A stretch of 64,000 bases of DNA from positions 62,001 to 126,000 of the forward strand of contig JAAYCX010000040.1 in NCBI GenBank assembly GCA_012729555.1, read 5' to 3'. Below the pieces are notes generated by a model. The model made no database searches. It had not been told where the DNA came from and saw nothing but the letters and a program-made list of their open reading frames with translations. A program made the translations under genes and the position numbers. Every line of letters starts with the position of its first letter. The first letter of the stretch is position 1. This stretch comes from Acidobacteriota bacterium (GTDB lineage Bacteria > Acidobacteriota > UBA6911). Shown here in pieces: positions 1 through 64,000 of the stretch.

Positions 1-1
1 G

Positions 2-766
2 GAGGACCTGGCCGAATCGATCCGGTGGGAGGCGGAACAGTACATCCCCTTCGACATCGCCGACGTGAACATGGATTACCAGGTCCTCGGCGAAAATATC
101 GGGACCGGGAACCTGGATATCCTCCTGGTGGCCGTCAAAAAGGACAAGATCACCGACTACACCAGCGTCCTCAACATGGCGGGGAAGAATCCCTCCCTCG
201 TCGACGTGGACGCGTTCGCCCTCCAGAACGCCTACGAGGTCAACTACGAGCCCCGAAACGGGAGCACCGTGGCCCTGCTCGACATCGGCGCCGGCACGAT
301 GACCATCGTCATCGTCTCCGGGACCGACTTCCTCTTTACGCGCGACGTCGGCGTCGGGGGACACCAGTACACGGAATTCCTCCAGAAGGAGTTCAACCTC
401 ACCTACAGCCAGGCCCGGGCGCTGAAACACGGGGAGACGGTGGAAAACATCACCCCCCAGGAGGCGTCCCACGTGATCGATTCCGTGACCGAAATCCTCT
501 GCATGGAAATCCAGAAAACCTACGATTTCTTCAAATCGACGACCACCGTGGACCGCATCGACCGGATGATCGTCAGCGGGGGGGGCGCGCACACGCCCGG
601 GCTGATCGACGCGCTCCAGCGCAAGTTCGATCTCCCCGCGGAAAAATTCAACAGCTTCAGGAAGATCTCGTTCGATCCCAAGCGCTTCTCCCCCTCGCTC
701 ATCGAGGACCGGGCGCCGGATCTGGCGATCGCAATCGGTTTGGCACTCCGGAGTGCGGAGGAATAG
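2..766 (+). CDS. pilM: Type IV pilus assembly ATPase-like protein PilM (5' partial)
   Basis: Cytoplasmic actin-like protein that docks on the N-terminal tail of PilN and links the inner-membrane PilNO complex to the pilus motor. The frame is open from the first base of the window, so the N-terminus is missing; 254 codons remain. Visible family marks are the EAEQYIPFDI segment near the left edge, the phosphate-binding LLDIGAGTMTIVIV stretch, and the IVSGGGAHTPGL segment near the C-terminus. It is followed after 7 bases by pilN and heads a pilMNOPQ run in the canonical order, which makes the assignment safe. The regulatory region lies outside the window. Confidence 0.95.
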   Translation, partial: EDLAESIRWEAEQYIPFDIADVNMDYQVLGENIGTGNLDILLVAVKKDKITDYTSVLNMAGKNPSLVDVDAFALQNAYEVNYEPRNGSTVALLDIGAGTMTIVIVSGTDFLFTRDVGVGGHQYTEFLQKEFNLTYSQARALKHGETVENITPQEASHVIDSVTEILCMEIQKTYDFFKSTTTVDRIDRMIVSGGGAHTPGLIDALQRKFDLPAEKFNSFRKISFDPKRFSPSLIEDRAPDLAIAIGLALRSAEE

Positions 767-773
767 GGCGGCT

Positions 774-1337
774 ATGATCAAAGTAAATCTGCTGAAGGAT
801 CAGACAGCCCGGACGCGCAAGACCTTTGTGAAGCCCAAGGTCTCGCGCACGGGGCTCATTTTCGCGGTTCTCCTCCTGGCGGCGGCGGGCGTCATGGGGG
901 CGTGGGCCTTCACCGTCAACCACCAGATCTCCGTCGACACCGTCCGGAGGGAGGAACTCCGCCGGGAGGTGGCGCGCCTCGAGCTGCTGAAAAAAGAGGT
1001 CGAAAAATACGAGAAGCTCAAGGCGCAGCGGCAGAGCCGGATCGACGTCATCGAGACGCTGAAGGACAAGCAGAGCGGCCCGGTTCTCCTGCTCAACACC
1101 GTGATCCAGAGCATCCCGCGCGACGGCGACCTCTGGCTCACCTCCCTTTCGCAGAAGTCGGGCATCGTCAAGGTCGTGGGGAGCACTGCGGCCCCGAACG
1201 TCATCCCCCAATTGATGAGCAACCTCAAGGCGAGCGGAATTTTTGCAAGCGTCGACCTCGAGCTGATCGAGCGGCAGGAGGACTCTTCCAGATTTTCGCT
1301 CATATGCACCAGCGTCAAGCAACCCCAGGCGGAGTGA
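774..1337 (+). CDS. pilN: Type IV pilus inner-membrane protein PilN
   Basis: Bitopic inner-membrane protein of the pilus alignment complex. I choose the ATG at 774 because the protein then begins MIKVNLL, the conserved PilM-binding tail, rather than an upstream in-frame start at 753 inside pilM. 187 aa: cytoplasmic tail, one transmembrane segment (about residues 30-52), a Lys/Glu-rich coiled coil (about 60-100), then a ferredoxin-like periplasmic domain. The spacing to pilM (7 bases) and pilO (4 bases) points to one transcript and coupled translation. Confidence 0.93.
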   Translation: MIKVNLLKDQTARTRKTFVKPKVSRTGLIFAVLLLAAAGVMGAWAFTVNHQISVDTVRREELRREVARLELLKKEVEKYEKLKAQRQSRIDVIETLKDKQSGPVLLLNTVIQSIPRDGDLWLTSLSQKSGIVKVVGSTAAPNVIPQLMSNLKASGIFASVDLELIERQEDSSRFSLICTSVKQPQAE

Positions 1338-1341
1338 AGGC

Positions 1342-1962
1342 ATGGCCATCAGCAATTTTCGTTTTGAAAACCTGTCGCGCGCAACCCAGATCGGCGTGTT
1401 TGCGGTCCTCGTCCTCTGTCTTTCTTTCGCGTTTTACATGTACTACCTGAAAGACAGGATCCAGAGGCACGACCAGATCCGGGCGGAGATCCAGGAGCTG
1501 GAAAAGTCCGTGCAGCAGGGTACGGCCATCGAGACCCAGCTGGCGCAGTTCAAGAAGGAGCTGGCCGAGCTCGAGCAGCGGCTGGCGGTGCTGCAGAGCA
1601 TCCTCCCTTCGGAAAAGGAGACGCCGGGCCTGTTGCGCGGCATCCAGCAGATGGCCGCGGCGAGCAACCTCAAGATCAACAAATTTCAGCCGCGGGCGAT
1701 GGTGCCGCGTGATTTCTATTCCGACTGGCCGATCGACATGGTCGTGGAGGGGAATTACCACGGCCTGGGGCTCTTCTTCGAAAAGGTCAGCCAGGCCACG
1801 CGCATCATCGACGTGGACACGCTCTCGCTCCAGAACGCCAAGGAACAGACCGATCCCAGCCGCACCCTGGTCGCGGGCTGCACCGCGACCACCTATGTCT
1901 TCAGGGACGTGCCGCTGGATCCGTCGAACGACAACCCGACCATGAAGGAGAAAAAGCGGTGA
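1342..1962 (+). CDS. pilO: Type IV pilus inner-membrane protein PilO
   Basis: Partner of PilN in the inner-membrane alignment complex. 206 aa with a short cytoplasmic tail, one transmembrane helix at about residues 17-34, a heptad-like coiled coil (about 35-90) and a C-terminal periplasmic domain that in the family binds PilN and PilP. A ribosome site (ggag) precedes the ATG. The gene overlaps the next one by four bases (GTGA), so PilP translation is probably coupled. Identity rests on topology, length and position between pilN and pilP. Confidence 0.93.
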   Translation: MAISNFRFENLSRATQIGVFAVLVLCLSFAFYMYYLKDRIQRHDQIRAEIQELEKSVQQGTAIETQLAQFKKELAELEQRLAVLQSILPSEKETPGLLRGIQQMAAASNLKINKFQPRAMVPRDFYSDWPIDMVVEGNYHGLGLFFEKVSQATRIIDVDTLSLQNAKEQTDPSRTLVAGCTATTYVFRDVPLDPSNDNPTMKEKKR

Positions 1963-2525
1963 CACGCCTCCATTGTTCCACGCCCCCCTTCCCCGGGAAG
2001 GGCCGGGGCTCAACCGTCCGGCACGGATTCGGGCCGTTTCTGGGACGCGTGCTCCCCTGGCTGTGCCTGTCGGTGCCGCTCGCGGTGCCGGCCCTGGCCC
2101 GGGACGCCCGCACGGTCTCCGACCGGGAGGGGACCGCGAAGGTGTCGGCGGAATCCCCCATCCGTTATGCGGGCATTCCGTATCAACCCGCCAACCGCCG
2201 CGACCCCTTCTGGCACCCGGAAAGAAAGAAGTCCGGATCCAGGCCCGGGGACGAAGAAGTGCCCCGGGGGGTGCCGCCTCCGGGAATCTCCGGGACGTAC
2301 ATCTCGCAAGCGGCGCTCGAAGGGATCTCGCTGCGCGACGACCGGAGGACGGCCGTCATTCGCGCGGCCGACGCCCGCGCCTATTTTCTCCGGGAAGGCG
2401 ACCGGCTCTTCGACGGCTACTTGAAAACCATTCACGAGGATTCCGTCACGTTGGTCCGTGAAACAAAAATGCGCTCTGGTAAAACCGTGGCTCAAGAGGT
2501 CACCAAGCGATTAAGGACACCATAG
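1959..2525 (+). CDS. pilP: Type IV pilus assembly protein PilP
   Basis: Periplasmic linker between the PilNO complex and the secretin PilQ. 188 aa from a GTG start that overlaps the pilO stop. A hydrophobic stretch (about residues 30-47) ending in Ala-Leu-Ala looks like a signal peptide, but it follows an unusually long basic/proline-rich leader of about 28 residues. No convincing lipobox is present, although most PilP proteins are lipoproteins. The RRDPFWHP motif and the later GISGTY...AVIRAADARAYFLREGD region fit the family beta domain. A shorter start (GTG at 2049) is possible but would lack a basic n-region. Confidence 0.85.
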   Translation: MTRLHCSTPPFPGKGRGSTVRHGFGPFLGRVLPWLCLSVPLAVPALARDARTVSDREGTAKVSAESPIRYAGIPYQPANRRDPFWHPERKKSGSRPGDEEVPRGVPPPGISGTYISQAALEGISLRDDRRTAVIRAADARAYFLREGDRLFDGYLKTIHEDSVTLVRETKMRSGKTVAQEVTKRLRTP

Positions 2526-2526
2526 G

Positions 2527-4764
2527 ATGGCTGGTATGAAAATGCGACATGCCCCGATCACAGACTCGATATCGACCAAGGCGAAGGGCGCGACCTGCGG
2601 CATCCTTCTCCTCCTGCTGGCCCTGTCCCTCCCCGGTCTCGCCCGGGCCGGGGAAAACTCCGGTGCGCCGGCCAGGGAACTCGTAGCGGCCGCCGCCCTC
2701 ACCGACGTCCGTTTCGTTCCCGAGAACGACAGGGCGGTGATCACGGTCGACGCCGACCGGCAGATTGCGCCCGAGCAGTTCATGCTGGACAACCCGCGGC
2801 GCCTGGTCCTCGACTTCCCCAATACCCGCAACCGGATCCCGTTCACGCGTCTGCCCATACGAACGGCGTCGGTAAAGAAGTTGAGGGTGCAGCAGTACCA
2901 GACCTCCCCTTCCCTGATCACCCGGATGGTGTTCGACCTGGAAGAGGGGCACGGGACCCACGAACTTTCCGTGGACAGCGGCTCCGTCCGGCTGGTGTTC
3001 CACCCCGGACAGAACTCCGCGGCCCCGGAGAAGACGGCCGGAGCCGCCGCCGGCAGGAGGGAGTACGTCATCAAGCCCTACTCCCCGCCGGAGCAGCCCG
3101 CGGCGTCCGAGCCCGCCGTGGCGAGCGCGATCAAGCCCGCGGCGGCACGCCCCGCAGCCGCGACCGCGATCAAGCCTGCGGCGGTGCAACCCGCAGCGGC
3201 ACGCCCCGCGGCGGCACGCCCCGCGGCCGCGCCGACGGTCAGGCCCGCCCCGGCACCGCCCGCAGCGGCACCGCCCGCAGCGGCGACCGCGATCAAGCCC
3301 GCGGCGGTGCAGCCCGCAGCCCCTCCCGCCCCGGAGGCCGGCCGGCCGGAGGCGCCGCCCCTGATCGCCGCGCTGGCCCAGTCGGCCGTCCCCGGAGGGG
3401 GCAACGGAAACTCCAACGGGTCCCGGTTCTCGGGGCACCCCCTGACCCTGGACCTGGTCAATGTTCCGCTGGTCGATTTCTTCCGCCTGATGGCCGATGA
3501 GGGAGGAATCAACATCGTCCTGGATCCCGCCGTGAAGGGCACCCTGTCCATGAAGGTGGTCAAGATGCCGTGGGATCAGATTTTCGAGGCCGCCCTGCGC
3601 AACAACAGCCTCGACAAGCAGATAGAGGGGACGATGGTGCGCGTCGCCCGGAAATCGACGCTCCAGGAGGAGGCCAGGCAGCAGGAAGCCCTGAAAAAGG
3701 CGAACCTGCTGGCCGCGGACCTCCAGACGCGGATCAAGCGCCTGAACTACGCCAAGGCGAAGGACCTGGTCGACGCGGTCTCGGACCAGAAAACGGTCCG
3801 GGGGACCGTGGTCGTCGACGAACGGACCAATTCCCTGATCCTGACCGACATCCCCGCCTCGATCGCCAGGCAGATCGACCTGATCGAGGCGCTGGACCTC
3901 CCGCAGGCCCAGGTGGAAATCGAGGCCCGCATCGTGTCCGCCTCCCGCAATTTCGCCCGCGACATCGGCGTCCAGTTCGGCTTTGTCCAGGGGAACCTGG
4001 AACGGGTCACCGTCGGCGGCCCCAACACCTTCGGCACCATCGGCGGCACCCGGCCGAGCGCCACTCCGGACAAGACCTACGCCGCCGGGAACCCGATCAC
4101 GGGAAGGGGGGCCGGAATCACCGGCGACGACGGCGGGACCGCGAGCGAAAGCGCCGCGGTAAGCACCGGGACCCAGGCGACCAACAAGGGGAACTACAAC
4201 GTCAACCTGCCGGCCGCGCGCGCCTTCGGCGGACTGGGAATTTCGGTCGGCAACATCTTCGACACCTTCCTGCTCGACGCCGCCATCACGGCGGGCGAGA
4301 CCAAGGGGATGGCCAAGCTCATCTCGCAGCCCAAGGTGATCGCGCAGAACAACAGCCGCGCGGTCGTGACCCAGGGGTTGCGCTTCCCCGTCCCGATCAA
4401 TTCCAACAACACGGTGACGATCCAGTTCTTCGACGCCGCCCTGACCCTGACCGCCACCCCGCAGATCACCTACGAGGGCAATATCGTCCTCGACCTGAAG
4501 GTGGAAAACAACACGGCCGACTTCGGGAATTCGGTCGACGGGGTTCCTTCCATCCGCACCAGCGAGTCCAGCACCCGCGTGCTCGTCACCGACGGGGGCA
4601 CCACGGTGATCGGGGGCATCCTCCTGGACGAGGACGCGAACAGCGAAAACAAGGTCCCGGGGCTCGGTTCCCTGCCCGTGATCGGACACCTCTTCAAGAA
4701 TACGTCCGTCACGCGTTCGACCCAGGAGATCCTGTTCTTCGTGACTCCCCGCATCGTCAAGTAA
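2527..4764 (+). CDS. pilQ: Type IV pilus secretin PilQ
   Basis: Outer-membrane secretin through which the pilus fibre exits. 745 aa: signal peptide (about 1-41), AMIN domain (about 57-160) that in the family binds peptidoglycan, a long Ala/Pro-rich low-complexity linker (about 189-275), a secretin/TonB short N-terminal domain (about 300-360) with VPLVDFFRLMADEGGINIV, an N1 domain (about 395-460), and the secretin barrel to the C-terminus with the VPGLGSLPVIGHLFKNT signature. Last gene of the pilus operon; a strong hairpin follows its stop. The linker is longer and more repetitive than usual. Confidence 0.96.
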   Translation: MAGMKMRHAPITDSISTKAKGATCGILLLLLALSLPGLARAGENSGAPARELVAAAALTDVRFVPENDRAVITVDADRQIAPEQFMLDNPRRLVLDFPNTRNRIPFTRLPIRTASVKKLRVQQYQTSPSLITRMVFDLEEGHGTHELSVDSGSVRLVFHPGQNSAAPEKTAGAAAGRREYVIKPYSPPEQPAASEPAVASAIKPAAARPAAATAIKPAAVQPAAARPAAARPAAAPTVRPAPAPPAAAPPAAATAIKPAAVQPAAPPAPEAGRPEAPPLIAALAQSAVPGGGNGNSNGSRFSGHPLTLDLVNVPLVDFFRLMADEGGINIVLDPAVKGTLSMKVVKMPWDQIFEAALRNNSLDKQIEGTMVRVARKSTLQEEARQQEALKKANLLAADLQTRIKRLNYAKAKDLVDAVSDQKTVRGTVVVDERTNSLILTDIPASIARQIDLIEALDLPQAQVEIEARIVSASRNFARDIGVQFGFVQGNLERVTVGGPNTFGTIGGTRPSATPDKTYAAGNPITGRGAGITGDDGGTASESAAVSTGTQATNKGNYNVNLPAARAFGGLGISVGNIFDTFLLDAAITAGETKGMAKLISQPKVIAQNNSRAVVTQGLRFPVPINSNNTVTIQFFDAALTLTATPQITYEGNIVLDLKVENNTADFGNSVDGVPSIRTSESSTRVLVTDGGTTVIGGILLDEDANSENKVPGLGSLPVIGHLFKNTSVTRSTQEILFFVTPRIVK
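3091..3351 (+). repeat. Degenerate Ala/Pro-rich repeats inside pilQ
   Basis: Short degenerate repeats coding for Ala-Ala-x-Pro-Ala-Ala-Ala units, with the segment ATAIKPAAVQPAA occurring twice. They form the flexible linker between the AMIN and secretin domains. Such repeats can expand or contract by slippage; unit number is a likely strain variable. Confidence 0.8.
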
Positions 4765-4768
4765 ACCC

Positions 4769-4818
4769 CGGGCCGGAGGGGGAGGCGCGCCGCGCCCCCT
4801 CCCCGGCCCCTCTTTCCC
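4769..4818 (+). terminator. GC-rich hairpin after pilQ
   Basis: A GGCCGGAGGGGG arm pairs with a CCCCCTCCCCGGCC arm around a GGCGCGCCGCG centre, immediately after the pilQ stop and before thiE. It is followed by a pyrimidine-rich run rather than a clean U tract, so it may be only a partial terminator between the pilus operon and thiE. Confidence 0.6.
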
Positions 4819-4862
4819 CCTTCCCTTCCCGCCCCCCCTGCTCTACAATCGAACCTCCGGCG

Positions 4863-5489
4863 ATGAAAACGGCGCTCCCCCCGATCTACCCGATTACGGA
4901 CAAGGCCCTGGCGCGGGCTGCCACCCACCTGGCCGTTCTGCGCGAACTGGCGCGCGGGGGTGCCACGTGGGTTCAGATCCGCGACAAGACCACCCCGGCC
5001 GGCGAACTCCTCGTCGATCTCCGCCGTTGCGTGGAGTTCGCGGAGCGCCGCGCCATCACCCTCGTCGTCGATGACCGCTGCGACCTGGCGCTGGCCGCCG
5101 GCGCCCGGGGAGTGCACCTGGGGCAGGAGGACCTCCCGCCGGAAGCGGGGCGCCTCCTGCTGGGCCCGGCGGCCGTCGTCGGATACTCCACCCATACCCT
5201 GGGGCAGGTGCGCCGGTCGCGCGCCCTGCCCGTCGACTACATCGGCTTCGGCCCCGTTTTCCCCACCGCCACCAAGGACCGGCCCGGCCCCGCCGTGGGG
5301 CTCCGGCGCCTGGCCGCCGCCTGCGTTGCATCCACGGTCCCGGTGGTGGCGATCGGGGGGATCGGCATCGACCGGGTGGCCGGGGTTCTCGCTTCGGGAG
5401 CCGCAAGCGTCGCGGTCATTTCGGCCCTGATGGGGTCGCGGAACCTGGCGCGGGAGATGGAGCGCTTTCTGAGAGCCACGGGGAGATGA
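4863..5489 (+). CDS. thiE: Thiamine-phosphate synthase ThiE
   Basis: Joins the thiazole and pyrimidine (HMP-PP) halves to make thiamine phosphate. 208 aa TIM-barrel of usual length. Motifs: QIRDK (pyrimidine site), VVDDR, GVHLGQEDLP, GYSTHT, the FGPVFPTATK loop, and VAIGGIG near the C-terminal phosphate site. The long open frame running into it from pilQ is a shadow; the ATG at 4863 gives the normal N-terminus. Its last 74 bases overlap the 3' end of ribD on the other strand. thiI (55162) is the only other thiamine-linked gene in the window. Confidence 0.92.
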   Translation: MKTALPPIYPITDKALARAATHLAVLRELARGGATWVQIRDKTTPAGELLVDLRRCVEFAERRAITLVVDDRCDLALAAGARGVHLGQEDLPPEAGRLLLGPAAVVGYSTHTLGQVRRSRALPVDYIGFGPVFPTATKDRPGPAVGLRRLAAACVASTVPVVAIGGIGIDRVAGVLASGAASVAVISALMGSRNLAREMERFLRATGR

Positions 5490-6603
5490 TGGACCGGGAG
5501 CATTCCGGGTAGGCTTCCAGGACCACGTCGGGGCCCGCGCGCAGGGTCCGCCGGATCCGGAAACGGAGCGCCTCGGCGATGGAGGGGAATCCCGCCCCCC
5601 CCACCACGGGAACGGCCGTCCGGCCGCCCAGGACCAGCGGGGAGATGATGAAGTGGAAGACGTCCACCTTCCCGGCCTCCAGGAAAGCCCGGTGGACGCG
5701 GCTCCCCCCCTCCACGAGAACGGACAGGATGTTCCTGGCGCCCAGCTCCCCGAGGACCGCTTCGAGGTCGAGCCCCGCGTCGGACCGGGGAACGGCCACG
5801 ATTTCGGCTCCCGCTTCTTCCAGTTCCCTCCGGGAGGCCCCGGGCGCGTCGGGGGCGCAGAAGAGGAGGACGGGAGACTCGGGCGCGACCCGCAGCAGCC
5901 GGGAGCCGGGGGGGGTGCGCAGCCGGGAATCCAGGATGACGCGGACCAGGGGGCGCGCCCTGCCCCGGCCGCCCCGGTAGGTCAGTTCGGGATCGTCCGC
6001 GAGGAGGGTGCCGGCGCCGACCATGACGGCGTCGCACCCGAGGCGCAGCCGCTGGCCGAACTCCAGCCCTTCGGGGGAGGAAATGGCTCGCCCATCGGCG
6101 CTCCCGGTCCCGATCTTCCCGTCCAGCGTCATCCCCACCTTGGAAACGACCAGCGGGTATCCCGAACTGACGTGGCGGGCGAAGGGCTCGATGAGGCGGC
6201 CCGCCTCCCCGGCGCACAGCCCGACATCCACCCGGATGCCGGCGGACCGGAGCCTTTCCACGCCGCGCCCGGAGACCACCGGGTTGGGGTCGGTCCTGGC
6301 CGCCACGACGCGCCGCACGCCGGCCCGCACGAGCGCATCGGCGCAGGGGGGGGTACGTCCCTCGTGGCAGCAGGGCTCCAGCGTAACGTACACCTCGGAG
6401 CCGGCCGCCAGTTCCCCCGCCATCCGCAGCGCCCGCACCTCGGCGTGGTCCCGGAGCGCGTACTCGTGCCACCCCCGGCCCACGACGCGCCCGTCCCGGA
6501 CGATGACGCAGCCGACGCTGGGATTCGGACTGGACCTGCCGGTCCCCCTTTCCCCGAGCCGGAGCGCCATTTTCATGAACCTGCGGTCCGCGGCGTCAAA
6601 CAT
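5416..6603 (-). CDS. ribD: Bifunctional riboflavin deaminase/reductase RibD
   Basis: Carries out the second and third steps of riboflavin synthesis: deamination of the pyrimidine and reduction of the ribose side chain. 395 aa. N-terminal deaminase domain with HAE (in RDHAEVRAL) and the zinc motif PCCHEGRTPPC; C-terminal NADPH reductase with KVGMTLDGKI, GAGTLLADDP and the LVEGGSRVH segment. The C-terminal tail of about 25 residues lies inside the thiE-overlapping stretch and has no recognisable motif. Starts 16 bases after the CorC-like gene, so it is probably the last gene of the pgpH-ybeY-corC operon rather than part of a rib operon. Confidence 0.94.
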   Translation of the reverse strand: MFDAADRRFMKMALRLGERGTGRSSPNPSVGCVIVRDGRVVGRGWHEYALRDHAEVRALRMAGELAAGSEVYVTLEPCCHEGRTPPCADALVRAGVRRVVAARTDPNPVVSGRGVERLRSAGIRVDVGLCAGEAGRLIEPFARHVSSGYPLVVSKVGMTLDGKIGTGSADGRAISSPEGLEFGQRLRLGCDAVMVGAGTLLADDPELTYRGGRGRARPLVRVILDSRLRTPPGSRLLRVAPESPVLLFCAPDAPGASRRELEEAGAEIVAVPRSDAGLDLEAVLGELGARNILSVLVEGGSRVHRAFLEAGKVDVFHFIISPLVLGGRTAVPVVGGAGFPSIAEALRFRIRRTLRAGPDVVLEAYPECSRSIISPWLSESAPSPAPGSATPSGPK

Positions 6604-6618
6604 AAGGCACCGACACGA

Positions 6619-7908
6619 TCATTGCCCGGCGCCGTCGGCGCCGGGAACCCCGGGGAGATGAAACCGGACCCAGTGCACCCGCTTGCGGTCGGCGTCGATC
6701 ACCTGCACCCGCATCCCCTCCATCTCGAAGGCTTCGCCCGGCGCCGGGACCCGTCCCAGAAACCCCATCAGCAGGCCCGCGACCGTGGAGCAGCCCGAGT
6801 CCTCGAACTTTTTCCCCGCCAGTTCCTCGAGGCGGAAGATCTCGGCGCTCCCGTGCACCAGGAAGGTGCCGGGATCCTCCTTCACCACCTGGTTCACCTT
6901 GGCCTCGTCCTCGTCCCAGATTTCCCCGACGATCTCCTCGACGAGGTCCTCGATCGTGACCAGTCCGGCCACCCCGCCGAATTCGTCGATCACGATGGCG
7001 GTATGGTCCCCCCGCTCCTGGAGCTCCTTGAGAAGCTTGGAAACCGGCTTGGACCCGGGGACGAACAGGACCGGATGAATGAGGTCCGTAATGGGGTCGG
7101 AATCCCTCCCCGTGACCGACAGCGTCATCAGCTGGCGGATATAGGCGACCCCGACGATATGATCGAGGTCCCCGCGATAGATCGGGATGCGCGAATGCCG
7201 GTGCTCCACCATGATGTCGCGCAACTGGGCTACGGTGGCGCCCTCCTCGCAAGCCACGATCTTGGTGCGCGGCGTCATCACCTCCCTCACCAGCGTATTA
7301 CCGAACTCGACCACCGACTGGATGAGGCGGGAATCCTCCTCCTCGAGAATGCCCTCGTCCTCCCCGATCTCCAGGTAGGCCTGGATTTCCTCGCCGGTGG
7401 CCTCCTCGTCTTCGTCCCTGCCGCCGCTGTGGACCTCATCGTGCATCCGCTTGTGGAGGTTGAGGACCTGGGACAGCGGGAGCGCCACCGGGCGGAGGAT
7501 CAGGCTCAGCGGATGGAACGCCCGCAGCAGCGTCGCCAGCTTCTCCTCCGGCTCGTGCTGGGTGAGCAGCCGCGGCAACAGCTGCCGGAAGAGCACCGAC
7601 AGGACGATGTTGGCCAGGAAGGCGTAGACCCAGCCGTAAACCGGCCAGAGGCCGAGGCTGAGGTGGGTGGAGAGCACCACGATGGTGATGGCGCAGAACT
7701 GGGTCCCGAACTGCAGCGGCACGAACACCTGGTTGCGGTTCTCCAGGATCGCCGGGAGGAGCGGGGGGGCGGACTCGTCGCCGTGTTCCAGGATCATGCG
7801 CAGCAGGAGCGGGCTCGATTGGATGATGGCGCTCTCGACAAGGGAGAAGAAGAAGAGGAGCCCGAGGAAAACGACGAGGAGCGCGATCTCCAGGTTGAAG
7901 AACATCAT
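6619..7908 (-). CDS. CorC/HlyC (CNNM) family transporter-associated protein
   Basis: Membrane protein of the CNNM/CorC family, linked to divalent cation (Mg2+/Co2+) efflux. 429 aa: DUF21/CNNM membrane domain with about four hydrophobic segments (1-160), a CBS pair (about 190-320) with VMTPRTKIVACEEGATV and IPIYRGDLDHIVGV, VIDEFGGVAGLVTIEDLVEEIVGEI between CBS and tail, and the C-terminal CorC_HlyC domain. Its start overlaps the ybeY stop by four bases. Conserved position after ybeY is widespread in bacteria. Confidence 0.9.
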   Translation of the reverse strand: MMFFNLEIALLVVFLGLLFFFSLVESAIIQSSPLLLRMILEHGDESAPPLLPAILENRNQVFVPLQFGTQFCAITIVVLSTHLSLGLWPVYGWVYAFLANIVLSVLFRQLLPRLLTQHEPEEKLATLLRAFHPLSLILRPVALPLSQVLNLHKRMHDEVHSGGRDEDEEATGEEIQAYLEIGEDEGILEEEDSRLIQSVVEFGNTLVREVMTPRTKIVACEEGATVAQLRDIMVEHRHSRIPIYRGDLDHIVGVAYIRQLMTLSVTGRDSDPITDLIHPVLFVPGSKPVSKLLKELQERGDHTAIVIDEFGGVAGLVTIEDLVEEIVGEIWDEDEAKVNQVVKEDPGTFLVHGSAEIFRLEELAGKKFEDSGCSTVAGLLMGFLGRVPAPGEAFEMEGMRVQVIDADRKRVHWVRFHLPGVPGADGAGQ

Positions 7909-8408
7909 CGGCGCCCCTTCGGCCCCACCAGCGGGGGGGGGCCCTGGAAGAACCTGCGCCGCATCAGTTTCCGCTGCATCCGCATCATCTCACCGCCGTC
8001 CGTCTCATGGTCGTACCCCGCCAGATGGAGCGCCCCGTGCAGGAGCAGCATCCGGATCTCCCTCTCCGCCCCGCCGGGCGCCCCGGACGATTGCCGCACG
8101 GCCACTTCCGGGGCGATGACGATGTCTCCCAGGAATCCCGCCTCCGTCCCGATCCCGTCCCCGTAGCCGAAACTCAGCACGTCCGTCGCGTAGTCGCCGC
8201 GGCGCCACCGGCGGTTCAGCCTCCTCATGGTGCGCGTCCCGACAAACACCACGGACATCGACCCGCCGCCGAGCCCCAGTGTTTCCAGCAGCGCGGCGGC
8301 AAAGCGGGCGGCGGCCGCCCGATCGATCCTAACCTGTTTTTGCCTGCTGAGGACCTGGATCTTCGGGGGCCGTCTCCCCGGATCCGTCTCCCGTGCGTTT
8401 GAAGTCAT
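7905..8408 (-). CDS. ybeY: Endoribonuclease/rRNA maturation factor YbeY
   Basis: Single-strand endoribonuclease acting in 16S rRNA 3' processing and ribosome quality control. 167 aa. The zinc-binding HGALHLAGYDH motif with a downstream Glu-Met (GGEMMRMQ) is complete, and DVLSFGYGD is the usual neighbouring motif. The ATG start lies 80 bases inside the upstream HD gene, giving a 15-residue extension ahead of the conserved IQVLSRQKQVRID; no later ATG/GTG/TTG is available before that block. Operon with the HD phosphodiesterase and CorC genes is the standard arrangement. Confidence 0.93.
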   Translation of the reverse strand: MTSNARETDPGRRPPKIQVLSRQKQVRIDRAAAARFAAALLETLGLGGGSMSVVFVGTRTMRRLNRRWRRGDYATDVLSFGYGDGIGTEAGFLGDIVIAPEVAVRQSSGAPGGAEREIRMLLLHGALHLAGYDHETDGGEMMRMQRKLMRRRFFQGPPPLVGPKGRR

Positions 8409-10674
8409 ATCCCGGATATTCGATTCGATGGTGAAAGATGCCGGCCAGAATCTTGAAGAAGCTCTCCTTGATGAGCTTCACGTCCCTGAAGGTGAGGTCG
8501 CATTCGTCGAACTGGTGGTCCCCGATGACCGAATCCGCCAGCCGGTCGATCATGCCCCGGATCTGGGCCGGCGCCGGGGCCTCGCCCAGGGTCCGGGAGG
8601 CGGCTTCCACGCTGTCGGCCATCATCATGATCCCGGCCTCCCGGCTTCTCGGCCGCGGCCCCGGGTAGCGGAAATCGGCCTCGGACAGCTTGCTCCTGTC
8701 CGCGTCCGCCGCCTCCTTGGCCTTCTGGTAGAAGAAGGTCATGATCCTCGTCCCGTGGTGCTGCGGAATCATGTCGCTGATGCGCTGGGGCAGCCCCGCC
8801 GACCTGGCAAAATGGAGCCCGTCCTTGACGTGGCTGGAAATGATGAGGCAGCTCATGCTGGGCGACAGGTCCTCGTGCTTGTTGCCGCCGTAGGCCTGGT
8901 TCTCCACGAAATACTCCGGTTTGAGAAGCTTGCCGATATCGTGGTAGTAGGCGCCCACCCGCGCCAGAAGCGGGTTGGCGCCGATGGCCTCGGCCGCCGC
9001 TTCCGCCAGCGTCGCCACCATCAGGCTGTGATGATAGGTCCCGGGCGCCTCCACGGCCAGCCGCCGCAGCAGGGGGGCGTTGAGGTTCGACAGTTCCAGG
9101 AGCCGGATGTCGGTCGTGATCTTGAACAGGGTTTCCAGCGCGGGGAGCAGCATCGAACAGAGCGCGCTCGCCAGCATCCCGCCCAGCAGCGCCAGTACGA
9201 ATTGATCCAGGGCGTCGGAAAACCGGAGCGGCGCCTGCCGCATGATGGCCAGCGCCGCCAGACACGCGATGTTGGCGACCCCGATGGTGAGGCCGCTTTT
9301 GAGGATCGCCGCCCGGTCCTTGTACTGCCGTATGCTGTAGATCCCGGCCAGGGATCCGATGATGCAGTAGGCCGACAATTCCACGTGGCCGTAGAAAAGC
9401 CCGCAGAGAATGGCCAGCACCACCGAGGAGAGCACCCCCAGGTTGACGTCGACCAGCAGCGTGATGAGGAGGGCGCCGAAGGCGAAGGGGATGCCGTAAT
9501 ACAGCACGTAGGGGTCCTGAAACCGCGGGAACCGCTCCCCGAGGATGTCGGCCAGCGAGGTCAGCAGCCGCAGGACCAGGAGCTCGGAGCCGATCACGGC
9601 CAGGATCAGCACGGCGTGGTTCCGGATCTTGCGGTGGCGCGTCTGGTAGTAGACGAAGTAGCGCCACAGCGAGTAGATCAGGATCGCCGCGATCAGGAAG
9701 TACCCCCCGAACTGCCAGATGAGGGAACGCGGCCGGCGCAGGTTCCTGAGCGCGCTGAGCTGCATCAGGATCTGGGGCGTGACCTGCTCTCCGCTGCGGA
9801 CCACGGTCTGGCCCTGCTTGAGCTGCACCTCCACCGGCTTGACCTGGCGCGAGGCCAGGGCGCGCCGGGAATCGGTCTCCTCGCGGTCGCACAGGAGGGT
9901 GGGAAAAAGCGCGCCTTCCAGGTAGGAGAGGATCGTCGCCCGGTCGCGCTGGGACATGCCGGGGTGTTCGATCGGGGACTGCCGGAGAAACTCCTTGGCC
10001 GCGGAGAGATCGCGGACCCGGTAGGCGTCCGTCAGCGGGTGCTCCACGGTGTAGGAGCCGTCGCGCACGAGGATGCCCGAACGCAGGTCCTTGAGGAACT
10101 CCCCCCGGTCGCGGATGATGCCGTCGCGCAAAACCGTGTCGAGCAGTTCCAGCATCCGCGCTTCGAGATCGGGGCTGAAGTTGTATCGCAACAGCGCTTC
10201 CAGCACCTGGGGCGGAAAAGCGCCCCCCGCGCGGGCCCTGAGCTTCTCCAGCAGTTCCCCGCGGCGCGCCTTCGATGCCTGGGCGCCCGGGCCGGCCTCC
10301 GCCAGGATGTCCCGGGCCTCGGAAAAGACGGCGGCGGTGGATTTCACCTGGCTGGAGATGAGGTCGGATTCGAGCTGGTACACGGCCGGGACGGCGGCTT
10401 CCGCTTCCGCCCGCCGCAGATCGGTCGCCATCCGGTCTTCGTAAAAGACATCCTGCGCGGCGCGCACTTCCTGGTCGGCGATCTGCCCGACTTCATAATC
10501 GGGAACGACCTGGGAGCGGAATCCGACGAGGATCAGCGCGATGACGGCGGTGGCGCAGACGCCGGCCAGCGCGTCTATCCACGTCAGGCCGCTCCGCAAA
10601 TTCTCCAGCAGTTCCAGGTACCATCGCTGCCGGGGTCTCTCTCCCCACTTCTCAAATCCTGCAGAGGTAGCCAT
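8329..10674 (-). CDS. 7TM-HD membrane phosphohydrolase (PgpH-type, probable c-di-AMP phosphodiesterase)
   Basis: 781 aa integral membrane protein of the 7TMR-HDED/HD family; characterised members (Listeria PgpH) hydrolyse c-di-AMP. Order: short cytoplasmic tail, TM near 38-55, extracytoplasmic 7TMR-HDED domain (about 60-320), a block of about seven TM segments (335-520), and a cytoplasmic HD domain with HHSLMVATLAEAAAEAIG, YYHDIGKLLKPEYF and QHHGT. All HD metal residues are present. First gene of a minus-strand operon with ybeY, corC and ribD. Whether this organism uses c-di-AMP cannot be seen here; the substrate is inferred from family. Confidence 0.88.
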   Translation of the reverse strand: MATSAGFEKWGERPRQRWYLELLENLRSGLTWIDALAGVCATAVIALILVGFRSQVVPDYEVGQIADQEVRAAQDVFYEDRMATDLRRAEAEAAVPAVYQLESDLISSQVKSTAAVFSEARDILAEAGPGAQASKARRGELLEKLRARAGGAFPPQVLEALLRYNFSPDLEARMLELLDTVLRDGIIRDRGEFLKDLRSGILVRDGSYTVEHPLTDAYRVRDLSAAKEFLRQSPIEHPGMSQRDRATILSYLEGALFPTLLCDREETDSRRALASRQVKPVEVQLKQGQTVVRSGEQVTPQILMQLSALRNLRRPRSLIWQFGGYFLIAAILIYSLWRYFVYYQTRHRKIRNHAVLILAVIGSELLVLRLLTSLADILGERFPRFQDPYVLYYGIPFAFGALLITLLVDVNLGVLSSVVLAILCGLFYGHVELSAYCIIGSLAGIYSIRQYKDRAAILKSGLTIGVANIACLAALAIMRQAPLRFSDALDQFVLALLGGMLASALCSMLLPALETLFKITTDIRLLELSNLNAPLLRRLAVEAPGTYHHSLMVATLAEAAAEAIGANPLLARVGAYYHDIGKLLKPEYFVENQAYGGNKHEDLSPSMSCLIISSHVKDGLHFARSAGLPQRISDMIPQHHGTRIMTFFYQKAKEAADADRSKLSEADFRYPGPRPRSREAGIMMMADSVEAASRTLGEAPAPAQIRGMIDRLADSVIGDHQFDECDLTFRDVKLIKESFFKILAGIFHHRIEYPGYDFKRTGDGSGETAPEDPGPQQAKTG

Positions 10675-10726
10675 TTAGGTCGCCATAGACCTTTCGCCGG
10701 CTCCCGGCCGGATCCCCGGGACCGTC

Positions 10727-11707
10727 CTATGAAGATTTGAGTTTCCGGATCTCTTCCGTAAGGGCGGGAACCACGGCAAAGAGATCCCCCACGATGCCGT
10801 AATCGGCAACGCTGAAAATGGGCGCTTCGGGGTCCTTGTTGATCGCGACGATGAACTTGGACGACGACATGCCGGCCAGGTGCTGGATGGCGCCGCTGAT
10901 GCCGCAGGCGACATAGCAGGTGGGCGACACGGTCTTCCCCGTCTGCCCGACCTGGTGCTGCTGGTCTATCCATCCCGCGTCCACCGCGGAGCGCGAGGCC
11001 CCCACGGCGCCTCCCAAGACATCGGCCAGCTGCTCGATCAGGGGGAAATTCTCCGGCCCCTTCATCCCCCTCCCGCCGGATACGATGATGTTGGCCTCGG
11101 TCAGCTCGACCTTCTGCCCCTCGGAGGCCTTGACCTCCCGGACGGCGGCGCGGAAGTGCTCCGGAGTCAGTTCCGGGGTGAAATCGACCGCTTCGGCGTC
11201 GCGCCCGTTGTCGGGGTCCCCGAGCGAAAACACGTTCGGCCGGAGCGTGGCCATGCCCGGCGTCCTCACCAGGCGCACGCGCGCGTACGCCTTGCCGGCG
11301 TAGATGGGGCGCACGCACTCGAGCCGTCCGCCTTCGGCGTGGATTTCGATGCAGTCCTGGGCGAGTCCCACCCCCAGCTTGGCCGCCGCCCGGGGGAGCA
11401 GGTCCCGCCCCATGGCGCTGGACGAACCGAACACGAACCGAGGCTGGACGGCGAGGGCCGCCTGGGCCAGGGCCGCGGCGTAACCGTCGGCGGAGTAGGC
11501 CGCGAGCAGATCGTGCCGCACCGTCATCACCCGGTCGGCGCCGTACGCGGCCAGGTTCTCCGAGGGTTCCCCGTTCCCGATGCGCAGGGCGATGACGGCC
11601 TCCTGGAGACCGTCGGCCAGTTTGCGCGCCGCGCCCAGAGCTTCGAGCGATGGTTTCTTTACCTTGCCGTCCCGTTCCTCGATAAAGACCAGGATTCCCT
11701 GAGCCAT
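10727..11707 (-). CDS. etfA: Electron transfer flavoprotein alpha subunit
   Basis: FAD-binding subunit of ETF, which passes electrons from acyl-CoA and related dehydrogenases to the quinone pool. 326 aa, usual length. C-terminal FAD domain with [39 protein letters not shown] and [14 protein letters not shown]. Strong ribosome site (aaggagggg) before the ATG. Follows etfB by 46 bases on the same strand. The pair has no ETF-quinone oxidoreductase or acyl-CoA dehydrogenase in this window, so the donor is unknown. Confidence 0.96.
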
Positions 11708-11753
11708 TTCCCCTCCTTAGACATCATGGCACAAAATACGTGGTGCGCGCGGG

Positions 11754-12530
11754 TTAAATGATTTTGGCTTCCTCGTGGAGCAGCTTCACCAGCTGCGGCA
11801 CCGCTTCGGAAACCTCGCCCTTGAGGATTTTCCCGGGCGGGCGCGAAGGGGGCAGCGTGACCCCGACCGACTCCACCCGCGGCTCGAGTTCTTCCGCGGT
11901 GAGCCCGAGCGATTCCAGCGGCCGGACCTCGATCTGTTTCTTTTTTGCCGCCATGATCCCCTTCAGGGAGGCGTAGCGCGGAACGTTCAGCCCCTTCTGC
12001 GCCGTCACGACGGCCGGGAGGCTCCCCTCCACGATTTCGTGGGCCCCCTCGATGTCCCTCTCCGCCCGGAAGGTGCTCCCCTCGACCTCCAGCCTCGTGA
12101 CCACCGATACCTGCGGAAGGTCCAGCGCCTCGGCCACGACCGCGGGCACCTGGCCGTTGTCCACGCCGATGGCGTGCTTCCCGAAAAGGATCAGGTCCGG
12201 GGAAAGGTTCCGGCAGACGCGGGCCAGGACGGTGCCGACGACGTAGCTGTCCGCCTTCTCCAGGGAACCGTCGCTTACGAGGATGGCCGAATCCGCTCCC
12301 ATGGCCAGGCACGTCCGCAACCCGGCGGATGCGCCCTCGCTTCCCGCGCCGACGACGATCACCTCGCCCCCGTGCTTCTCCCTCAGCTGGAGCGCCTCTT
12401 CGACGGCGAATTCATCGTATGGGTTGACGACGAAGGAAACCTCCGAAAGGTCCACCTCGCCCGTGTTCGGGGCGATTTTGACCTTGATGGCGGTATCCGG
12501 AACGTATTTCACGCAAGCGACAATCTTCAT
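11754..12530 (-). CDS. etfB: Electron transfer flavoprotein beta subunit
   Basis: AMP-binding subunit of ETF. 258 aa beginning MKIVACVKYVPD, with NPYDEFAVEEALQLREKHGG and the GKHAIGVDNGQVPAVVAEALDLP block typical of EtfB. Forms a heterodimer with the EtfA encoded just downstream. About 90 bases separate it from acpP upstream, so etfBA could be read through from the acpP transcript or have its own promoter; I see no clear consensus. Confidence 0.96.
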   Translation of the reverse strand: MKIVACVKYVPDTAIKVKIAPNTGEVDLSEVSFVVNPYDEFAVEEALQLREKHGGEVIVVGAGSEGASAGLRTCLAMGADSAILVSDGSLEKADSYVVGTVLARVCRNLSPDLILFGKHAIGVDNGQVPAVVAEALDLPQVSVVTRLEVEGSTFRAERDIEGAHEIVEGSLPAVVTAQKGLNVPRYASLKGIMAAKKKQIEVRPLESLGLTAEELEPRVESVGVTLPPSRPPGKILKGEVSEAVPQLVKLLHEEAKII

Positions 12531-12623
12531 GACCGATTCCCCGGTTTGACGTTTTCAGAATGAACGGCGCCGCGCACTCTCCCGCGCCGCCGCCCCTTCA
12601 GCAAAGGCCTCGCGCGCCCTCCC

Positions 12624-12860
12624 CTATTTTACGTGGGTCTCGACGTATTCGATGGCGTTCTGAACCGTTTTGATCTTCTCGGCGTCCTCGTCCGGGATCT
12701 CGATTCCGAAGGCCTCCTCGAAGGCCATCACCAGTTCGATCGTATCCAGCGAATCCGCGCCCAGGTCGTCGACGAAGGACGCCGCCGGTGTCACCTCAGC
12801 CTCGTTCACGCCCAACTGATCCACGATGATCGATTTCACTCTTTCTTTTACCGAAGCCAT
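12624..12860 (-). CDS. acpP: Acyl carrier protein
   Basis: Carrier of growing acyl chains in fatty acid synthesis. 78 aa. The phosphopantetheine attachment Ser is at about residue 37 in [12 protein letters not shown]; the protein is acidic as expected. I take the ATG at 12860, preceded by a ggaggaa site, and reject a longer frame that would add 44 Pro/Gly-rich residues. It follows plsX directly; in many bacteria fabH, fabD and fabG lie between plsX and acpP and fabF after it, but none is present here. Confidence 0.96.
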
Positions 12861-12988
12861 CCCAGTTCCTCCCCTTTGATTTGACCCGCCGCGGGACCCG
12901 AGGCCCGCGCCGGAAAACCCACATGTGGACGCCGACGGCGGCCGAAGCCCGGGGCCCGCCTCCGAAGGCTTCATCCTGACGCCCTCCG

Positions 12989-14017
12989 TCACCCGCCGAT
13001 GGGAACCACCCCTTTTGAGCCCTGCTCCACCTGGCTGAGTTCCGCTTCCAGCATGGCGTTGACCTGGTTTTCTGAAAATTCCTTGGCCACCCGGATCGCG
13101 TTCTTGATCGCGTTGCCGCTGGATCTGCCGTGGCAGATGATGGTGGCGCCGCGCAGCCCGAGAAGGGGCGCGCCGCCGTACTCCGAATAGTCGAGCCGCT
13201 TCTTCAGCCGCTTGAACGATTGCTGGCTGAGGAGGGCGCCGAGCTTGGCCTGGAGGTTCCGCGAAAGTTCCTCCCTGAGCAGCTTCAGCACCGCCTCGAT
13301 CAGCCCCTCGCTCGTCTTCAGGGCGACGTTGCCGGTGAACCCGTCGCAGACGATGACATCGGCCCGCCCGTTGTAGAGGTCCCGCCCCTCCACGTTGCCG
13401 ATGAAGTTCAGCTTCAGCCGCTTCAGCTCCCGGTGGACCTCCTTGGTGAGGTCGTTCCCCTTGATTTCCTCCTCCCCGACCGACATGAGCCCGACCCGGG
13501 GGGAGGCGACACCGATGATCTTCTTGCTGAACAGATGCCCCATGACGGCGAACTGGACCAGGTGGTGCGGCTTGCAGGCGATGTTGGCTCCCACGTCGAG
13601 CAGCACCGCGTGACCCGTCAGCGTGGGCAGGACCGTCGACAGCGCCGGCCTGTCCACCCCGGGGACGGTGCCGAAAACCATCTTCGAGGTCGCCATCACC
13701 GCGCCCGTGTTACCGGCGCTGACCAGCCCGCTGGCGGTGCCGTCCTTCACCAGGTCCGCGGCCACCCGGATCGAGGAATCCCGCTTCTTCCTGAGGGCCG
13801 CGACCGGGGACTCGTCCATGGCCACCACCTCGGTCGCGTTGCGGATCTCGATCGGGAGTTCCCCCCCCCCCGCCTCCTCGAGGAGCGGGGCCAGCAGGGA
13901 CTCCTTCCCCACGAGGATGACGGCGACCTTGTAGGCACGGGCCGCCATTACGGCTCCTTCAACCTCGCTGAAGGGGGCATTGTCACTCCCCATGCTGTCC
14001 ACGGCTATCTTAATCAT
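12989..14017 (-). CDS. plsX: Phosphate acyltransferase PlsX
   Basis: Makes acyl-phosphate from acyl-ACP for phospholipid synthesis. 342 aa, usual length. Starts [57 protein letters not shown] and [16 protein letters not shown] are family hallmarks. Sits in the conserved DUF177-rpmF-plsX order with 48 bases after rpmF and ends about 130 bases before acpP. Confidence 0.96.
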
Positions 14018-14065
14018 GCGCGCACGGAAACCACCGGTGATGGACCATGATGAAGGGCGAAGAAC

Positions 14066-14251
14066 CTAGAATTCCTCTTCGCCCTTGATTACGGGTTTCC
14101 CCTTGTAGTAACCGCACTTGGCACAGGCCTGGTGCGGCGCCTTGGGCTCCTGGCAGTTGGGGCACTTGCCTGGACTTACGGGCTCGAGAAAATCGTGGGC
14201 CCGGCGCTTTCCACGGCGCGACTTGGAATGTCTCCTCTTAGGATTCGGCAT
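14066..14251 (-). CDS. rpmF: 50S ribosomal protein L32
   Basis: 61 aa, basic N-terminus MPNPKRRHSKSRRGKRRAHD followed by a zinc ribbon made of CPNC and CAKC. A four-Cys zinc-dependent L32 of normal length. Second gene of the DUF177 operon. Confidence 0.97.
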   Translation of the reverse strand: MPNPKRRHSKSRRGKRRAHDFLEPVSPGKCPNCQEPKAPHQACAKCGYYKGKPVIKGEEEF

Positions 14252-14312
14252 GGCGACTCTTCTCCATCATGGGGAAAGGATGCCCGCAATCTAGAGTTGC
14301 GGCGCTCTCCAC

Positions 14313-14852
14313 CTACTCCTCCTTCTGCGCTTTCTTCTTCTGAAAATCGAGCAGAACGGATAGGCGGGAGTCCGACTCCTCCTTCCTGCAGCGGCACGCC
14401 CCTTCATTTAAATCGGCTCCGCACTGGTCGCAGAGCCCCTGGCAATCTTCCCGACAGACAAAATTCATGGGTATGGCGAGCTCTATCCGCTCGAGGATCA
14501 TGGCGTTCACGTCGAAGGACACGCCATCGTAATACCCCACTTCCATTTCTTCATACTTCAGTTCAATTTCCGTGCTCACGGCGCCCCAGTCCGGCTGCGG
14601 CGCGTAGAAAAGGTCGAAGCTGGAGGAGAAGGGGCGGGTGAAATCCTTGACGCACCGCGAGCACCGGAACGCGATCGCAGTCTCCACCGTCCCCTGGATA
14701 TGCAGCTCCCGGTCACGATGCGTGAGCACGAAATCGGCCGTCACCGGTTCGGACAGCGACGCGTCCGCGTGGGAAAACCCGATCTCGTCGACCGGAAACA
14801 CGTGACGGACGTGAAGCGGCTCCGCTTTCAGATCCTCTATTTCAATGAACAC
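14313..14852 (-). CDS. DUF177/YceD family protein
   Basis: 179 aa YceD-type protein, nearly always found next to rpmF and implicated in 23S rRNA accumulation. Visible are the CSRC pair around residue 75 and a C-terminal cluster CREDCQGLCDQCGADLN...CRC that resembles a zinc site. I choose the GTG at 14852 because it has an aggcaggag site at the right distance, lies just downstream of a strong promoter, and the upstream extension of the frame is noncoding in character. First gene of the operon with rpmF, plsX and acpP. Confidence 0.88.
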   Translation of the reverse strand: MFIEIEDLKAEPLHVRHVFPVDEIGFSHADASLSEPVTADFVLTHRDRELHIQGTVETAIAFRCSRCVKDFTRPFSSSFDLFYAPQPDWGAVSTEIELKYEEMEVGYYDGVSFDVNAMILERIELAIPMNFVCREDCQGLCDQCGADLNEGACRCRKEESDSRLSVLLDFQKKKAQKEE

Positions 14853-14886
14853 GACCAAACTCCTGCCTTCCTCGGCGAAGGGGGAA

Positions 14887-14914
14887 ATTATATTGAGAGT
14901 GGGACTTTTGTCAA
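14887..14914 (-). promoter_or_regulatory. Near-perfect sigma70 promoter for DUF177-rpmF-plsX-acpP
   Basis: On the minus strand TTGACA (14909-14914) and TATAAT (14887-14892) both match consensus exactly, with a 16-base spacer. It sits 35 bases upstream of the GTG start of the DUF177 gene, with no other gene between. Confidence 0.88.
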
Positions 14915-14995
14915 GGATAAAGCCCGTGCAACTCAAGGACTTACGGCGCCGCCGCGGCGCGCCCGAAGAAGCGTAATCGGGCGCTTTAGCACCAC

Positions 14996-15772
14996 TTAGG
15001 GCTGCGACGCGGGATCCGGGCCGGACGACGGCGCCTTCCCGAGCCGCTCGATCTCCGCGATCAGCTTCTGTTTGTAGGGCCCGAAAGCCGCGCTCTGCTC
15101 GTCGGCCTCCCGAAGCGCCTTCACGGCTTCGTCCCGGCGCCCCTGCGCCTCGAGCGCCCGCGCCAGCTCCAGACTCAGTTCTTCCCGGGGGAGGTCGCAT
15201 TTGGGATCCCGTATCATCTGGCTCAGGATCTCCTGCGCGCCCTGATAGTTGCCCGAATCGTAATAGGTATGGGCCAGCACCCTTTTCGCCAGAAAACCGG
15301 CGGAGCGGTTGCGGGAGTCGGAGGCCGCCGACTCCAGGCTCTTGATCCCCTCCGCTTCCTGTCCCAGCCGGAGCTGGGACAGTCCGAGGTAATAACGGGC
15401 CACGACCGCGATCTTGCCGTATCCATGACCGGAAGCGATGGCCGAAAATTCCCGGGCCGCCGCTTCATACTTCGCCCGTTCGCCGGGAAAGACGGGATTC
15501 GGCCCTTTGGCGTAAGGGTCGGCGCCGGCGTCGGCCTCGACCGCGGCATGGAAAAAATCGATCCCTTTCCCCAGCTGGACCTGGGCCCGGGCTTCCCTGG
15601 CCCCGAGATACCGGGACACCCCGTAGGCGCCCACGGCCAGGAGGACGACGGCTGCGGCGGCAACACCGATCCTGGCTTTGTTCTCCCCGAAAAAACCGAC
15701 GAGGCGCAGCAGGGCCTCGTGAACCGGGTCCTCCGAGAGTATTTCCTTGCGAGTCATCTTGTTAGTGCTCAA
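14996..15772 (-). CDS. Tetratricopeptide-type membrane-anchored protein (YfgM/BepF-like topology)
   Basis: 258 aa if read from a TTG at 15772, which has an aaggaagg site; an ATG five codons later is the alternative. One transmembrane helix (about residues 40-57, AAAAVVLLAVGAYGV) follows a cytoplasmic tail, then a periplasmic helical-repeat region with TPR-like pairs, e.g. VARYYLGLSQLRLGQEAEGIKSLE and LELARALEAQGRRDEAVKALRE. The layout resembles YfgM-type proteins that assist envelope protein folding, but I cannot assign a function. Transcribed divergently from the selenoprotein gene. Confidence 0.75.
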   Translation of the reverse strand: MSTNKMTRKEILSEDPVHEALLRLVGFFGENKARIGVAAAAVVLLAVGAYGVSRYLGAREARAQVQLGKGIDFFHAAVEADAGADPYAKGPNPVFPGERAKYEAAAREFSAIASGHGYGKIAVVARYYLGLSQLRLGQEAEGIKSLESAASDSRNRSAGFLAKRVLAHTYYDSGNYQGAQEILSQMIRDPKCDLPREELSLELARALEAQGRRDEAVKALREADEQSAAFGPYKQKLIAEIERLGKAPSSGPDPASQP

Positions 15773-16068
15773 GGTGCCTTCCTTTGAACCGGGAAAAGTA
15801 CAAATAAACGGGAAAAATAGCACACCCTTCCCCGCGGCGCAATCGATGGTTTCACCCCTGTCGGGCCGGGGGGTCCATTTTTTTCGGCGGGGACAAAACA
15901 GCCCCCTCCCCTCCGGCGTATATAGGGCATGAAGGCGCCGGCGGCGGGAGGCCCGATGAATTGCTGGCGCGCCGCCGCCCGGGGATGCTATCATTGGGCG
16001 GCTTGGCTTATCTAGAAGATACGGGGGACTGCCGGGGTTTGGGGCCGTCGTACCCCGCAGGAGGTTAG
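15773..16068. other. Divergent intergenic region before the redox cluster
   Basis: No gene seen. It must carry promoters for the TPR gene (minus) and the redox cluster (plus), but neither shows a consensus sigma70 or sigma54 box. A small perfect hairpin (TATCT-AGA-AGATA) starts near 16010, and a CGGGG...CCCCG hairpin lies just ahead of the GAGGTTAG ribosome site at 16061. I looked for a c-di-GMP (GEMM) riboswitch, known upstream of cytochromes elsewhere, and found no matching core. Confidence 0.5.
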
Positions 16069-17424
16069 ATGAAGAAGACTTTTGGTGTATTGCTGCTCTT
16101 TCTTGGCGCGGCCATCTTATCGACCGGAATCAGCGTGGGCCCGTCGCGCGCCGACGACGCCCCCGGGATCACGGTGGCCTACACGAGCAACCTGCTGGGT
16201 TACCTGGAGCCGTGCGGTTGAGTGGAGACGGGCGTACAGCTCGGAGGGCTGTACAAGAAGGCCACCTATCTCAACCAATACCGCAAGGACCACCCCGGAC
16301 TCGTCATCGTGGACTCCGGCGACCTGCTCAACGAGGACGAGGAGCTTCCCGATTCGGTGATCGAGAGCGCGAAACTCAAGGCTGAACTGATCCTGGAGGT
16401 TTACAAGGCCATCGGGATCGACGCCGTCAACGTCGGCGAACTCGACCTGGTCCTGGGACTGGACTACCTCAAGGAGCTGGAAAAGAAGCACTCCTTCCCG
16501 TTCGTTTCGACCAACCTGGTCGACGCCGACGACAAACCGGTCTTCCCGCGGTACGTTCTCAAGCCGGTCAACGGCAAGACCGTGGCCATCCTGGGCCTGT
16601 ACGGGGACACCTCGGAAATGGCGGGCAAGCTCGCCGACATCACGGGAGGCGCTCTCACCGTCCAGGATCCGGTCAAGGCGGCCGAGGCCGTGGTGGCCGA
16701 ACTCGCGGGCAAGGCCGACTACGTGATCGCGATGACGCACCAGATCGCCAACCGCGACTGGGTCATCGCGCGCCGCGTCAAGGGCATCCACCTGGTCGTC
16801 GGCGGCCACGACAGGCAGAAGACGCCCGATCCCCTGGTTGCCGGGGACGCCCTCATCGTCCGGGCGGGGGAGAAGGGACAGTACATGGGAATGCTCGAGG
16901 TCGCCCTGGACGGATCGAGGGAGCCGGCCAATACCCTGGTCCCCTTCGGCGATGAAATCGCCGACGATGCCCGGGTCAAGGAGATGATCGCGGCCTACAA
17001 CGACAAGGTGGCCGACATGTACGGGGGGGACGGGGACCAGCCCGCGGCCGCGGACGTGCCGCTGCGCGTCGAGGCCTGCGCCCCCTGCCACACCAGCCAG
17101 GTGGCGCAGTGGAAGACGACGGATCACGCCAAGGCCTACGCCACCCTGGTCGGCAGGTCCAAGCAGTACGATCCCAAGTGCCTCTCCTGCCACACCGTCC
17201 GCTTCGAGCAGCCGGGCGGCTTCAACATGAAGGAGATGCAGATGGCGCTCGTGAACGTGCAGTGCGAATCGTGCCACGGGGACGCGACCGAGCACCTGGC
17301 CAGCATGAAGCCGATCCCGGTAGCCGACCCGCAGATCGACCTCTGCCTCAAGTGCCACACCGACGACCGTTGTCCGGAATTCGAAGAGGACAAGGAGATC
17401 GTCTTCGACAAGATCAGGCATTAA
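16069..17424 (+). CDS. Putative selenoprotein: exported metallophosphatase-like domain fused to a tetraheme cytochrome c
   Basis: 452 codons from the ATG at 16069 (gaggttag site) with TGA at codon 51, which I read as selenocysteine. Residues 1-28 are a signal peptide (MKKTFGVLLLFLG... ending SRA). The segment SNLLGYLEPCG-U-VETGVQLGGLYKKA has Sec where relatives carry the second Cys of PCGC. Residues 35-310 resemble the UshA/5'-nucleotidase metallophosphatase fold (DSGDLLNEDEE, NVGELDLVLG, MTHQ, VVGGHD), but the N-terminal Asp-x-His pair is absent. Residues about 340-450 form a cytochrome c554-like domain with four CXXCH sites (CAPCH, CLSCH, CESCH, CLKCH). Probably periplasmic. Directly upstream of the MtrAB-like genes. 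The alternative is a plain stop or a sequence error; a GTG restart right after the TGA would lose the signal peptide and has no ribosome site. Confidence 0.8.
16219..16221 (+). other. In-frame TGA, probable selenocysteine codon
   Basis: The codon follows TGC GGT (Cys-Gly) and precedes GTG GAG ACG. One base change from the Cys codons TGC/TGT would give the usual PCGC motif. Both flanks are coding in the same frame and belong to one recognisable protein. Confidence 0.8.
16234..16254 (+). promoter_or_regulatory. Bacterial SECIS-like hairpin downstream of the TGA
   Basis: GUACAGC (16234-16240) pairs perfectly with GCUGUAC (16248-16254). A U-G and a C-G pair can extend the stem, leaving a GGA loop at 16243-16245. 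The loop begins about 20-22 bases after the UGA and starts with G, which fits the spacing and loop rules for bacterial SECIS elements that bind SelB. The hairpin lies in coding sequence, as bacterial SECIS elements do. Confidence 0.7.
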
Positions 17425-17574
17425 GTCCCATCCGCCGGGGGGACGGGCGCCGTCCCCCCGCATCACCCTTCCGCTTCCCTTCCCCACCCGATTCGTGCTA
17501 TAAGAGAACCAACGCTGGTCCAAACCCGTTGGCGAATCCTTTGCCCATTCCCCGTGATGGAGGGATCCCGGCAT

Positions 17575-18543
17575 ATGACCTATCGGTCCTCTCTGGTTGC
17601 CTTTTTTTTCCCGATCCTTCTCCTCCTGTCCCCCCTCTCCGGCCCCTCCGCGGAGGAGGCCGCGGCCTGCCTCGCCTGCCACCAGGAGCAGGCGGGGGTC
17701 CTGGATACCCGGCACGGAACCCCCGGCGATCCCGATTCCCCGGCCGGCAGCGGGCGGGCGTGTTCCGCCTGCCACGGGGAGAATGACGCCCACCCGGACG
17801 ACCCCCGCGGCAACCCGTTCCCCGTACGCTTCACCCGGGGGACCGTCCCCGCGCGGGAGCAGACCGAAGCCTGCATGGAGTGCCACGGGGGAAACCGGCA
17901 TCTCGCCTTCTGGGAATCGGGGCGGCACGCACGCAACGATGTGCGCTGCAACGACTGCCACGCCGTGCATGCGCCGCCCCCTCGCGGATCGGCCGTCGCC
18001 TTCACCAGGCGCGACCCGTCGGCCTCCCCCCTCGTCAACACGGGGCGGGAGCTGGAATACGAAACCTGCATCCGCTGCCACAAGCGGGTGCGCATCGAGA
18101 TCGGGAAGCCCTCCCACCACCCCGTCGTGGAAGGCAAGGTCTCCTGCTCCAGCTGCCACAACCCCCACGGCGCCCAGAGCCCGGGGATGATCCGGCACGA
18201 AACCCTCAACGTGCAGTGCTGGAGCTGTCACGCCGACAAGCGGGGCCCCTTCCTGTTCCAGCACCCGGCGGTCGAGGAGAACTGCCTCTCCTGCCACAGC
18301 CCCCACGGGTCCTCGCACGCGAAACTCCTGAACGAACGGGTCCCCAACCTCTGCCAGGACTGCCACGACTGGTCCCGGCACCCGGGGACCGCCTACAGCG
18401 CCGACCAGGGGTTCGACCGGATCCCCGGGTCTCCGGCCAGGAGCGCGAACACCCGGTTCGTCGCCCGGTCGTGCCTCAACTGCCACAACGCCATCCACGG
18501 GAGCAACGCGCCCGCCACCCGCGGCAAATACCTCACGCGCTAG
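17575..18543 (+). CDS. Decaheme c-type cytochrome, DmsE/MtrA family
   Basis: 322 aa exported cytochrome with ten CXXCH sites in order (CLACH, CSACH, CMECH, CNDCH, CIRCH, CSSCH, CWSCH, CLSCH, CQDCH, CLNCH), the number and length of MtrA/DmsE. In Shewanella such a decaheme sits inside an outer-membrane barrel and carries electrons from periplasm to cell surface. The ATG at 17575 is preferred over one at 17554 because GGAGGG lies at good distance and a signal peptide (SSLVAFFFPILLLLSPLSG) follows. An MtrB-like barrel gene starts 11 bases after its stop, so the two are almost certainly co-translated. No MtrC/OmcA-type surface cytochrome is seen. Confidence 0.93.
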   Translation: MTYRSSLVAFFFPILLLLSPLSGPSAEEAAACLACHQEQAGVLDTRHGTPGDPDSPAGSGRACSACHGENDAHPDDPRGNPFPVRFTRGTVPAREQTEACMECHGGNRHLAFWESGRHARNDVRCNDCHAVHAPPPRGSAVAFTRRDPSASPLVNTGRELEYETCIRCHKRVRIEIGKPSHHPVVEGKVSCSSCHNPHGAQSPGMIRHETLNVQCWSCHADKRGPFLFQHPAVEENCLSCHSPHGSSHAKLLNERVPNLCQDCHDWSRHPGTAYSADQGFDRIPGSPARSANTRFVARSCLNCHNAIHGSNAPATRGKYLTR

Positions 18544-18554
18544 GGGAGCCCGAT

Positions 18555-20747
18555 ATGAAATCCGCCCTCTGTCTCCTGCTCCTTGCCTTCGCGCCGGTCC
18601 CCGGCGCGGCCGCCGACGGGTTCAGCCTTTCCGGGAGCGTCGCCGTCGAAAGAATCGGAGCGGCCGAGGATTCCCGCGACGCGGCCAAACTGGTGGAGTA
18701 CCGCGACCTGTCCGACGGAATCGCCGGGGCTTTCGACCTCGGCGGCCGCGGCGATCGGTTTTATTTCGACGCCTTCGCCGAGAACCTGGGTCGCGACGAC
18801 ATGTTCCTCGACCTGTCGGGGGGAGTCTACGGCCGGATGAAGTTCCGCCTGCGCGCCGACTGGCTGACGCACAACTTCGGCTTCGGGCCCGAAGGGGCGC
18901 GCACCCCTTACGAAAACCCGGGGACCGCCAGGCTGACCCTGTTTTCTACCGCTCCCGCGGAGCTCCTCGATTCGGGCGTGCCCCCCTGGTCCTCCTTCAA
19001 GTTCATGACCGAGCGCCGCAACCTCGAGGGGAGCGTGGAGCTGAACGGCCGCTCCCCATGGTACGTCCTGCTCGGCGGCCGGAATGTGTCCCAGTCGGGC
19101 ATCAACAAGGTGGATGCGGCCGCCCTGGGGACCAGCCCGGGGAACGGGTTCGTCGATCTCCCCTACCCCGTCGACTATTCGACCAGCAGCGGATCGCTGG
19201 AAGCGGGGTACCAGACCCGCAGGGGGCACGTATCGGCGAGCTTTCTGCGGAGCGATTTCGGCAACGACAACATGCTCCTGGATTTCCAGAACCCCTTCTT
19301 CGGTTTCGGCATCGACACCGCGACCTTCGCCCCCGACAACGTCTACAACCGCGTGAGCGCGAGCGGCATGCTGCGCGAACTCCCCTGGAACGCGACGCTC
19401 TCCGGACGCGTCACCTACGACCGGGTCACCGACCGGGTCCCGATGCTGGACGAAGTACTCAACACCTCGGGCTCCCCCGAATACACGGCCACCGCGCCGA
19501 GTTCCGACGCGTTTCGGGGCAAGGTGGAGAATGCGACGGCCCAGGCTTCCTACCGGTTCGCGCCGCTCGGCCGCCTGGATGTCCGCGCCTACTACAACTA
19601 CTACCGGCGCCTGAACGGGTCCACCCACGTCGCATTCCTCGTCCCCCTCGAGACCCGGGGGCTGGTCTGTTCCGAGGAGGGGACGGAGTCCGCCGAAAGC
19701 GTGGCGGTCCATTGCAGCGGGACCCGCTATTCCTACACCAAGCAGAATCCAGGGCTGGAAGCGGAGTACCGCTTCAACCGCGACAACCGGGTCAGCGCCG
19801 GTTTCGACTGGCTGGACACCAACCGCAACCGCTTCGACGCGGAGGAAACCGGAGAAAAGAAACTGTTCGTGCAGTGGTCCAACACCTCCCTCGATTCGGC
19901 TTCGGCGCGGGTCAAATACCAGTACCTGCGCCGGCGTTCGCGCTTCCTCATCGAAAACGCGGGGTTTGACGCCGGCAGCGTCTATTATCTCGAGCGCTTC
20001 AACCGTTCCTTCGATGTCGCCAACCTCGACCAGCACCTCCTCGAGGCCGACGCCGACTGGTCCCCGCTGCCCCTGCTCGATTTCGGGTTCGAGGCCTACT
20101 ACAAGAGAAACGATTACGGGGACCTGGTGCTGGGGCGGCTCGCCGACTCCCGAAGGGAATTTTACGGGAGCATCTCCTACGGAGACCCGGAGAAGTACCG
20201 CCTCACCCTGTTCGGCGACGTGGAGTTCATCCGCTACGACTCCTACCACCGGACCATAAACGCGGGCGCCTGCCCGGCGACATCGCCCGACTGCTTCGAC
20301 CCCCGCGCCGAGCCCACCGCCACCGCCTTCAACTGGAGCGGGCGGCTCAAGGACACAAACTGGGCCGTGGAACTGGCCGCCGATTGGCCCCTCTCCCCCC
20401 GCCTCGCGTTCAAGCTCTCCGCCATCGTCCAGGAAAGCAGCGGCAACGTCGACTTCCAGGCCCAGACGCTCGAGGACGGCACACCGGCCGCGCCGCTCTT
20501 TCCCATCGGCGCCTACGACGACATCAAGCGGCGTTCGATCCATCCGAGGGCGGTCTACGCCTTCGCCCCGGAGGCGGAACTGACGCTCGGGTACGCCTTC
20601 GAAAAATTCGACTACGACGACGCCCAGTTCGACGGCTACAGCTACACCATAGGTTCGGGAACCACGGCCAGTTACCTCTCGGGTATCTACGCCTTCCCCG
20701 GCTACCGGGCGCACGTCGCCTTCGCCACGATGCGCGTGCGCTTCTAA
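18555..20747 (+). CDS. MtrB/PioB family outer-membrane beta-barrel
   Basis: 730 aa with a signal peptide (MKSALCLLLLAFAPVPGAAA). The rest alternates aromatic and polar residues in beta-strand fashion and ends in a C-terminal aromatic (VAFATMRVRF), as outer-membrane barrels do. Segments such as DRFYFDAFAENLGRDD near the N-terminus and repeated YxYxxxxRxxxxxxG patterns fit decaheme-associated outer-membrane proteins. It probably sheathes the decaheme cytochrome encoded just upstream to give a trans-outer-membrane electron conduit. The N-terminal CXXC seen in Shewanella MtrB is absent, which leans toward PioB-like members. The long open frame running into it from upstream is a shadow. Confidence 0.88.
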   Translation: MKSALCLLLLAFAPVPGAAADGFSLSGSVAVERIGAAEDSRDAAKLVEYRDLSDGIAGAFDLGGRGDRFYFDAFAENLGRDDMFLDLSGGVYGRMKFRLRADWLTHNFGFGPEGARTPYENPGTARLTLFSTAPAELLDSGVPPWSSFKFMTERRNLEGSVELNGRSPWYVLLGGRNVSQSGINKVDAAALGTSPGNGFVDLPYPVDYSTSSGSLEAGYQTRRGHVSASFLRSDFGNDNMLLDFQNPFFGFGIDTATFAPDNVYNRVSASGMLRELPWNATLSGRVTYDRVTDRVPMLDEVLNTSGSPEYTATAPSSDAFRGKVENATAQASYRFAPLGRLDVRAYYNYYRRLNGSTHVAFLVPLETRGLVCSEEGTESAESVAVHCSGTRYSYTKQNPGLEAEYRFNRDNRVSAGFDWLDTNRNRFDAEETGEKKLFVQWSNTSLDSASARVKYQYLRRRSRFLIENAGFDAGSVYYLERFNRSFDVANLDQHLLEADADWSPLPLLDFGFEAYYKRNDYGDLVLGRLADSRREFYGSISYGDPEKYRLTLFGDVEFIRYDSYHRTINAGACPATSPDCFDPRAEPTATAFNWSGRLKDTNWAVELAADWPLSPRLAFKLSAIVQESSGNVDFQAQTLEDGTPAAPLFPIGAYDDIKRRSIHPRAVYAFAPEAELTLGYAFEKFDYDDAQFDGYSYTIGSGTTASYLSGIYAFPGYRAHVAFATMRVRF

Positions 20748-20763
20748 AGAAGCGTGCGCTTCT
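20734..20763 (+). repeat. 12-bp direct repeat and hairpin at the barrel-gene stop
   Basis: GCGTGCGCTTCT occurs at 20734-20745 and 20752-20763, and the first copy forms a hairpin GCGCTTC-TAAA-GAAGCG across the TAA stop. No U run follows, so a terminator role is uncertain. Confidence 0.55.
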
Positions 20764-20825
20764 GACGAAACGTCCCCGGAGAGCCTCCCCGCGCTATTCC
20801 TCTCTAAAAATCGTCTCCCAGACTG

Positions 20826-20831
20826 TATAAT
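20826..20831 (+). promoter_or_regulatory. Candidate -10 box for the DEAD-box helicase
   Basis: A perfect TATAAT lies 45 bases ahead of the helicase ATG in a relatively AT-rich gap. The -35 region has no good match, so this is a partial promoter call. Confidence 0.4.
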
Positions 20832-20876
20832 CCGGTTTTTGAATTTCATCCCCCGAAGGGAGAAGGAGATCCGCAG

Positions 20877-22322
20877 ATGCCGGAAGAAGAGGTCCGACCC
20901 ACCGATGTCACCATGGAGCAATTGCCCGAAGCGCTGCGCGCGGCGGCCGCCCGCGCGGGCTGGACGGACCTGATGCCGGTCCAGGCCCGCGGGATCCCCC
21001 TCATGCTCTCCGGGCAGAACCTGATGATCCAGGCGCGCACCGGGAGCGGGAAGACCGGGGCGTACATCCTGCCCATGCTCGAGAAACTGGATCCCGGGGG
21101 GCTCTACTGCCAGGCCCTCATCCTGGTCCCCACGCGCGAACTCGCCCGGCAGGTGGGGGAGGAGTCCGAGCGGCTGTGCGGCGGCAGCGGCTTCCGCGTG
21201 GCGGTGGTCTACGGCGGGGTGGGATACGGCCCGCAGACGGACGCCCTCCGGCAGGGGGCGCAGATCGTCGTGGGCACCCCGGGGCGCCTGCTCGACCTCC
21301 TGCTCCGGCGGACGTTCACCCTCGACCGCCTCGAGATGCTGGTATACGACGAGGCCGACCGCATGCTGTCGATGGGCTTTTACCCCGACATGCGGCAGAT
21401 GCAGGGCTACCTGCCCCGGCGCCGCGTTCATACCAGCATGTATTCGGCCACCTTCCCGGACTATGTCATGCGCACGGCCAGGGAGTTCATCCAGGAGCCG
21501 GAATTCATCTCCCTCAGCCGGGACCACGTCCACGTGACCGACACCGAGCACGTCTTCTACATCATGCCGGGCATGGAGAAGGACCGCGGCCTCGTGCGTA
21601 TCATCGAGATCGAAAACCCCCCCTCCGCCCTCATTTTCTGCAACACCAAGTCCAAGGTGCATTATGTGTCGGCCGTGCTGCAGCGCTTCGGGTACGACGC
21701 CGACGAGTTGAGCGCCGACCTGTCGCAGAAGGAGCGGGAGCGGGTGCTGGAACGGGTGCTGCAGGGGAAACTCCGTTTCCTGGTGGCCACCGACGTGGCC
21801 GCCCGCGGGCTGGACATCCCCGCCCTCTCCCACGTGTTCCAATACGAACCCCCGGAAGACCCCGAGAGTTATATCCACCGCGCCGGGCGTACCGGGCGGG
21901 CGGGAGCGGCCGGCGTCGCCGTTTCGCTCGTGACCGACCTGGAGAAGATGGAACTCGACCGCATCGGCCGGCGCTTCGGCATCGAACTGCAGCAGCGGCC
22001 CATGCCCGGTCCCGCGGACGTGGAAGCGGTGGTCGCCGAACGGGTCACCGCCCTGCTCGAAGCCCGCCTGCGGGACCGGGACAAGCTGCTGATCGAGCGC
22101 AGCCAGCGCTTCGTGCCGCTGGGCCGCGCCCTGGCCGAGAACGAGGACGAATCCGCCATCATCGCGATGCTGCTCGACGATTATTACCAGCAGACGCTTC
22201 ATGCGCCGGTACCTCAGCCCGGCGAGACCCCCCCCCGCCGCGCGCCCGCGGCGCCGGAAAAGAGCGCCCAGCCGTCTTCGCAGCAGCGGCGGAAACGCCG
22301 GAGCCGGGGCCCGCGCCGTTGA
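20877..22322 (+). CDS. DEAD-box RNA helicase
   Basis: 481 aa ATP-dependent RNA helicase. All core motifs are present: ARTGSGKTG (Walker A), PTRELARQ, GTPGRLLD, DEAD, the SAT motif (SATFPD), VATDVAARGLDIP and HRAGRTGRAG. The Q motif is around LPEALRAAAARAGWTDLMPVQ. The C-terminal 100 residues end in an Arg/Lys-rich tail (RRKRRSRGPRR) as in RhlE/CshA-like enzymes. A ribosome site (gaaggaga) precedes the ATG. Its stop overlaps a TTG start of the next gene. Confidence 0.94.
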   Translation: MPEEEVRPTDVTMEQLPEALRAAAARAGWTDLMPVQARGIPLMLSGQNLMIQARTGSGKTGAYILPMLEKLDPGGLYCQALILVPTRELARQVGEESERLCGGSGFRVAVVYGGVGYGPQTDALRQGAQIVVGTPGRLLDLLLRRTFTLDRLEMLVYDEADRMLSMGFYPDMRQMQGYLPRRRVHTSMYSATFPDYVMRTAREFIQEPEFISLSRDHVHVTDTEHVFYIMPGMEKDRGLVRIIEIENPPSALIFCNTKSKVHYVSAVLQRFGYDADELSADLSQKERERVLERVLQGKLRFLVATDVAARGLDIPALSHVFQYEPPEDPESYIHRAGRTGRAGAAGVAVSLVTDLEKMELDRIGRRFGIELQQRPMPGPADVEAVVAERVTALLEARLRDRDKLLIERSQRFVPLGRALAENEDESAIIAMLLDDYYQQTLHAPVPQPGETPPRRAPAAPEKSAQPSSQQRRKRRSRGPRR

Positions 22323-23338
22323 GTCCTGGCCGGACCCGCAGCCCGAGGGTGTCGATCCTCCTCCCCGCGCGCAACGCCTCCGCGACCCTCGACTCCTGCC
22401 TCAGGAGCGTGCGGCGCCAGGCCCTCGGCGAATGGGAATGCGTCCTCGTCGACAACGGGTCCAGCGACGGCACGCGCCAGGCGGCCGACCGCTTCGCCGC
22501 CCGCGACGGCCGCTTCAGGGTCGTCCCCTTCCCCGAGGGGAACCTCGTCGCCGCCCTCAACGAGGGGGTGCGCCATTGCCGGGCCCCCCTGATCGCGCGC
22601 ATGGACGCCGACGACCTCATGCACCGGGACCGGCTGGCGGCCCAGGCACAGGCGCTCGAGCGCGAATCCTCGCTGGCGGCCGTGGGCTGCCACGTGAGGC
22701 TGTTCCCGCGTGCGGCCCTCGCCCGCGGGCTCTGCGACTACGAGGCGTGGCTCAACAGCCTGCGCTCCTGCTGGGACGTCGCCCGCGACGCCTTTGTCGA
22801 GTGTCCCGTCGCCCACCCCTCCCTGATGATGCGGCGCGACATGGCGGCCCTTGGATACGCCGACCGCGGATGGCCCGAGGACTACGACCTGGTGCTGCGC
22901 GCGCTCGGCGCCCGCATGCGGATCGGCGTGGTGCCCCGCCGCCTCCTGTCGTGGCGCGACGGCCCCCGGAGGCTTTCCCGCACCGACCCGCGCTACGCCC
23001 TCGACCGGTTCGTCGCCTGCAAGGCCCATTACCTGGCCGCCGGTTTTCTCGGGGGGTCGGACCGCTATATCCTTTGCGGCTACGGCAGCACCGGCAGCGC
23101 GCTCAGGCGCGCGCTGGCCCGCCTCGACCGGCATCCCGCCTGGATCGTGGAGGTCCACCCGGCGCGTCTCGGCAAGCGGATTCACGGGGCGCCCGTGATC
23201 CCCGCCGCCGCCCTGCCCGGAATCGAACCCCTGCCGATCCTGGTCTCCGTCGCCCGCCAGGGGCCGAGGAGCGAGGTGCGCCGGACGCTCGCGGCACTCG
23301 GCTTCGTCGAGGGGAAGGATTACGTATGCGCGGCCTGA
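22319..23338 (+). CDS. Family 2 glycosyltransferase with C-terminal Rossmann-like extension
   Basis: 339 aa from a TTG that overlaps the helicase stop (TTGA); a GTG ten codons later (22349) is the alternative. GT-A fold: VSILLPARNASATLDSCLRS, ECVLVDNGSSDGT, the metal-binding MDADD, and WPEDYDLVLR. After residue 245 an extension reads RYILCGYGSTGSALRRALARL...AWIVEVHPARLGKRIHGAPVIP, which looks like a nucleotide-binding glycine loop followed by a sensing-type domain. Acceptor sugar unknown. Probably acts on cell-surface glycans. Confidence 0.85.
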   Translation: MSPGRTRSPRVSILLPARNASATLDSCLRSVRRQALGEWECVLVDNGSSDGTRQAADRFAARDGRFRVVPFPEGNLVAALNEGVRHCRAPLIARMDADDLMHRDRLAAQAQALERESSLAAVGCHVRLFPRAALARGLCDYEAWLNSLRSCWDVARDAFVECPVAHPSLMMRRDMAALGYADRGWPEDYDLVLRALGARMRIGVVPRRLLSWRDGPRRLSRTDPRYALDRFVACKAHYLAAGFLGGSDRYILCGYGSTGSALRRALARLDRHPAWIVEVHPARLGKRIHGAPVIPAAALPGIEPLPILVSVARQGPRSEVRRTLAALGFVEGKDYVCAA

Positions 23339-23417
23339 AACGCCCCCGGACCGACAGCGGTTGTACTTCCGCCCATTATTGCTAGAATTAGGGGTCGGCT
23401 ATCGAGGACCGGAAGGG

Positions 23418-24317
23418 ATGAACAGGTTCATGCAGGCTCGAGGGGAACCCAATCCCCTCAGAAGAATCAGGGTGCGGCGCCGCCCCCCCTTGCGCGGGAG
23501 CGCTTTGGGGACGCTCGGGTTCTGCACGCGCTGGGCCGTGGACCGTCACGGTACCGGCCCGGAGTGGCTCGAGGTCACCGAGGTCGGTCTCCGCCTGCAC
23601 CGGCTGCCGCAGGGGCTGCGGGGCCTGCGCATCGCCCAGATCAGCGACCTGCACTGCAGCAACACCGTGAGCGGCCCCTACCTGGCCCGCTGCATCGAAC
23701 GGATCAACCGGCTGGATCCCGACCTGGTCGTGCTCACGGGCGACTACATCACCTACGACCTCCACGGCCGGTACCGCAGCAAGGTGACCTCCCTGCTCGG
23801 GCGGCTCAGGAGCCGCGGCGGGGTCTACGCCTGCCTGGGCAACCACGACTACGGCATGAATCTGCCCGCTCGGCAGCGGCCCCTCCTGCTGCGTCGCCTG
23901 ACGGACGGCATGCAGCAGAGCGGCATCCGCATCCTGCGGAACGAATCGGCGCAGGTGGACGTCGGGGGACAGCCGCTCTGGCTGGTGGGCCTCGGCGACC
24001 TCTGGCCCGGCGACTTCTTCCCCCGCCGCGCGTTCGAGCAGGTCCCCGCGGGGGAGACGGCGCTCGCCCTCGTGCACAATCCCAGGGGGGCGGACCGGAT
24101 GGAGGGCTTCGGCGCAAGCGCCGTGCTGAGCGGCCACACCCACGGCAGCCTCGTGGCGCACAGGTCCCGCCCCCCCTGGAGAGCCCGGCGGCGTCCTTAT
24201 TCCGCGGGGCTTTACGAGGTGGGGGGCACCCAGCTCTACGTGAACCGAGGCCTGGGGCGCATCGGGAGGGCGCGCCTCGGCGCGCGCCCCGAGATCACCG
24301 TCTTCACCCTGCGCTGA
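23418..24317 (+). CDS. Calcineurin-like metallophosphoesterase (YkuE-type)
   Basis: 299 aa. Complete metal-binding set: [25 protein letters not shown] and GHTHG. YkuE-like enzymes are often linked to membrane lipid or UDP-sugar phosphate cleavage, but substrate is not readable here. No clear transmembrane segment. The ATG at 23418 is chosen; a purine-rich gagga lies 9 bases ahead. Forms a tight cluster with the phospholipase D-type gene downstream (23 bases). Confidence 0.87.
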
Positions 24318-24340
24318 CGGCCGGAGCGGGAGGATTTGCA

Positions 24341-25777
24341 ATGTTTCCTTCGAACACCGCCTGCGACATGCGCGCCGGTGCGGAAGAAGCCTTCTCCCGC
24401 ACCGCCGGCGCCAGGCTCGTCGAGGGGAACCGTATCCGGCTGCTGCGTGACGCCAGGGAAAACTACCCCGCATGGCTCGAGGCCGTCGCCGCGGCCCGGC
24501 ACCACGTCTACTTCGAAAACTATTTCATCCAGAACGACGACACGGGACGCCGGTTCGCCGAGGCCCTGACCGCCAGGGCGCGGGCGGGGGTGCGGGTACG
24601 CCTCCTCTACGACTGGCTGGGGGCCTTCGGAAAGGCGTCGCGCGGCTTCTGGAACCGGATACGCGCGGGCGGGGTCGACGTGCGCGTCTACAACCCGCCG
24701 CGTCCGGACAGCCCCTTCGGCTGGCTCTCGCGCGACCATCGCAAAACCCTTTCGGTGGACGGCCGGGTGGGTTTCATCTCGGGCCTGTGCGTCGGGAAAG
24801 CGTGGGAAGGAATCCCCGAAAAGGGGATCGAGCCGTGGCGCGACACCGGGATTGAAGTGTTCGGGCCCTCCGTGGCCGAAATCGAGCGGGCGTTCGCCCA
24901 GGTATGGGCCATGACGGGGGAGCCCATTCCCGAAGAAGAGTTGTCCGCCCGCCCTGCGCCCGAACCCGCGGGCCGGACGGCGCTGCGCGTCGTCGCCAGC
25001 GTCCCGGCGACGGCGGGGCTGTTCCGGGTGGACCAGCTGGTCGCGGCGCTGGCCCGGAAACGGTTATGGCTGACCGACGCCTACTTCGCGGGGACCTCCC
25101 TCTACGTGCAGTCGCTCAGCGCCGCCGCGCGGGGGGGGGTCGACGTGCGCCTGCTGGTACCGGACGGGACCGACCTCCCCCTGATCAAGCCGCTTTCCCG
25201 CGCCGGCTACCGCCCCCTGCTGGAGGCGGGGGTCCGCATCTTCGAGTGGAACGGGACGATGCTGCACGCGAAGACGGCCGTGGCCGACGGGCTCTGGGCG
25301 CGGGTGGGATCCAGCAACCTCAACCTCTCCAGCTGGATGGGCAACTGCGAGCTGGACGCGGCGGTGGAAGACGCGCAGTTCGCGCGCGCTATGGAGGCGA
25401 TGTTCCTGGAGGACCTGGAAAACGCGACCGAGGTGGTCCTCGGCCCCGGGCGGAAGGCGCCCCCCGCGCCGAGGCCCCGCCGGCACACCCCGATGACGAG
25501 CGGCGGCGGCAGCGCCGGCCGGGCGGCGGCCGGGGCCGTCCGCATCGGCAACGCGGTCGGGGCCGCGCTCGCCACCCGGCGCGTCCTCGACCCGGTCGAA
25601 TCCCGGCTGATGACGGCTTCCGGCGCCGTCTTCCTGGTCCTGGCCCTCCTCGCCTTTCTCTGGCCCCGCGCCCTGACCTACCCGCTGGCGGCCCTGTTCG
25701 CCTGGCTTGCCGCCGTGCTGCTCTACAGGGGGTGGAAACTCCACCGGGAAAACCGCCGCCGGAGAAGGAAGCCATGA
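24341..25777 (+). CDS. Cardiolipin synthase-like phospholipase D family protein
   Basis: 478 aa with two HKD motifs: HRKTLSVDG (about residue 135) and [18 protein letters not shown] (about 310). The order [36 protein letters not shown] fits ClsB-like synthases, which join two phosphatidyl groups. Unlike classical Cls the membrane anchor is at the C-terminus: two hydrophobic helices (about 425-465) and a basic tail. Ribosome site gggagga. Likely co-transcribed with the metallophosphoesterase. Confidence 0.88.
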
Positions 25778-25804
25778 AGCCCCGCCACCGCACTCCCCGA
25801 AAAG

Positions 25805-25849
25805 GTGCAAATTCTGCACGCCGCGGGGAGCGAAGTGCAAAGCCTGCAT
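25805..25849 (+). promoter_or_regulatory. Paired TGCA-N5-TGCA palindromes, probable enhancer sites
   Basis: GTGCAAATTCTGCAC (25805-25819) and GTGCAAAGCCTGCA (25835-25848) are near-identical dyads with centres 30 bp apart, about three helical turns. They lie roughly 70-100 bp upstream of the predicted start site of the sigma54-type promoter, the usual place for binding of an AAA+ enhancer-binding activator. Confidence 0.75.
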
Positions 25850-25890
25850 CCCTACCCCCCTGTTTTCCCCTGTTTTGGCGGGAAAAAGAT

Positions 25891-25905
25891 TGGCACGGGA
25901 TTTGC
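25891..25905 (+). promoter_or_regulatory. Sigma54 (RpoN) promoter
   Basis: TGGCACG-N4-TTGC matches the -24/-12 consensus exactly, with the 12-base spacing between the GG and GC elements. The predicted transcript starts near 25917, 41 bases before the ATG of the small secreted protein. Confidence 0.85.
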
Positions 25906-25957
25906 GTTATCTCAGGGTGCATGCGGTTCAAGAGGGGCCGCGAAAGGAGAAAGGGAT

Positions 25958-26302
25958 ATGAATAAGAGAACTCTGAGCATGGCTGCGGCCTCGATTCTGG
26001 CTTTTGGAATGCTTGCCGCCGGACCGGTATCGTTCGCCCAGGGGTCGGCCCCGTGTGCCACGCCCGGCGAAGGCCCGCGCGACGGCAGCGGCCAGGGGCA
26101 GGGGCTGCGGGACGGTAAGGGGAACGGCCCGCGCAACGGCCAGGGGTACGGCCCGAAGCGCGGCAAGGGTCAGGGGCTGCGGGATGGCAGCGGCCGCGGC
26201 AACAAGCAGGGCCAGGGCCAGGGTCGCGGCCTGACCCGTCGCGACGGCAGCTGCGTCGAGCGGGGCGTCCAGCCCGGAAAGGACCGGGCCATCACCCGGT
26301 AG
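25958..26302 (+). CDS. Small secreted Gly/Arg/Gln-rich repetitive protein, sigma54-controlled
   Basis: 114 aa. Signal peptide (MNKRTLSMAAASILAFGMLA... ending SFA), then about 85 residues dominated by Gly, Gln, Arg, Asn and Asp. The unit GQGLRDG occurs twice, separated by GNGPRNGQGYGPKRGK-like spacers. Two Cys flank the repeat region (APCATPG and DGSCVERG). Strongly basic and without hydrophobic core, hence probably unstructured or a binding/coating protein. I recognise no family. ATG at 25958 has a gaaaggagaaaggg site. The sigma54 promoter and paired activator sites show it is conditionally and tightly regulated; zinc- or stress-induced periplasmic proteins such as ZraP share that logic but not the sequence. 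Confidence 0.8.
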   Translation: MNKRTLSMAAASILAFGMLAAGPVSFAQGSAPCATPGEGPRDGSGQGQGLRDGKGNGPRNGQGYGPKRGKGQGLRDGSGRGNKQGQGQGRGLTRRDGSCVERGVQPGKDRAITR

Positions 26303-26368
26303 TGGCGCCCGTCCGCCCCGCGGCGGGAAACCGTTGCGGGGCGGACGCCTGGAGCCCTGCCCGGGACA

Positions 26369-26860
26369 TCAGCCCCCAGCCCCGCGTACCCTGCGTCGTT
26401 CACGCCAGCCGTAGAAGACGGCAAGGAGGGGAGGGGCCAGGAGAACGCCCCACACGTTGAACAACACCCCCAGCACCAGGGGAACCACGATCGAAGCCCA
26501 CAGGGGGACCCTGGCCGTCCGCTTCATCAGGAGGGGCTGCAGCACCAGTCCGTCGATCACCACGATCCCCGCATAGAGGATGAAGACATAGCCCATCCCG
26601 GCCAGCCCCTGCCCCGCGGCCGCCGCCAGGGCGGGGCCCGGCAGCGCCAGGATGGTGCCGAAATGGGGGATGAACTGAAAGAGCGCGGCGAGGAGGGCCC
26701 AGAGCGGCGCCAGGGGCACGCCGATGACGAGCAGCCCCACGAGCCACATCGCCCCGACCAGCAGGGAGTCCTGCGCCTGGGCCAGCATCCAGCGCCCCAG
26801 GGAGGGCACCGCATCCCGGAGAAACTCCCGGAGGCTCCTGAAGAAACGCCGTACGGACAT
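26369..26860 (-). CDS. Half-length AI-2E/PerM family permease
   Basis: 163 aa, about half the normal length. It matches only the C-terminal part of AI-2E transporter (PerM) proteins: FQFIPHFGTILALPGP, a LAGMGYVFILYAG helix, DGLVLQPLLMKRTARVPLWASIVVPLVLG and WGVLLAPPLLAVFYG. Only 71 bases separate it from the upstream gene and they carry no missing half, so it is either a remnant or a natural short form. About four hydrophobic segments. Possibly the last gene of the YedE group. Confidence 0.7.
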   Translation of the reverse strand: MSVRRFFRSLREFLRDAVPSLGRWMLAQAQDSLLVGAMWLVGLLVIGVPLAPLWALLAALFQFIPHFGTILALPGPALAAAAGQGLAGMGYVFILYAGIVVIDGLVLQPLLMKRTARVPLWASIVVPLVLGVLFNVWGVLLAPPLLAVFYGWRERRRVRGAGG

Positions 26861-26931
26861 CGAGCCCCATCCTCCCGGTGATGCTGCATGATGGCAGAAT
26901 CCCGGGACGCCGCGCAAGGGCGGCGGCCGGT

Positions 26932-27174
26932 TCAGAGCATGCGATGCAGCGAGCCGATCTCCACCCGGGCCGATTCCAGCAGCCGCCGCACCCGCGCCTC
27001 CTCCCCCCACTCGAAGCGGAGCGAGACGCCGCAGTCGCTCGAAAACTCGCGCGGGGTGGGGATCATCTTGATCGCGAGCCCGTGCTTCAACAGGGTCTTC
27101 TCGGCCCGGAGCGCGGCCGAGTTCGTGTGAAAGAGGATGACGCCGTATTCCCTGCGCTCTTTTGTGCTCTTCAT
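26932..27174 (-). CDS. DUF3343 protein (putative Se/S carrier-like)
   Basis: 80 aa. Pattern YGVILFHTNSAALRAEKTLLKHGL followed by IPTPREFSSDCGVSLRFEW is the DUF3343 family, with its conserved Cys-Gly. The family co-occurs with YedE and YedF in selenium-using bacteria and is described as a putative selenium/sulfur carrier. I take the ATG at 27174 with a tggaa site, rather than an upstream TTG at 27213. Co-directional with the TusA-like and YedE genes. Confidence 0.85.
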   Translation of the reverse strand: MKSTKERREYGVILFHTNSAALRAEKTLLKHGLAIKMIPTPREFSSDCGVSLRFEWGEEARVRRLLESARVEIGSLHRML

Positions 27175-27270
27175 GACGGTTCCAAGGATTCCAGAAGCTT
27201 TCAGCGGACGCAACCGGGGATTTCAACCGCCCGGACCGCCGTCGCGGCCGTCCGGGCGGCGGCATCGGGG

Positions 27271-27489
27271 TTATTCCCTTGCCAGCCTGACGCGGTAGCC
27301 GGAGCCGTCCGGCTCCACCCCCTCGAGGGTCCAGCCTTTCGAGGCCGCCGCGCGGGTGACGTTCTCCCTGGAGGTGTCCGTATCCACCAGCACGGTGATC
27401 TCCCCGCGCTGCACCTTCTTGATTTCGTTCACCGTCATCAGGACGGGTTGCGGGCAGGAAAGCCCGCGGGCGTCAACGATGGAACTCAT
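27271..27489 (-). CDS. TusA/SirA-like sulfur (selenium) transfer protein
   Basis: 72 aa with the active motif GLSCPQPVLMT, in which the Cys carries persulfide or selenide. It equals the N-terminal domain of the selenium-linked protein YedF but lacks its DsrE-like second domain. Starts 16 bases after yedE with a gggaggg site, so it is co-translated with it. In thiosulfate systems a similar TsuB partners the YedE homologue TsuA; here the YedE subtype and DUF3343 favour selenium. Confidence 0.88.
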   Translation of the reverse strand: MSSIVDARGLSCPQPVLMTVNEIKKVQRGEITVLVDTDTSRENVTRAAASKGWTLEGVEPDGSGYRVRLARE

Positions 27490-27505
27490 GATATCCCTCC
27501 CCGGC

Positions 27506-28600
27506 TCAGGCCGATTGTTTCCTCATGGTGAATCCGATGAACAGGCAGACCAGCATCCCGATGACCACGGCGGAGATCCCGTGCGCCCCCACCCCCTCCG
27601 GAGAACTGGCCAGACCGAAGTTGTGGGCGAAAGCCGCCCCGGTGATCATCCCCATCACGAAAACGGCCGCGTCCCCGTCCCCCTCCCCCGCAAGGAAGAG
27701 CTGACGGCCGGGGCAACCCCCGGCAAGGGCGAAGGCCAGTCCGGCCAGGACCATGCCGGCGAAGTTCCAGACCCCCATCGTGTGCGCCACCGGCTGCCCC
27801 GCGAACCCGGGGTGAAACTGCCCCAGCGCCAGGTTGGCCAGGAACGCGGCCACGATCAGCGCCGCGAACCCGGAGAGGAGATGGGTCTGACGGAAGAGCA
27901 CGAAGTCGCGGATGGCGCCCATGGTGCAGAACCGGCTCCGCTGCGCCAGAAATCCCACCAGGAGCCCGATCCCCAGGGAAACGAGGAGCGGCGCATGCAT
28001 GGAGCCGGGACCCTTGAGACTGTAGAAGAGCACGCCGCTCTGCCCCTCCCCCGCCGACTGCGGAAAAACGAACAGGAGAGCGAGAAAACCCAGCATGACC
28101 AGGGGAAGCAGCCACCCGACCGAGGCATAGGTCCGCTGGGAGCGCCCCAGGTCGAACCCCCCCTTGAGAAAGAGCGCCCCGATCCAGACGCCCCCGACGA
28201 GGCCGAGGAGGCCGAAGATGGCGTTCCCGTCCCCGCCCGCCAGTCGCAGCGCCGCCCGCCAGGGGCAGCCCAGGAACACCAGGGCCCCTATCATGGCGAA
28301 GGCCCCCAGCACGAAACGGACGATGGGGGCCGAGCCGGCGCGCGCCCTGAACTCCTTGAACATGTAGGCCGCGATCAGCGACCCGAGGACGAAGCCGATG
28401 ATTTCGGGGCGCAGGTACTGGACCACCGCCGCGCGGTGGAGCCCCAGGGCCCCCGCCATGTCCCGCTCGAAACAGGCCACGCAGATCCCCATGTTCGCGG
28501 GGTTCCCCCACTTCTGCAGGAGCGCGGCAAGGATGCCGATGACGGCCCCGACGAGGACGATGCCCCGGCGGGTCGCGAAAAACTGCACGAATCTACCCAT
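27506..28600 (-). CDS. yedE: YedE family membrane protein, selenium-metabolism subtype
   Basis: 364 aa, about ten transmembrane segments. The N-terminal block GNPANMGICVACFERDMAGA and the paired GCPWRAALRLAGGDGNA and GGCPGRQLFLAGEGDGDA motifs are those I associate with the selenium-linked YedE group rather than with thiosulfate transporters. The Cys in GCP motifs and in RSRFCTMGAIRD probably line the transport path. Strong ribosome site aaaggagaa. Twenty-six bases after the porin gene and 16 before the TusA-like gene, so one operon is likely. It probably imports a selenium (or sulfur) species for the carrier proteins. Confidence 0.88.
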   Translation of the reverse strand: MGRFVQFFATRRGIVLVGAVIGILAALLQKWGNPANMGICVACFERDMAGALGLHRAAVVQYLRPEIIGFVLGSLIAAYMFKEFRARAGSAPIVRFVLGAFAMIGALVFLGCPWRAALRLAGGDGNAIFGLLGLVGGVWIGALFLKGGFDLGRSQRTYASVGWLLPLVMLGFLALLFVFPQSAGEGQSGVLFYSLKGPGSMHAPLLVSLGIGLLVGFLAQRSRFCTMGAIRDFVLFRQTHLLSGFAALIVAAFLANLALGQFHPGFAGQPVAHTMGVWNFAGMVLAGLAFALAGGCPGRQLFLAGEGDGDAAVFVMGMITGAAFAHNFGLASSPEGVGAHGISAVVIGMLVCLFIGFTMRKQSA

Positions 28601-28626
28601 GGATTCTTCTCCTTTCGGGACCGGGC

Positions 28627-29802
28627 CTAGATGCCCACCCCCATCTGGATGGTGAAGATCGTTTTGGAGGTTTCGGCGGAGCCGGCCTCGGGCAGCACCC
28701 GGTCCAGTTCGATGGTGAGCTTGGCGTCATGCCCCTTGAAGAGGAGGTTGACTCCCCCTCCCGCGTACTTCGTGTCGAACGCCCGGTTCCGGTAGACGGT
28801 TTCGTACCTGGCGTAGGGCTGCAGGCGGACCTTGTCGCTCCACTTGGGAAGGAGCCACCCCCCCTGCAGGTACCAGGTCTTCGCGTCCCCCAGCATCGGG
28901 GAGTTCTTGATCCCCGTGTAGGCCCACTCCGCCGTGACGGCCCCCGGGCCGACCGGGTGATCGAAGAAAGCGTCCACGGTCCAGGCGGAGTAGTCGGCGA
29001 CCGGTCCTTCGGCCGTCCACTGGAGGTCCGCCTGCCGGTCGAAACCCGCGCCGATCGAGAGTACCTTCTTGGTCCCGAGGTAGTTCCCCTTGTTGAAGAA
29101 CGACCCTTCCTTGTCCAGGGGATTGATGGAGACCCGCGCCGCGGTGCGCGGGCTCCTCCCGGCGTTGGGCGTCCCCTGCTGGCCGTCGAACACGCCGGCC
29201 CGGTACTGGACGACGCCCCCGGCCAGGTTCCCCCAGACCGTCACGCCGTCGTCCCTGCCGACATTGCAGGGGTACAACACCCCGGAGCGCACGCCCCCCT
29301 GCATGAAGGGCATTTCGAGCGTCAGCAGCGTGAACATGCTCTCCGTCCCGAACGACCGGGTGAAGGGAACGTACATCCGTCCCGCCTGGATCTTCAGTTC
29401 GTCGAAGGGGGCGTAGGCGATCCACCCGTCACGCAGCGCGATGCCGGTGCCCAGGCCCGATCCCGGGTTATCGACCCCTTGCTGCCCCAGCCGGTCGCCG
29501 GCGATGTGGGTGAAAAAGGTGAGCTTGGGGACCACCTGTCCCTGCACGGAGAGGTAGGCGCGCCGCACCATGAAATCGTTCATGTGGGGGGCGTCTTCCT
29601 CGTGGATCGACTGGTACCAGCCCTGGACCCGGGCGCCCACATCGAACCAGGTATCCTCGTCGATCTTCGTCTTCACGCCGCCCAGGGCGGAAGCGGCGCC
29701 CGCGTGGAGCAGAAACGCCGCCGCGACCAGCGTCGTCAGCCGCCGCAGCCCCACGGCAGGGGCGCGCAGAGCACTACGATATTCCGGAACATCCAAAGAC
29801 AT
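28627..29802 (-). CDS. Outer-membrane porin of the OprO/OprP type
   Basis: 391 aa: signal peptide to about residue 40 (FLLHAGAASA), then a 16-strand-type barrel with FDVGARVQGWYQS, VRRAYLSVQGQV, QAGRMYVPFTRSFGTES and a C-terminal FTIQMGVGI ending close to an aromatic-aliphatic strand. The family includes phosphate/pyrophosphate porins and general anion porins. ATG at 29802 has an aaggaatggga site; a longer frame upstream is noncoding. First gene of the yedE operon, suggesting passage of an oxyanion such as selenite or thiosulfate (inference). Confidence 0.82.
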   Translation of the reverse strand: MSLDVPEYRSALRAPAVGLRRLTTLVAAAFLLHAGAASALGGVKTKIDEDTWFDVGARVQGWYQSIHEEDAPHMNDFMVRRAYLSVQGQVVPKLTFFTHIAGDRLGQQGVDNPGSGLGTGIALRDGWIAYAPFDELKIQAGRMYVPFTRSFGTESMFTLLTLEMPFMQGGVRSGVLYPCNVGRDDGVTVWGNLAGGVVQYRAGVFDGQQGTPNAGRSPRTAARVSINPLDKEGSFFNKGNYLGTKKVLSIGAGFDRQADLQWTAEGPVADYSAWTVDAFFDHPVGPGAVTAEWAYTGIKNSPMLGDAKTWYLQGGWLLPKWSDKVRLQPYARYETVYRNRAFDTKYAGGGVNLLFKGHDAKLTIELDRVLPEAGSAETSKTIFTIQMGVGI

Positions 29803-30255
29803 TTCCCATTCCTTTCGCCATGGTCCCCGGGCCGGCATGCCGGCTCCCGCGCCCGCCCATGCGGCGGCGCGGCGTCGATCCGGCCCAAGGGTACCGTCAG
29901 AGTTACAGCGGAGTCTGCGAAAGGGGAGGAAGGCGGGATTACAGCGGAGGATGCACGAGACCCGATGTGCGCCTTGATTTCCCTTTGCGGCCGACCGCCG
30001 CCGGTGGAGAATCGGGCTTCCCGCACGGGGAGCCAGCGAGATCACATCAGCGTCAATAGCGGAATACGAACTTCACGGCGCGGCCTCCTTTCTCGAGAAA
30101 TCGGGCCCTATCATGACCCACCGGCATTTGAAGTCAAGAAATTTTTTTCGCTTCGCGATTCCCGATTTGGGATAATGCCGTCGTGCCCGCCCCTGCGGGC
30201 GGGAAGAGCCCGGGTCGCGGACCCGGCCGGATCCCGTGGACCTGGAGCGCCGCCC
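29803..30255. other. Gene-free divergent region with an 11-bp direct repeat
   Basis: 453 bases with no gene that I can support, between the divergently read porin and SLC13 transporter genes. TTACAGCGGAG occurs at 29903-29913 and 29939-29949, 36 bp apart, about 100-150 bases upstream of the porin start, and could be an operator. A GATAAT box near 30171 could be the -10 of the transporter gene, with a poor -35. A short GCCCGC-CCCT-GCGGGC hairpin lies at about 30187. Confidence 0.5.
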
Positions 30256-32598
30256 GTGAGCCTTGACGTCGTCGTCCTTCTGACCATTATCGCCGCGGCT
30301 TTCGCCCTGTTTGTCGGCGGGTGGCTCGGCGCCGACCTGGTGGCCCTGCTCGTCCTGGCGGCGCTGGGGCTCACGGGGCTGGTCACCCCCGCGGAGGCCC
30401 TCTCCGGTTTCAGCAGCCCCGCGGTCGTGACGGTATGGGCGATGTTCATCCTCTCCGCAGCCCTCTCGCGCACCGGCATCGCGCACCAACTGGGACGCCC
30501 GCTGCAGCGCTTCACCCGCCGGAGCGAGCTCGCCCTGATGACGGCCCTGATGGTCGCGGCCAGCCTCCTTTCGGCCCTGATAAACACGGTCACGGTGGCC
30601 GCCGTCCTCCTCCCGGTGGCCATGGACCTTTCCCGGCGCAGCGGGCGCCCGCCGGGCCGGCTGCTGATGCCGCTGGCTCTGGGGAGCCTGCTCGGCGGCC
30701 CCTTCACCGGGATCTCCACCCCGCCCAACATCCTGGTCACCGACGCCCTGCGCGCGGCCGGGCTGCGCCCCTTCGGGCTGTTCGAGTTCACCCCCATCGT
30801 CGCCGCCGTCGTGGTCTCCGGCGTCCTCTACATGGCGCTGGTCGGGCGCCGCCTGCTCCCCCGGCGCAAAGGCGGGGCGGGAGCGGAGGATTCCCCCCTC
30901 AGCCCCTCCTACCAGCTCGAGACCCACCTCTTCACCACCCGCATCGCCGGCGATTCCCCCCTGCGGGGACGCACCCTGGCCGAGAGCCGGATCGGCTCGA
31001 CCCTCTACCTGACCGTGGTGGCGCTCGAGCGGCGGGGGAAGCTGATCCTGGCCCCCCGCCCGACCGAGGTCCTCGAACCGGGCGACCTGCTCATCGTCCA
31101 CGGGCGGGCGGACCACGTCCAGCGCCTCGACGGTGGCCAGCACCTGGTGATCGAGCCGCCGGGACCGGAGGAGGAACTCCTGTCCGGGCGCCTGCTGGTC
31201 GCCGAGGCCGTCGTTGCCGCACACTCCCCCCTGGCGGGGGCCACGATGGCGGCGAGCGACCTGCGCCGGATCCACCGGGTCCATTGCCTCGACCTGCCCG
31301 GCCCGGCGGGCGAAGGGGAGCGCGACCCGGGCCGGAAGGTGCTCGAGGCGGGGGACCGGCTCCTGCTCCAGGGGGAGCGCGAATCGCTCGAAGAGATCGC
31401 CCGAGCGGGGATCGTGGAGGATTTGCGCTTTTTCTCCCCGGCCCAGGCCCACATGCTGGCCGGCTGGCGGGCCGGGCCGCTCGCCGTGCGGATTCCGGCC
31501 GGGTCGGTGCTGGCCGACCGCAACCTCGCCGAGAGCCGCCTGGCCGCCCCCTACGGGCTGTCGGTCGTCGGGATCGCGCGCGCCGGCGAACTGATCTGCA
31601 TGCCCGCCCCGGAGGAAAAGGTGCTGGCCGCGGACTTGCTCCTGCTGCAGGGTTCGCCCCGCGACCTGGATGCGCTGCGGGGACTCGAGGACCTGAGGAT
31701 CGCGGCCCCCTCCTCGAGCCTGGTGGCCGAGCTGGAGTCGCAGGAGATCGGCATCACCGAGGTTCTCCTCTCCCCCCGGACCACCCTGGCGGGGCGCACC
31801 CTGGCGGACCTGCTCTTCCGCGAGCACTACGGGCTGAGCGTGCTCGCCGTCTGGCGCCGGGGGCGCGCCCACCGGACGGGGCTGCAGTACCTGCCGCTGC
31901 AGTTCGGGGACGCGCTGCTGGTCTACGGCCGGCGCAAGAGCCTCGAAGCCCTCGCGCGCGACCGCGATTTCCTCGTGCTCGACAAGGCCGCGGCCCGCAC
32001 GCCGCGGCTCGAGAAGGCGCGCGCCGCCGCCGCCGTCATGCTGGGCGTCATCCTCGCCGCCCTGTCGGGGGCGGTCCCCATCTCGATCGCCGCCCTGGCC
32101 GGCGCCGCCCTGGTGGTGCTTCTCGGGTGCCTGAGGATGGAGGAGGCGTACCGCGCGATCGAATGGAAGGTCGTCTTCCTCATCGCCGGGATGCTGCCGC
32201 TGGGCCTGGCGATCGAAAAGACGGGGCTGGCCGGGATGGCCGCCGGCGCCGTGATCGGGGCCGTGGGGGACCTGGGCCCCCGCTTCATCGTCGCCGCGCT
32301 CTTCGCCGTCACCGTCCTGTTCGTGCAGGTGGTGCACCCCTCGGCCATGGCGGTGTTGATGGCGCCCGTCGCCCTCAGCGTGTCCGCCTCCACGGGCCTC
32401 TCCCCCCACCTGCTGGTGATGACGGTGGCCGTGGCCGCTTCCGCCAGCTACGCCAGCCCCCTGTCCCACCCCGCCCACCAGCTCGTCATGGGTCCGGGCG
32501 GCTACCGTTTCACCGACTACGTCAAGGTCGGCGCCCCCCTCACCCTGGTCGTGATGGCCGTGGCCGTCATGCTCCTCCCCGTGCTCTGGCCCCCATAG
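30256..32598 (+). CDS. SLC13-type permease with four internal RCK_C (TrkA-C) domains
   Basis: 780 aa from a GTG start (no better in-frame start before the first helix). N-terminal membrane half (1-200) with ALSGFSSPAVVTVWAMFILSA and GGPFTGISTPPNIL, then a soluble region holding four RCK_C-like domains, each ending in a (L/A)GD-LL-(V/L)xG motif at about 277-282, 370-376, 455-463 and 553-560. The C-terminal membrane half (590-780) has EWKVVFLIAGMLPLGLAIEKTG and VHPSAMAVLMAPVALS. SLC13/DASS-like carriers move dicarboxylates or sulfate with Na+. Two RCK_C domains are usual. Substrate unknown. Confidence 0.88.
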   Translation: MSLDVVVLLTIIAAAFALFVGGWLGADLVALLVLAALGLTGLVTPAEALSGFSSPAVVTVWAMFILSAALSRTGIAHQLGRPLQRFTRRSELALMTALMVAASLLSALINTVTVAAVLLPVAMDLSRRSGRPPGRLLMPLALGSLLGGPFTGISTPPNILVTDALRAAGLRPFGLFEFTPIVAAVVVSGVLYMALVGRRLLPRRKGGAGAEDSPLSPSYQLETHLFTTRIAGDSPLRGRTLAESRIGSTLYLTVVALERRGKLILAPRPTEVLEPGDLLIVHGRADHVQRLDGGQHLVIEPPGPEEELLSGRLLVAEAVVAAHSPLAGATMAASDLRRIHRVHCLDLPGPAGEGERDPGRKVLEAGDRLLLQGERESLEEIARAGIVEDLRFFSPAQAHMLAGWRAGPLAVRIPAGSVLADRNLAESRLAAPYGLSVVGIARAGELICMPAPEEKVLAADLLLLQGSPRDLDALRGLEDLRIAAPSSSLVAELESQEIGITEVLLSPRTTLAGRTLADLLFREHYGLSVLAVWRRGRAHRTGLQYLPLQFGDALLVYGRRKSLEALARDRDFLVLDKAAARTPRLEKARAAAAVMLGVILAALSGAVPISIAALAGAALVVLLGCLRMEEAYRAIEWKVVFLIAGMLPLGLAIEKTGLAGMAAGAVIGAVGDLGPRFIVAALFAVTVLFVQVVHPSAMAVLMAPVALSVSASTGLSPHLLVMTVAVAASASYASPLSHPAHQLVMGPGGYRFTDYVKVGAPLTLVVMAVAVMLLPVLWPP

Positions 32599-32624
32599 GA
32601 ATTGGATTGCCGAGGAGCGGAAAT

Positions 32625-33077
32625 ATGGACCCCCTGGTATTTACCGATCCTGCCGTCGTCCCCACCGAGGAGGCGCTCTTCGCCCTCATCGGTCCCCGCC
32701 GGGCGCAGTGGAAAAGCCTGCTGGCGGGAATGTCGGAACGGTTTCCCGAGGCGGCGGGGGAGTGGCACTATTACCGCGACGGAAAGAGCTGGCTCTACAA
32801 GATGGTCCGGAAGAAAAAGACCCTCTACTGGGCCGGCGTCGACGCCGACACCTTCCGCGTAACCTTCTATTTCGGCGACAGGGCGGAACCGTTGATCGAG
32901 AAGAGCCCGCTGCCCGAGTCGATCAAGGAGGAGTTCAGGACCGGGAAGCGTTTCGGGCGGATCCGCGCCGTCTCCATGAAGGTCCTGACCGCGCGCGACG
33001 TGGACCACGCCCTCCTCCTGGCGGAGATCAGGCCAGGATCTGAGCCAGCCGGCGGCCGGTCATACGGCGCCAGATAG
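32625..33077 (+). CDS. DUF3788 family protein
   Basis: 150 aa cytoplasmic protein: LIGPRRAQWKSLLAGMSERFPEAAGEWHYYRDGKSWLYKMVRKKKTL pattern, then WAGVDADTFRVTFYFGDRA and LPESIKEEF. These match DUF3788, whose members are small proteins of unknown role related in shape to the YdhG/DUF1801 group. ATG at 32625 has a cgaggag site. Last gene before the lower-GC patch. Confidence 0.82.
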   Translation: MDPLVFTDPAVVPTEEALFALIGPRRAQWKSLLAGMSERFPEAAGEWHYYRDGKSWLYKMVRKKKTLYWAGVDADTFRVTFYFGDRAEPLIEKSPLPESIKEEFRTGKRFGRIRAVSMKVLTARDVDHALLLAEIRPGSEPAGGRSYGAR

Positions 33078-33325
33078 TGGGGAATGTCAGATTCTTTTAC
33101 TCCCCCGTCGGCATTCTTTACAGGATTCCTGCTTTTACCGGCGCAGCAACCGATACTGCAATTAAATAAACAGTTTATTATCCAACACTTACAATCTCCG
33201 GGCGAGAGGATGGAATTCTGGACAGAATGTTGCTTTTCTTTTTGAGTTCAGATTCACTATTGGTTGGGTGCCTGGAGCGGAGCTGGGAACCGCCACAGCT
33301 TTTGCGCTCTTTTACGGGAGGATGA
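33078..33325. other. AT-richer intergenic stretch, edge of a compositional patch
   Basis: Base composition drops clearly compared with both sides (for example AATTAAATAAACAGTTTATT near 33161). No gene seen. It probably holds the promoter of the PEP-CTERM gene; no clean box stands out. Confidence 0.6.
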
Positions 33326-33982
33326 ATGCTCATACGAAAAATGTTACTCAATATCTTACTTACCGCCGGCCTCGCCATCGGCGCCAGCGGATTCAGCCAT
33401 GCGGATACGCTGTTCTCCGACAACTTTGATTCGGATAACGACGGCTCTTCGGCAAATTTTAGCGCGCTTCTCAAATGGACCGTTTCGGAGGGCACGATCG
33501 ACTACATCAAACATGGCGGTTGGGAACTCTCCTGCGATGGCAATGCCGGCGGCTGTCTCGATATGGACGGATCAACCGGCAATGCCGGCCGCATCACGAC
33601 GATTGACACGTTTAACCTGGCAGCCTATGAATGGTACTACCTGGAAGGACAGGTGTCCGGCAACCAGCGCGGGGGTTCGGCCGACTCGATCACATTCGGA
33701 TTGTGGGATGTCGGAAGCGACAGTTCGCTGGCCACGGCAACTTGGGGCTCCATTGCCTACAACGCACCGTTTTCCGCATACTCATTCGGATTTTCGCCGG
33801 GAAGCGACTATATTGTCAGGCTGTATATTGAGGGAATCGGCGGAGACAACGTGGGACCCATTCTCGACAACGTTGTTTTCTTCGACACGACTGCCCCAAT
33901 CCCGGAGCCCGCATCGCTTGTGCTTCTGGGCACAGGACTGGGCGCAATCGGATTGGCCGCCTGGCGCCGAAAAAGGGCCTAA
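33326..33982 (+). CDS. PEP-CTERM sorting-signal exported protein
   Basis: 218 aa. Signal peptide (MLIRKMLLNILLTAGLAIGA...), an all-beta middle region beginning TLFSDNFDSDNDG and shaped like a lectin/jelly-roll surface domain, and a textbook PEP-CTERM tail: PEPASLVLLGTG, a hydrophobic helix, then WRRKRA. Such proteins are cut and sorted by an exosortase and are linked to exopolysaccharide production. No exosortase is in the window. Codon use and GC are lower than in neighbours, so it may be recently acquired. Confidence 0.85.
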   Translation: MLIRKMLLNILLTAGLAIGASGFSHADTLFSDNFDSDNDGSSANFSALLKWTVSEGTIDYIKHGGWELSCDGNAGGCLDMDGSTGNAGRITTIDTFNLAAYEWYYLEGQVSGNQRGGSADSITFGLWDVGSDSSLATATWGSIAYNAPFSAYSFGFSPGSDYIVRLYIEGIGGDNVGPILDNVVFFDTTAPIPEPASLVLLGTGLGAIGLAAWRRKRA

Positions 33983-34115
33983 GCCTCTCCGCGTCGCTGG
34001 ATCACCGTCGACGGCTATGGGCCGTGGGGGCGAGTTGATGCCCTCACGGCCCATTCGCTTATCCGTTCGGTGAAAGTGAACCGGATCCAACGGCGGGAGC
34101 CCGGGCCGCCGACAA

Positions 34116-34628
34116 TCACCAACGCTCGTAACGGAGGAGTTCCCCGACGCTCTTGCGCTTGCGCTCCACGGGGGCGTCCGCGGCGAAACCCAGCGGGGTG
34201 AACACCAGCGGCTCGACCCCCTCGGGGAGGGCGAGGACCTCGCGCGCCGCCGCGGGGTCGAAGGCGGCGATCCAGCAGGTACCCAACCCCAGTTCGGTCG
34301 CGGCCAGGATCAGGTGGTCGAAGGCGATGGCGGCGTCGACATCGCCGTAGCTCTTCCCGTCCTGCCTGCGGCGCCAGGCGGCCTCGGTCTCGACGCAGAT
34401 GCAGAGGATCAGGGGGGGCTGGACGAACCAGTCGCGGGCGTAGATGCGGCCGAGCTCCGCCTCCCTTCCCTTCGTGCCGATGACGAGGATCCGGAAGGGC
34501 TGCCGGTTCACGGCCGTGGGGGCCGCGGCGGCCGCCTCCAGGACCTTTTGCACCATCTCCTCCGGGACCGGGTCGGGCCGGTAGGAGCGGCAGCTGTAGC
34601 GCGCGTGGGTCAGTTTTGCGAAATCCAT
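34116..34628 (-). CDS. Nitroreductase family protein
   Basis: 170 aa FMN-dependent oxidoreductase. RYSCRSYRPDPVPEE at the N-terminus and APTAVNRQPFRILVI bind FMN phosphate; GLGTCWIAAFDP and TPLGFAAD are family motifs. Substrate unknown. The start at 34628 (MDFAKLTHARYS) has a gggagg site; a longer frame to 34745 would run into the divergent promoter region of the SOD gene. Confidence 0.87.
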   Translation of the reverse strand: MDFAKLTHARYSCRSYRPDPVPEEMVQKVLEAAAAAPTAVNRQPFRILVIGTKGREAELGRIYARDWFVQPPLILCICVETEAAWRRRQDGKSYGDVDAAIAFDHLILAATELGLGTCWIAAFDPAAAREVLALPEGVEPLVFTPLGFAADAPVERKRKSVGELLRYERW

Positions 34629-34771
34629 GAGGGGCCTCCCCGCCAACGACCGGTTCCGGTGATGACGTGATCGACGGAGCGAGGGTCTTGCCATCGCCCC
34701 GCCGGTTCGATTAAAGTTCAGGAAAGTCGAAACGGAAGTGTACACCCTTTGAAGGAGGGAGAAAAAGCCCC

Positions 34772-35485
34772 ATGAAAAACCGATGCAACGAAATACTCAC
34801 GGGAAAGATCACCCGACGGCAGGCGCTCCTGGGAACCGCGGGCGTCCTCCTCGCCGCTTCCGGCGCCGGGCTCCGTCCCGCCCGGGCCGCCGCGCACCCG
34901 CTCCCCCCCCTCCCCTATCCGAAGGACGCGCTGGAACCGGTGATCTCGGCCCGCACCCTCGAATTCCATCACGGCAAGCACCACCAGGGCTATGTCAACA
35001 ACCTCAACAATCTCATCGCCGGAACCCCCCTGGAGGGCCTGCCCCTGGAGCAGATCGTGACCCGGAGCGCCAAAAATTCCGGCCAGGCGGGCCTATTCAA
35101 CAACGCGGCCCAGGTGTGGAACCACACCTTCTTCTGGAACAGCCTCAAGCCGGGCGGGTGCGCCCTGCCCGCGGAGCTGGCCGATGCCGTAAGCCGCAGC
35201 TTCGGCGGTCTCGACGGCCTCAAGAAGGAACTGGGGCAGGCGGCCGCCTCGCAGTTCGGCAGCGGATGGGCCTGGCTGGTCAAGGAAGGGGGCCGGCTGA
35301 AAGTCACCAAAACGGCCAACGCCCACACGCCGCTCGAGGAGGGGGTGACACCGCTTCTGACCATCGACGTCTGGGAGCACGCCTACTACCTCGACTACCA
35401 GAACCGCCGCGCGGATTACGCCGCGGCCGTCATGGACAAGCTCCTCAACTGGGAATTCGCCCTGGAGAATTTCCGCCGCGGATAG
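34772..35485 (+). CDS. Tat-exported Fe/Mn superoxide dismutase
   Basis: 237 aa. N-terminal twin-arginine signal GKITRRQALLGTAGVLLAAS, then a complete Fe/Mn SOD: HHGKHHQGYVNNLNN, VWNHTFFWNSL, SQFGSGWAWL and DVWEHAYYLDYQNRRADY, which supply the His, His, Asp, His metal set. Tat export means the metal is loaded in the cytoplasm and the enzyme then protects the periplasm or membrane from superoxide. Ribosome site gaaggaggg. Divergent from the nitroreductase gene, both consistent with oxidative stress. Confidence 0.93.
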   Translation: MKNRCNEILTGKITRRQALLGTAGVLLAASGAGLRPARAAAHPLPPLPYPKDALEPVISARTLEFHHGKHHQGYVNNLNNLIAGTPLEGLPLEQIVTRSAKNSGQAGLFNNAAQVWNHTFFWNSLKPGGCALPAELADAVSRSFGGLDGLKKELGQAAASQFGSGWAWLVKEGGRLKVTKTANAHTPLEEGVTPLLTIDVWEHAYYLDYQNRRADYAAAVMDKLLNWEFALENFRRG

Positions 35486-35494
35486 CCTCCGGGA

Positions 35495-35524
35495 GGCGGG
35501 CCGGCGGTTGCGCCCCGGCCCGCC
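35495..35524 (+). terminator. Perfect 10-bp hairpin after the SOD gene
   Basis: GGCGGGCCGG pairs with CCGGCCCGCC around a 10-base loop, 10 bases past the SOD stop. No U run follows. Confidence 0.6.
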
Positions 35525-35576
35525 CCCGCCCCTTGTGAAAAGCCCTCCCGCCCGAAGAGATTTCGCACCCGCCCGT

Positions 35577-35605
35577 TTGACAAAAGGGCGCCCTGAACTT
35601 AAAAA
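35577..35605 (+). promoter_or_regulatory. Promoter for hsp20 pair with palindrome in the spacer
   Basis: Perfect -35 TTGACA (35577-35582), 17-base spacer, -10 TAAAAA (35600-35605). The spacer contains the perfect palindrome AGGGCGCCCT (35585-35594), a likely operator. I see no CIRCE element. Confidence 0.65.
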
Positions 35606-35659
35606 AATTAGCGGATGTTCGAGATAAACCAGATCGAATGTGCTATGGAGGTGCAACCC

Positions 35660-36130
35660 ATGAGTCTCGTATCTTTCGATGTTTTCGACGAAATGGAGAG
35701 GATGCGGAGGGAAATCGACAGGATCCTGGGAGAGGACAGGACCTCCTCCTGGAGCTTCCCCTTCTCCAGGATCTCCTTTCTTCCCGGCCGCGCCTACCGC
35801 TCCTACCCGCTGATGAACATCGGCGAGGATCAGGACAACTTCTACGTCGACGCCCTGGCACCGGGGCTCGACCGGGATACGCTCGGCGTGTCCGTGACCG
35901 GCGACCAGCTGGTGATTTCGGGGGAGAAGAAGCCGCTGCCCAGGAGCGTGAATACGGAGCTGGTGCACCGCAGCGAACGCTCGGCGGGAAAATTCTCACG
36001 GACCCTGTCCCTTTCCTCGGCGGTCGACAGCGGGAAAGTGGAGGCGGCCTACGTGGACGGGGTTCTCAAGATCGTCCTGCCCAAACTGGAAGCCGCGAAG
36101 CCGAAGCAGATCGCGGTGAAGGTGGGCTGA
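35660..36130 (+). CDS. Hsp20/alpha-crystallin family small heat-shock protein (first copy)
   Basis: 156 aa ATP-independent holdase chaperone. N-terminal arm with SFDVFDEMERMRREIDRIL, alpha-crystallin domain YRSYPLMNIGEDQDNFYVDALAPGLDRDTLGVSV...LVISGEKK, and the GVLKIVLPK dimer/oligomer motif. ATG at 35660 is chosen because GGAGG lies 8 bases ahead; upstream in-frame ATGs lie in that site. Followed after 34 bases by a second Hsp20, an arrangement common in metal-reducing and acidobacterial genomes. Confidence 0.92.
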   Translation: MSLVSFDVFDEMERMRREIDRILGEDRTSSWSFPFSRISFLPGRAYRSYPLMNIGEDQDNFYVDALAPGLDRDTLGVSVTGDQLVISGEKKPLPRSVNTELVHRSERSAGKFSRTLSLSSAVDSGKVEAAYVDGVLKIVLPKLEAAKPKQIAVKVG

Positions 36131-36164
36131 AACAAGGAGTTCAATAACGAGGAGGACCGAAACC

Positions 36165-36578
36165 ATGACCGAGAAAACCGTCGCTCTGACCACCGACAAC
36201 AAAGGCGTTCCGGCCTCGGCCGGCGAAAAATCCCTCGCCACCCGGGACGATACCCTCTATATCGCCCCTCCGGTGGACATCTTCGAAACGGAAGACGCCC
36301 TGACCGTCGTAGCGGACCTTCCGGGGGTCCCCAGGGGCGCCGTGGATATCCGGGTCGAGGACAGCATTCTCACCATCAAGGGACGGGCCCAATACACCCC
36401 GTCGGGCCAGGCCCTGCGCGAGGAATTCGGCCTGCAGGGATACTTCCGGCAGTTTCAGCTGAGCGATACCGTGGACCAGGACCGGATAACGGCCGAGTGC
36501 AGAAACGGGGTGCTGACCATCACCCTGCCCAAGGCGGAGAAGAGCAAACCGAGGCAGATCGAGGTGAAGGTGGGATGA
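36165..36578 (+). CDS. Hsp20/alpha-crystallin family small heat-shock protein (second copy)
   Basis: 137 aa. Alpha-crystallin domain from PPVDIFETEDALTVVADLPGVPRG to GVLTITLPKAEKSKPRQIEVKVG. The last ten residues nearly repeat the end of the first Hsp20 (KPKQIAVKVG), but the N-terminal arms differ completely, suggesting a hetero-oligomeric pair. Own ribosome site acgaggagg. Ends at a bidirectional hairpin shared with coaE. Confidence 0.92.
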   Translation: MTEKTVALTTDNKGVPASAGEKSLATRDDTLYIAPPVDIFETEDALTVVADLPGVPRGAVDIRVEDSILTIKGRAQYTPSGQALREEFGLQGYFRQFQLSDTVDQDRITAECRNGVLTITLPKAEKSKPRQIEVKVG

Positions 36579-36591
36579 CCTCGGGCGGGAG

Positions 36592-36619
36592 AGGCGGGGC
36601 TCCCCCTCACGCCCCGCCT
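36592..36619. terminator. Bidirectional hairpin between hsp20 and coaE
   Basis: AGGCGGGGC pairs perfectly with GCCCCGCCT around a 10-base loop. Lies between convergent genes and overlaps the last codons of coaE. Followed by TTTCC on the plus strand. Confidence 0.65.
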
Positions 36620-37230
36620 TTCCGGCTTCGCTCGTGCCGCACGAGATCCCGGTAGATGGCCGACACCTGTTCCCGCGTCTCGGCGAACGTTCCCGAGGTG
36701 TCGATCGTGTAGTGGGCCAGCCTCTTCTTCTCCTCGATCGGCATCTGGGAATCCATCCTGGCTTTGGCCTGGACCTCCGTCAACCCGCTCCGCTGCATGA
36801 GGCGACTGAGCTGCAGCACGGGGTCGCAGGCGACCACGATCAGGAATTCAAACCTGCGGTACCCTCCCGTTTCCACCATCAGGGCCGCGTCCACGATCAG
36901 GATGCCGTCGGGGGTTTCCCGTTCCAGTTCCGCGATGCGCCGCTCGATCTCGGCGTCCACCATCGGGTGCGTGATCCGGTTGAGCTGCCGCCGCTTTTTC
37001 TCGTCGGAAAACACGATATTCCCGAGCCGCCCGCGGTCGATCCGCCCCTCGGGGTCCAGGATTCCGCCCCCGAACGAGTCCACGATCCGGCGGTAGGAGT
37101 CCGTCCCCCGCTCGAGCAGGCAGTGGGCCACCCGGTCCGCGTCGATGACGCGCGCCCCCATCCGGGCGAACGCCTGGGCGGCGGAGCTTTTTCCGGACGC
37201 GATGTTTCCCGTCAGTCCCACGTGCAGCAT
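36607..37230 (-). CDS. coaE: Dephospho-CoA kinase
   Basis: Last step of coenzyme A synthesis. 207 aa: P-loop GLTGNIASGKSS, VIDADRVAHCLLE, ITHPMVDAEIERRI and LMQRSGLTEVQAKARM are standard CoaE features. The ATG at 37230 gives the canonical start. Last gene of the long minus-strand run, 28 bases after the beta-propeller gene. Confidence 0.95.
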   Translation of the reverse strand: MLHVGLTGNIASGKSSAAQAFARMGARVIDADRVAHCLLERGTDSYRRIVDSFGGGILDPEGRIDRGRLGNIVFSDEKKRRQLNRITHPMVDAEIERRIAELERETPDGILIVDAALMVETGGYRRFEFLIVVACDPVLQLSRLMQRSGLTEVQAKARMDSQMPIEEKKRLAHYTIDTSGTFAETREQVSAIYRDLVRHERSRKGGA

Positions 37231-37258
37231 GGGTCCATCATAGCACAGCGCAGGGGGC

Positions 37259-38236
37259 TCAGGGCGCTTCGGCGGGCACGTCGGCGATGAGGACGCTGTT
37301 GGTGGCCTCGCTGACCACGTAGACGGTCCGGTTGTCCGGGGCCACCAGGATGTCGGTCGAACCCTTGTCGATGTCGAAGGTCCGGCCGGACAGGCTGCTG
37401 AGATCGGCCGGGAGAACCGAGACCGTGCGGCTCTGGGCGTTGATGACGAACACCCGTTTCCCGTCGGGGCTGACCGCAACGCCGAAGGGCATCTTCCCGA
37501 TCGGGACCGTGACCAGGACGCGCAGCAGTTCCGCGTCGATGATCGACAGGTCGTGGGAGCGGCTGTTGGCGACGAAGAGCCGTTTCCCGTCGGGCGTGAT
37601 GGCGATGCCGTCCGGCCCCTCCCCGACCGGGATCTTCGCGGTCACGGAGGGGCCGGCCGGGTCCACGACCCACACTTCGTTGTCCCCCCCCATCAGCACG
37701 AACACCCTCTCGGTGGTCGGACTCACCGCGATGCCGAAGGGGCTCACCCCCAGCCCGACACTCCCCACCATGCGCCGCTGGCGCAGGTCGAGGACATGCA
37801 GCCGGCCGTTCCGGCTCCGGCCGTAATCCACCACGTAGGCATTGTAGCCCCGGGCGCCCACGGCCACCGAGTTCGGCCGCGCGCCCGCGGGAACATCCGC
37901 CAACACCTGGAAGGAGTCCAGGTCGATCATGGCCACGGTGCCCGAATCCATGCAGGCCACCAGGGCGGTTTTCCCCCCGTCGGCGAGGGCGAGACCCAGG
38001 GGCGCGCCGCCGGCGTCCATCCTCCGGGTCACGATCCGCTTTTCCAGGTCCACCTCCAGCAGTTCGTCCGTGGCGTAGGAGGTCGCATAGAGCTTCGTGC
38101 CGTCGGGGCCGAGCGCGATGAAATTGGGCGCCTTCCCGATCTTCCGGATCCGTTCGGTCTCCCCTCCGCCGGCAAGAACGGGCAGCAACAGAAGCGACAG
38201 AAGAATGAACGCCGTGCCTTGTCTCCTCACACCCAC
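37259..38236 (-). CDS. Exported YVTN-type beta-propeller protein
   Basis: 325 aa: signal peptide (FILLSLLLLPVLAGGG), then about seven propeller blades of the type GPDGTKLYATSYATDELLEVDLEKR and SPDGKRVFVINAQSRTVSVL. Such proteins serve as surface or periplasmic binding scaffolds; ligand unknown. No heme motif or catalytic residues seen. Six bases after the methyltransferase gene, so co-transcribed. Confidence 0.85.
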   Translation of the reverse strand: MGVRRQGTAFILLSLLLLPVLAGGGETERIRKIGKAPNFIALGPDGTKLYATSYATDELLEVDLEKRIVTRRMDAGGAPLGLALADGGKTALVACMDSGTVAMIDLDSFQVLADVPAGARPNSVAVGARGYNAYVVDYGRSRNGRLHVLDLRQRRMVGSVGLGVSPFGIAVSPTTERVFVLMGGDNEVWVVDPAGPSVTAKIPVGEGPDGIAITPDGKRLFVANSRSHDLSIIDAELLRVLVTVPIGKMPFGVAVSPDGKRVFVINAQSRTVSVLPADLSSLSGRTFDIDKGSTDILVAPDNRTVYVVSEATNSVLIADVPAEAP

Positions 38237-38242
38237 TCCCCC

Positions 38243-38986
38243 CTATTTCGTAGCGGCGATGATACCGAAGACTCCCGAATGCCGCGCCCGGGGAGTATTC
38301 AGCTCCTGAACGATCACCTGGCGGAATCCCGAACGGAAAAGCAGAGCGATCACTTCCTCCCTGTCGGGGTAGACGGCCCTGGCCTCGACGGGGTTTTTCT
38401 GGACGAACCGCAGGTGCGCCCTCCGCCAGAGGCCGACGGGCGACGTCCGCGCCGATCCGGGTTCCAGGTACTCCCCGAGGATCAGATGCCCGTCCCGGGC
38501 CAGAATTCTCATCGCCTCCCCCAGGTACTGCTCCGGGGGGTGCCGGTGGAGATCGAACACGGAAACCGCCAGTTCCGCGTGCCCGTCCGGGACCGGCAGG
38601 CGCGGTTCCTGGAAATGCCGGAACTCCACGATCTGCTCGAGACCGAGGTGAGCCGCCCGCTGCTTGGCGCGTTCCAGCAGGGTGATGTTGGTGTCGAAGG
38701 AGTAGATCCGCCCGTGAAACGGTTTCCTCCCCGCCAGTCTCAGCGCGAAGGCGGCGGTGTCGGTCAACAGGTCGACCACACGGATCCTGCCCGTCTGGAC
38801 CACGAAATCGGCGATCTGGTCCAGGGCGAGGTAGTAGTCGAGGCCCGTCCTCCACCGGAAATAGTGCGCCACCCCCTCCTCGTAGCCGTCGATCTTGCCC
38901 GGGAGGCCGGACAGGAGGGGACGGGGCCGGGGAGGGGTAAAATCGAATTTTTTCTGTTTTTCCGCGGCCGGGGCTTCGTTCTTCAC
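38243..38986 (-). CDS. Class I SAM-dependent methyltransferase-like protein
   Basis: 247 aa with a Rossmann methyltransferase pattern: IRVVDLLTDTAAFALRLAG (motif I, with the Gly-x-Gly replaced by Thr-Asp-Thr-Ala), IYSFDTNITLLERA and LAVSVFDLHRHPPEQYLGEAMRILARDGHLIL. The degenerate glycine loop weakens the case for SAM binding. The four-base overlap with the membrane glycosyltransferase upstream and adjacency to the propeller suggest work on a surface glycan or lipid; unproved. Confidence 0.7.
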   Translation of the reverse strand: MKNEAPAAEKQKKFDFTPPRPRPLLSGLPGKIDGYEEGVAHYFRWRTGLDYYLALDQIADFVVQTGRIRVVDLLTDTAAFALRLAGRKPFHGRIYSFDTNITLLERAKQRAAHLGLEQIVEFRHFQEPRLPVPDGHAELAVSVFDLHRHPPEQYLGEAMRILARDGHLILGEYLEPGSARTSPVGLWRRAHLRFVQKNPVEARAVYPDREEVIALLFRSGFRQVIVQELNTPRARHSGVFGIIAATK

Positions 38987-40644
38987 GGGTATCGCTCAAC
39001 CATGTTGGTCCGCAGTTTCCGGCGGTACAGCGCCAGGTGTTCCGTATCCACGACTACAGTATAGTGAGTGCGAATCCGGGGATCCATCATAATGCGCTCC
39101 CAGACGGCGTCCCCCTTCTCGGAGCACAGCCACCCGACCTCCCGCACCGGGTCGCTGGCCGCCCTGTGCCAGCGGGCGCCCCCCCCTTCGTTGTAGACGA
39201 ATTCGCTCACCCGCAGCCCCGAATCGTAGACCAGCGGCGCCTGCCGGCCCATATCGACCAGGATCTTCGCGCCGTCGTAATGCCGCCGCAGGTAGCCGAG
39301 GACCTCTTCCCTTTCCGGCTCGATGAAGGCGTGTTCCAGCGTCTCCGACATCATGGGGAGGTTTTCCCGCCCGAGCGGGGGCACGGCCATCCCCGCCACG
39401 AGGAGGAGGAGCAGCGCCGCCGCGTGCCCCCCCCCGAGGCGTGCCGCCGCATACAGGACCAGGCCCAGGACGGGGAGCGCGGCCGCCCCCGGTCCCGGGG
39501 CCAGCATCCCGGCGGGATCCCGGAGGTAGGTGACCCACGACACCCAGGGGAGAAGGGCGACGAGGAGCAGGAGCAGCGGCAGGGCGAGGGTGCGGACCCT
39601 TGCCGACCGGACGGCCAGCCCGGCGAACACGGCCACGGCGGGCAGAAGCAGGACGGAATAGCGCAGCCGGTACACGTGCCCCCAGTAAAGGGCGGCGATG
39701 TTGATGAGGGACGGGACCCAGAGCAGCACGAGGGGCGCCCGTTCCCAAAACCGGCTTCGGTCCCGCACGGCGACCAGGACCCCGAGGCCGGCCACGAGGA
39801 GGAGGAGGAGCGTCGCCATCTGCTCGACCTCCGCCAGGTGGTACAGGAGCGAAAGAAACGGCCTCCCGTGCGTCAGGTAGGGGTTCGGGTTCCCCGCCGC
39901 GACCCGGTTGAAGAAGACGTCCCCCAGCCGCATGAAAATGTAGCCGAAATGCGCGAGCGCGGGGAGCGCGAAAACCGCGAGGAAAACCGCCGCCGCCCTC
40001 AGCGCCCGCGGGCGCGGGATGCGGCGCGTCCAGCCGTCGGCCAAAAGCAGCGCGACGATCCCGGCGATCAGCCCCCACCCCTCGTAGCGGCACATCCCCG
40101 CCAGGGCGGTCCAGACCGCGGCCGCCCACGGCATGCGCGAGTGGTCGGAGGCGCGCCACTCGAGCAGCCGGTCGAGCGCCAGCAGAAACAGCGCCATGAA
40201 CACCGGTTCGGTCAGCGGGCAGCTCTGGAGGTAGAGCAGGTTGGGGTTGGCGACGAGCAGGACCGCCGAAAACAGGGCCGCCGCCCCGGACCCCGTGACC
40301 CGGAGCGATATCCGGTAAACCAGCGCGCCGCTGAGGGCGAAGCCAAGCACCGAGATCAGGCTGGGGAGGAGGCCGGACCGGTACTGGGCGTCGAAAAGGA
40401 CGAACGGGAGGTACAGCAGGTGGATAAGGGGGAGCCACTGGGCCCCCATCTGGGCGTATCCCGGTTCGAGGGCGTCCACGATCCGTCGCGCCACCAGCAG
40501 GTGGGCCTTGGCGTCGTAGTGGGCCACGGTCAGGCCCCGGGAATAGTAGTACGCGAGAAAGAGGGCGCCGATCCCCAGCCCCGCCAGGAAAACATACCTC
40601 GGCACGCCCCCGCCGCCGCTCCCGGGCAAAAGCTTCCGCAGCAT
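38983..40644 (-). CDS. GT-C fold membrane glycosyltransferase
   Basis: 553 aa with about eleven transmembrane segments and a C-terminal periplasmic domain. After the first helix it reads SRGLTVAHYDAKAHLLVARRI, where the Asp is the likely catalytic base of ArnT/PMT-type enzymes that use polyprenyl-phosphate sugars. I choose the ATG at 40644, overlapping the asnS stop as TGATG, rather than 40716 inside asnS. Donor and acceptor unknown. Confidence 0.82.
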   Translation of the reverse strand: MLRKLLPGSGGGGVPRYVFLAGLGIGALFLAYYYSRGLTVAHYDAKAHLLVARRIVDALEPGYAQMGAQWLPLIHLLYLPFVLFDAQYRSGLLPSLISVLGFALSGALVYRISLRVTGSGAAALFSAVLLVANPNLLYLQSCPLTEPVFMALFLLALDRLLEWRASDHSRMPWAAAVWTALAGMCRYEGWGLIAGIVALLLADGWTRRIPRPRALRAAAVFLAVFALPALAHFGYIFMRLGDVFFNRVAAGNPNPYLTHGRPFLSLLYHLAEVEQMATLLLLLVAGLGVLVAVRDRSRFWERAPLVLLWVPSLINIAALYWGHVYRLRYSVLLLPAVAVFAGLAVRSARVRTLALPLLLLLVALLPWVSWVTYLRDPAGMLAPGPGAAALPVLGLVLYAAARLGGGHAAALLLLLVAGMAVPPLGRENLPMMSETLEHAFIEPEREEVLGYLRRHYDGAKILVDMGRQAPLVYDSGLRVSEFVYNEGGGARWHRAASDPVREVGWLCSEKGDAVWERIMMDPRIRTHYTVVVDTEHLALYRRKLRTNMVERYP

Positions 40645-41936
40645 CAGGGATAGATCCGGTAAAGGGTGCGCGGGAAGGCGATCGTCTCGCGCAGGTGCGT
40701 CAGGCGGCATATCCACGCGACGACCCTTTCGATCCCCATCCCGAACCCGGCGTGGGGCACGGCACCGTATTTTCTCAGGTCGAGATACCAGCCGAACGGC
40801 TCCGGGGAGAGGGCGTGCTCCGCGAGCCGCTCGAGGAGGAGATCATGGTCGTGGATGCGGGCGCCCCCCCCGATGATTTCGCCGTACCCCTCGGGCGCCA
40901 GCATGTCGACGCACAGGGCCACCTCGGCCCGCTCCGGGTCGGGCTGCATGTAAAACGCCTTCACCGCGGAGGGGTAGCGGTGCACCATGACGGGCGAATC
41001 GTACCGCTCCGAAAGCAGCGTCTCGTCCCCCCCGCCGAAGTCCCCCCCCCACTCGATCGCCGACCCGGAAGCCCGGAGCATCTTCACCGCCTCGTCATAA
41101 CTCAGGCGCGGAAACGGGCGGGCCACCCGCTCGAGGGCGCCGATGTCGCGCTCCAGGATCTCGAGCTGGGCCCGGCGGCGCGCGAGGACCCGTTCGAGGA
41201 TGAAGCAGACGAGCCCTTCCGCCAGGTCCATCGTTTCCTCCAGGGTGGCGAAGGCGACCTCGGGCTCCACCATCCAGAACTCCATCAGGTGACGGCGGGT
41301 CTTGGACTTTTCCGCCCGGAAGGTCGGGCCGAAGCAGTAAACCTTCCCGAACGCGGACGCGGTGGCCTCGTTGTACAGCTGGCCGCTCTGGGTCAGGTAG
41401 GCGGTCTGGTCGAAATACCCGGTTTCGAACAGCGTCGTCGTCCCCTCGCACGCGTTGGGGGTGAAGATGGGAGTGTCCACCAGGGTGAACCCCCGGTCGT
41501 CGAAGTAATCGCGGCAGGCGCGGATCACCTCGTGCCGGATCTTGAGAATCGCGTGCTGGCGCGAACTCCGGAGCCACAGGTGGCGGTTCTCCATCAGGAA
41601 GGCGGTCCCGTGCTCCTTGGGGGTGATGGGGTAGTTTTCCGCCGCCTGGAGCACCCGGAAGCGCCGGATGTCCAGCTCGAAACCGCCCGGGGACCGGCTG
41701 TCGGCGCGGACGGCGCCCTGGATCTCGAGGCTCGACTCCTGCCCGAGCCCGTCGAGGAGCGCGAACTCCTCCGGGGGGAAATTCCCCTTGAAGGCGACGC
41801 ACTGTATGACGCCGGTTCCGTCGCGCAGCAGGATAAACTGCAGTTTCCCGCTGCTCCGCCGGTTGTAGACCCATCCGCGCAGCGTGACCTCTTTCCCTTC
41901 CCAATCCCCGATATTTTCGACGTAGACGACGGGCAT
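40644..41936 (-). CDS. asnS: Asparaginyl-tRNA synthetase
   Basis: 430 aa class II synthetase. N-terminal OB-fold anticodon domain ([20 protein letters not shown]), motif 2 around [21 protein letters not shown], motif 3 [12 protein letters not shown], and the C-terminal [10 protein letters not shown] characteristic of AsnRS. ATG at 41936 with an aaaggaggggctc site; the longer frame upstream is rejected. Having AsnRS means Asn-tRNA can be made directly. Confidence 0.95.
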
Positions 41937-41962
41937 GAGCCCCTCCTTTGACCGATCCGAGG

Positions 41963-42517
41963 TCAGAAAACCATGTGGCCGGCCTCCGCGCCCTTTTGCC
42001 GGCAATACTCCAGGTAGAGGGAATGGTAGCTCGAGCGGAGGAAGCTCTTTTCGGGAAACGAGAGAGCACGCGCGAGCGCCCGGATCGCCTCCTCGGACCC
42101 TTCCAGCTCCGCGTAGTTGCCGATCGGGGTCTCGTCCACGGCGACCCGGACCCCCTCCACACCGTATTCCCGGCGGTATTTCTGGTAGCGGAACACGGGC
42201 CGCATCCCGATCCTCCCGAAGATCCCGAGGGCCGTGGCGCCGTCCGCGAGCCCGGTCTCGAGTTCCTCCCTCACCTTGAAGATCCCCTCGGGGCGGGACG
42301 CCCCCTTGAAGGTCAGCGTCGCGCGCCCCCCGGCGATCCGGACCCTCAGGACGCAGCGCCGGGACCGCAGCCCGCCATCGGGGAAATCGAGCAGGTGGTT
42401 GTCTTCAAAATGCCGGGCGGAAAGCGCCTCCGCCCCGAGCGCTCCGAGGCGGCGGCAGAATGCCTCCGGGTCCCCGATCTCCACCTTGATTTCGGTCTCC
42501 AGGCTCACGTCGTTCAC
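41963..42517 (-). CDS. CYTH domain protein (class IV adenylate cyclase-like)
   Basis: 184 aa from a GTG at 42517. N-terminal ETEIKVEIG is the ExExK signature of CYTH enzymes; [25 protein letters not shown] and [16 protein letters not shown] supply the other tunnel residues. Members are CyaB-type cyclases, triphosphatases or thiamine-triphosphatases; the activity cannot be told from sequence alone. Lies 43 bases after the deaminase gene. Confidence 0.82.
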
Positions 42518-42560
42518 GCGGCGGCCCCGCGGCCGCCCCACAGGCGGTTGGGAAACGGCT

Positions 42561-43559
42561 TCACACCCGGTACTGGCGCAGGAGGACGCCGCACTCATCG
42601 AGGAGCTTCAGGGCGGACCCGTTCAGCGGATACTCCTGGTTGTAGACCACCTCCACGATGCCGCTGTTGATGATCATCTTCGTGCATTGCAGGCAGGGGG
42701 CGAAAGTGGAGTAGAGGGTCGAACCCTTCAGGCTGATCCCGTGATAGGCCGCCTGCGTGATGGCGTTCTCCTCCCCGTGGGAGCAGAGGCATTCGTCCAG
42801 GGCCGTGCCGCTCGCGGCCAGGCCGTTGCAGCGGGGGCACCCCCCCTCGTTGCAGTTGCGCGCCCCCCGGGGGGTGCCGTTGTACCCCGTGGAGATGATG
42901 CGCCGGTCCTTGACGATGATGGCGGCCACCTTCCGCTTCATGCAGTTGCTGCGCGTCGCCACCACCTTGGCGATATTCATGAAGTACTCGTCCCAGGAGG
43001 GGCGGACGAAGCGGCTCAGAAGCGGGGGGATGACCTCGTCCAGGTGCCGGTGCAGCTGCTCGAGCGTCCCGTTGTTCGTCACGACCAGGTCCGCCAGCTT
43101 CCGGGTGGCGACCAGCTGCTGCCCCGCGGGATTGTCCGAACCGAGTTCGCGCGCCTCCTCGGCCAGAAACCGCTCGAGCGTCTCCGGGGCATTCTCCCTC
43201 CCCCGCAGCCGGCTGCGTTCAAAGCGGAGCGGGGCGTCGGCTTCGAGCGCCAGGAGCCTGAAATCGGGGCGGCCGCGCAGGACCTCGACCTCGTGGGGGC
43301 TGCGGATGGAGTCGATCACGTAATTGTGGTCGCTCTCCACCACGGCGAGGATCCGCTCGGCCAGGACGCCGGCCCCATGTTTTTCCCTGAGCTCGTTGCC
43401 GACCTCGATGAGCCTGGAGCGGGTGATCTCCTCGCCGCGCGCCCGGAGCTCGTCGCGAATGGCGTCCGAAAGGGAGTGGAATTCAAACCCGCGGCTCCGG
43501 AGGTAATCCGAGACCACCGTTTTCCCCGACCCGTTTGTGCCCGTCAGTCCTATGATCAT
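42561..43559 (-). CDS. P-loop kinase-like domain fused to a dCMP deaminase domain
   Basis: 332 aa. Residues 1-180 form a nucleotide-kinase-like P-loop domain (GLTGTNGSGKTVVSDYL, YVIDSIRSPHEVEVLRG). Residues 190-332 form a zinc deoxycytidylate deaminase domain with HGEENAI (HxE), PCLQC (PCxxC) and an extra CNEGGCPRCNG insert. The same order occurs in yeast Dcd1 and in the phage-defence dCTP deaminases DcdV/AvcD, which are longer (about 500 aa or more). Position among housekeeping genes and the short length favour dUMP supply for thymidylate synthesis, but defence cannot be excluded. Confidence 0.85.
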   Translation of the reverse strand: MIIGLTGTNGSGKTVVSDYLRSRGFEFHSLSDAIRDELRARGEEITRSRLIEVGNELREKHGAGVLAERILAVVESDHNYVIDSIRSPHEVEVLRGRPDFRLLALEADAPLRFERSRLRGRENAPETLERFLAEEARELGSDNPAGQQLVATRKLADLVVTNNGTLEQLHRHLDEVIPPLLSRFVRPSWDEYFMNIAKVVATRSNCMKRKVAAIIVKDRRIISTGYNGTPRGARNCNEGGCPRCNGLAASGTALDECLCSHGEENAITQAAYHGISLKGSTLYSTFAPCLQCTKMIINSGIVEVVYNQEYPLNGSALKLLDECGVLLRQYRV

Positions 43560-43592
43560 AGGGCTGGTATATTAGCACATCCATATTCGGGG

Positions 43593-44762
43593 TTAATACA
43601 GAAGATAGGGCTCCCTGAGGCGGAGAAACCGCTCGACATCCGCCTGCCAGCTGCGGCGCATGGCCTCGATCGGCGTCCCCTTGCCGATCATCTCCGGGAT
43701 CCGCCGGCTTCCGCACAGGATCTCGATCGGCAGTTTCTCGTACTCGTACTCGTACGGGGGCTGCCGCCAGGCGAAACGGTCCGGGTAGAGCGAGCGGGCG
43801 GCCGCAATCACCGCTATCCCCGTAAGGTAGGGTTCGAACGCCTCCCGGTCCGAAACATGGATCTGGATCCCGCCGCACATTTCGCCCGCCCATTTCTGGA
43901 AAGTGGGCTCGAAGTGCGCGGGGCGGAAACGGACCCCGCCCAGTCCCAGCCGGTCGAGGGCTTCGGCGTAATCCCGGCTGTCGATGAAGGGGGCGCCGAC
44001 GAGCTCGAACGGCCGGGTCGTTCCCCTCCCCTCCGACAGCAGGGTCCCCTCGACGAGGACCGTCCCGGGGTAGACGGTGGCCGAATCGAGCGTGGGGAGG
44101 TTGGGCGAGGGGAGGACCCAGGGAAGGCCCGTGTCATCGAACCAGAAATCCCGGCGCCACCCCTCCATCGGCGCCACGGCCAGGTCGCACCCGATGCCGA
44201 ATTCGGCGTTGAGGAACAGGGCCAGTTCCCCCGCGGTCATCCCGTGCCGCATCGGGATCGGGTAGAGGCCGACGAAGGAGCGGCAGTCCGGATCGAGCAG
44301 GTTCCCCTCGACCCGGACCCCGCCGATGGGATTGGGGCGGTCGAGCACGATCATGCGCTTGCCCCACCGGGCGCAGGCCTGCATGCAGTAAGCCATGGTA
44401 TGGATGAAGGTATAGACCCTCGTCCCGGCGTCCTGGAGGTCGAACAGCAGCAGGTCGATGTCCGCCATCATCTCTTCGGTGGGGCGGCGGGTTTCGCCGT
44501 AGAGGCTGTGAACCGGCAGGAGCGTCGCCGGGTCCCGGTAGAAGCCCGATTCCACCATGTTGTCCTGTTTCTCGCCCCGGGCGCCGTGCTGAGGACCGAA
44601 CAGCGACACCAGCCGGAGGTCGCGGCACTCCCGGAGCGCGTCGGCCGCGTGCCGGAGATCGGGCAGGACCGACGCGGGGTGCACCACCGCGCCCGCCCGT
44701 GCGCCCCCCGCCAGCGCCCGCGCGTTCTTCAGAAAACCCTCGATCCCCGGCCTGACTCCCAT
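43593..44762 (-). CDS. namZ: DUF1343/NamZ family exo-beta-N-acetylmuramidase
   Basis: 389 aa. Characterised NamZ enzymes release terminal MurNAc during cell-wall recycling. SLFGPQHGARGEKQDNM, LLFDLQDAGTRVYTFIHTM, VLDRPNPIGG, GLYPIPMRHGMTAGELA and LVEGTLLSEGRGTTRPFELVGAP are the family blocks. No obvious signal peptide from the ATG at 44762; an ATG three codons upstream is also possible and overlaps the dprA leader region. Divergent from dprA; may lead the long minus-strand run down to coaE. Confidence 0.9.
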   Translation of the reverse strand: MGVRPGIEGFLKNARALAGGARAGAVVHPASVLPDLRHAADALRECRDLRLVSLFGPQHGARGEKQDNMVESGFYRDPATLLPVHSLYGETRRPTEEMMADIDLLLFDLQDAGTRVYTFIHTMAYCMQACARWGKRMIVLDRPNPIGGVRVEGNLLDPDCRSFVGLYPIPMRHGMTAGELALFLNAEFGIGCDLAVAPMEGWRRDFWFDDTGLPWVLPSPNLPTLDSATVYPGTVLVEGTLLSEGRGTTRPFELVGAPFIDSRDYAEALDRLGLGGVRFRPAHFEPTFQKWAGEMCGGIQIHVSDREAFEPYLTGIAVIAAARSLYPDRFAWRQPPYEYEYEKLPIEILCGSRRIPEMIGKGTPIEAMRRSWQADVERFLRLREPYLLY

Positions 44763-44768
44763 GGCTTC

Positions 44769-44832
44769 CATTATGAAGGAAATATGCGCCCGCACCGTGA
44801 AACAGTATCCCCGGCGGTCATTATGAAGGAAA
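44769..44832 (+). repeat. 14-bp direct repeat over the namZ/dprA start region, with possible 17-codon leader
   Basis: CATTATGAAGGAAA occurs at 44769-44782 and 44819-44832, exactly 50 bp apart; the second copy holds the dprA ATG. The ATG in the first copy (44773) opens a 17-codon frame ending in TGA at 44824-44826, overlapping the dprA start as ATGA. No clear ribosome site precedes either ATG, so a leader-coupled start is only a possibility. Confidence 0.5.
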
Positions 44833-45956
44833 CAGCCGGCGATGTCCTGATCAAAAACGCCCTCGAGATCACCCTCCTCCCCGGGGTGGGGCCCGCCGCC
44901 TGCAGCCGGATCCGGGATGCGGCCCCGGACCTGGCAGGCCTCTTCCGGATGAACGGAGGCGCGCTGGGAAAGCTGGGGCTTGCGGGAGCGGCCTCCGCGG
45001 CGGTTCGTTCGCGCGCCTGCCGGGACCGGGCACGGGAAATATTCGAGTGGGGGGCCGCGGCGGGATGCGGCTTCCTGGTCCGGGGCACCGCCGGGTATCC
45101 CGAGCTCCTGGAGGAGATCTTCGACCCGCCGCTGGTCCTGTACGCCCGGGGGCGGACCGAAATTCTCGGCCGGGCGTGTCTGGCCGTCGTCGGCACCCGG
45201 AAACCGAGCCTGTACGGACTCAGGACGGCGGAAGAACTCTCCTCCGATCTCGCCGCCAGGGGGATCACCATCGTCTCGGGGATGGCCCGCGGGGTGGACG
45301 CCGCCGCCCACCGCGGCGCGCTCGCGGCCGGCGGCGCCACGGTGGCCGTGCTCGGCTCCGGCATCGACGTCGTCTACCCGCGCGAGCACGGGGCGCTCGC
45401 GCGCGAAATCGCCCGGCGCGGGGCGCTGCTGACGGAGTACCCCCCCGGCACCCCCCCCGCTCCTCACAACTTCCCGGCGCGCAACCGCATCGTGAGCGGA
45501 CTCTCGCTGGGCGCCCTGGTCATAGAAGCCGCGAGCCAGAGCGGGTCGCTCATCACCGCCCGGCTGGCCGCCGAGCAGGGGCGAGAGGTTTTCGCCGTCC
45601 CCGGGAACCTGACCGTCCCGCAGAGTTTCGGGCCCAATTTCCTCATCAAGCAGGGGGCGAAGCTGGTCCAGTCCTGGCGCGACATCGTCGACGAGCTCCC
45701 CCCGTCCGTCGCGCGTGAAATCCACCTCAGGGACGAAGCGGCCCCCCCGGGGGGCGCACGGCAGGAGGCGCCTTCGGAAGAGGCCGGGGCCCTGCTCGAA
45801 CTGCTCACCGGGGACGAACCCACCCTTTTTGACGAGGTCCACAGGCGGAGCGGGATCGACATTTCCCGCCTGTCGGCCCTCCTGCTCGATCTGGAAGGAA
45901 GGGGGCGGGTCCGGCAGCTGCCGGGGAATTATTATATAAAGACTTGCAAATACTGA
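44823..45956 (+). CDS. dprA: DNA-processing protein DprA (Smf)
   Basis: Loads RecA on incoming single-stranded DNA in natural transformation. 377 aa: helix-hairpin region LPGVGPAACSRI, Rossmann core with VVGTRKPSLYGLRTAEEL, GITIVSGMARGVDAAAHRGAL, VLGSGIDVVYPREH, FPARNRIVSGLS, VVEAA-type LVIEAASQSGSLITARLA and VPGNL, and a C-terminal winged helix (about 310-377). All core motifs present. With the type IV pilus operon in the window it makes natural competence plausible. Confidence 0.95.
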   Translation: MKETAGDVLIKNALEITLLPGVGPAACSRIRDAAPDLAGLFRMNGGALGKLGLAGAASAAVRSRACRDRAREIFEWGAAAGCGFLVRGTAGYPELLEEIFDPPLVLYARGRTEILGRACLAVVGTRKPSLYGLRTAEELSSDLAARGITIVSGMARGVDAAAHRGALAAGGATVAVLGSGIDVVYPREHGALAREIARRGALLTEYPPGTPPAPHNFPARNRIVSGLSLGALVIEAASQSGSLITARLAAEQGREVFAVPGNLTVPQSFGPNFLIKQGAKLVQSWRDIVDELPPSVAREIHLRDEAAPPGGARQEAPSEEAGALLELLTGDEPTLFDEVHRRSGIDISRLSALLLDLEGRGRVRQLPGNYYIKTCKY

Positions 45957-45976
45957 CGATAGGATCCAACAGAGGC

Positions 45977-45996
45977 ATCGCTCCGCGATTTTTTCT
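45977..45996 (+). terminator. Short intrinsic terminator after dprA
   Basis: ATCGC-TCC-GCGAT stem (45977-45989) followed by a run of five Ts, 20 bases after the dprA stop. The stem is only 5 bp. Confidence 0.6.
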
Positions 45997-46023
45997 TGGA
46001 ATTTTGTGTCCGATTGGTGTAGT
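45996..46023 (+). promoter_or_regulatory. Candidate topA promoter
   Basis: TTGGAA (45996-46001), 16-base spacer, TGTAGT (46018-46023). The start site would lie within about 6 bases of the topA ATG, and topA has no ribosome site, so the message may be nearly leaderless. Confidence 0.4.
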
Positions 46024-46034
46024 TTGCGCCTCCT

Positions 46035-48440
46035 ATGAGCAAGGCACTGGTGGTTGTGGAATCCCCAGCCAAGGCAAAGACCATCGGCAAATACCTTGGC
46101 CGGAATTACATCGTCAAAGCGTCGGTCGGCCATATCAAGGACCTGCCCAAAAGCAAACTTGGCGTGGACGTGGAGAACGCCTTCACGCCCCAATACGGCG
46201 TGATCCCGGGCAAAGCCAAGGTGGTCAAGGAATTGCGCGCCGCGGCCAAGGGGATCAGCGACATCTACCTCGCGGCCGACCCCGATCGCGAAGGGGAAGC
46301 CATCTGCCAGCACCTGTCGGAGGAACTGTCGGGCAAGTCCAGGAACATCTACCGGGTGCTGTTTCACGAAATCACCAAGGGCGCCATCCTGGAGGCCTTC
46401 AAGAGTCCGGGGCGCATCAACCAGAACAAGGTGGACGCGCAGCTGGCACGCCGCATCCTGGACCGCCTGGTCGGCTACAAGATCAGCCCCCTGCTCTGGG
46501 AGAAGGTGCGCCGGGGGTTGTCGGCGGGAAGGGTCCAGACCGTGGCCCTGCGCCTGATCGTCGAGCGGGAACGCGAGATCCGCGCCTTCGAATCGGACGA
46601 ATACTGGACCCTCGACGCGCAGCTGGGCGGAGAGAATCCCCCGGCCTTCAAGGCCAGGGCCCGGCTCCTGGAGGGGAAGAAGTGGGCCGTCGCCGACCGC
46701 GAGACCTCCGACCGGATCGTCGGCGAACTCCGCGGCGCGGATTTCGTCGTCCGCAGGATTCACCGCCGCGAAAAGAAGAAATACCCCGTCCCCCCCTTCA
46801 TCACCAGCAAACTGCAGCAGGATTCGGCCCGCAAGCTCGGCTTCAGCGTCAAGCGGACCATGGTGGTGGCGCAGAAGCTGTACGAGGGGATAGAGGTCGG
46901 CGACGAAGGCGCGGTGGGGCTGATCACCTACATGCGGACCGATTCGACCCGGGTGGCCGAAAGCGCCCTCGAGGAAACACGCGACCTGATCCGCCGGACC
47001 TACGGCGAAGCCTACCTGCCGCACCACCCCATCTACTACAAATCCAGGAAGACGGCCCAGGAGGCGCACGAGGCGATCCGCCCGACTTCGGTGGCGCGGA
47101 CCCCCGAAAGCCTGAAGGGGGTGCTCGAACCCGATCTCTGGAAGCTCTACAACCTGATCTGGAACCGCTTCGTCGCCTCCCAGATGAACCCCGCCCTGTT
47201 CGACCAGACCGACATCGACATCGAAGCCGGAAAGGTGGAGTTCCGCGCCACCGGATCGATCGCCAAGTTCCCGGGGTTTCTGGCCGTCTACCAGGAATCA
47301 CGGCCCGAGGACGTCCCGGATGAATCCCCGGAACAGGGGGAGTCGGTGCTTCCCGAGACCCGCGAGGGGGAACGGCTGGAGCTCCGCGAACTCCTGCCGC
47401 TGCAGCATTTCACCCAGCCGCCGCCGAGGTACAACGAGGCGAGCCTGGTCAAGGCGCTGGAATCCAAGGGGATCGGGCGCCCGAGCACCTACGCCTCCAT
47501 CCTGAGCACGATCCAGGACCGCGAATATGTCGACAAGAACGAGGGGCGTTTCCATCCCAGCGAAATCGGGGAGGTGGTTCTCGACCTGCTCGTCGGCAGC
47601 TTCCGGGAGCTTTTTGATTACGAGTACACCGCCAGGATGGAGGACCACCTCGACCGGATCGAGTCGGGACGGGAAGCCTGGCGGGAGACGATCGGGGAGT
47701 TTTACGGCAGCTTTTCGAGCAGCCTCGAGACGGCGGCGGCCGAAATGAGGGACATCAAGACCGAGGCGGTGGAAACCGACGAGGTCTGCGACAAGTGCGG
47801 CAGCATGATGATCATCAAATGGGGCAAATTCGGCCGCTTCCTCGCCTGCTCCGCCTACCCCGGATGCAAGAACACCCGGCAGATCGCCCCCGCAGGAACC
47901 GAGGGGGGGGGCGACGCCCCCCGGCCCGAGGACATCCAGTGCGAGAAATGCGGCAAGCCGATGGTGCTCAAGCGCGGGCGTTTCGGGGAATTCATGGCCT
48001 GTTCCGGGTATCCCGAGTGCCGCAACACGAAGAAGGTCATCAAATCGGCGGACCAGATCACCGTCACCCAGGACGTCCTCCTCGATGAGACCTGCCCCGT
48101 ATGCGGCAAGCGCCTGGCCCTCAAGCACGGGCGCTTCGGCGAGTACACCGCCTGCAGCGACTACCCGGACTGCAAATTCATCAAGCTGAAATCGACCGGC
48201 GTCCGCTGCGGCCGGGCCGGGTGCACGGGCGAGATCGTCGAGCGCAAGTCGCGCCGCGGCAAGACCTTTTACGGCTGCTCCAACTACCCGGATTGCGATT
48301 TCGTGCTCTGGAACAAGCCCCTGCCCGATCCCTGCCCCCAGTGCGGCGCCCCCTTCACCCTCACCAAGACCACCAAGCGGACGGGGACGATCCGCTTCTG
48401 CAACAACGAAAACTGCGCCTTCAAGGAATCCCTGGACTAG
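46035..48440 (+). CDS. topA: DNA topoisomerase I
   Basis: Relaxes negative supercoils. 801 aa: TOPRIM domain (KALVVVESPAKAKTIGKYL, AADPDREGEAI), active-site Tyr in GLITYMRTDSTRV, EAIRPTS, and PRYNEASLVKALESKGIGRPSTYA. The C-terminal part carries five four-Cys zinc ribbons, more than the three of E. coli TopA, each of the CxxCG...ACSxYPxC type; the last is degenerate. ATG at 46035 lacks a ribosome site. Confidence 0.96.
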   Translation: MSKALVVVESPAKAKTIGKYLGRNYIVKASVGHIKDLPKSKLGVDVENAFTPQYGVIPGKAKVVKELRAAAKGISDIYLAADPDREGEAICQHLSEELSGKSRNIYRVLFHEITKGAILEAFKSPGRINQNKVDAQLARRILDRLVGYKISPLLWEKVRRGLSAGRVQTVALRLIVEREREIRAFESDEYWTLDAQLGGENPPAFKARARLLEGKKWAVADRETSDRIVGELRGADFVVRRIHRREKKKYPVPPFITSKLQQDSARKLGFSVKRTMVVAQKLYEGIEVGDEGAVGLITYMRTDSTRVAESALEETRDLIRRTYGEAYLPHHPIYYKSRKTAQEAHEAIRPTSVARTPESLKGVLEPDLWKLYNLIWNRFVASQMNPALFDQTDIDIEAGKVEFRATGSIAKFPGFLAVYQESRPEDVPDESPEQGESVLPETREGERLELRELLPLQHFTQPPPRYNEASLVKALESKGIGRPSTYASILSTIQDREYVDKNEGRFHPSEIGEVVLDLLVGSFRELFDYEYTARMEDHLDRIESGREAWRETIGEFYGSFSSSLETAAAEMRDIKTEAVETDEVCDKCGSMMIIKWGKFGRFLACSAYPGCKNTRQIAPAGTEGGGDAPRPEDIQCEKCGKPMVLKRGRFGEFMACSGYPECRNTKKVIKSADQITVTQDVLLDETCPVCGKRLALKHGRFGEYTACSDYPDCKFIKLKSTGVRCGRAGCTGEIVERKSRRGKTFYGCSNYPDCDFVLWNKPLPDPCPQCGAPFTLTKTTKRTGTIRFCNNENCAFKESLD

Positions 48441-48476
48441 CCCGGATCCCGCCCCGACAAGGCCCCCACTCCTCAA

Positions 48477-48506
48477 TTGCGGCTGGGCAGGGGCCTGTGG
48501 TAGTAT
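48477..48506 (+). promoter_or_regulatory. Candidate promoter for the EF-G paralogue
   Basis: TTGCGG (48477-48482), 18-base spacer, TAGTAT (48501-48506), about 40 bases before the ATG at 48547. Confidence 0.45.
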
Positions 48507-48546
48507 GGCCTCCTTTTATGTTTATTCCTCCCGAAAGGAGAGCTTT

Positions 48547-50640
<2,094 letters not shown>

Positions 50641-50644
50641 GCGC

Positions 50645-51436
50645 ATGCATCCCAAGATCCTGGAAATCGGGCCCCTGACCATCCACACCTACGGCCTGCT
50701 GCTGGCCGCCGCCTTCATCGCGGGGATATGGATCACCAGCCGCAACGCCCGCAGGGAGGGGGTCCATCCGGACGCCATCTGGAACATGGGTCTTGTGGTC
50801 ATCTTCGCGGCGCTGGTGGGCTCGAAGATCCTGCTCCTGCTGGCCGATTACGGCTACTACAGCCGCAATCCGCGCGAAATCTTTTCCCTGTCGACGCTCC
50901 GTTCGGCGGGGGTCTACTACGGGGGCCTGCTGCTGGCGCTCCTGTCCGCCGCCTGGTACCTGCGAAGAAAGCGGTTGCCGGCGTGGAAGGTGGCCGACGC
51001 GGCGGCCCCCGGAATCGCCCTGGGCCAGGCCATCGGGCGCCTGGGGTGCTTTTCGGCCGGCTGCTGCTACGGCCGCCCCACCGACATGCCGTGGGGCGTC
51101 ACCTTTACGGACACCTACGCCTCCGACAATGTGGGCGTCCCCCTCAACATCGCGATCCACCCCACCCAGCTCTACGAATCGGCCGGGGCGCTCGGCCTGT
51201 TTTTTCTCCTGTCCTGGCGCCTCGGGAAAAATCACCGCCCCGGGCAGACCATCATGGAGTACCTCTGCCTGTACGCGCTGCTGCGCTTCGTGATCGAATT
51301 TTTCCGGGGGGACGAACGGGGCTTCCTTTTTTACGGACTGCTTTCCACTTCGCAGTTCATCGCCCTCCTGACGCTCCTGGGAGCGGCCGTCGTCTACTAC
51401 GGCTTCATCCTCCGCGCGCCGGCGCCGGAAAATTGA
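50645..51436 (+). CDS. lgt: Prolipoprotein diacylglyceryl transferase
   Basis: First enzyme of lipoprotein maturation, in the inner membrane. 263 aa with about seven transmembrane helices. GRLGCFSAGCCYGRPTDMPW stands in the place of the Lgt signature, with extra cysteines; HPTQLYESAGAL, RPGQTIMEYLCLYALLRFVIEFFRGDERG and STSQFIALL complete the family set. Only 4 bases after the EF-G gene and overlapping the next start, so co-translated. Confidence 0.93.
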   Translation: MHPKILEIGPLTIHTYGLLLAAAFIAGIWITSRNARREGVHPDAIWNMGLVVIFAALVGSKILLLLADYGYYSRNPREIFSLSTLRSAGVYYGGLLLALLSAAWYLRRKRLPAWKVADAAAPGIALGQAIGRLGCFSAGCCYGRPTDMPWGVTFTDTYASDNVGVPLNIAIHPTQLYESAGALGLFFLLSWRLGKNHRPGQTIMEYLCLYALLRFVIEFFRGDERGFLFYGLLSTSQFIALLTLLGAAVVYYGFILRAPAPEN

Positions 51437-52413
51437 GCCCGCCGGCCGCATCCTGGACAGCCGACGCGGATTCCGCCGGTGCGCGGCTGGACCGCTTCCT
51501 GGCCGAACGGATGCCCGACCGGAGCCGATCGCAGATCCAGGGCTGGATCCGCCGGGGGTGCGCGACGGTCGACGGCGCGGCGGTCAAGACCGGGCACCGG
51601 CTGCGGGCGGGGGAGCGGGTGGAGCTGGAGATTCCGATCCCGCCCGTGTCCGGTCCCTTCGCCGAAGCGATCCCGCTCGACATCCTGTTCGAGGACGCCG
51701 ACCTGGTGGTCCTCAACAAGCCGGCGGGACTCGTCTGCCACGCCGGGGCCGGGGTGCGCTCGGGCACCCTCGTCAACGCGCTGCTCCACCACCTGGGGAG
51801 CCTGGAGGCCGGAGACCCGGAAAGGCCCGGCATCGTCCACCGGCTGGACAAGCTGACGAGCGGCGTCATGCTGGCGGCCAAGAACCCCCGCGCCCACCGC
51901 CTCCTGTCGGGCCAGTTCAAGAACCGGGAGATTCGCAAGGGCTATGTCGCGCTGGTGCACGGTTCACCCCGCCCCGGCCGCGCCACCATCGACTCGGCCA
52001 TCGGGAGGGATCCCCGGAACCGGAAGCGCATGTCGTCCCGGGCCCGGCGCAAGCGCCCGGCCGTCACCCACTACGAGGTCCGGGAGGATTTCGGTTTTGC
52101 CGCCCTGCTCGACGTGCGGATCGAGACCGGCCGCACCCACCAGATCCGCGTCCATCTCGCCGAGAGCGGGCACCCCGTGGTGGGGGACGCGGTTTACGGG
52201 GGGAACCGGACCGCGAACCTGCCGCCCGCGATCGTGCCGGCGGCCGCGGGGCTCGGACGCCCTTTCCTGCATTCCGGCCGGCTCGAGTTCACCCACCCCC
52301 GCTCCGGCGCCCCCCTTACGTTCCAGGCCCCGCTGCCCGGGGAACTCGAACGCTTCCTGGCCCTGGTCCGGGCAGCGGGCCGACCCGGCGGAAGCGGGAG
52401 CGAGAGCGCTTGA
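51433..52413 (+). CDS. rluD: RluD-type 23S rRNA pseudouridine synthase
   Basis: 326 aa: N-terminal S4 RNA-binding domain (ARLDRFLAERMPDRSRSQIQGWIRRGCATVDG), then the RluA-family core with the catalytic Asp in GIVHRLDKLTSGVML, HYEVREDF, and ETGRTHQIRVHLAESGHPVVGDAVYGG. Starts at a TTG overlapping the lgt stop (TTGA); no other start codon lies before the S4 domain. Substrate inferred from the S4+RluA length; RluC is the alternative. Confidence 0.9.
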   Translation: MSPPAASWTADADSAGARLDRFLAERMPDRSRSQIQGWIRRGCATVDGAAVKTGHRLRAGERVELEIPIPPVSGPFAEAIPLDILFEDADLVVLNKPAGLVCHAGAGVRSGTLVNALLHHLGSLEAGDPERPGIVHRLDKLTSGVMLAAKNPRAHRLLSGQFKNREIRKGYVALVHGSPRPGRATIDSAIGRDPRNRKRMSSRARRKRPAVTHYEVREDFGFAALLDVRIETGRTHQIRVHLAESGHPVVGDAVYGGNRTANLPPAIVPAAAGLGRPFLHSGRLEFTHPRSGAPLTFQAPLPGELERFLALVRAAGRPGGSGSESA

Positions 52414-52438
52414 CTCACTCCCGGGGCCTTCCTATAAT
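52410..52438 (+). promoter_or_regulatory. Strong sigma70 promoter for the VWFA gene
   Basis: TTGACT (52410-52415), 17-base spacer, TATAAT (52433-52438). The -35 overlaps the rluD stop codon. The coding start lies 46 bases downstream of the -10. Confidence 0.82.
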
Positions 52439-52483
52439 CACTGGGGGTTCTCGGCCGGATCCTTCTAAATTAAGGAAAACAAG

Positions 52484-53452
52484 ATGCTTTTACGATTTGC
52501 CAGGTTGTCGCTCCTTTTCCTTCTGGGATGCCTGCTGACGGCGGGCCTCCCGCGCCAGGGGAGCATGGTGCCTCCGCTCGGGGCCCAGACCACGCTCCCC
52601 TCCGGGATTTCGGACCAGACATACCGCGTCAGCGTCGATCTGGTCAACGTCCTCTGCTCCGTCTTCGACCGGAAGACCGGTTTCTTCGTGACCAACCTGG
52701 CGCGCGAGGATTTCACCCTATACGAAGACGGCCAGCCTCAGGAAATCATCAATTTCGCCAGGGAAACGGACATGCCGCTTACCCTGGCGATGCTGGTCGA
52801 CACCAGCGACAGCGTCAGCCCCAAGCTCCAGTTCATCCAGGACACGGCCACCAGTTTTTTCCAGACCGTGCTGCGCGACCGCGACCGCGCCATGCTGGTG
52901 GAATTCGACTCCTCGGTGACGCTGCTCCAGGATTTCACCAACGATCCGAACAAGATGGCCCGGCAGATCCGCAAGCTGCAGGCGGCCGGGGGGACGGCGC
53001 TCTACGACGCCATCGCCATGACGTGCGACGAAAAGCTGATCCGGGAGATCGGGCGCAAGGCCATCATCATCGTCTCCGACGGGGAGGATTTCTCCAGCCG
53101 GACCGACATGCGCCACGCGCTGGAGATGGCCCTGCGCGCGGAATCGACCATTTTCCCCATCAGCGTCAGCAAGGGGGGATTGTTCGGAACGGGGGATGAT
53201 ACCGAAGAGGGGGACCGGATCCTGAGGCAGCTGGCCCAGGAAACGGGGGGGAAGGTATTCTTCCCGGTCCAGGTGGAAGAGCTCGACGACGCGTTCCGCC
53301 AGATCAACCAGGAACTCCGCAGCCAATACAACCTGGGATATATCTCGTCGAACCCGCGCCGTGACGGGAGCTATCGAAAGATCGAAATCAAGGTCCCGGA
53401 GGGAAACCTGAAATTGAACTACCGCAAGGGGTACTACGCCCCCTCCAACTGA
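52484..53452 (+). CDS. VWFA-related acidobacterial domain protein
   Basis: 322 aa exported protein. Signal peptide (LSLLFLLGCLLTAGLP), then YRVSVDLVNVLCSVFDRKTGFFVTNLAREDFTLYEDGQPQ, a strand block that precedes the von Willebrand A domain, with the MIDAS motif DTSDS, the Thr in GGTALYDA and the Asp in VSDGEDFSS. Ends in SQYNLGYISSNPRRDGSYRKIEIKV...RKGYYAP. This arrangement is the family described as VWFA-related acidobacterial domain, expanded in Acidobacteria, and is the best taxonomic marker in the window. Probably binds protein partners at the envelope via a divalent metal. Confidence 0.93.
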   Translation: MLLRFARLSLLFLLGCLLTAGLPRQGSMVPPLGAQTTLPSGISDQTYRVSVDLVNVLCSVFDRKTGFFVTNLAREDFTLYEDGQPQEIINFARETDMPLTLAMLVDTSDSVSPKLQFIQDTATSFFQTVLRDRDRAMLVEFDSSVTLLQDFTNDPNKMARQIRKLQAAGGTALYDAIAMTCDEKLIREIGRKAIIIVSDGEDFSSRTDMRHALEMALRAESTIFPISVSKGGLFGTGDDTEEGDRILRQLAQETGGKVFFPVQVEELDDAFRQINQELRSQYNLGYISSNPRRDGSYRKIEIKVPEGNLKLNYRKGYYAPSN

Positions 53453-53454
53453 CG

Positions 53455-53468
53455 GGCCGGATCCGGCC
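53455..53468. terminator. Palindrome between VWFA and blaI-like genes
   Basis: GGCCGGATCCGGCC, a perfect 14-bp palindrome between the two convergent stops. Without U runs; a weak bidirectional terminator at most. Confidence 0.4.
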
Positions 53469-53486
53469 GACGGGCGGAACCGGGGC

Positions 53487-53882
53487 TCAGGCGACCTGGT
53501 TCTCCATCCCCGAATCGATCAGGCAACGGATGTTCCTCATCTGTTCGGGGCCCTTGACCTCGTTTTCCAGAACGTATTCGACCAGCTTCTCGGCATCGCC
53601 GTCAAAGAAGCGCGCGAGGACATCCTCGAGCTGGTTGTGCGTCGCCTGCCAGCGGGACAGCAGCGGCCGATAGACATAGGCCCGCCCGGCGCGGGAATGG
53701 GCCAGGGCCCCCTTCTCCTCGAGGATGCCCATCAGGGTGAGAATGGTGGTATAGGCCGTGGGCTTCTCCGCGCAGATCTCCTTGCGCACCTGCTTCACCG
53801 TCGCGGTCCCCAGTTTCCAGACCGCTTTCATGATTTGCAGTTCCTGTCGGGTGAGGATGATGGACACTAAATCGCGTTTCAT
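53487..53882 (-). CDS. BlaI/MecI/CopY family transcriptional regulator
   Basis: 131 aa winged-helix repressor: LTRQELQIMKAVWKLGTATVKQVRKEI (helix-turn-helix) and AYTTILTLMGILEEKGAL, then RAYVYRPLLSRWQ at the point where BlaR1-type proteases cut, and a C-terminal dimer region. Usually paired with an M56 membrane peptidase (BlaR1), but none is adjacent here. Ribosome site ttggaggg. Acidobacteria carry many such regulators, often without BlaR1. Confidence 0.87.
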   Translation of the reverse strand: MKRDLVSIILTRQELQIMKAVWKLGTATVKQVRKEICAEKPTAYTTILTLMGILEEKGALAHSRAGRAYVYRPLLSRWQATHNQLEDVLARFFDGDAEKLVEYVLENEVKGPEQMRNIRCLIDSGMENQVA

Positions 53883-54095
53883 TTTCCCTCCAAGATAACA
53901 TTGATACGCGCGCTGACTGAGCCGCCGGCAGTCGATGCCACAGGCGTCCCTAATACCGTTACGCCCGAAATGGGCAGGAGGTTACAGCGGGAAATCATGA
54001 ATCTGCCGCCGCATGACCGGGTGGGCCCCGGGCACGAACGGATCCGTATTGTTCAGATGAGGAAAGGGGGCGATGGTTTCAAAAAAATCGGCGGG

Positions 54096-55094
54096 TCAGG
54101 GTGTTTCGGCCGGATGGAGGAGGATGTATTCCAGCCGGGAGGCGTAGGCCTGGCTCCGGGCGTCGCCCGTCACGAGGCGGATCCCGGCGGCCGAGCGGGC
54201 CCCCAGGCCGAGTTCGGCCGCCCGGGAGATCTGGCCCTGGCCGAAAACACCCGCCTTCCCCCCGGCGACCGCGGCGCCGGAGCGCTCGAGGATCGCCAGG
54301 CCGACGGCATCGAGCGCCACCCTGTCGGTGGACGCCGCGATGACGCCCGGATGGGCCTCTTCCCCCGCCTCCGGCCCCCCGGAGACAAAGACCGAAGAGG
54401 CATCCATGACCAGAAGCCGCGGGGTGTAAGCCTGGTTCGCCTCGGCGATCAGGAAACACTGGTCGTCGGAGGCATGGAGTTCCCGCATGTAGTTGTAGCC
54501 GTTCTCCGGGTCGTACTTGGCCAGCAGCCCGATGGAGTTCTTCAGGCTGGCGCTGTAGCCTCCGCCGAAACGGTGGGTCTTCAGGTTGCAGAGCTGGACC
54601 ACGCACCCGCCGTCGCCCAGAAAGGCGGGAACCTCCACCCCGCGGCTCCAGTGGGACCCGGGCAGGTCGACGCGGCGCCAGGCGGCGACCCCGGGTTCCT
54701 CCAGGGGGAGGAAGTCGAGCCCCAAATCCCGGATCAGCTCCAGGACGCCCAGCTCCCGCATCACCGCCCGAGTCCGCCCCATCCCGCTTCTTTCCGCCAG
54801 GACCACCCGGCCGGCGCCGCAGCGGAGGAGCACCCCGACCAGCGCCCGCAGGGCGTCGGGGTGGGTGGAGGCCGGGAAAGGATCGGCGCTGTTGTAACTC
54901 GCCTTGAGGTAGACGCCGCGCCCCCCGAAATCGGCCCCTCCCAGCAACTCCACCGCCCGGTGAACGCCGTAGTTGCGGTCCCCCGTCTTCACCAGAGCCA
55001 CGGTGGAGCCGTCGTCCCCCCGGCCTTCGCCGCCGAGGAGCGACATCCCCGCCAGGAGCGTCAGCCGATGGAATTCCCTGCGCGTCATCCGCAT
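54096..55094 (-). CDS. DUF362 protein with Tat signal
   Basis: 332 aa. N-terminal MRMTRREFHRLTLLAGMSLL is a twin-arginine signal. DUF362 blocks: VYLKASYNSADPFPASTHPDAL, VVLAERSGMGRTRAVMRELGV, VVQLCNLKTHRFGGGYSASLKNSIGLLA and VIAASTDRVALDAVGLAIL. Members often bind iron-sulfur clusters through extra Cys motifs, but no ferredoxin domain is present here. Function unknown; Tat export suggests a cofactor folded in the cytoplasm. Divergent from thiI, with 67 bases between. Confidence 0.85.
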   Translation of the reverse strand: MRMTRREFHRLTLLAGMSLLGGEGRGDDGSTVALVKTGDRNYGVHRAVELLGGADFGGRGVYLKASYNSADPFPASTHPDALRALVGVLLRCGAGRVVLAERSGMGRTRAVMRELGVLELIRDLGLDFLPLEEPGVAAWRRVDLPGSHWSRGVEVPAFLGDGGCVVQLCNLKTHRFGGGYSASLKNSIGLLAKYDPENGYNYMRELHASDDQCFLIAEANQAYTPRLLVMDASSVFVSGGPEAGEEAHPGVIAASTDRVALDAVGLAILERSGAAVAGGKAGVFGQGQISRAAELGLGARSAAGIRLVTGDARSQAYASRLEYILLHPAETP

Positions 55095-55161
55095 GGGGCC
55101 ATTGTATAACGCCCCTTATTTTCATGCGGCAAATTTCCGGCGATGCGATAAGATTACGGCC

Positions 55162-56361
55162 GTGAAACGCACAATCCTGATCCATTACCACGAAATCAAT
55201 CTCAAGGGGAACAACCGCGGCTGGTTCGAGACCTGCCTCGAACGCCACGTGGCGCGCCTCCTCCAGGGGCTGGAGACGGCCTCGATCCGGCGCTTCGCCG
55301 GCCGCCTGCTGGTCGAGCTCACCGGGGACTCCCCGGCCGGGGAAATCACGCGCCGGCTCGAAAAGGTGTTCGGAATCGCCAATTTCATCGTCGCCCGCGA
55401 AGTGCCGGCGGAGATCGACGCCATCGAGTCGGAACTGGCCCTGCTGGTCGCCTCCACCCGGTTCCGGTCCTTCAAGATGGATTGCCGGCGCGGGACGAAG
55501 GAGTTTCCGCTCGATTCCCAGCAGCTGAACCGGCGCCTGGGCGCCTTCGTACAGGATCGCACCGGGGCCGAGGTGCGGATGGAGGGGGCCGAGGCGGTGT
55601 TCGGGATCGAAATCGTCAAGGGCCGGGCGTTTCTCCACCTCTCCCGCATCCAGGGGGCCGGGGGGCTCCCTTCCGGTTCGGGAGGAAAGGTGCTGTGCCT
55701 GCTCTCGGGCGGGATCGACTCCCCCGTGGCCGCCTGGCGCATGATGCGGCGAGGCTGCCGGGTGCACCACGTTCACTTTCACAGCTATCCCCACACGACG
55801 GTGGAATCGCAGGAGAAGGTCCGGCGCCTTCTCGGGATCCTCTCCCGCTTCCAGCTGGAGTCCACCCTCTGGATGGTCCCCTTCGCCGAGGTGCAGCGCG
55901 AGATCGTCGCCTACGCCCCGCCCGCGTTGCGCGTCGTCCTCTACCGGCGCTTCATGGTCCGGATCGCCGAGGCGGTCGCCCGGAACGAAAAAGCGGCCGC
56001 CCTGGTCACGGGAGACAGCCTGGGACAGGTGGCGAGCCAGACGCTCGACAATATCCGGACCATCTCCGCCGCCGCGACGATGCCGGTTTTCCGCCCCCTC
56101 ATCGGGGACGACAAGGAGGGGATCATCCGCATCGCCAGGGCCATCGGGACCTACGAGACCAGCATCCAGGCCGACCAGGACTGCTGTTCCCTCTTCATCC
56201 CGCGCCACCCGGAAACCGCGGCCGATCCCGAAAAGGCCGCGCGCGCCGAAAGCGGGCTGGACGTGGCGCGTCTCGTGGACAACGCCATGGCCGGGGCGGC
56301 GCGCGAAACCATCTCCGCGGACTTCGGCCCCGGCCCGGACCCGGGCCCGCGGGACGACTGA
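55162..56361 (+). CDS. thiI: tRNA 4-thiouridine synthetase ThiI (no rhodanese domain)
   Basis: 399 aa from a GTG at 55162. NFLD/THUMP N-terminal half (ILIHYHEINLKGNNRGWFE, RRLEKVFGIANFIVAREVP) and the PP-loop adenylating domain with SGGIDSPVAAWRMMRRG, LVTGDSLGQVASQTL and IRIARAIGTYETS. The C-terminal rhodanese domain of E. coli ThiI is absent, so sulfur must come from a separate donor, and the enzyme may serve tRNA only or thiazole synthesis too. The frame extends upstream to 54973 but that part lies over DUF362. Confidence 0.93.
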   Translation: MKRTILIHYHEINLKGNNRGWFETCLERHVARLLQGLETASIRRFAGRLLVELTGDSPAGEITRRLEKVFGIANFIVAREVPAEIDAIESELALLVASTRFRSFKMDCRRGTKEFPLDSQQLNRRLGAFVQDRTGAEVRMEGAEAVFGIEIVKGRAFLHLSRIQGAGGLPSGSGGKVLCLLSGGIDSPVAAWRMMRRGCRVHHVHFHSYPHTTVESQEKVRRLLGILSRFQLESTLWMVPFAEVQREIVAYAPPALRVVLYRRFMVRIAEAVARNEKAAALVTGDSLGQVASQTLDNIRTISAAATMPVFRPLIGDDKEGIIRIARAIGTYETSIQADQDCCSLFIPRHPETAADPEKAARAESGLDVARLVDNAMAGAARETISADFGPGPDPGPRDD

Positions 56362-56410
56362 CCGGCGGGCGGGCGCCTGCGGCCGGGCCCCGGCGCAGGA
56401 TGGATCGATC

Positions 56411-56460
56411 TTGACAAATCTCCCGTGGATCATAAGTTTTATAGGACACCCTCGCGGGAG
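56411..56460 (+). promoter_or_regulatory. Candidate metY promoter with leader hairpin
   Basis: A perfect TTGACA (56411-56416) with a weak -10 (TAAGTT, 16-base spacing). CTCCCG (56420-56425) can pair with CGGGAG (56455-56460), placing a stem next to the metY ribosome site. It does not match any SAM riboswitch core that I know. Confidence 0.4.
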
Positions 56461-56474
56461 AAGGGACGGGGAAA

Positions 56475-57800
56475 ATGGATGACACGAAAACGGGGTACCG
56501 CCTGGGGACCCTGGCGCTGCATGCGGGTCAGCGGCCGGATCCGGAAACGCTCTCCTCCGCGGTGCCCATCTACGCGACCAGCAGTTATGTCTTCAAAAGC
56601 ACCCGGCACGCCGCCGACCTGTTCGCGCTGCGCGAGCAGGGGAACATCTATTCCCGGCTGACCAATCCCACCACGGAGGTCCTGGAGAAGAGGCTGACGG
56701 CCCTCGACGGGGGGATCGGGGCCCTCGCTTTCAGCAGCGGGCAGGCGGCCATCACGGCCGCCGTTCTCACCCTCGCGCATTCGGGCCAGAATTTCCTCTC
56801 CTCCACCAGCCTTTACGGCGGCACGTGGACCCTGTTTTCCCAGACCTTCAGGAAACTGGGGGTCGAGGTCCGATTCTTCAACCCGGATGAACCGGAGCGG
56901 ATGTCCCGCCTGATCGACGACAACACCCGCCTGGTCTACCTCGAGTCGATCGGGAACCCGAAGAACGACATCCCCGATCTCCGGGCCGTCTCCGAGGTCG
57001 CGCACCGCCACGGCCTGCCCGTCATCGTCGACAACACCCTGCTCACTCCGGTGCTGCTCCGTCCCATCGAGCACGGGGCGGACATCGTAGTCTATTCCAC
57101 GACCAAGTTTATCGGCGGCCACGGCGTCCATGTCGGGGGCGCCGTCGTCGACAGCGGCAGGTTTCCCTGGGCGGACAACCCCGCGAAATGGCCCGAGTTC
57201 ACCGCCCCCGACGAAGCCTACCACGGGATGGTTTTCACCGAAGCCCTCGAGCCCCTGGGCAACATGGCCTATATCATGCACGCGCGCACCCACTGGCTGA
57301 GAGACACCGGCGCCTGCATGAGCCCGTTTGCGGCCTTCCTCTTCCTGCTGGGGCTGGAAACGCTCGAGGTGCGCATCGAGCGGCATGTCGCCAACGCGGC
57401 GGCCCTGGCCGGGTGGCTCGAAAACCACCCCGACGTGGTGTGGGTGAACTACCCGGGACTCGAGAGCCACCCGTACCACCGGCGGGCGGCCGAGCTGCTC
57501 CCCGGCGGCGCCGGGGCCATCGTCGGGTTCGGAATCCGCGGCGGCCGGGAAGCGGGCGTCCGCTTCATCGAAGCCGTCAGGCTGGCGAGCCACCTGGCCA
57601 ACATCGGGGACGCGCGCACCCTGGTCATCCACCCCGCGTCCACCACCCACTCCCAGCTGACCGAAGAGGAGCAGCGGGCGGCGGGCGTCACCCCCGAATA
57701 CATCCGGGTCTCCGTGGGGATCGAGGATTTCGGCGACATCCGCGAAGACTTCGCCCGGGCTCTCGCGGCGTCCCGCGGCCCGGAACCGCCGGCGGAGTGA
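56475..57800 (+). CDS. metY: O-acetylhomoserine sulfhydrylase (MetY-type)
   Basis: PLP enzyme making homocysteine from O-acetylhomoserine and sulfide. 441 aa: TLALHAGQRPDPETLSSAVPIYATSSYVF, YSRLTNPTTEVLEKRLTALDGG, the PLP lysine in YSTTKFIGGHG, and SLANIGDA-like SHLANIGDARTLVIHPASTTHSQL. Length and the long insertion (PWADNPAKWPEF...) favour MetY over cystathionine synthases. Followed after 3 bases by the metX-metW fusion that makes its substrate, forming a two-gene direct-sulfhydrylation pathway. Confidence 0.93.
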   Translation: MDDTKTGYRLGTLALHAGQRPDPETLSSAVPIYATSSYVFKSTRHAADLFALREQGNIYSRLTNPTTEVLEKRLTALDGGIGALAFSSGQAAITAAVLTLAHSGQNFLSSTSLYGGTWTLFSQTFRKLGVEVRFFNPDEPERMSRLIDDNTRLVYLESIGNPKNDIPDLRAVSEVAHRHGLPVIVDNTLLTPVLLRPIEHGADIVVYSTTKFIGGHGVHVGGAVVDSGRFPWADNPAKWPEFTAPDEAYHGMVFTEALEPLGNMAYIMHARTHWLRDTGACMSPFAAFLFLLGLETLEVRIERHVANAAALAGWLENHPDVVWVNYPGLESHPYHRRAAELLPGGAGAIVGFGIRGGREAGVRFIEAVRLASHLANIGDARTLVIHPASTTHSQLTEEEQRAAGVTPEYIRVSVGIEDFGDIREDFARALAASRGPEPPAE

Positions 57801-57803
57801 CCC

Positions 57804-59618
57804 ATGGCCCCCGACCTGTTTGAAAGCAGCGACAGCGTACGCACGGGCCGGCCGCTCGTTCATGCGCGGAGCTTTGCCCTCCCGGGCCCGCTCAGTTTGG
57901 AGCTGGGCGAGCGGCTCCACGGCGTCACCGTGACCTACGAGACTTACGGGAGGCTGAGCGGCGCGCGGGACAACGTCATCCTGATCTGCCATGCCCTGAG
58001 CGGGGATTCCCACGTGGCCCGGCACACGGCCGACGACGACCCCGGGTGGTGGGACCTCGTCGTCGGTCCGGGCCTGTCGATCGACACCGACCGCTACTTC
58101 GTCCTCTGCTCCAACGCCCTCGGCGGCTGCCGGGGCACCACGGGCCCCAACAGCCTGAACCCGGCCACGGGCCGGATCTACGGGGCCGATTTCCCCACCA
58201 TCACGACGGGCGACATCGTCGAGGTGCAGCGACTGCTGCTCGACCACCTGGGGATCGACCGCCTGCTCGCCGTGGTCGGCGGCTCGATGGGGGGGCAGCA
58301 GGCGCTCACCTGGGCCGTGCGGTACCCCGAACGGGTCGCGGGCGTCGTGGCCATCGCCACCAGCGCCCGGCTGACGACCCAGGCGCTGGCCTTCGACGTG
58401 GTCGGGCGCAACGCGATCCAGCGCGACCCCGATTTCCGGGGCGGCCAGTACCAGAGCGAAGGCACGACGCCGGCCGTGGGGCTCGCGCTGGCGCGCATGC
58501 TGGGGCACATCACCTATCTCTCCCCCGAATCGATGCGGCGGAAGTTCGGCGCCGACCGCCTGAAGCCGCGGGACCTGTCCACGGCGTTCGAAAAGCGGTT
58601 CAGCGTGGGCTCCTACCTGGCCTACCAGGGGGACAAATTCGTGGAACGGTTCGACGCCAACAGCTACATCAGGCTTTCGCTGGCGATGGACCTCTTCGAC
58701 CTGGGGGAAACGCTGGAGGCCCTGTCCGAAAACCTGGGGCGGTCGCAATGCCGGTGGCTCATCGTCAGCTTCACCAGCGACTGGCTCTTCCCCCCCGGAC
58801 AGTCGCGCGAGCTGGTCCACGCGCTGATCGCGCGCAACAAGCCGGTCAGCTACGGCAACATCGCCAGTTCCTGCGGCCACGACGCGTTCCTGCTGCCAGA
58901 CGAACTCCCGGTTTACGGGGGGTTCATGCGTGCCTTCCTCCAGAACCTGCGCGGCGCCCCCGAGCAGACCGGGGAGGAGGAGGACCTGGACGCGGACGCC
59001 CCGACGAGCATCTTCGGCGCCCTGCGCCGCCCCCGGATCGACTACAACCAGATCGTGCGCCTGATCCACCCGGCCGCCAGTGTGCTCGACCTCGGCTGCG
59101 GCCGGGGATCGCTCCTGGTCCGGCTGCGCGGGGAGGGGAACCGGAAGCTCGTGGGGCTCGAGATCAACGAGGAGGACGTGCTGCACTGCCTGGAACGCGG
59201 GTTCGACGTCATCCAGGCCGATCTGAACTCGGGGCTGGAGATCTTTTCGGACTCCCAGTTCGACTGCGTCGTGCTCTCGCACACCCTCCAGGCGGTCCGG
59301 GACGTCGAGCGCCTCATCAACGAGATGCTGCGGGTGGGCCGGCGCTCCATAGTGAGCTTCCCCAATTTCGCCTACCACAAGCTGCGCCGGATGCTGCAGG
59401 AAGAGGGGAAGTCGCCGCTTTCCTCCGGTCTTCTGCGCCACGAGTGGTACAACACCCCGAATATCCGCTTCTTCTCCATCGCCGATTTCGAGGATTTCTG
59501 CCGGGATCATCACATCACCGTCCATGAACGGATCTCGCTGGACACGGAGGAGGGGCGCGTGGTGACCGATGACGCCAACCGGCTTGCCGACATGGCCATT
59601 TTCGTGATCAGCCGCTGA
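57804..59618 (+). CDS. metX: Homoserine O-acetyltransferase MetX fused to MetW
   Basis: 604 aa. Residues 1-385 are MetX: VTYETYGRLS, LICHALSGDSHVA, the nucleophile Ser in GGSMGGQQALTWA, SDWLFPPGQS (Asp) and SCGHDAFLLP (His). Residues about 410-604 are MetW, a methyltransferase-like protein: RIDYNQIVRLIHPAASVLDLGCGRGSLLVRL, GLEINEEDV, RGFDVIQADLNSGLEIF and SFPNFAYHKLR. metX and metW are adjacent separate genes in many proteobacteria; here they form one chain with an acidic linker (about 388-402). The single frame is continuous, so this is not an artefact of a missing stop. Confidence 0.92.
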   Translation: MAPDLFESSDSVRTGRPLVHARSFALPGPLSLELGERLHGVTVTYETYGRLSGARDNVILICHALSGDSHVARHTADDDPGWWDLVVGPGLSIDTDRYFVLCSNALGGCRGTTGPNSLNPATGRIYGADFPTITTGDIVEVQRLLLDHLGIDRLLAVVGGSMGGQQALTWAVRYPERVAGVVAIATSARLTTQALAFDVVGRNAIQRDPDFRGGQYQSEGTTPAVGLALARMLGHITYLSPESMRRKFGADRLKPRDLSTAFEKRFSVGSYLAYQGDKFVERFDANSYIRLSLAMDLFDLGETLEALSENLGRSQCRWLIVSFTSDWLFPPGQSRELVHALIARNKPVSYGNIASSCGHDAFLLPDELPVYGGFMRAFLQNLRGAPEQTGEEEDLDADAPTSIFGALRRPRIDYNQIVRLIHPAASVLDLGCGRGSLLVRLRGEGNRKLVGLEINEEDVLHCLERGFDVIQADLNSGLEIFSDSQFDCVVLSHTLQAVRDVERLINEMLRVGRRSIVSFPNFAYHKLRRMLQEEGKSPLSSGLLRHEWYNTPNIRFFSIADFEDFCRDHHITVHERISLDTEEGRVVTDDANRLADMAIFVISR

Positions 59619-59665
59619 GGATCACTCACAACCGTCCGATCGGATACCGCGGAGGATGGGCGCTC

Positions 59666-62600
59666 ATGGGCGACGATGAGGACAAGGGATTTCTGGGCAT
59701 CACCCTGCGCCGGATCCTCCGCCTGCGGCCGGCCGGCCTGAAGGCGCTTTTCCGCGGCCACCCCCGTTTCTTCAGATGGACCGCCGTCCTGCTGGTCGTG
59801 TCGTGCGCGGCCCTTTACGAAATGCGCACCTCCGCTTTCAGTTCCCGCGCCCTTTCCTACTACGCCGGAAAGCTGTCGTACCGGGTGGAACCGGGACCCA
59901 GCCCCAACATCGTCTTCCCCAGGCACGGGCCGTACGACATCCGCACCGGGTACGCCCTGATCCCCGATTTCGTGCGGCGCCTCGGCGCGGCAGGATACAC
60001 CGTCGGCAGGCAGGTCCGGTTCTCGCGCGAACTGGAGCGGGTCGCGGGCTGGGGCATCCTCCCCCCCTACCCCGAACCGACCTCCACCAAGCTCAGGATC
60101 CGCGGCAACGACGGCCAGCCCCTGTTTGCGGCCCCCCTGGCCGAGTACCACTTCGAGAGTTTCGAGGCGATCCCGCCCCTGGTCGTGAAGGGTCTGCTCA
60201 TCATCGAAAACCGGGAACTCGATCAGCCGGCCGACGCGAGGACCAACCCCGTCGTCGACTGGGACCGGCTCGCCAAGGCCATCTTCCTCTATGCCGGCAA
60301 CAGGCTGGGGCTCCCCCTCTCCGTCGAGGGGGGGAGCACCCTGGCCACGCAGATGCAGAAATTCCGGCACTCGGACGAGGGGAGGACCGACTCGGTGCTG
60401 GCCAAGCTCCGGCAGATGACGGACGCCAGTTTGCGCGTCTACCAGGGCGGGATGGATACGCGCGAGGAGCGGCGGCGGATCGTGCTGAACTACCTCAATT
60501 CCATCCCGCTGGCGGCGACCCCCGGGTACGGGGAAATCCACGGCCTCGGCAACGGCCTCTACTCCTGGTTCGGGCTCGACTTCCAGCAGGCCTGCAAGGT
60601 CCTGGGCGATCCGGCCGAAACGGACGAGAAGGCCCGGATCTTCAAACAGGTCATGGCCCTTCTCTGCGCCGTCCGGGCCCCGAGCCATTACCTGCTGAAC
60701 GGCCGCGCGGCCCTCGAAAACCGGGTCGATTTCTACGTCCGGTTCCTGGCCGAGGCGGGGGCGATCTCCGGGGACTTCGCCCGGCGCGTCCAGGCCGCGC
60801 CCGTCGCCTTTTCCGCCCGTCCCCCGAGATACTCCGTCCCCTTCTACGCCGAAAACAAGGCGGTCAACGAGATCCGTGCAAACCTGGCCGGGCTCCTGGG
60901 GGTGCCCGGGCTGTACGAACTCGACCGCCTCCACCTGGACGTCGAATCGACCATCGACCCCGTTTTCCAGCACCGGGTCGCGACCCTCTTCGCCGCGCTG
61001 CGGGACCCCGCCTTCATCGCCGGGCGGGGCCTCGGGGGGGAGCGGCTCCTGGGCCGGGGGGATCCTTCCCGCGTCATCTACGGGCTGATCCTGGTCGAGA
61101 AGACCCCCCGGGGGAACCTCGTGCGCGGCATCACCGACAACCTCGACGCCCCGTTCGACATCAACACCGGGATGAAGATGCAGCTGGGGAGCACGGCCAA
61201 GCTCCGCGTCCTGGCCCATTACCTCGACATCGCCGCGACGCTCCACGGGCAATTCGCGCGCCTGGACGCCGGAGCCCTGGAGCGGGAAAGGGAGAGAGCG
61301 CGCGATCCCATCACCCGTTGGGCCGTGAAAACGCTCGGGGGAGAGCCCAGGCCCCGGCTCGAGGCGTTTCTGGAGCTGGCGCTCGACCGCAGGTACTCCG
61401 CCGGAACCGGGGAGCGGTTTTTCACCGGAGGCGGCCTCCACACCTTCGGCAATTTCAACCGCGCCGACGGCGGACGCATCGTCACCGTCCGCGAAGCCAC
61501 GCGCCACTCCATCAACCTTGTCTACGTGCGCCTGATGCGCGACCTCGTCGATTTCCACGCGGCCCGCCTCCCCTACGACACCGAAAAAATTCTCGCCGAA
61601 CCCGATCACCCCGTCCGGCGCCGGATGCTGCGGGAGCTCGCCGAGGAGGAGTCGCGCCATTTCCTCCGCGAGGCCTGGCGCGCGTTCCGGAAGCGCGACC
61701 CGGCCGCCGTCCTGAAGGCTTTTCTGGGGGAGAAGGCGCCGTCCCCGCGCCACCTGGCCATCACCTTCTACTCCTGGCACCGTGGCGGGGACGCCGCCGC
61801 CCTGGCCCGATGGATGGAGCGCTTCGGGGCCGACGGCTCCCCCCAGGCGGTGGAGCGGTGGGTCAAGGCTTACGGGAACCCCCGGCTCGGGCTGTCCGAT
61901 TACGGGTACCTTCTCGGGGAACATCCCCTGCGGCTCTGGGCGGCCGGCGCCCTTTTCCGGGAACCGGAACTGTCCTGGGAGGAACTCTGGGCCCGGAGCG
62001 GCGGCGCCCGCCAGGTGACGGCCGTCTGGCTCCTGAAGGAGGGCAACCGCGCCCCCCAGGAGCGCAGGCTGCGCATCCGTATCGAACAGGACGCCTTCCG
62101 GCGAATGACCCCCGCCTGGCGCCGGCTCGGGTTTCCGTTCGACAGCCTGGTGCCGTCGCTGGCCACCGCCCTGGGGAGTTCGGGCGACCGGCCCGAAGCC
62201 CTGGCCGAGCTCATGGGAATCCTGCTCAACGACGGGGAGCACCGGCCCGGCATGCGCATCACGCGCCTCCGGTTCGCCGAAAACACCCCCTATGAAACGG
62301 TACTGGAACCGGATGAAGCCGAGGGGCGGCGCGTGTTGCCCCGCGCCGTGGCCCGGGCGATCCTCCCGGTCCTGGCCGGCGTCGTCGAGTCGGGAACGGC
62401 CGCAAGGCTGTCCGGCGCCTTCGTGCTCGGGGACCGGCCCCTCGTGGCGGGGGGGAAAACGGGCTCCGGGGACAACCGCGTCACCACCGTGGACCGGGGC
62501 GGGCGGGTGCTCTCCTCCCGCGCCATCGACCGCACGGCCACCTTCGTCTTCTACATAGGGGACCGCTACTACGGGGTCCTCACGGCGTTCGTGCCGGGGA

Positions 62601-62800
62601 GTCAGGCCGGGGAGTACCGGTTCACCAGCGCCCTCCCCGTTTCCATCCTGAAGATCCTGGCCCCCGACATCGAGTCGCTGCGGAGGCGCTCGGACGCGAT
62701 CGAGGCCGCAGAGCCCCCCCACCCCCCCGGCCCGGGAGGCCCGATTTCAAATCCCCTACCGCCGCCGCCCCGGGGCAACACACTGTCACCCAATAAATAG
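59666..62800 (+). CDS. Large class A penicillin-binding protein (GT51 + transpeptidase)
   Basis: 1044 aa peptidoglycan polymerase. One N-terminal transmembrane helix (about 35-55), GT51 domain with a variant catalytic motif IENREL (usual EDRxF) and EGGSTLATQMQKF, then a transpeptidase with GSTAK (SxxK, about 509), SIN (SxN, about 615) and GGKTGSG (KTG, about 931). The SxN-to-KTG interval is about 315 residues, much longer than normal, owing to an Arg/Glu/Ala-rich insertion (about 640-830) without recognised motif. All catalytic residues remain, so it should be active. Low-complexity Pro-rich tail. Confidence 0.88.
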   Translation: MGDDEDKGFLGITLRRILRLRPAGLKALFRGHPRFFRWTAVLLVVSCAALYEMRTSAFSSRALSYYAGKLSYRVEPGPSPNIVFPRHGPYDIRTGYALIPDFVRRLGAAGYTVGRQVRFSRELERVAGWGILPPYPEPTSTKLRIRGNDGQPLFAAPLAEYHFESFEAIPPLVVKGLLIIENRELDQPADARTNPVVDWDRLAKAIFLYAGNRLGLPLSVEGGSTLATQMQKFRHSDEGRTDSVLAKLRQMTDASLRVYQGGMDTREERRRIVLNYLNSIPLAATPGYGEIHGLGNGLYSWFGLDFQQACKVLGDPAETDEKARIFKQVMALLCAVRAPSHYLLNGRAALENRVDFYVRFLAEAGAISGDFARRVQAAPVAFSARPPRYSVPFYAENKAVNEIRANLAGLLGVPGLYELDRLHLDVESTIDPVFQHRVATLFAALRDPAFIAGRGLGGERLLGRGDPSRVIYGLILVEKTPRGNLVRGITDNLDAPFDINTGMKMQLGSTAKLRVLAHYLDIAATLHGQFARLDAGALERERERARDPITRWAVKTLGGEPRPRLEAFLELALDRRYSAGTGERFFTGGGLHTFGNFNRADGGRIVTVREATRHSINLVYVRLMRDLVDFHAARLPYDTEKILAEPDHPVRRRMLRELAEEESRHFLREAWRAFRKRDPAAVLKAFLGEKAPSPRHLAITFYSWHRGGDAAALARWMERFGADGSPQAVERWVKAYGNPRLGLSDYGYLLGEHPLRLWAAGALFREPELSWEELWARSGGARQVTAVWLLKEGNRAPQERRLRIRIEQDAFRRMTPAWRRLGFPFDSLVPSLATALGSSGDRPEALAELMGILLNDGEHRPGMRITRLRFAENTPYETVLEPDEAEGRRVLPRAVARAILPVLAGVVESGTAARLSGAFVLGDRPLVAGGKTGSGDNRVTTVDRGGRVLSSRAIDRTATFVFYIGDRYYGVLTAFVPGSQAGEYRFTSALPVSILKILAPDIESLRRRSDAIEAAEPPHPPGPGGPISNPLPPPPRGNTLSPNK

Positions 62801-62924
62801 AGGGCATTTCCGGCTAAACTTCCGCCCTTCATCCGCCGATCATATGGAGTGCCGGAATCCGGCGCCGATCTGCACCGGGAAACGATGCGACAGCGCACGG
62901 CAGTGCGGCGGAAGAGCGGACACC

Positions 62925-63446
62925 ATGAAACAACGAAAAAGAACCTTTGACGGCTCCGACCGGAGACAGTGGCGGCGCCTGACCCCGCAGGATGTCCCCT
63001 CCCTCAAGGGGGTATCCATCAACCAGGGAACCGAAGCCTGCGTGATCGACATCTCCAAGGGGGGGATGCTGCTCCACACGGTGTTCCGGCTGCGCCCGGA
63101 CATGAAAATCCTTCTCAAGATCATGACGACCAAGGGCGTTTTCAAAGTCTCCGGCATCGTCCTGCGATCCAGCATCAAGTCGATCTCGGGCGCCCCGCTC
63201 TACGAATCGGCCATCACCTTCGAGAGTCCCCTGACCGTCCTGGACGACCTGGCGGTGAAAACCGCGCCCGCTGCCGAGCCGCGCCCGATCCCGGCTCCGG
63301 ACATCGTAAACGATTTCGGAGATCCCAAACCGTCACCCCCCCCCGGGGAAATCAGCGAGCGGGAGGATCCCGCCGTCCTGACGGTCCTGGCGCCGGGCGG
63401 TTTGGGAGCGGACCTGGACCGGATGCTCCAGATGAACGACTGGTGA
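62925..63446 (+). CDS. PilZ domain protein (c-di-GMP binding)
   Basis: 173 aa. c-di-GMP motifs: RRQWRRL (RxxxR) and the DISKGGM stretch ((D/N)xSxxG). PilZ barrel to about residue 105, then a Pro/Glu-rich C-terminal tail with no fold that I recognise. ATG at 62925 has a gcggaagagcgg purine site; a start at 62844 would add 27 Cys-rich residues with little support. Could report c-di-GMP to the pilus genes found at the left edge or to the receiver protein that follows. Confidence 0.8.
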   Translation: MKQRKRTFDGSDRRQWRRLTPQDVPSLKGVSINQGTEACVIDISKGGMLLHTVFRLRPDMKILLKIMTTKGVFKVSGIVLRSSIKSISGAPLYESAITFESPLTVLDDLAVKTAPAAEPRPIPAPDIVNDFGDPKPSPPPGEISEREDPAVLTVLAPGGLGADLDRMLQMNDW

Positions 63447-63544
63447 CCCCTTGAGGACTTCGGGCGAAGGGTGCATATTCAGAGAATGACCGCCCCCTGG
63501 CGTCCGGCATCGGGCACGGAGCGGAGGCGCAGGCCGGGATCTTT

Positions 63545-64000
63545 ATGAACGTACTCTATGTCAGCAGCGATGCGAGCGAAGAAGCCGCGCTCCGGCGGGA
63601 ACTCGAACCCTTCTCCCCCGCCCCGGCGATTCACCCCTCTCCGGGGATCGAGGATGCCCGCACTCGCATGACCGTCGCCGGCGCCTTCGACGCGCTCCTG
63701 ATCGACGGCTCCATCCCGCGCCCGGAAGCCGCCTTCCTGGCCGAGGGATTGAAGCGCGAAGGGAACCCGGCCGTCATCGTGGTCCTCACCCCGGAGACCG
63801 GGGACGAGGCCGCGGAGACCCTGCTCGGGGGATGCGTCGACCTCTTCGTTCCCAAACTCCCTGGATTCGGGGCCGTGTTGCACCAGGCTCTCCTGCAGGC
63901 GGCCGCGCGCCGGTCACCCGCCCCCCACCAGGCCCGGCACGTCAGGATCCTGTATGCGGGGGAACTGGAGCCCTTCCGACGGCATTTTGCCGACATGCCT
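63545..64000 (+). CDS. Response-regulator receiver-like protein (3' partial)
   Basis: 152 codons from ATG 63545 to the end of the window without a stop. Receiver (REC) fold: NVLYVSSDASEEAALRREL, the phosphoacceptor Asp in ALLIDGSIP, VIVVLTPETGDE with a Thr at the switch position, and the Lys in LFVPKLPG. The acidic pair at the first strand is replaced by Ser-Ser-Asp. About 30 residues after REC a second beta strand begins (RILYAGELEPFRRHF), perhaps another REC or a PAS domain. Output domain outside the window. Confidence 0.72.
   Translation, partial: MNVLYVSSDASEEAALRRELEPFSPAPAIHPSPGIEDARTRMTVAGAFDALLIDGSIPRPEAAFLAEGLKREGNPAVIVVLTPETGDEAAETLLGGCVDLFVPKLPGFGAVLHQALLQAAARRSPAPHQARHVRILYAGELEPFRRHFADMP

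Follow-up and report, generated by a model that had tools for sequence, protein, structure and literature searches.

The gene at positions 16069-17424 (forward strand) of the 64,000-nucleotide stretch of acidobacterial DNA analysed here (the window) very probably contains a UGA codon that is recoded as selenocysteine, in a protein of the UshA-like (seleno)protein family NF041198. On readthrough of the internal TGA the gene encodes a single UshA-like tetraheme protein of 451 residues with selenocysteine at residue 51, an assignment based on the reading frame, the NF041198 match and the alignment of homologues. The match to this NCBIfam profile (UshA_like_PCGU, UshA-like (seleno)protein) scores 329.6 bits against a curated cut-off of 275. 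The UshA-like part aligns with positions 23-269 of the profile (length 519) and the tetraheme part with positions 408-517; the UshA-like/tetraheme fusion therefore belongs to a described family. The score, the PCGU motif and the presence of both a UshA-like and a multiheme part all agree with membership. The selenoprotein is thus a genuine and largely ordinary case, with a family and an architecture that are already known. An earlier note on this DNA had stated that no described selenoprotein of this class was known. This statement does not hold, as NF041198 has the same motif and two-domain architecture, and UshA-like CxU selenoproteins had been catalogued by 2008 (PMC2398784) and are also listed in PMC9312934 and PMC13188914.

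The frame contains only one internal TGA (16219-16221, forward strand; codon 51, with the flanking sequence MKKTFGVLLLFLGAAILSTG), which provides the final residue of the PCGU motif (residues 48-51). It is followed by 400 codons and a terminal TAA stop. An AGGAGG-type ribosome site lies upstream of the ATG at 16069, and an in-frame TAG is found immediately 5' of this ATG. The GC3 of the frame is 0.80 upstream of the TGA and 0.90 downstream. Three regions can be distinguished in the product, all encoded on the forward strand. The putative signal peptide (approximately residues 1-29; 16069-16155) is suggested by the sequence and corresponds to a low-confidence stretch of the predicted structure with a helix at residues 8-16. 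A UshA/5'-nucleotidase-like domain that has lost the majority of its metal ligands (16162-16980) was identified from profile matches and the predicted structure, and a tetraheme c554-type domain (17077-17358; Pfam PF13435) carries CxxCH motifs at residues 337, 371, 399 and 426. The signal peptide and the CxxCH motifs point to an exported protein carrying four c-type hemes. The earlier note had placed the TGA inside one coherent protein, with a signal peptide, a start codon and a ribosome-binding site ahead of it and 400 codons of conserved protein downstream. This description is confirmed, as both the frame and the homology continue across the TGA.

The TGA is conserved among homologues. All nine same-genus homologues (57-92% identity) contain exactly one TGA, at the same codon, within a PCGU (or SCGU) motif; a contig scan, which returned one relative, places a 92% identical copy in a named Acidobacteria MAG, a match that assigns the window to Acidobacteriota. 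Among 30 aligned proteins in which the position was read, residue 51 is encoded by TGA in 21 (ten from the window genus and 11 more distant acidobacterial homologues), by TGC or TGT in eight more distant homologues and by neither in one, with 13 further one-TGA matches counted outside the alignment. The TGA thus stands where relatives have a motif Cys, as had been claimed, and the alignment that the earlier note proposed does contain TGA/Cys pairs. Cys49 and residue 51 are conserved at more than 90% in the alignment and the four CxxCH motifs are invariant (30/30 proteins); Gly59-Gly60 and Asp82 are also conserved in the family. In the tree, the window genus forms a well supported, separate clade on a long branch (26-30% identity to the remaining acidobacterial sequences in the sample), the deep branching is weak and the Sec/Cys state requires two to three changes.

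Several homologues depart from the simple Sec or Cys pattern. One (L038), from a genome without selA (G211), has lost both the motif Cys and the Sec and reads EDPGL, and two Cys homologues (L041 and L043) lie within open frames of more than 900 residues. Three genomes (G190, G055 and G176) have a TGA copy together with a stop-free copy, so that Sec and Cys paralogues coexist.

The genome search for sel genes that the earlier note had suggested found selA (564 bits), selB (380 bits) and selD (369 bits), all above cut-off, and a tRNA-Sec (72.4 bits compared with a gathering threshold of 47), which ARAGORN labels tRNA-SeC(tca). The SelD of this genome itself carries an active-site TGA (motif TTAAGU); it is a selenoprotein (L014:1501-2433) with a candidate SECIS hairpin of its own, GGCGCAG-GTG-CTGCGCC. 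Of 47 relatives that have a homologue of the window protein, 44 have selA. The three that do not are a genome of 76% completeness that carries a TGA copy and is the only exception among the TGA-bearing genomes tested, and two genomes with copies free of in-frame stops. The presence of selA is a poor separator of Sec and Cys genomes, as most genomes with either form have it.

A candidate SECIS hairpin with a 9 bp stem and a GGA loop lies downstream of the TGA at 16234-16254 (forward strand), with the sequence GTACAGCTC-GGA-GGGCTGTAC. It has a folding energy of -13 kcal/mol (z-score of -2.6; two of 200 shuffled sequences were equally good). The published bacterial SECIS model has a loop of 3-9 nt, a G in the first two loop positions, a spacing of 16-37 nt and an MFE of -7.5 or lower (PMC13188914), and the three-nucleotide GGA loop, which begins 21 nt after the TGA, and the folding energy of the present hairpin lie within all four limits. 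No match was found in the window with Rfam at the gathering threshold, and the SECIS assignment is therefore based on folding and comparison.

The loop is found at the same register in all ten window-genus sequences. The 11 distant Sec homologues have a hairpin with a GGC, GGA or GTC loop at 28 nt, over different codons, and the eight Cys homologues have no hairpin of this form at either register. Every pair of a 7 bp stem forms in each of the 21 Sec sequences. In the combined alignment, 100% of the 133 cells pair, whereas shuffled sequences reach 87% and sliding the alignment leaves no more than 53%; these counts are biased towards structure, as the alignment joins the two registers and was built on the hairpin itself. 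Within the distant Sec group, one stem pair varies among G-C, C-G and G-U through synonymous changes at third codon positions. This compensatory pair is independent of the hairpin-anchored alignment and is thus unaffected by its bias. Two registers with compensatory synonymous changes provide a clean natural case in which the SECIS has moved within a single gene family.

Taken together, the sel genes, the conserved TGA, the Sec/Cys pairs and the candidate SECIS agree, and local recoding to selenocysteine, as originally proposed, is strongly supported by this comparative evidence. SelB and tRNA-Sec would read UGA codon 51 as selenocysteine, aided by the hairpin directly downstream. It is very improbable that the TGA is a genuine stop that leaves a pseudogene or a 50-residue product, with the downstream part restarted at GTG 16222. 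A GTG does follow the TGA immediately, and the ORF listing gives a 400-residue frame from it, but nine other genomes of the genus preserve both the frame and the protein, each with this one TGA, and a restarted product would be without the signal peptide required for c-type heme attachment; moreover, both the hairpin and the Sec machinery exist. The chance that the TGA is a sequencing or assembly error for TGC or TGT is negligible: although the source assembly consists of 98 contigs, nine further genomes of the genus and members of several other families in the phylum carry the identical TGA, and this conservation refutes an error. An alternative genetic code was rejected because TGA is a normal stop for other genes of the window, of which the plsX-like gene and the DEAD-box helicase gene terminate with TGA, in line with the earlier observation.

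Sequence and predicted structure both assign a 5'-nucleotidase fold to the N-terminal domain (model pLDDT of 79; the heme domain is modelled at approximately 70). The canonical di-metal ligand positions of UshA and CD73 are the DxH, GD and GNH motifs and two further His sites. The DxH and GNH motifs are absent throughout the family as sampled in the 30-protein alignment. The residues of this protein that still align with metal ligands are D85 (the GD Asp), H224 and H247, which may allow some metal binding. They are not kept across the family; both His residues are unconserved outside the genus and H247 is missing in some genus members. The description of the protein as a metallophosphatase-tetraheme cytochrome stands with respect to the UshA/5'-nucleotidase fold and the four CxxCH motifs, but metallophosphatase function is doubtful because most of the canonical metal ligands are missing. 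On the same evidence, a true phosphoesterase or nucleotidase, with Sec as a metal ligand and the hemes serving regulation or anchoring, is unlikely: the match of fold and sequence to 5'-nucleotidases and the three aligned residues would favour such an enzyme, but the family-wide loss of DxH and GNH and the poor conservation of the two His residues argue against it.

The Cys-Gly-Sec sequence sits in the loop directly after the former DxH metal-binding motif. The loss of the metal ligands, together with the conservation of Cys49, Sec/Cys51, Gly59-Gly60, Asp82 and the heme sites, suggests a redox protein. From the motif and the fusion, we consider the chances about even that it is a periplasmic protein in which Cys49/Sec51 exchanges electrons with the hemes. 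In the pocket of the former active site, Cys49/Sec51 could react with a substrate or bind a metal or sulfur species, and the Cys-Gly-Sec centre would pass electrons to or from the fused hemes. More tentatively, the family may represent an uncharacterised kind of heme-coupled selenoenzyme in which a dead phosphoesterase pocket has been refitted with a Cys-Gly-Sec centre wired to four hemes. The family is catalogued and no biochemical study was found in the literature searched; the lost metal site next to a conserved Cys-Gly-Sec suggests a redox function that is testable.

The next gene downstream (17554-18543, forward strand) encodes a decaheme DmsE-family cytochrome (TIGR03508) and is followed by a gene for an MtrB/PioB-type outer-membrane barrel (porin; 18537-20747, forward strand). 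This pair is likely to form an outer-membrane electron conduit, and its position directly downstream could indicate that the selenoprotein is part of it. We regard this as improbable, as only the nearest relative, whose protein is 92% identical, retains these neighbours; in G006 (88%) a DEAD-box gene comes directly next, and the other genus members have no conduit genes nearby. Functional coupling to the decaheme and porin genes was rejected because the adjacency is not conserved, and the neighbourhood therefore indicates no partner. Outside the genus, clustering of the neighbours gave no informative recurrent genes.

The N-terminal domain shares its fold with 5'-nucleotidase/UshA/CD73 and SoxB, but the DxH and GNH motifs are lost and a tetraheme tail replaces the usual C-terminal domain of these proteins. 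The tail matches cytochrome c554 (PF13435), although here it is fused to a UshA-like domain; a stand-alone tetraheme protein akin to the tail (L002:995-1366, a 157-residue open frame) is also encoded in the same genome. UshA-like (seleno)protein family 2 (NF049981) is likewise a selenoprotein family with a related N-terminal part, but it is matched at only 28.8 bits (cut-off of 140) and has a CxxU motif, whereas the motif here is CxU. NF041198 shares the PCGU/C motif, the UshA-like domain and the C-terminal tetraheme domain. The window genus differs from the remainder of that family: it forms a divergent clade, two additional residues follow the motif and the SECIS lies at a different register. 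It is this divergent acidobacterial clade and its clear register shift that are new here.
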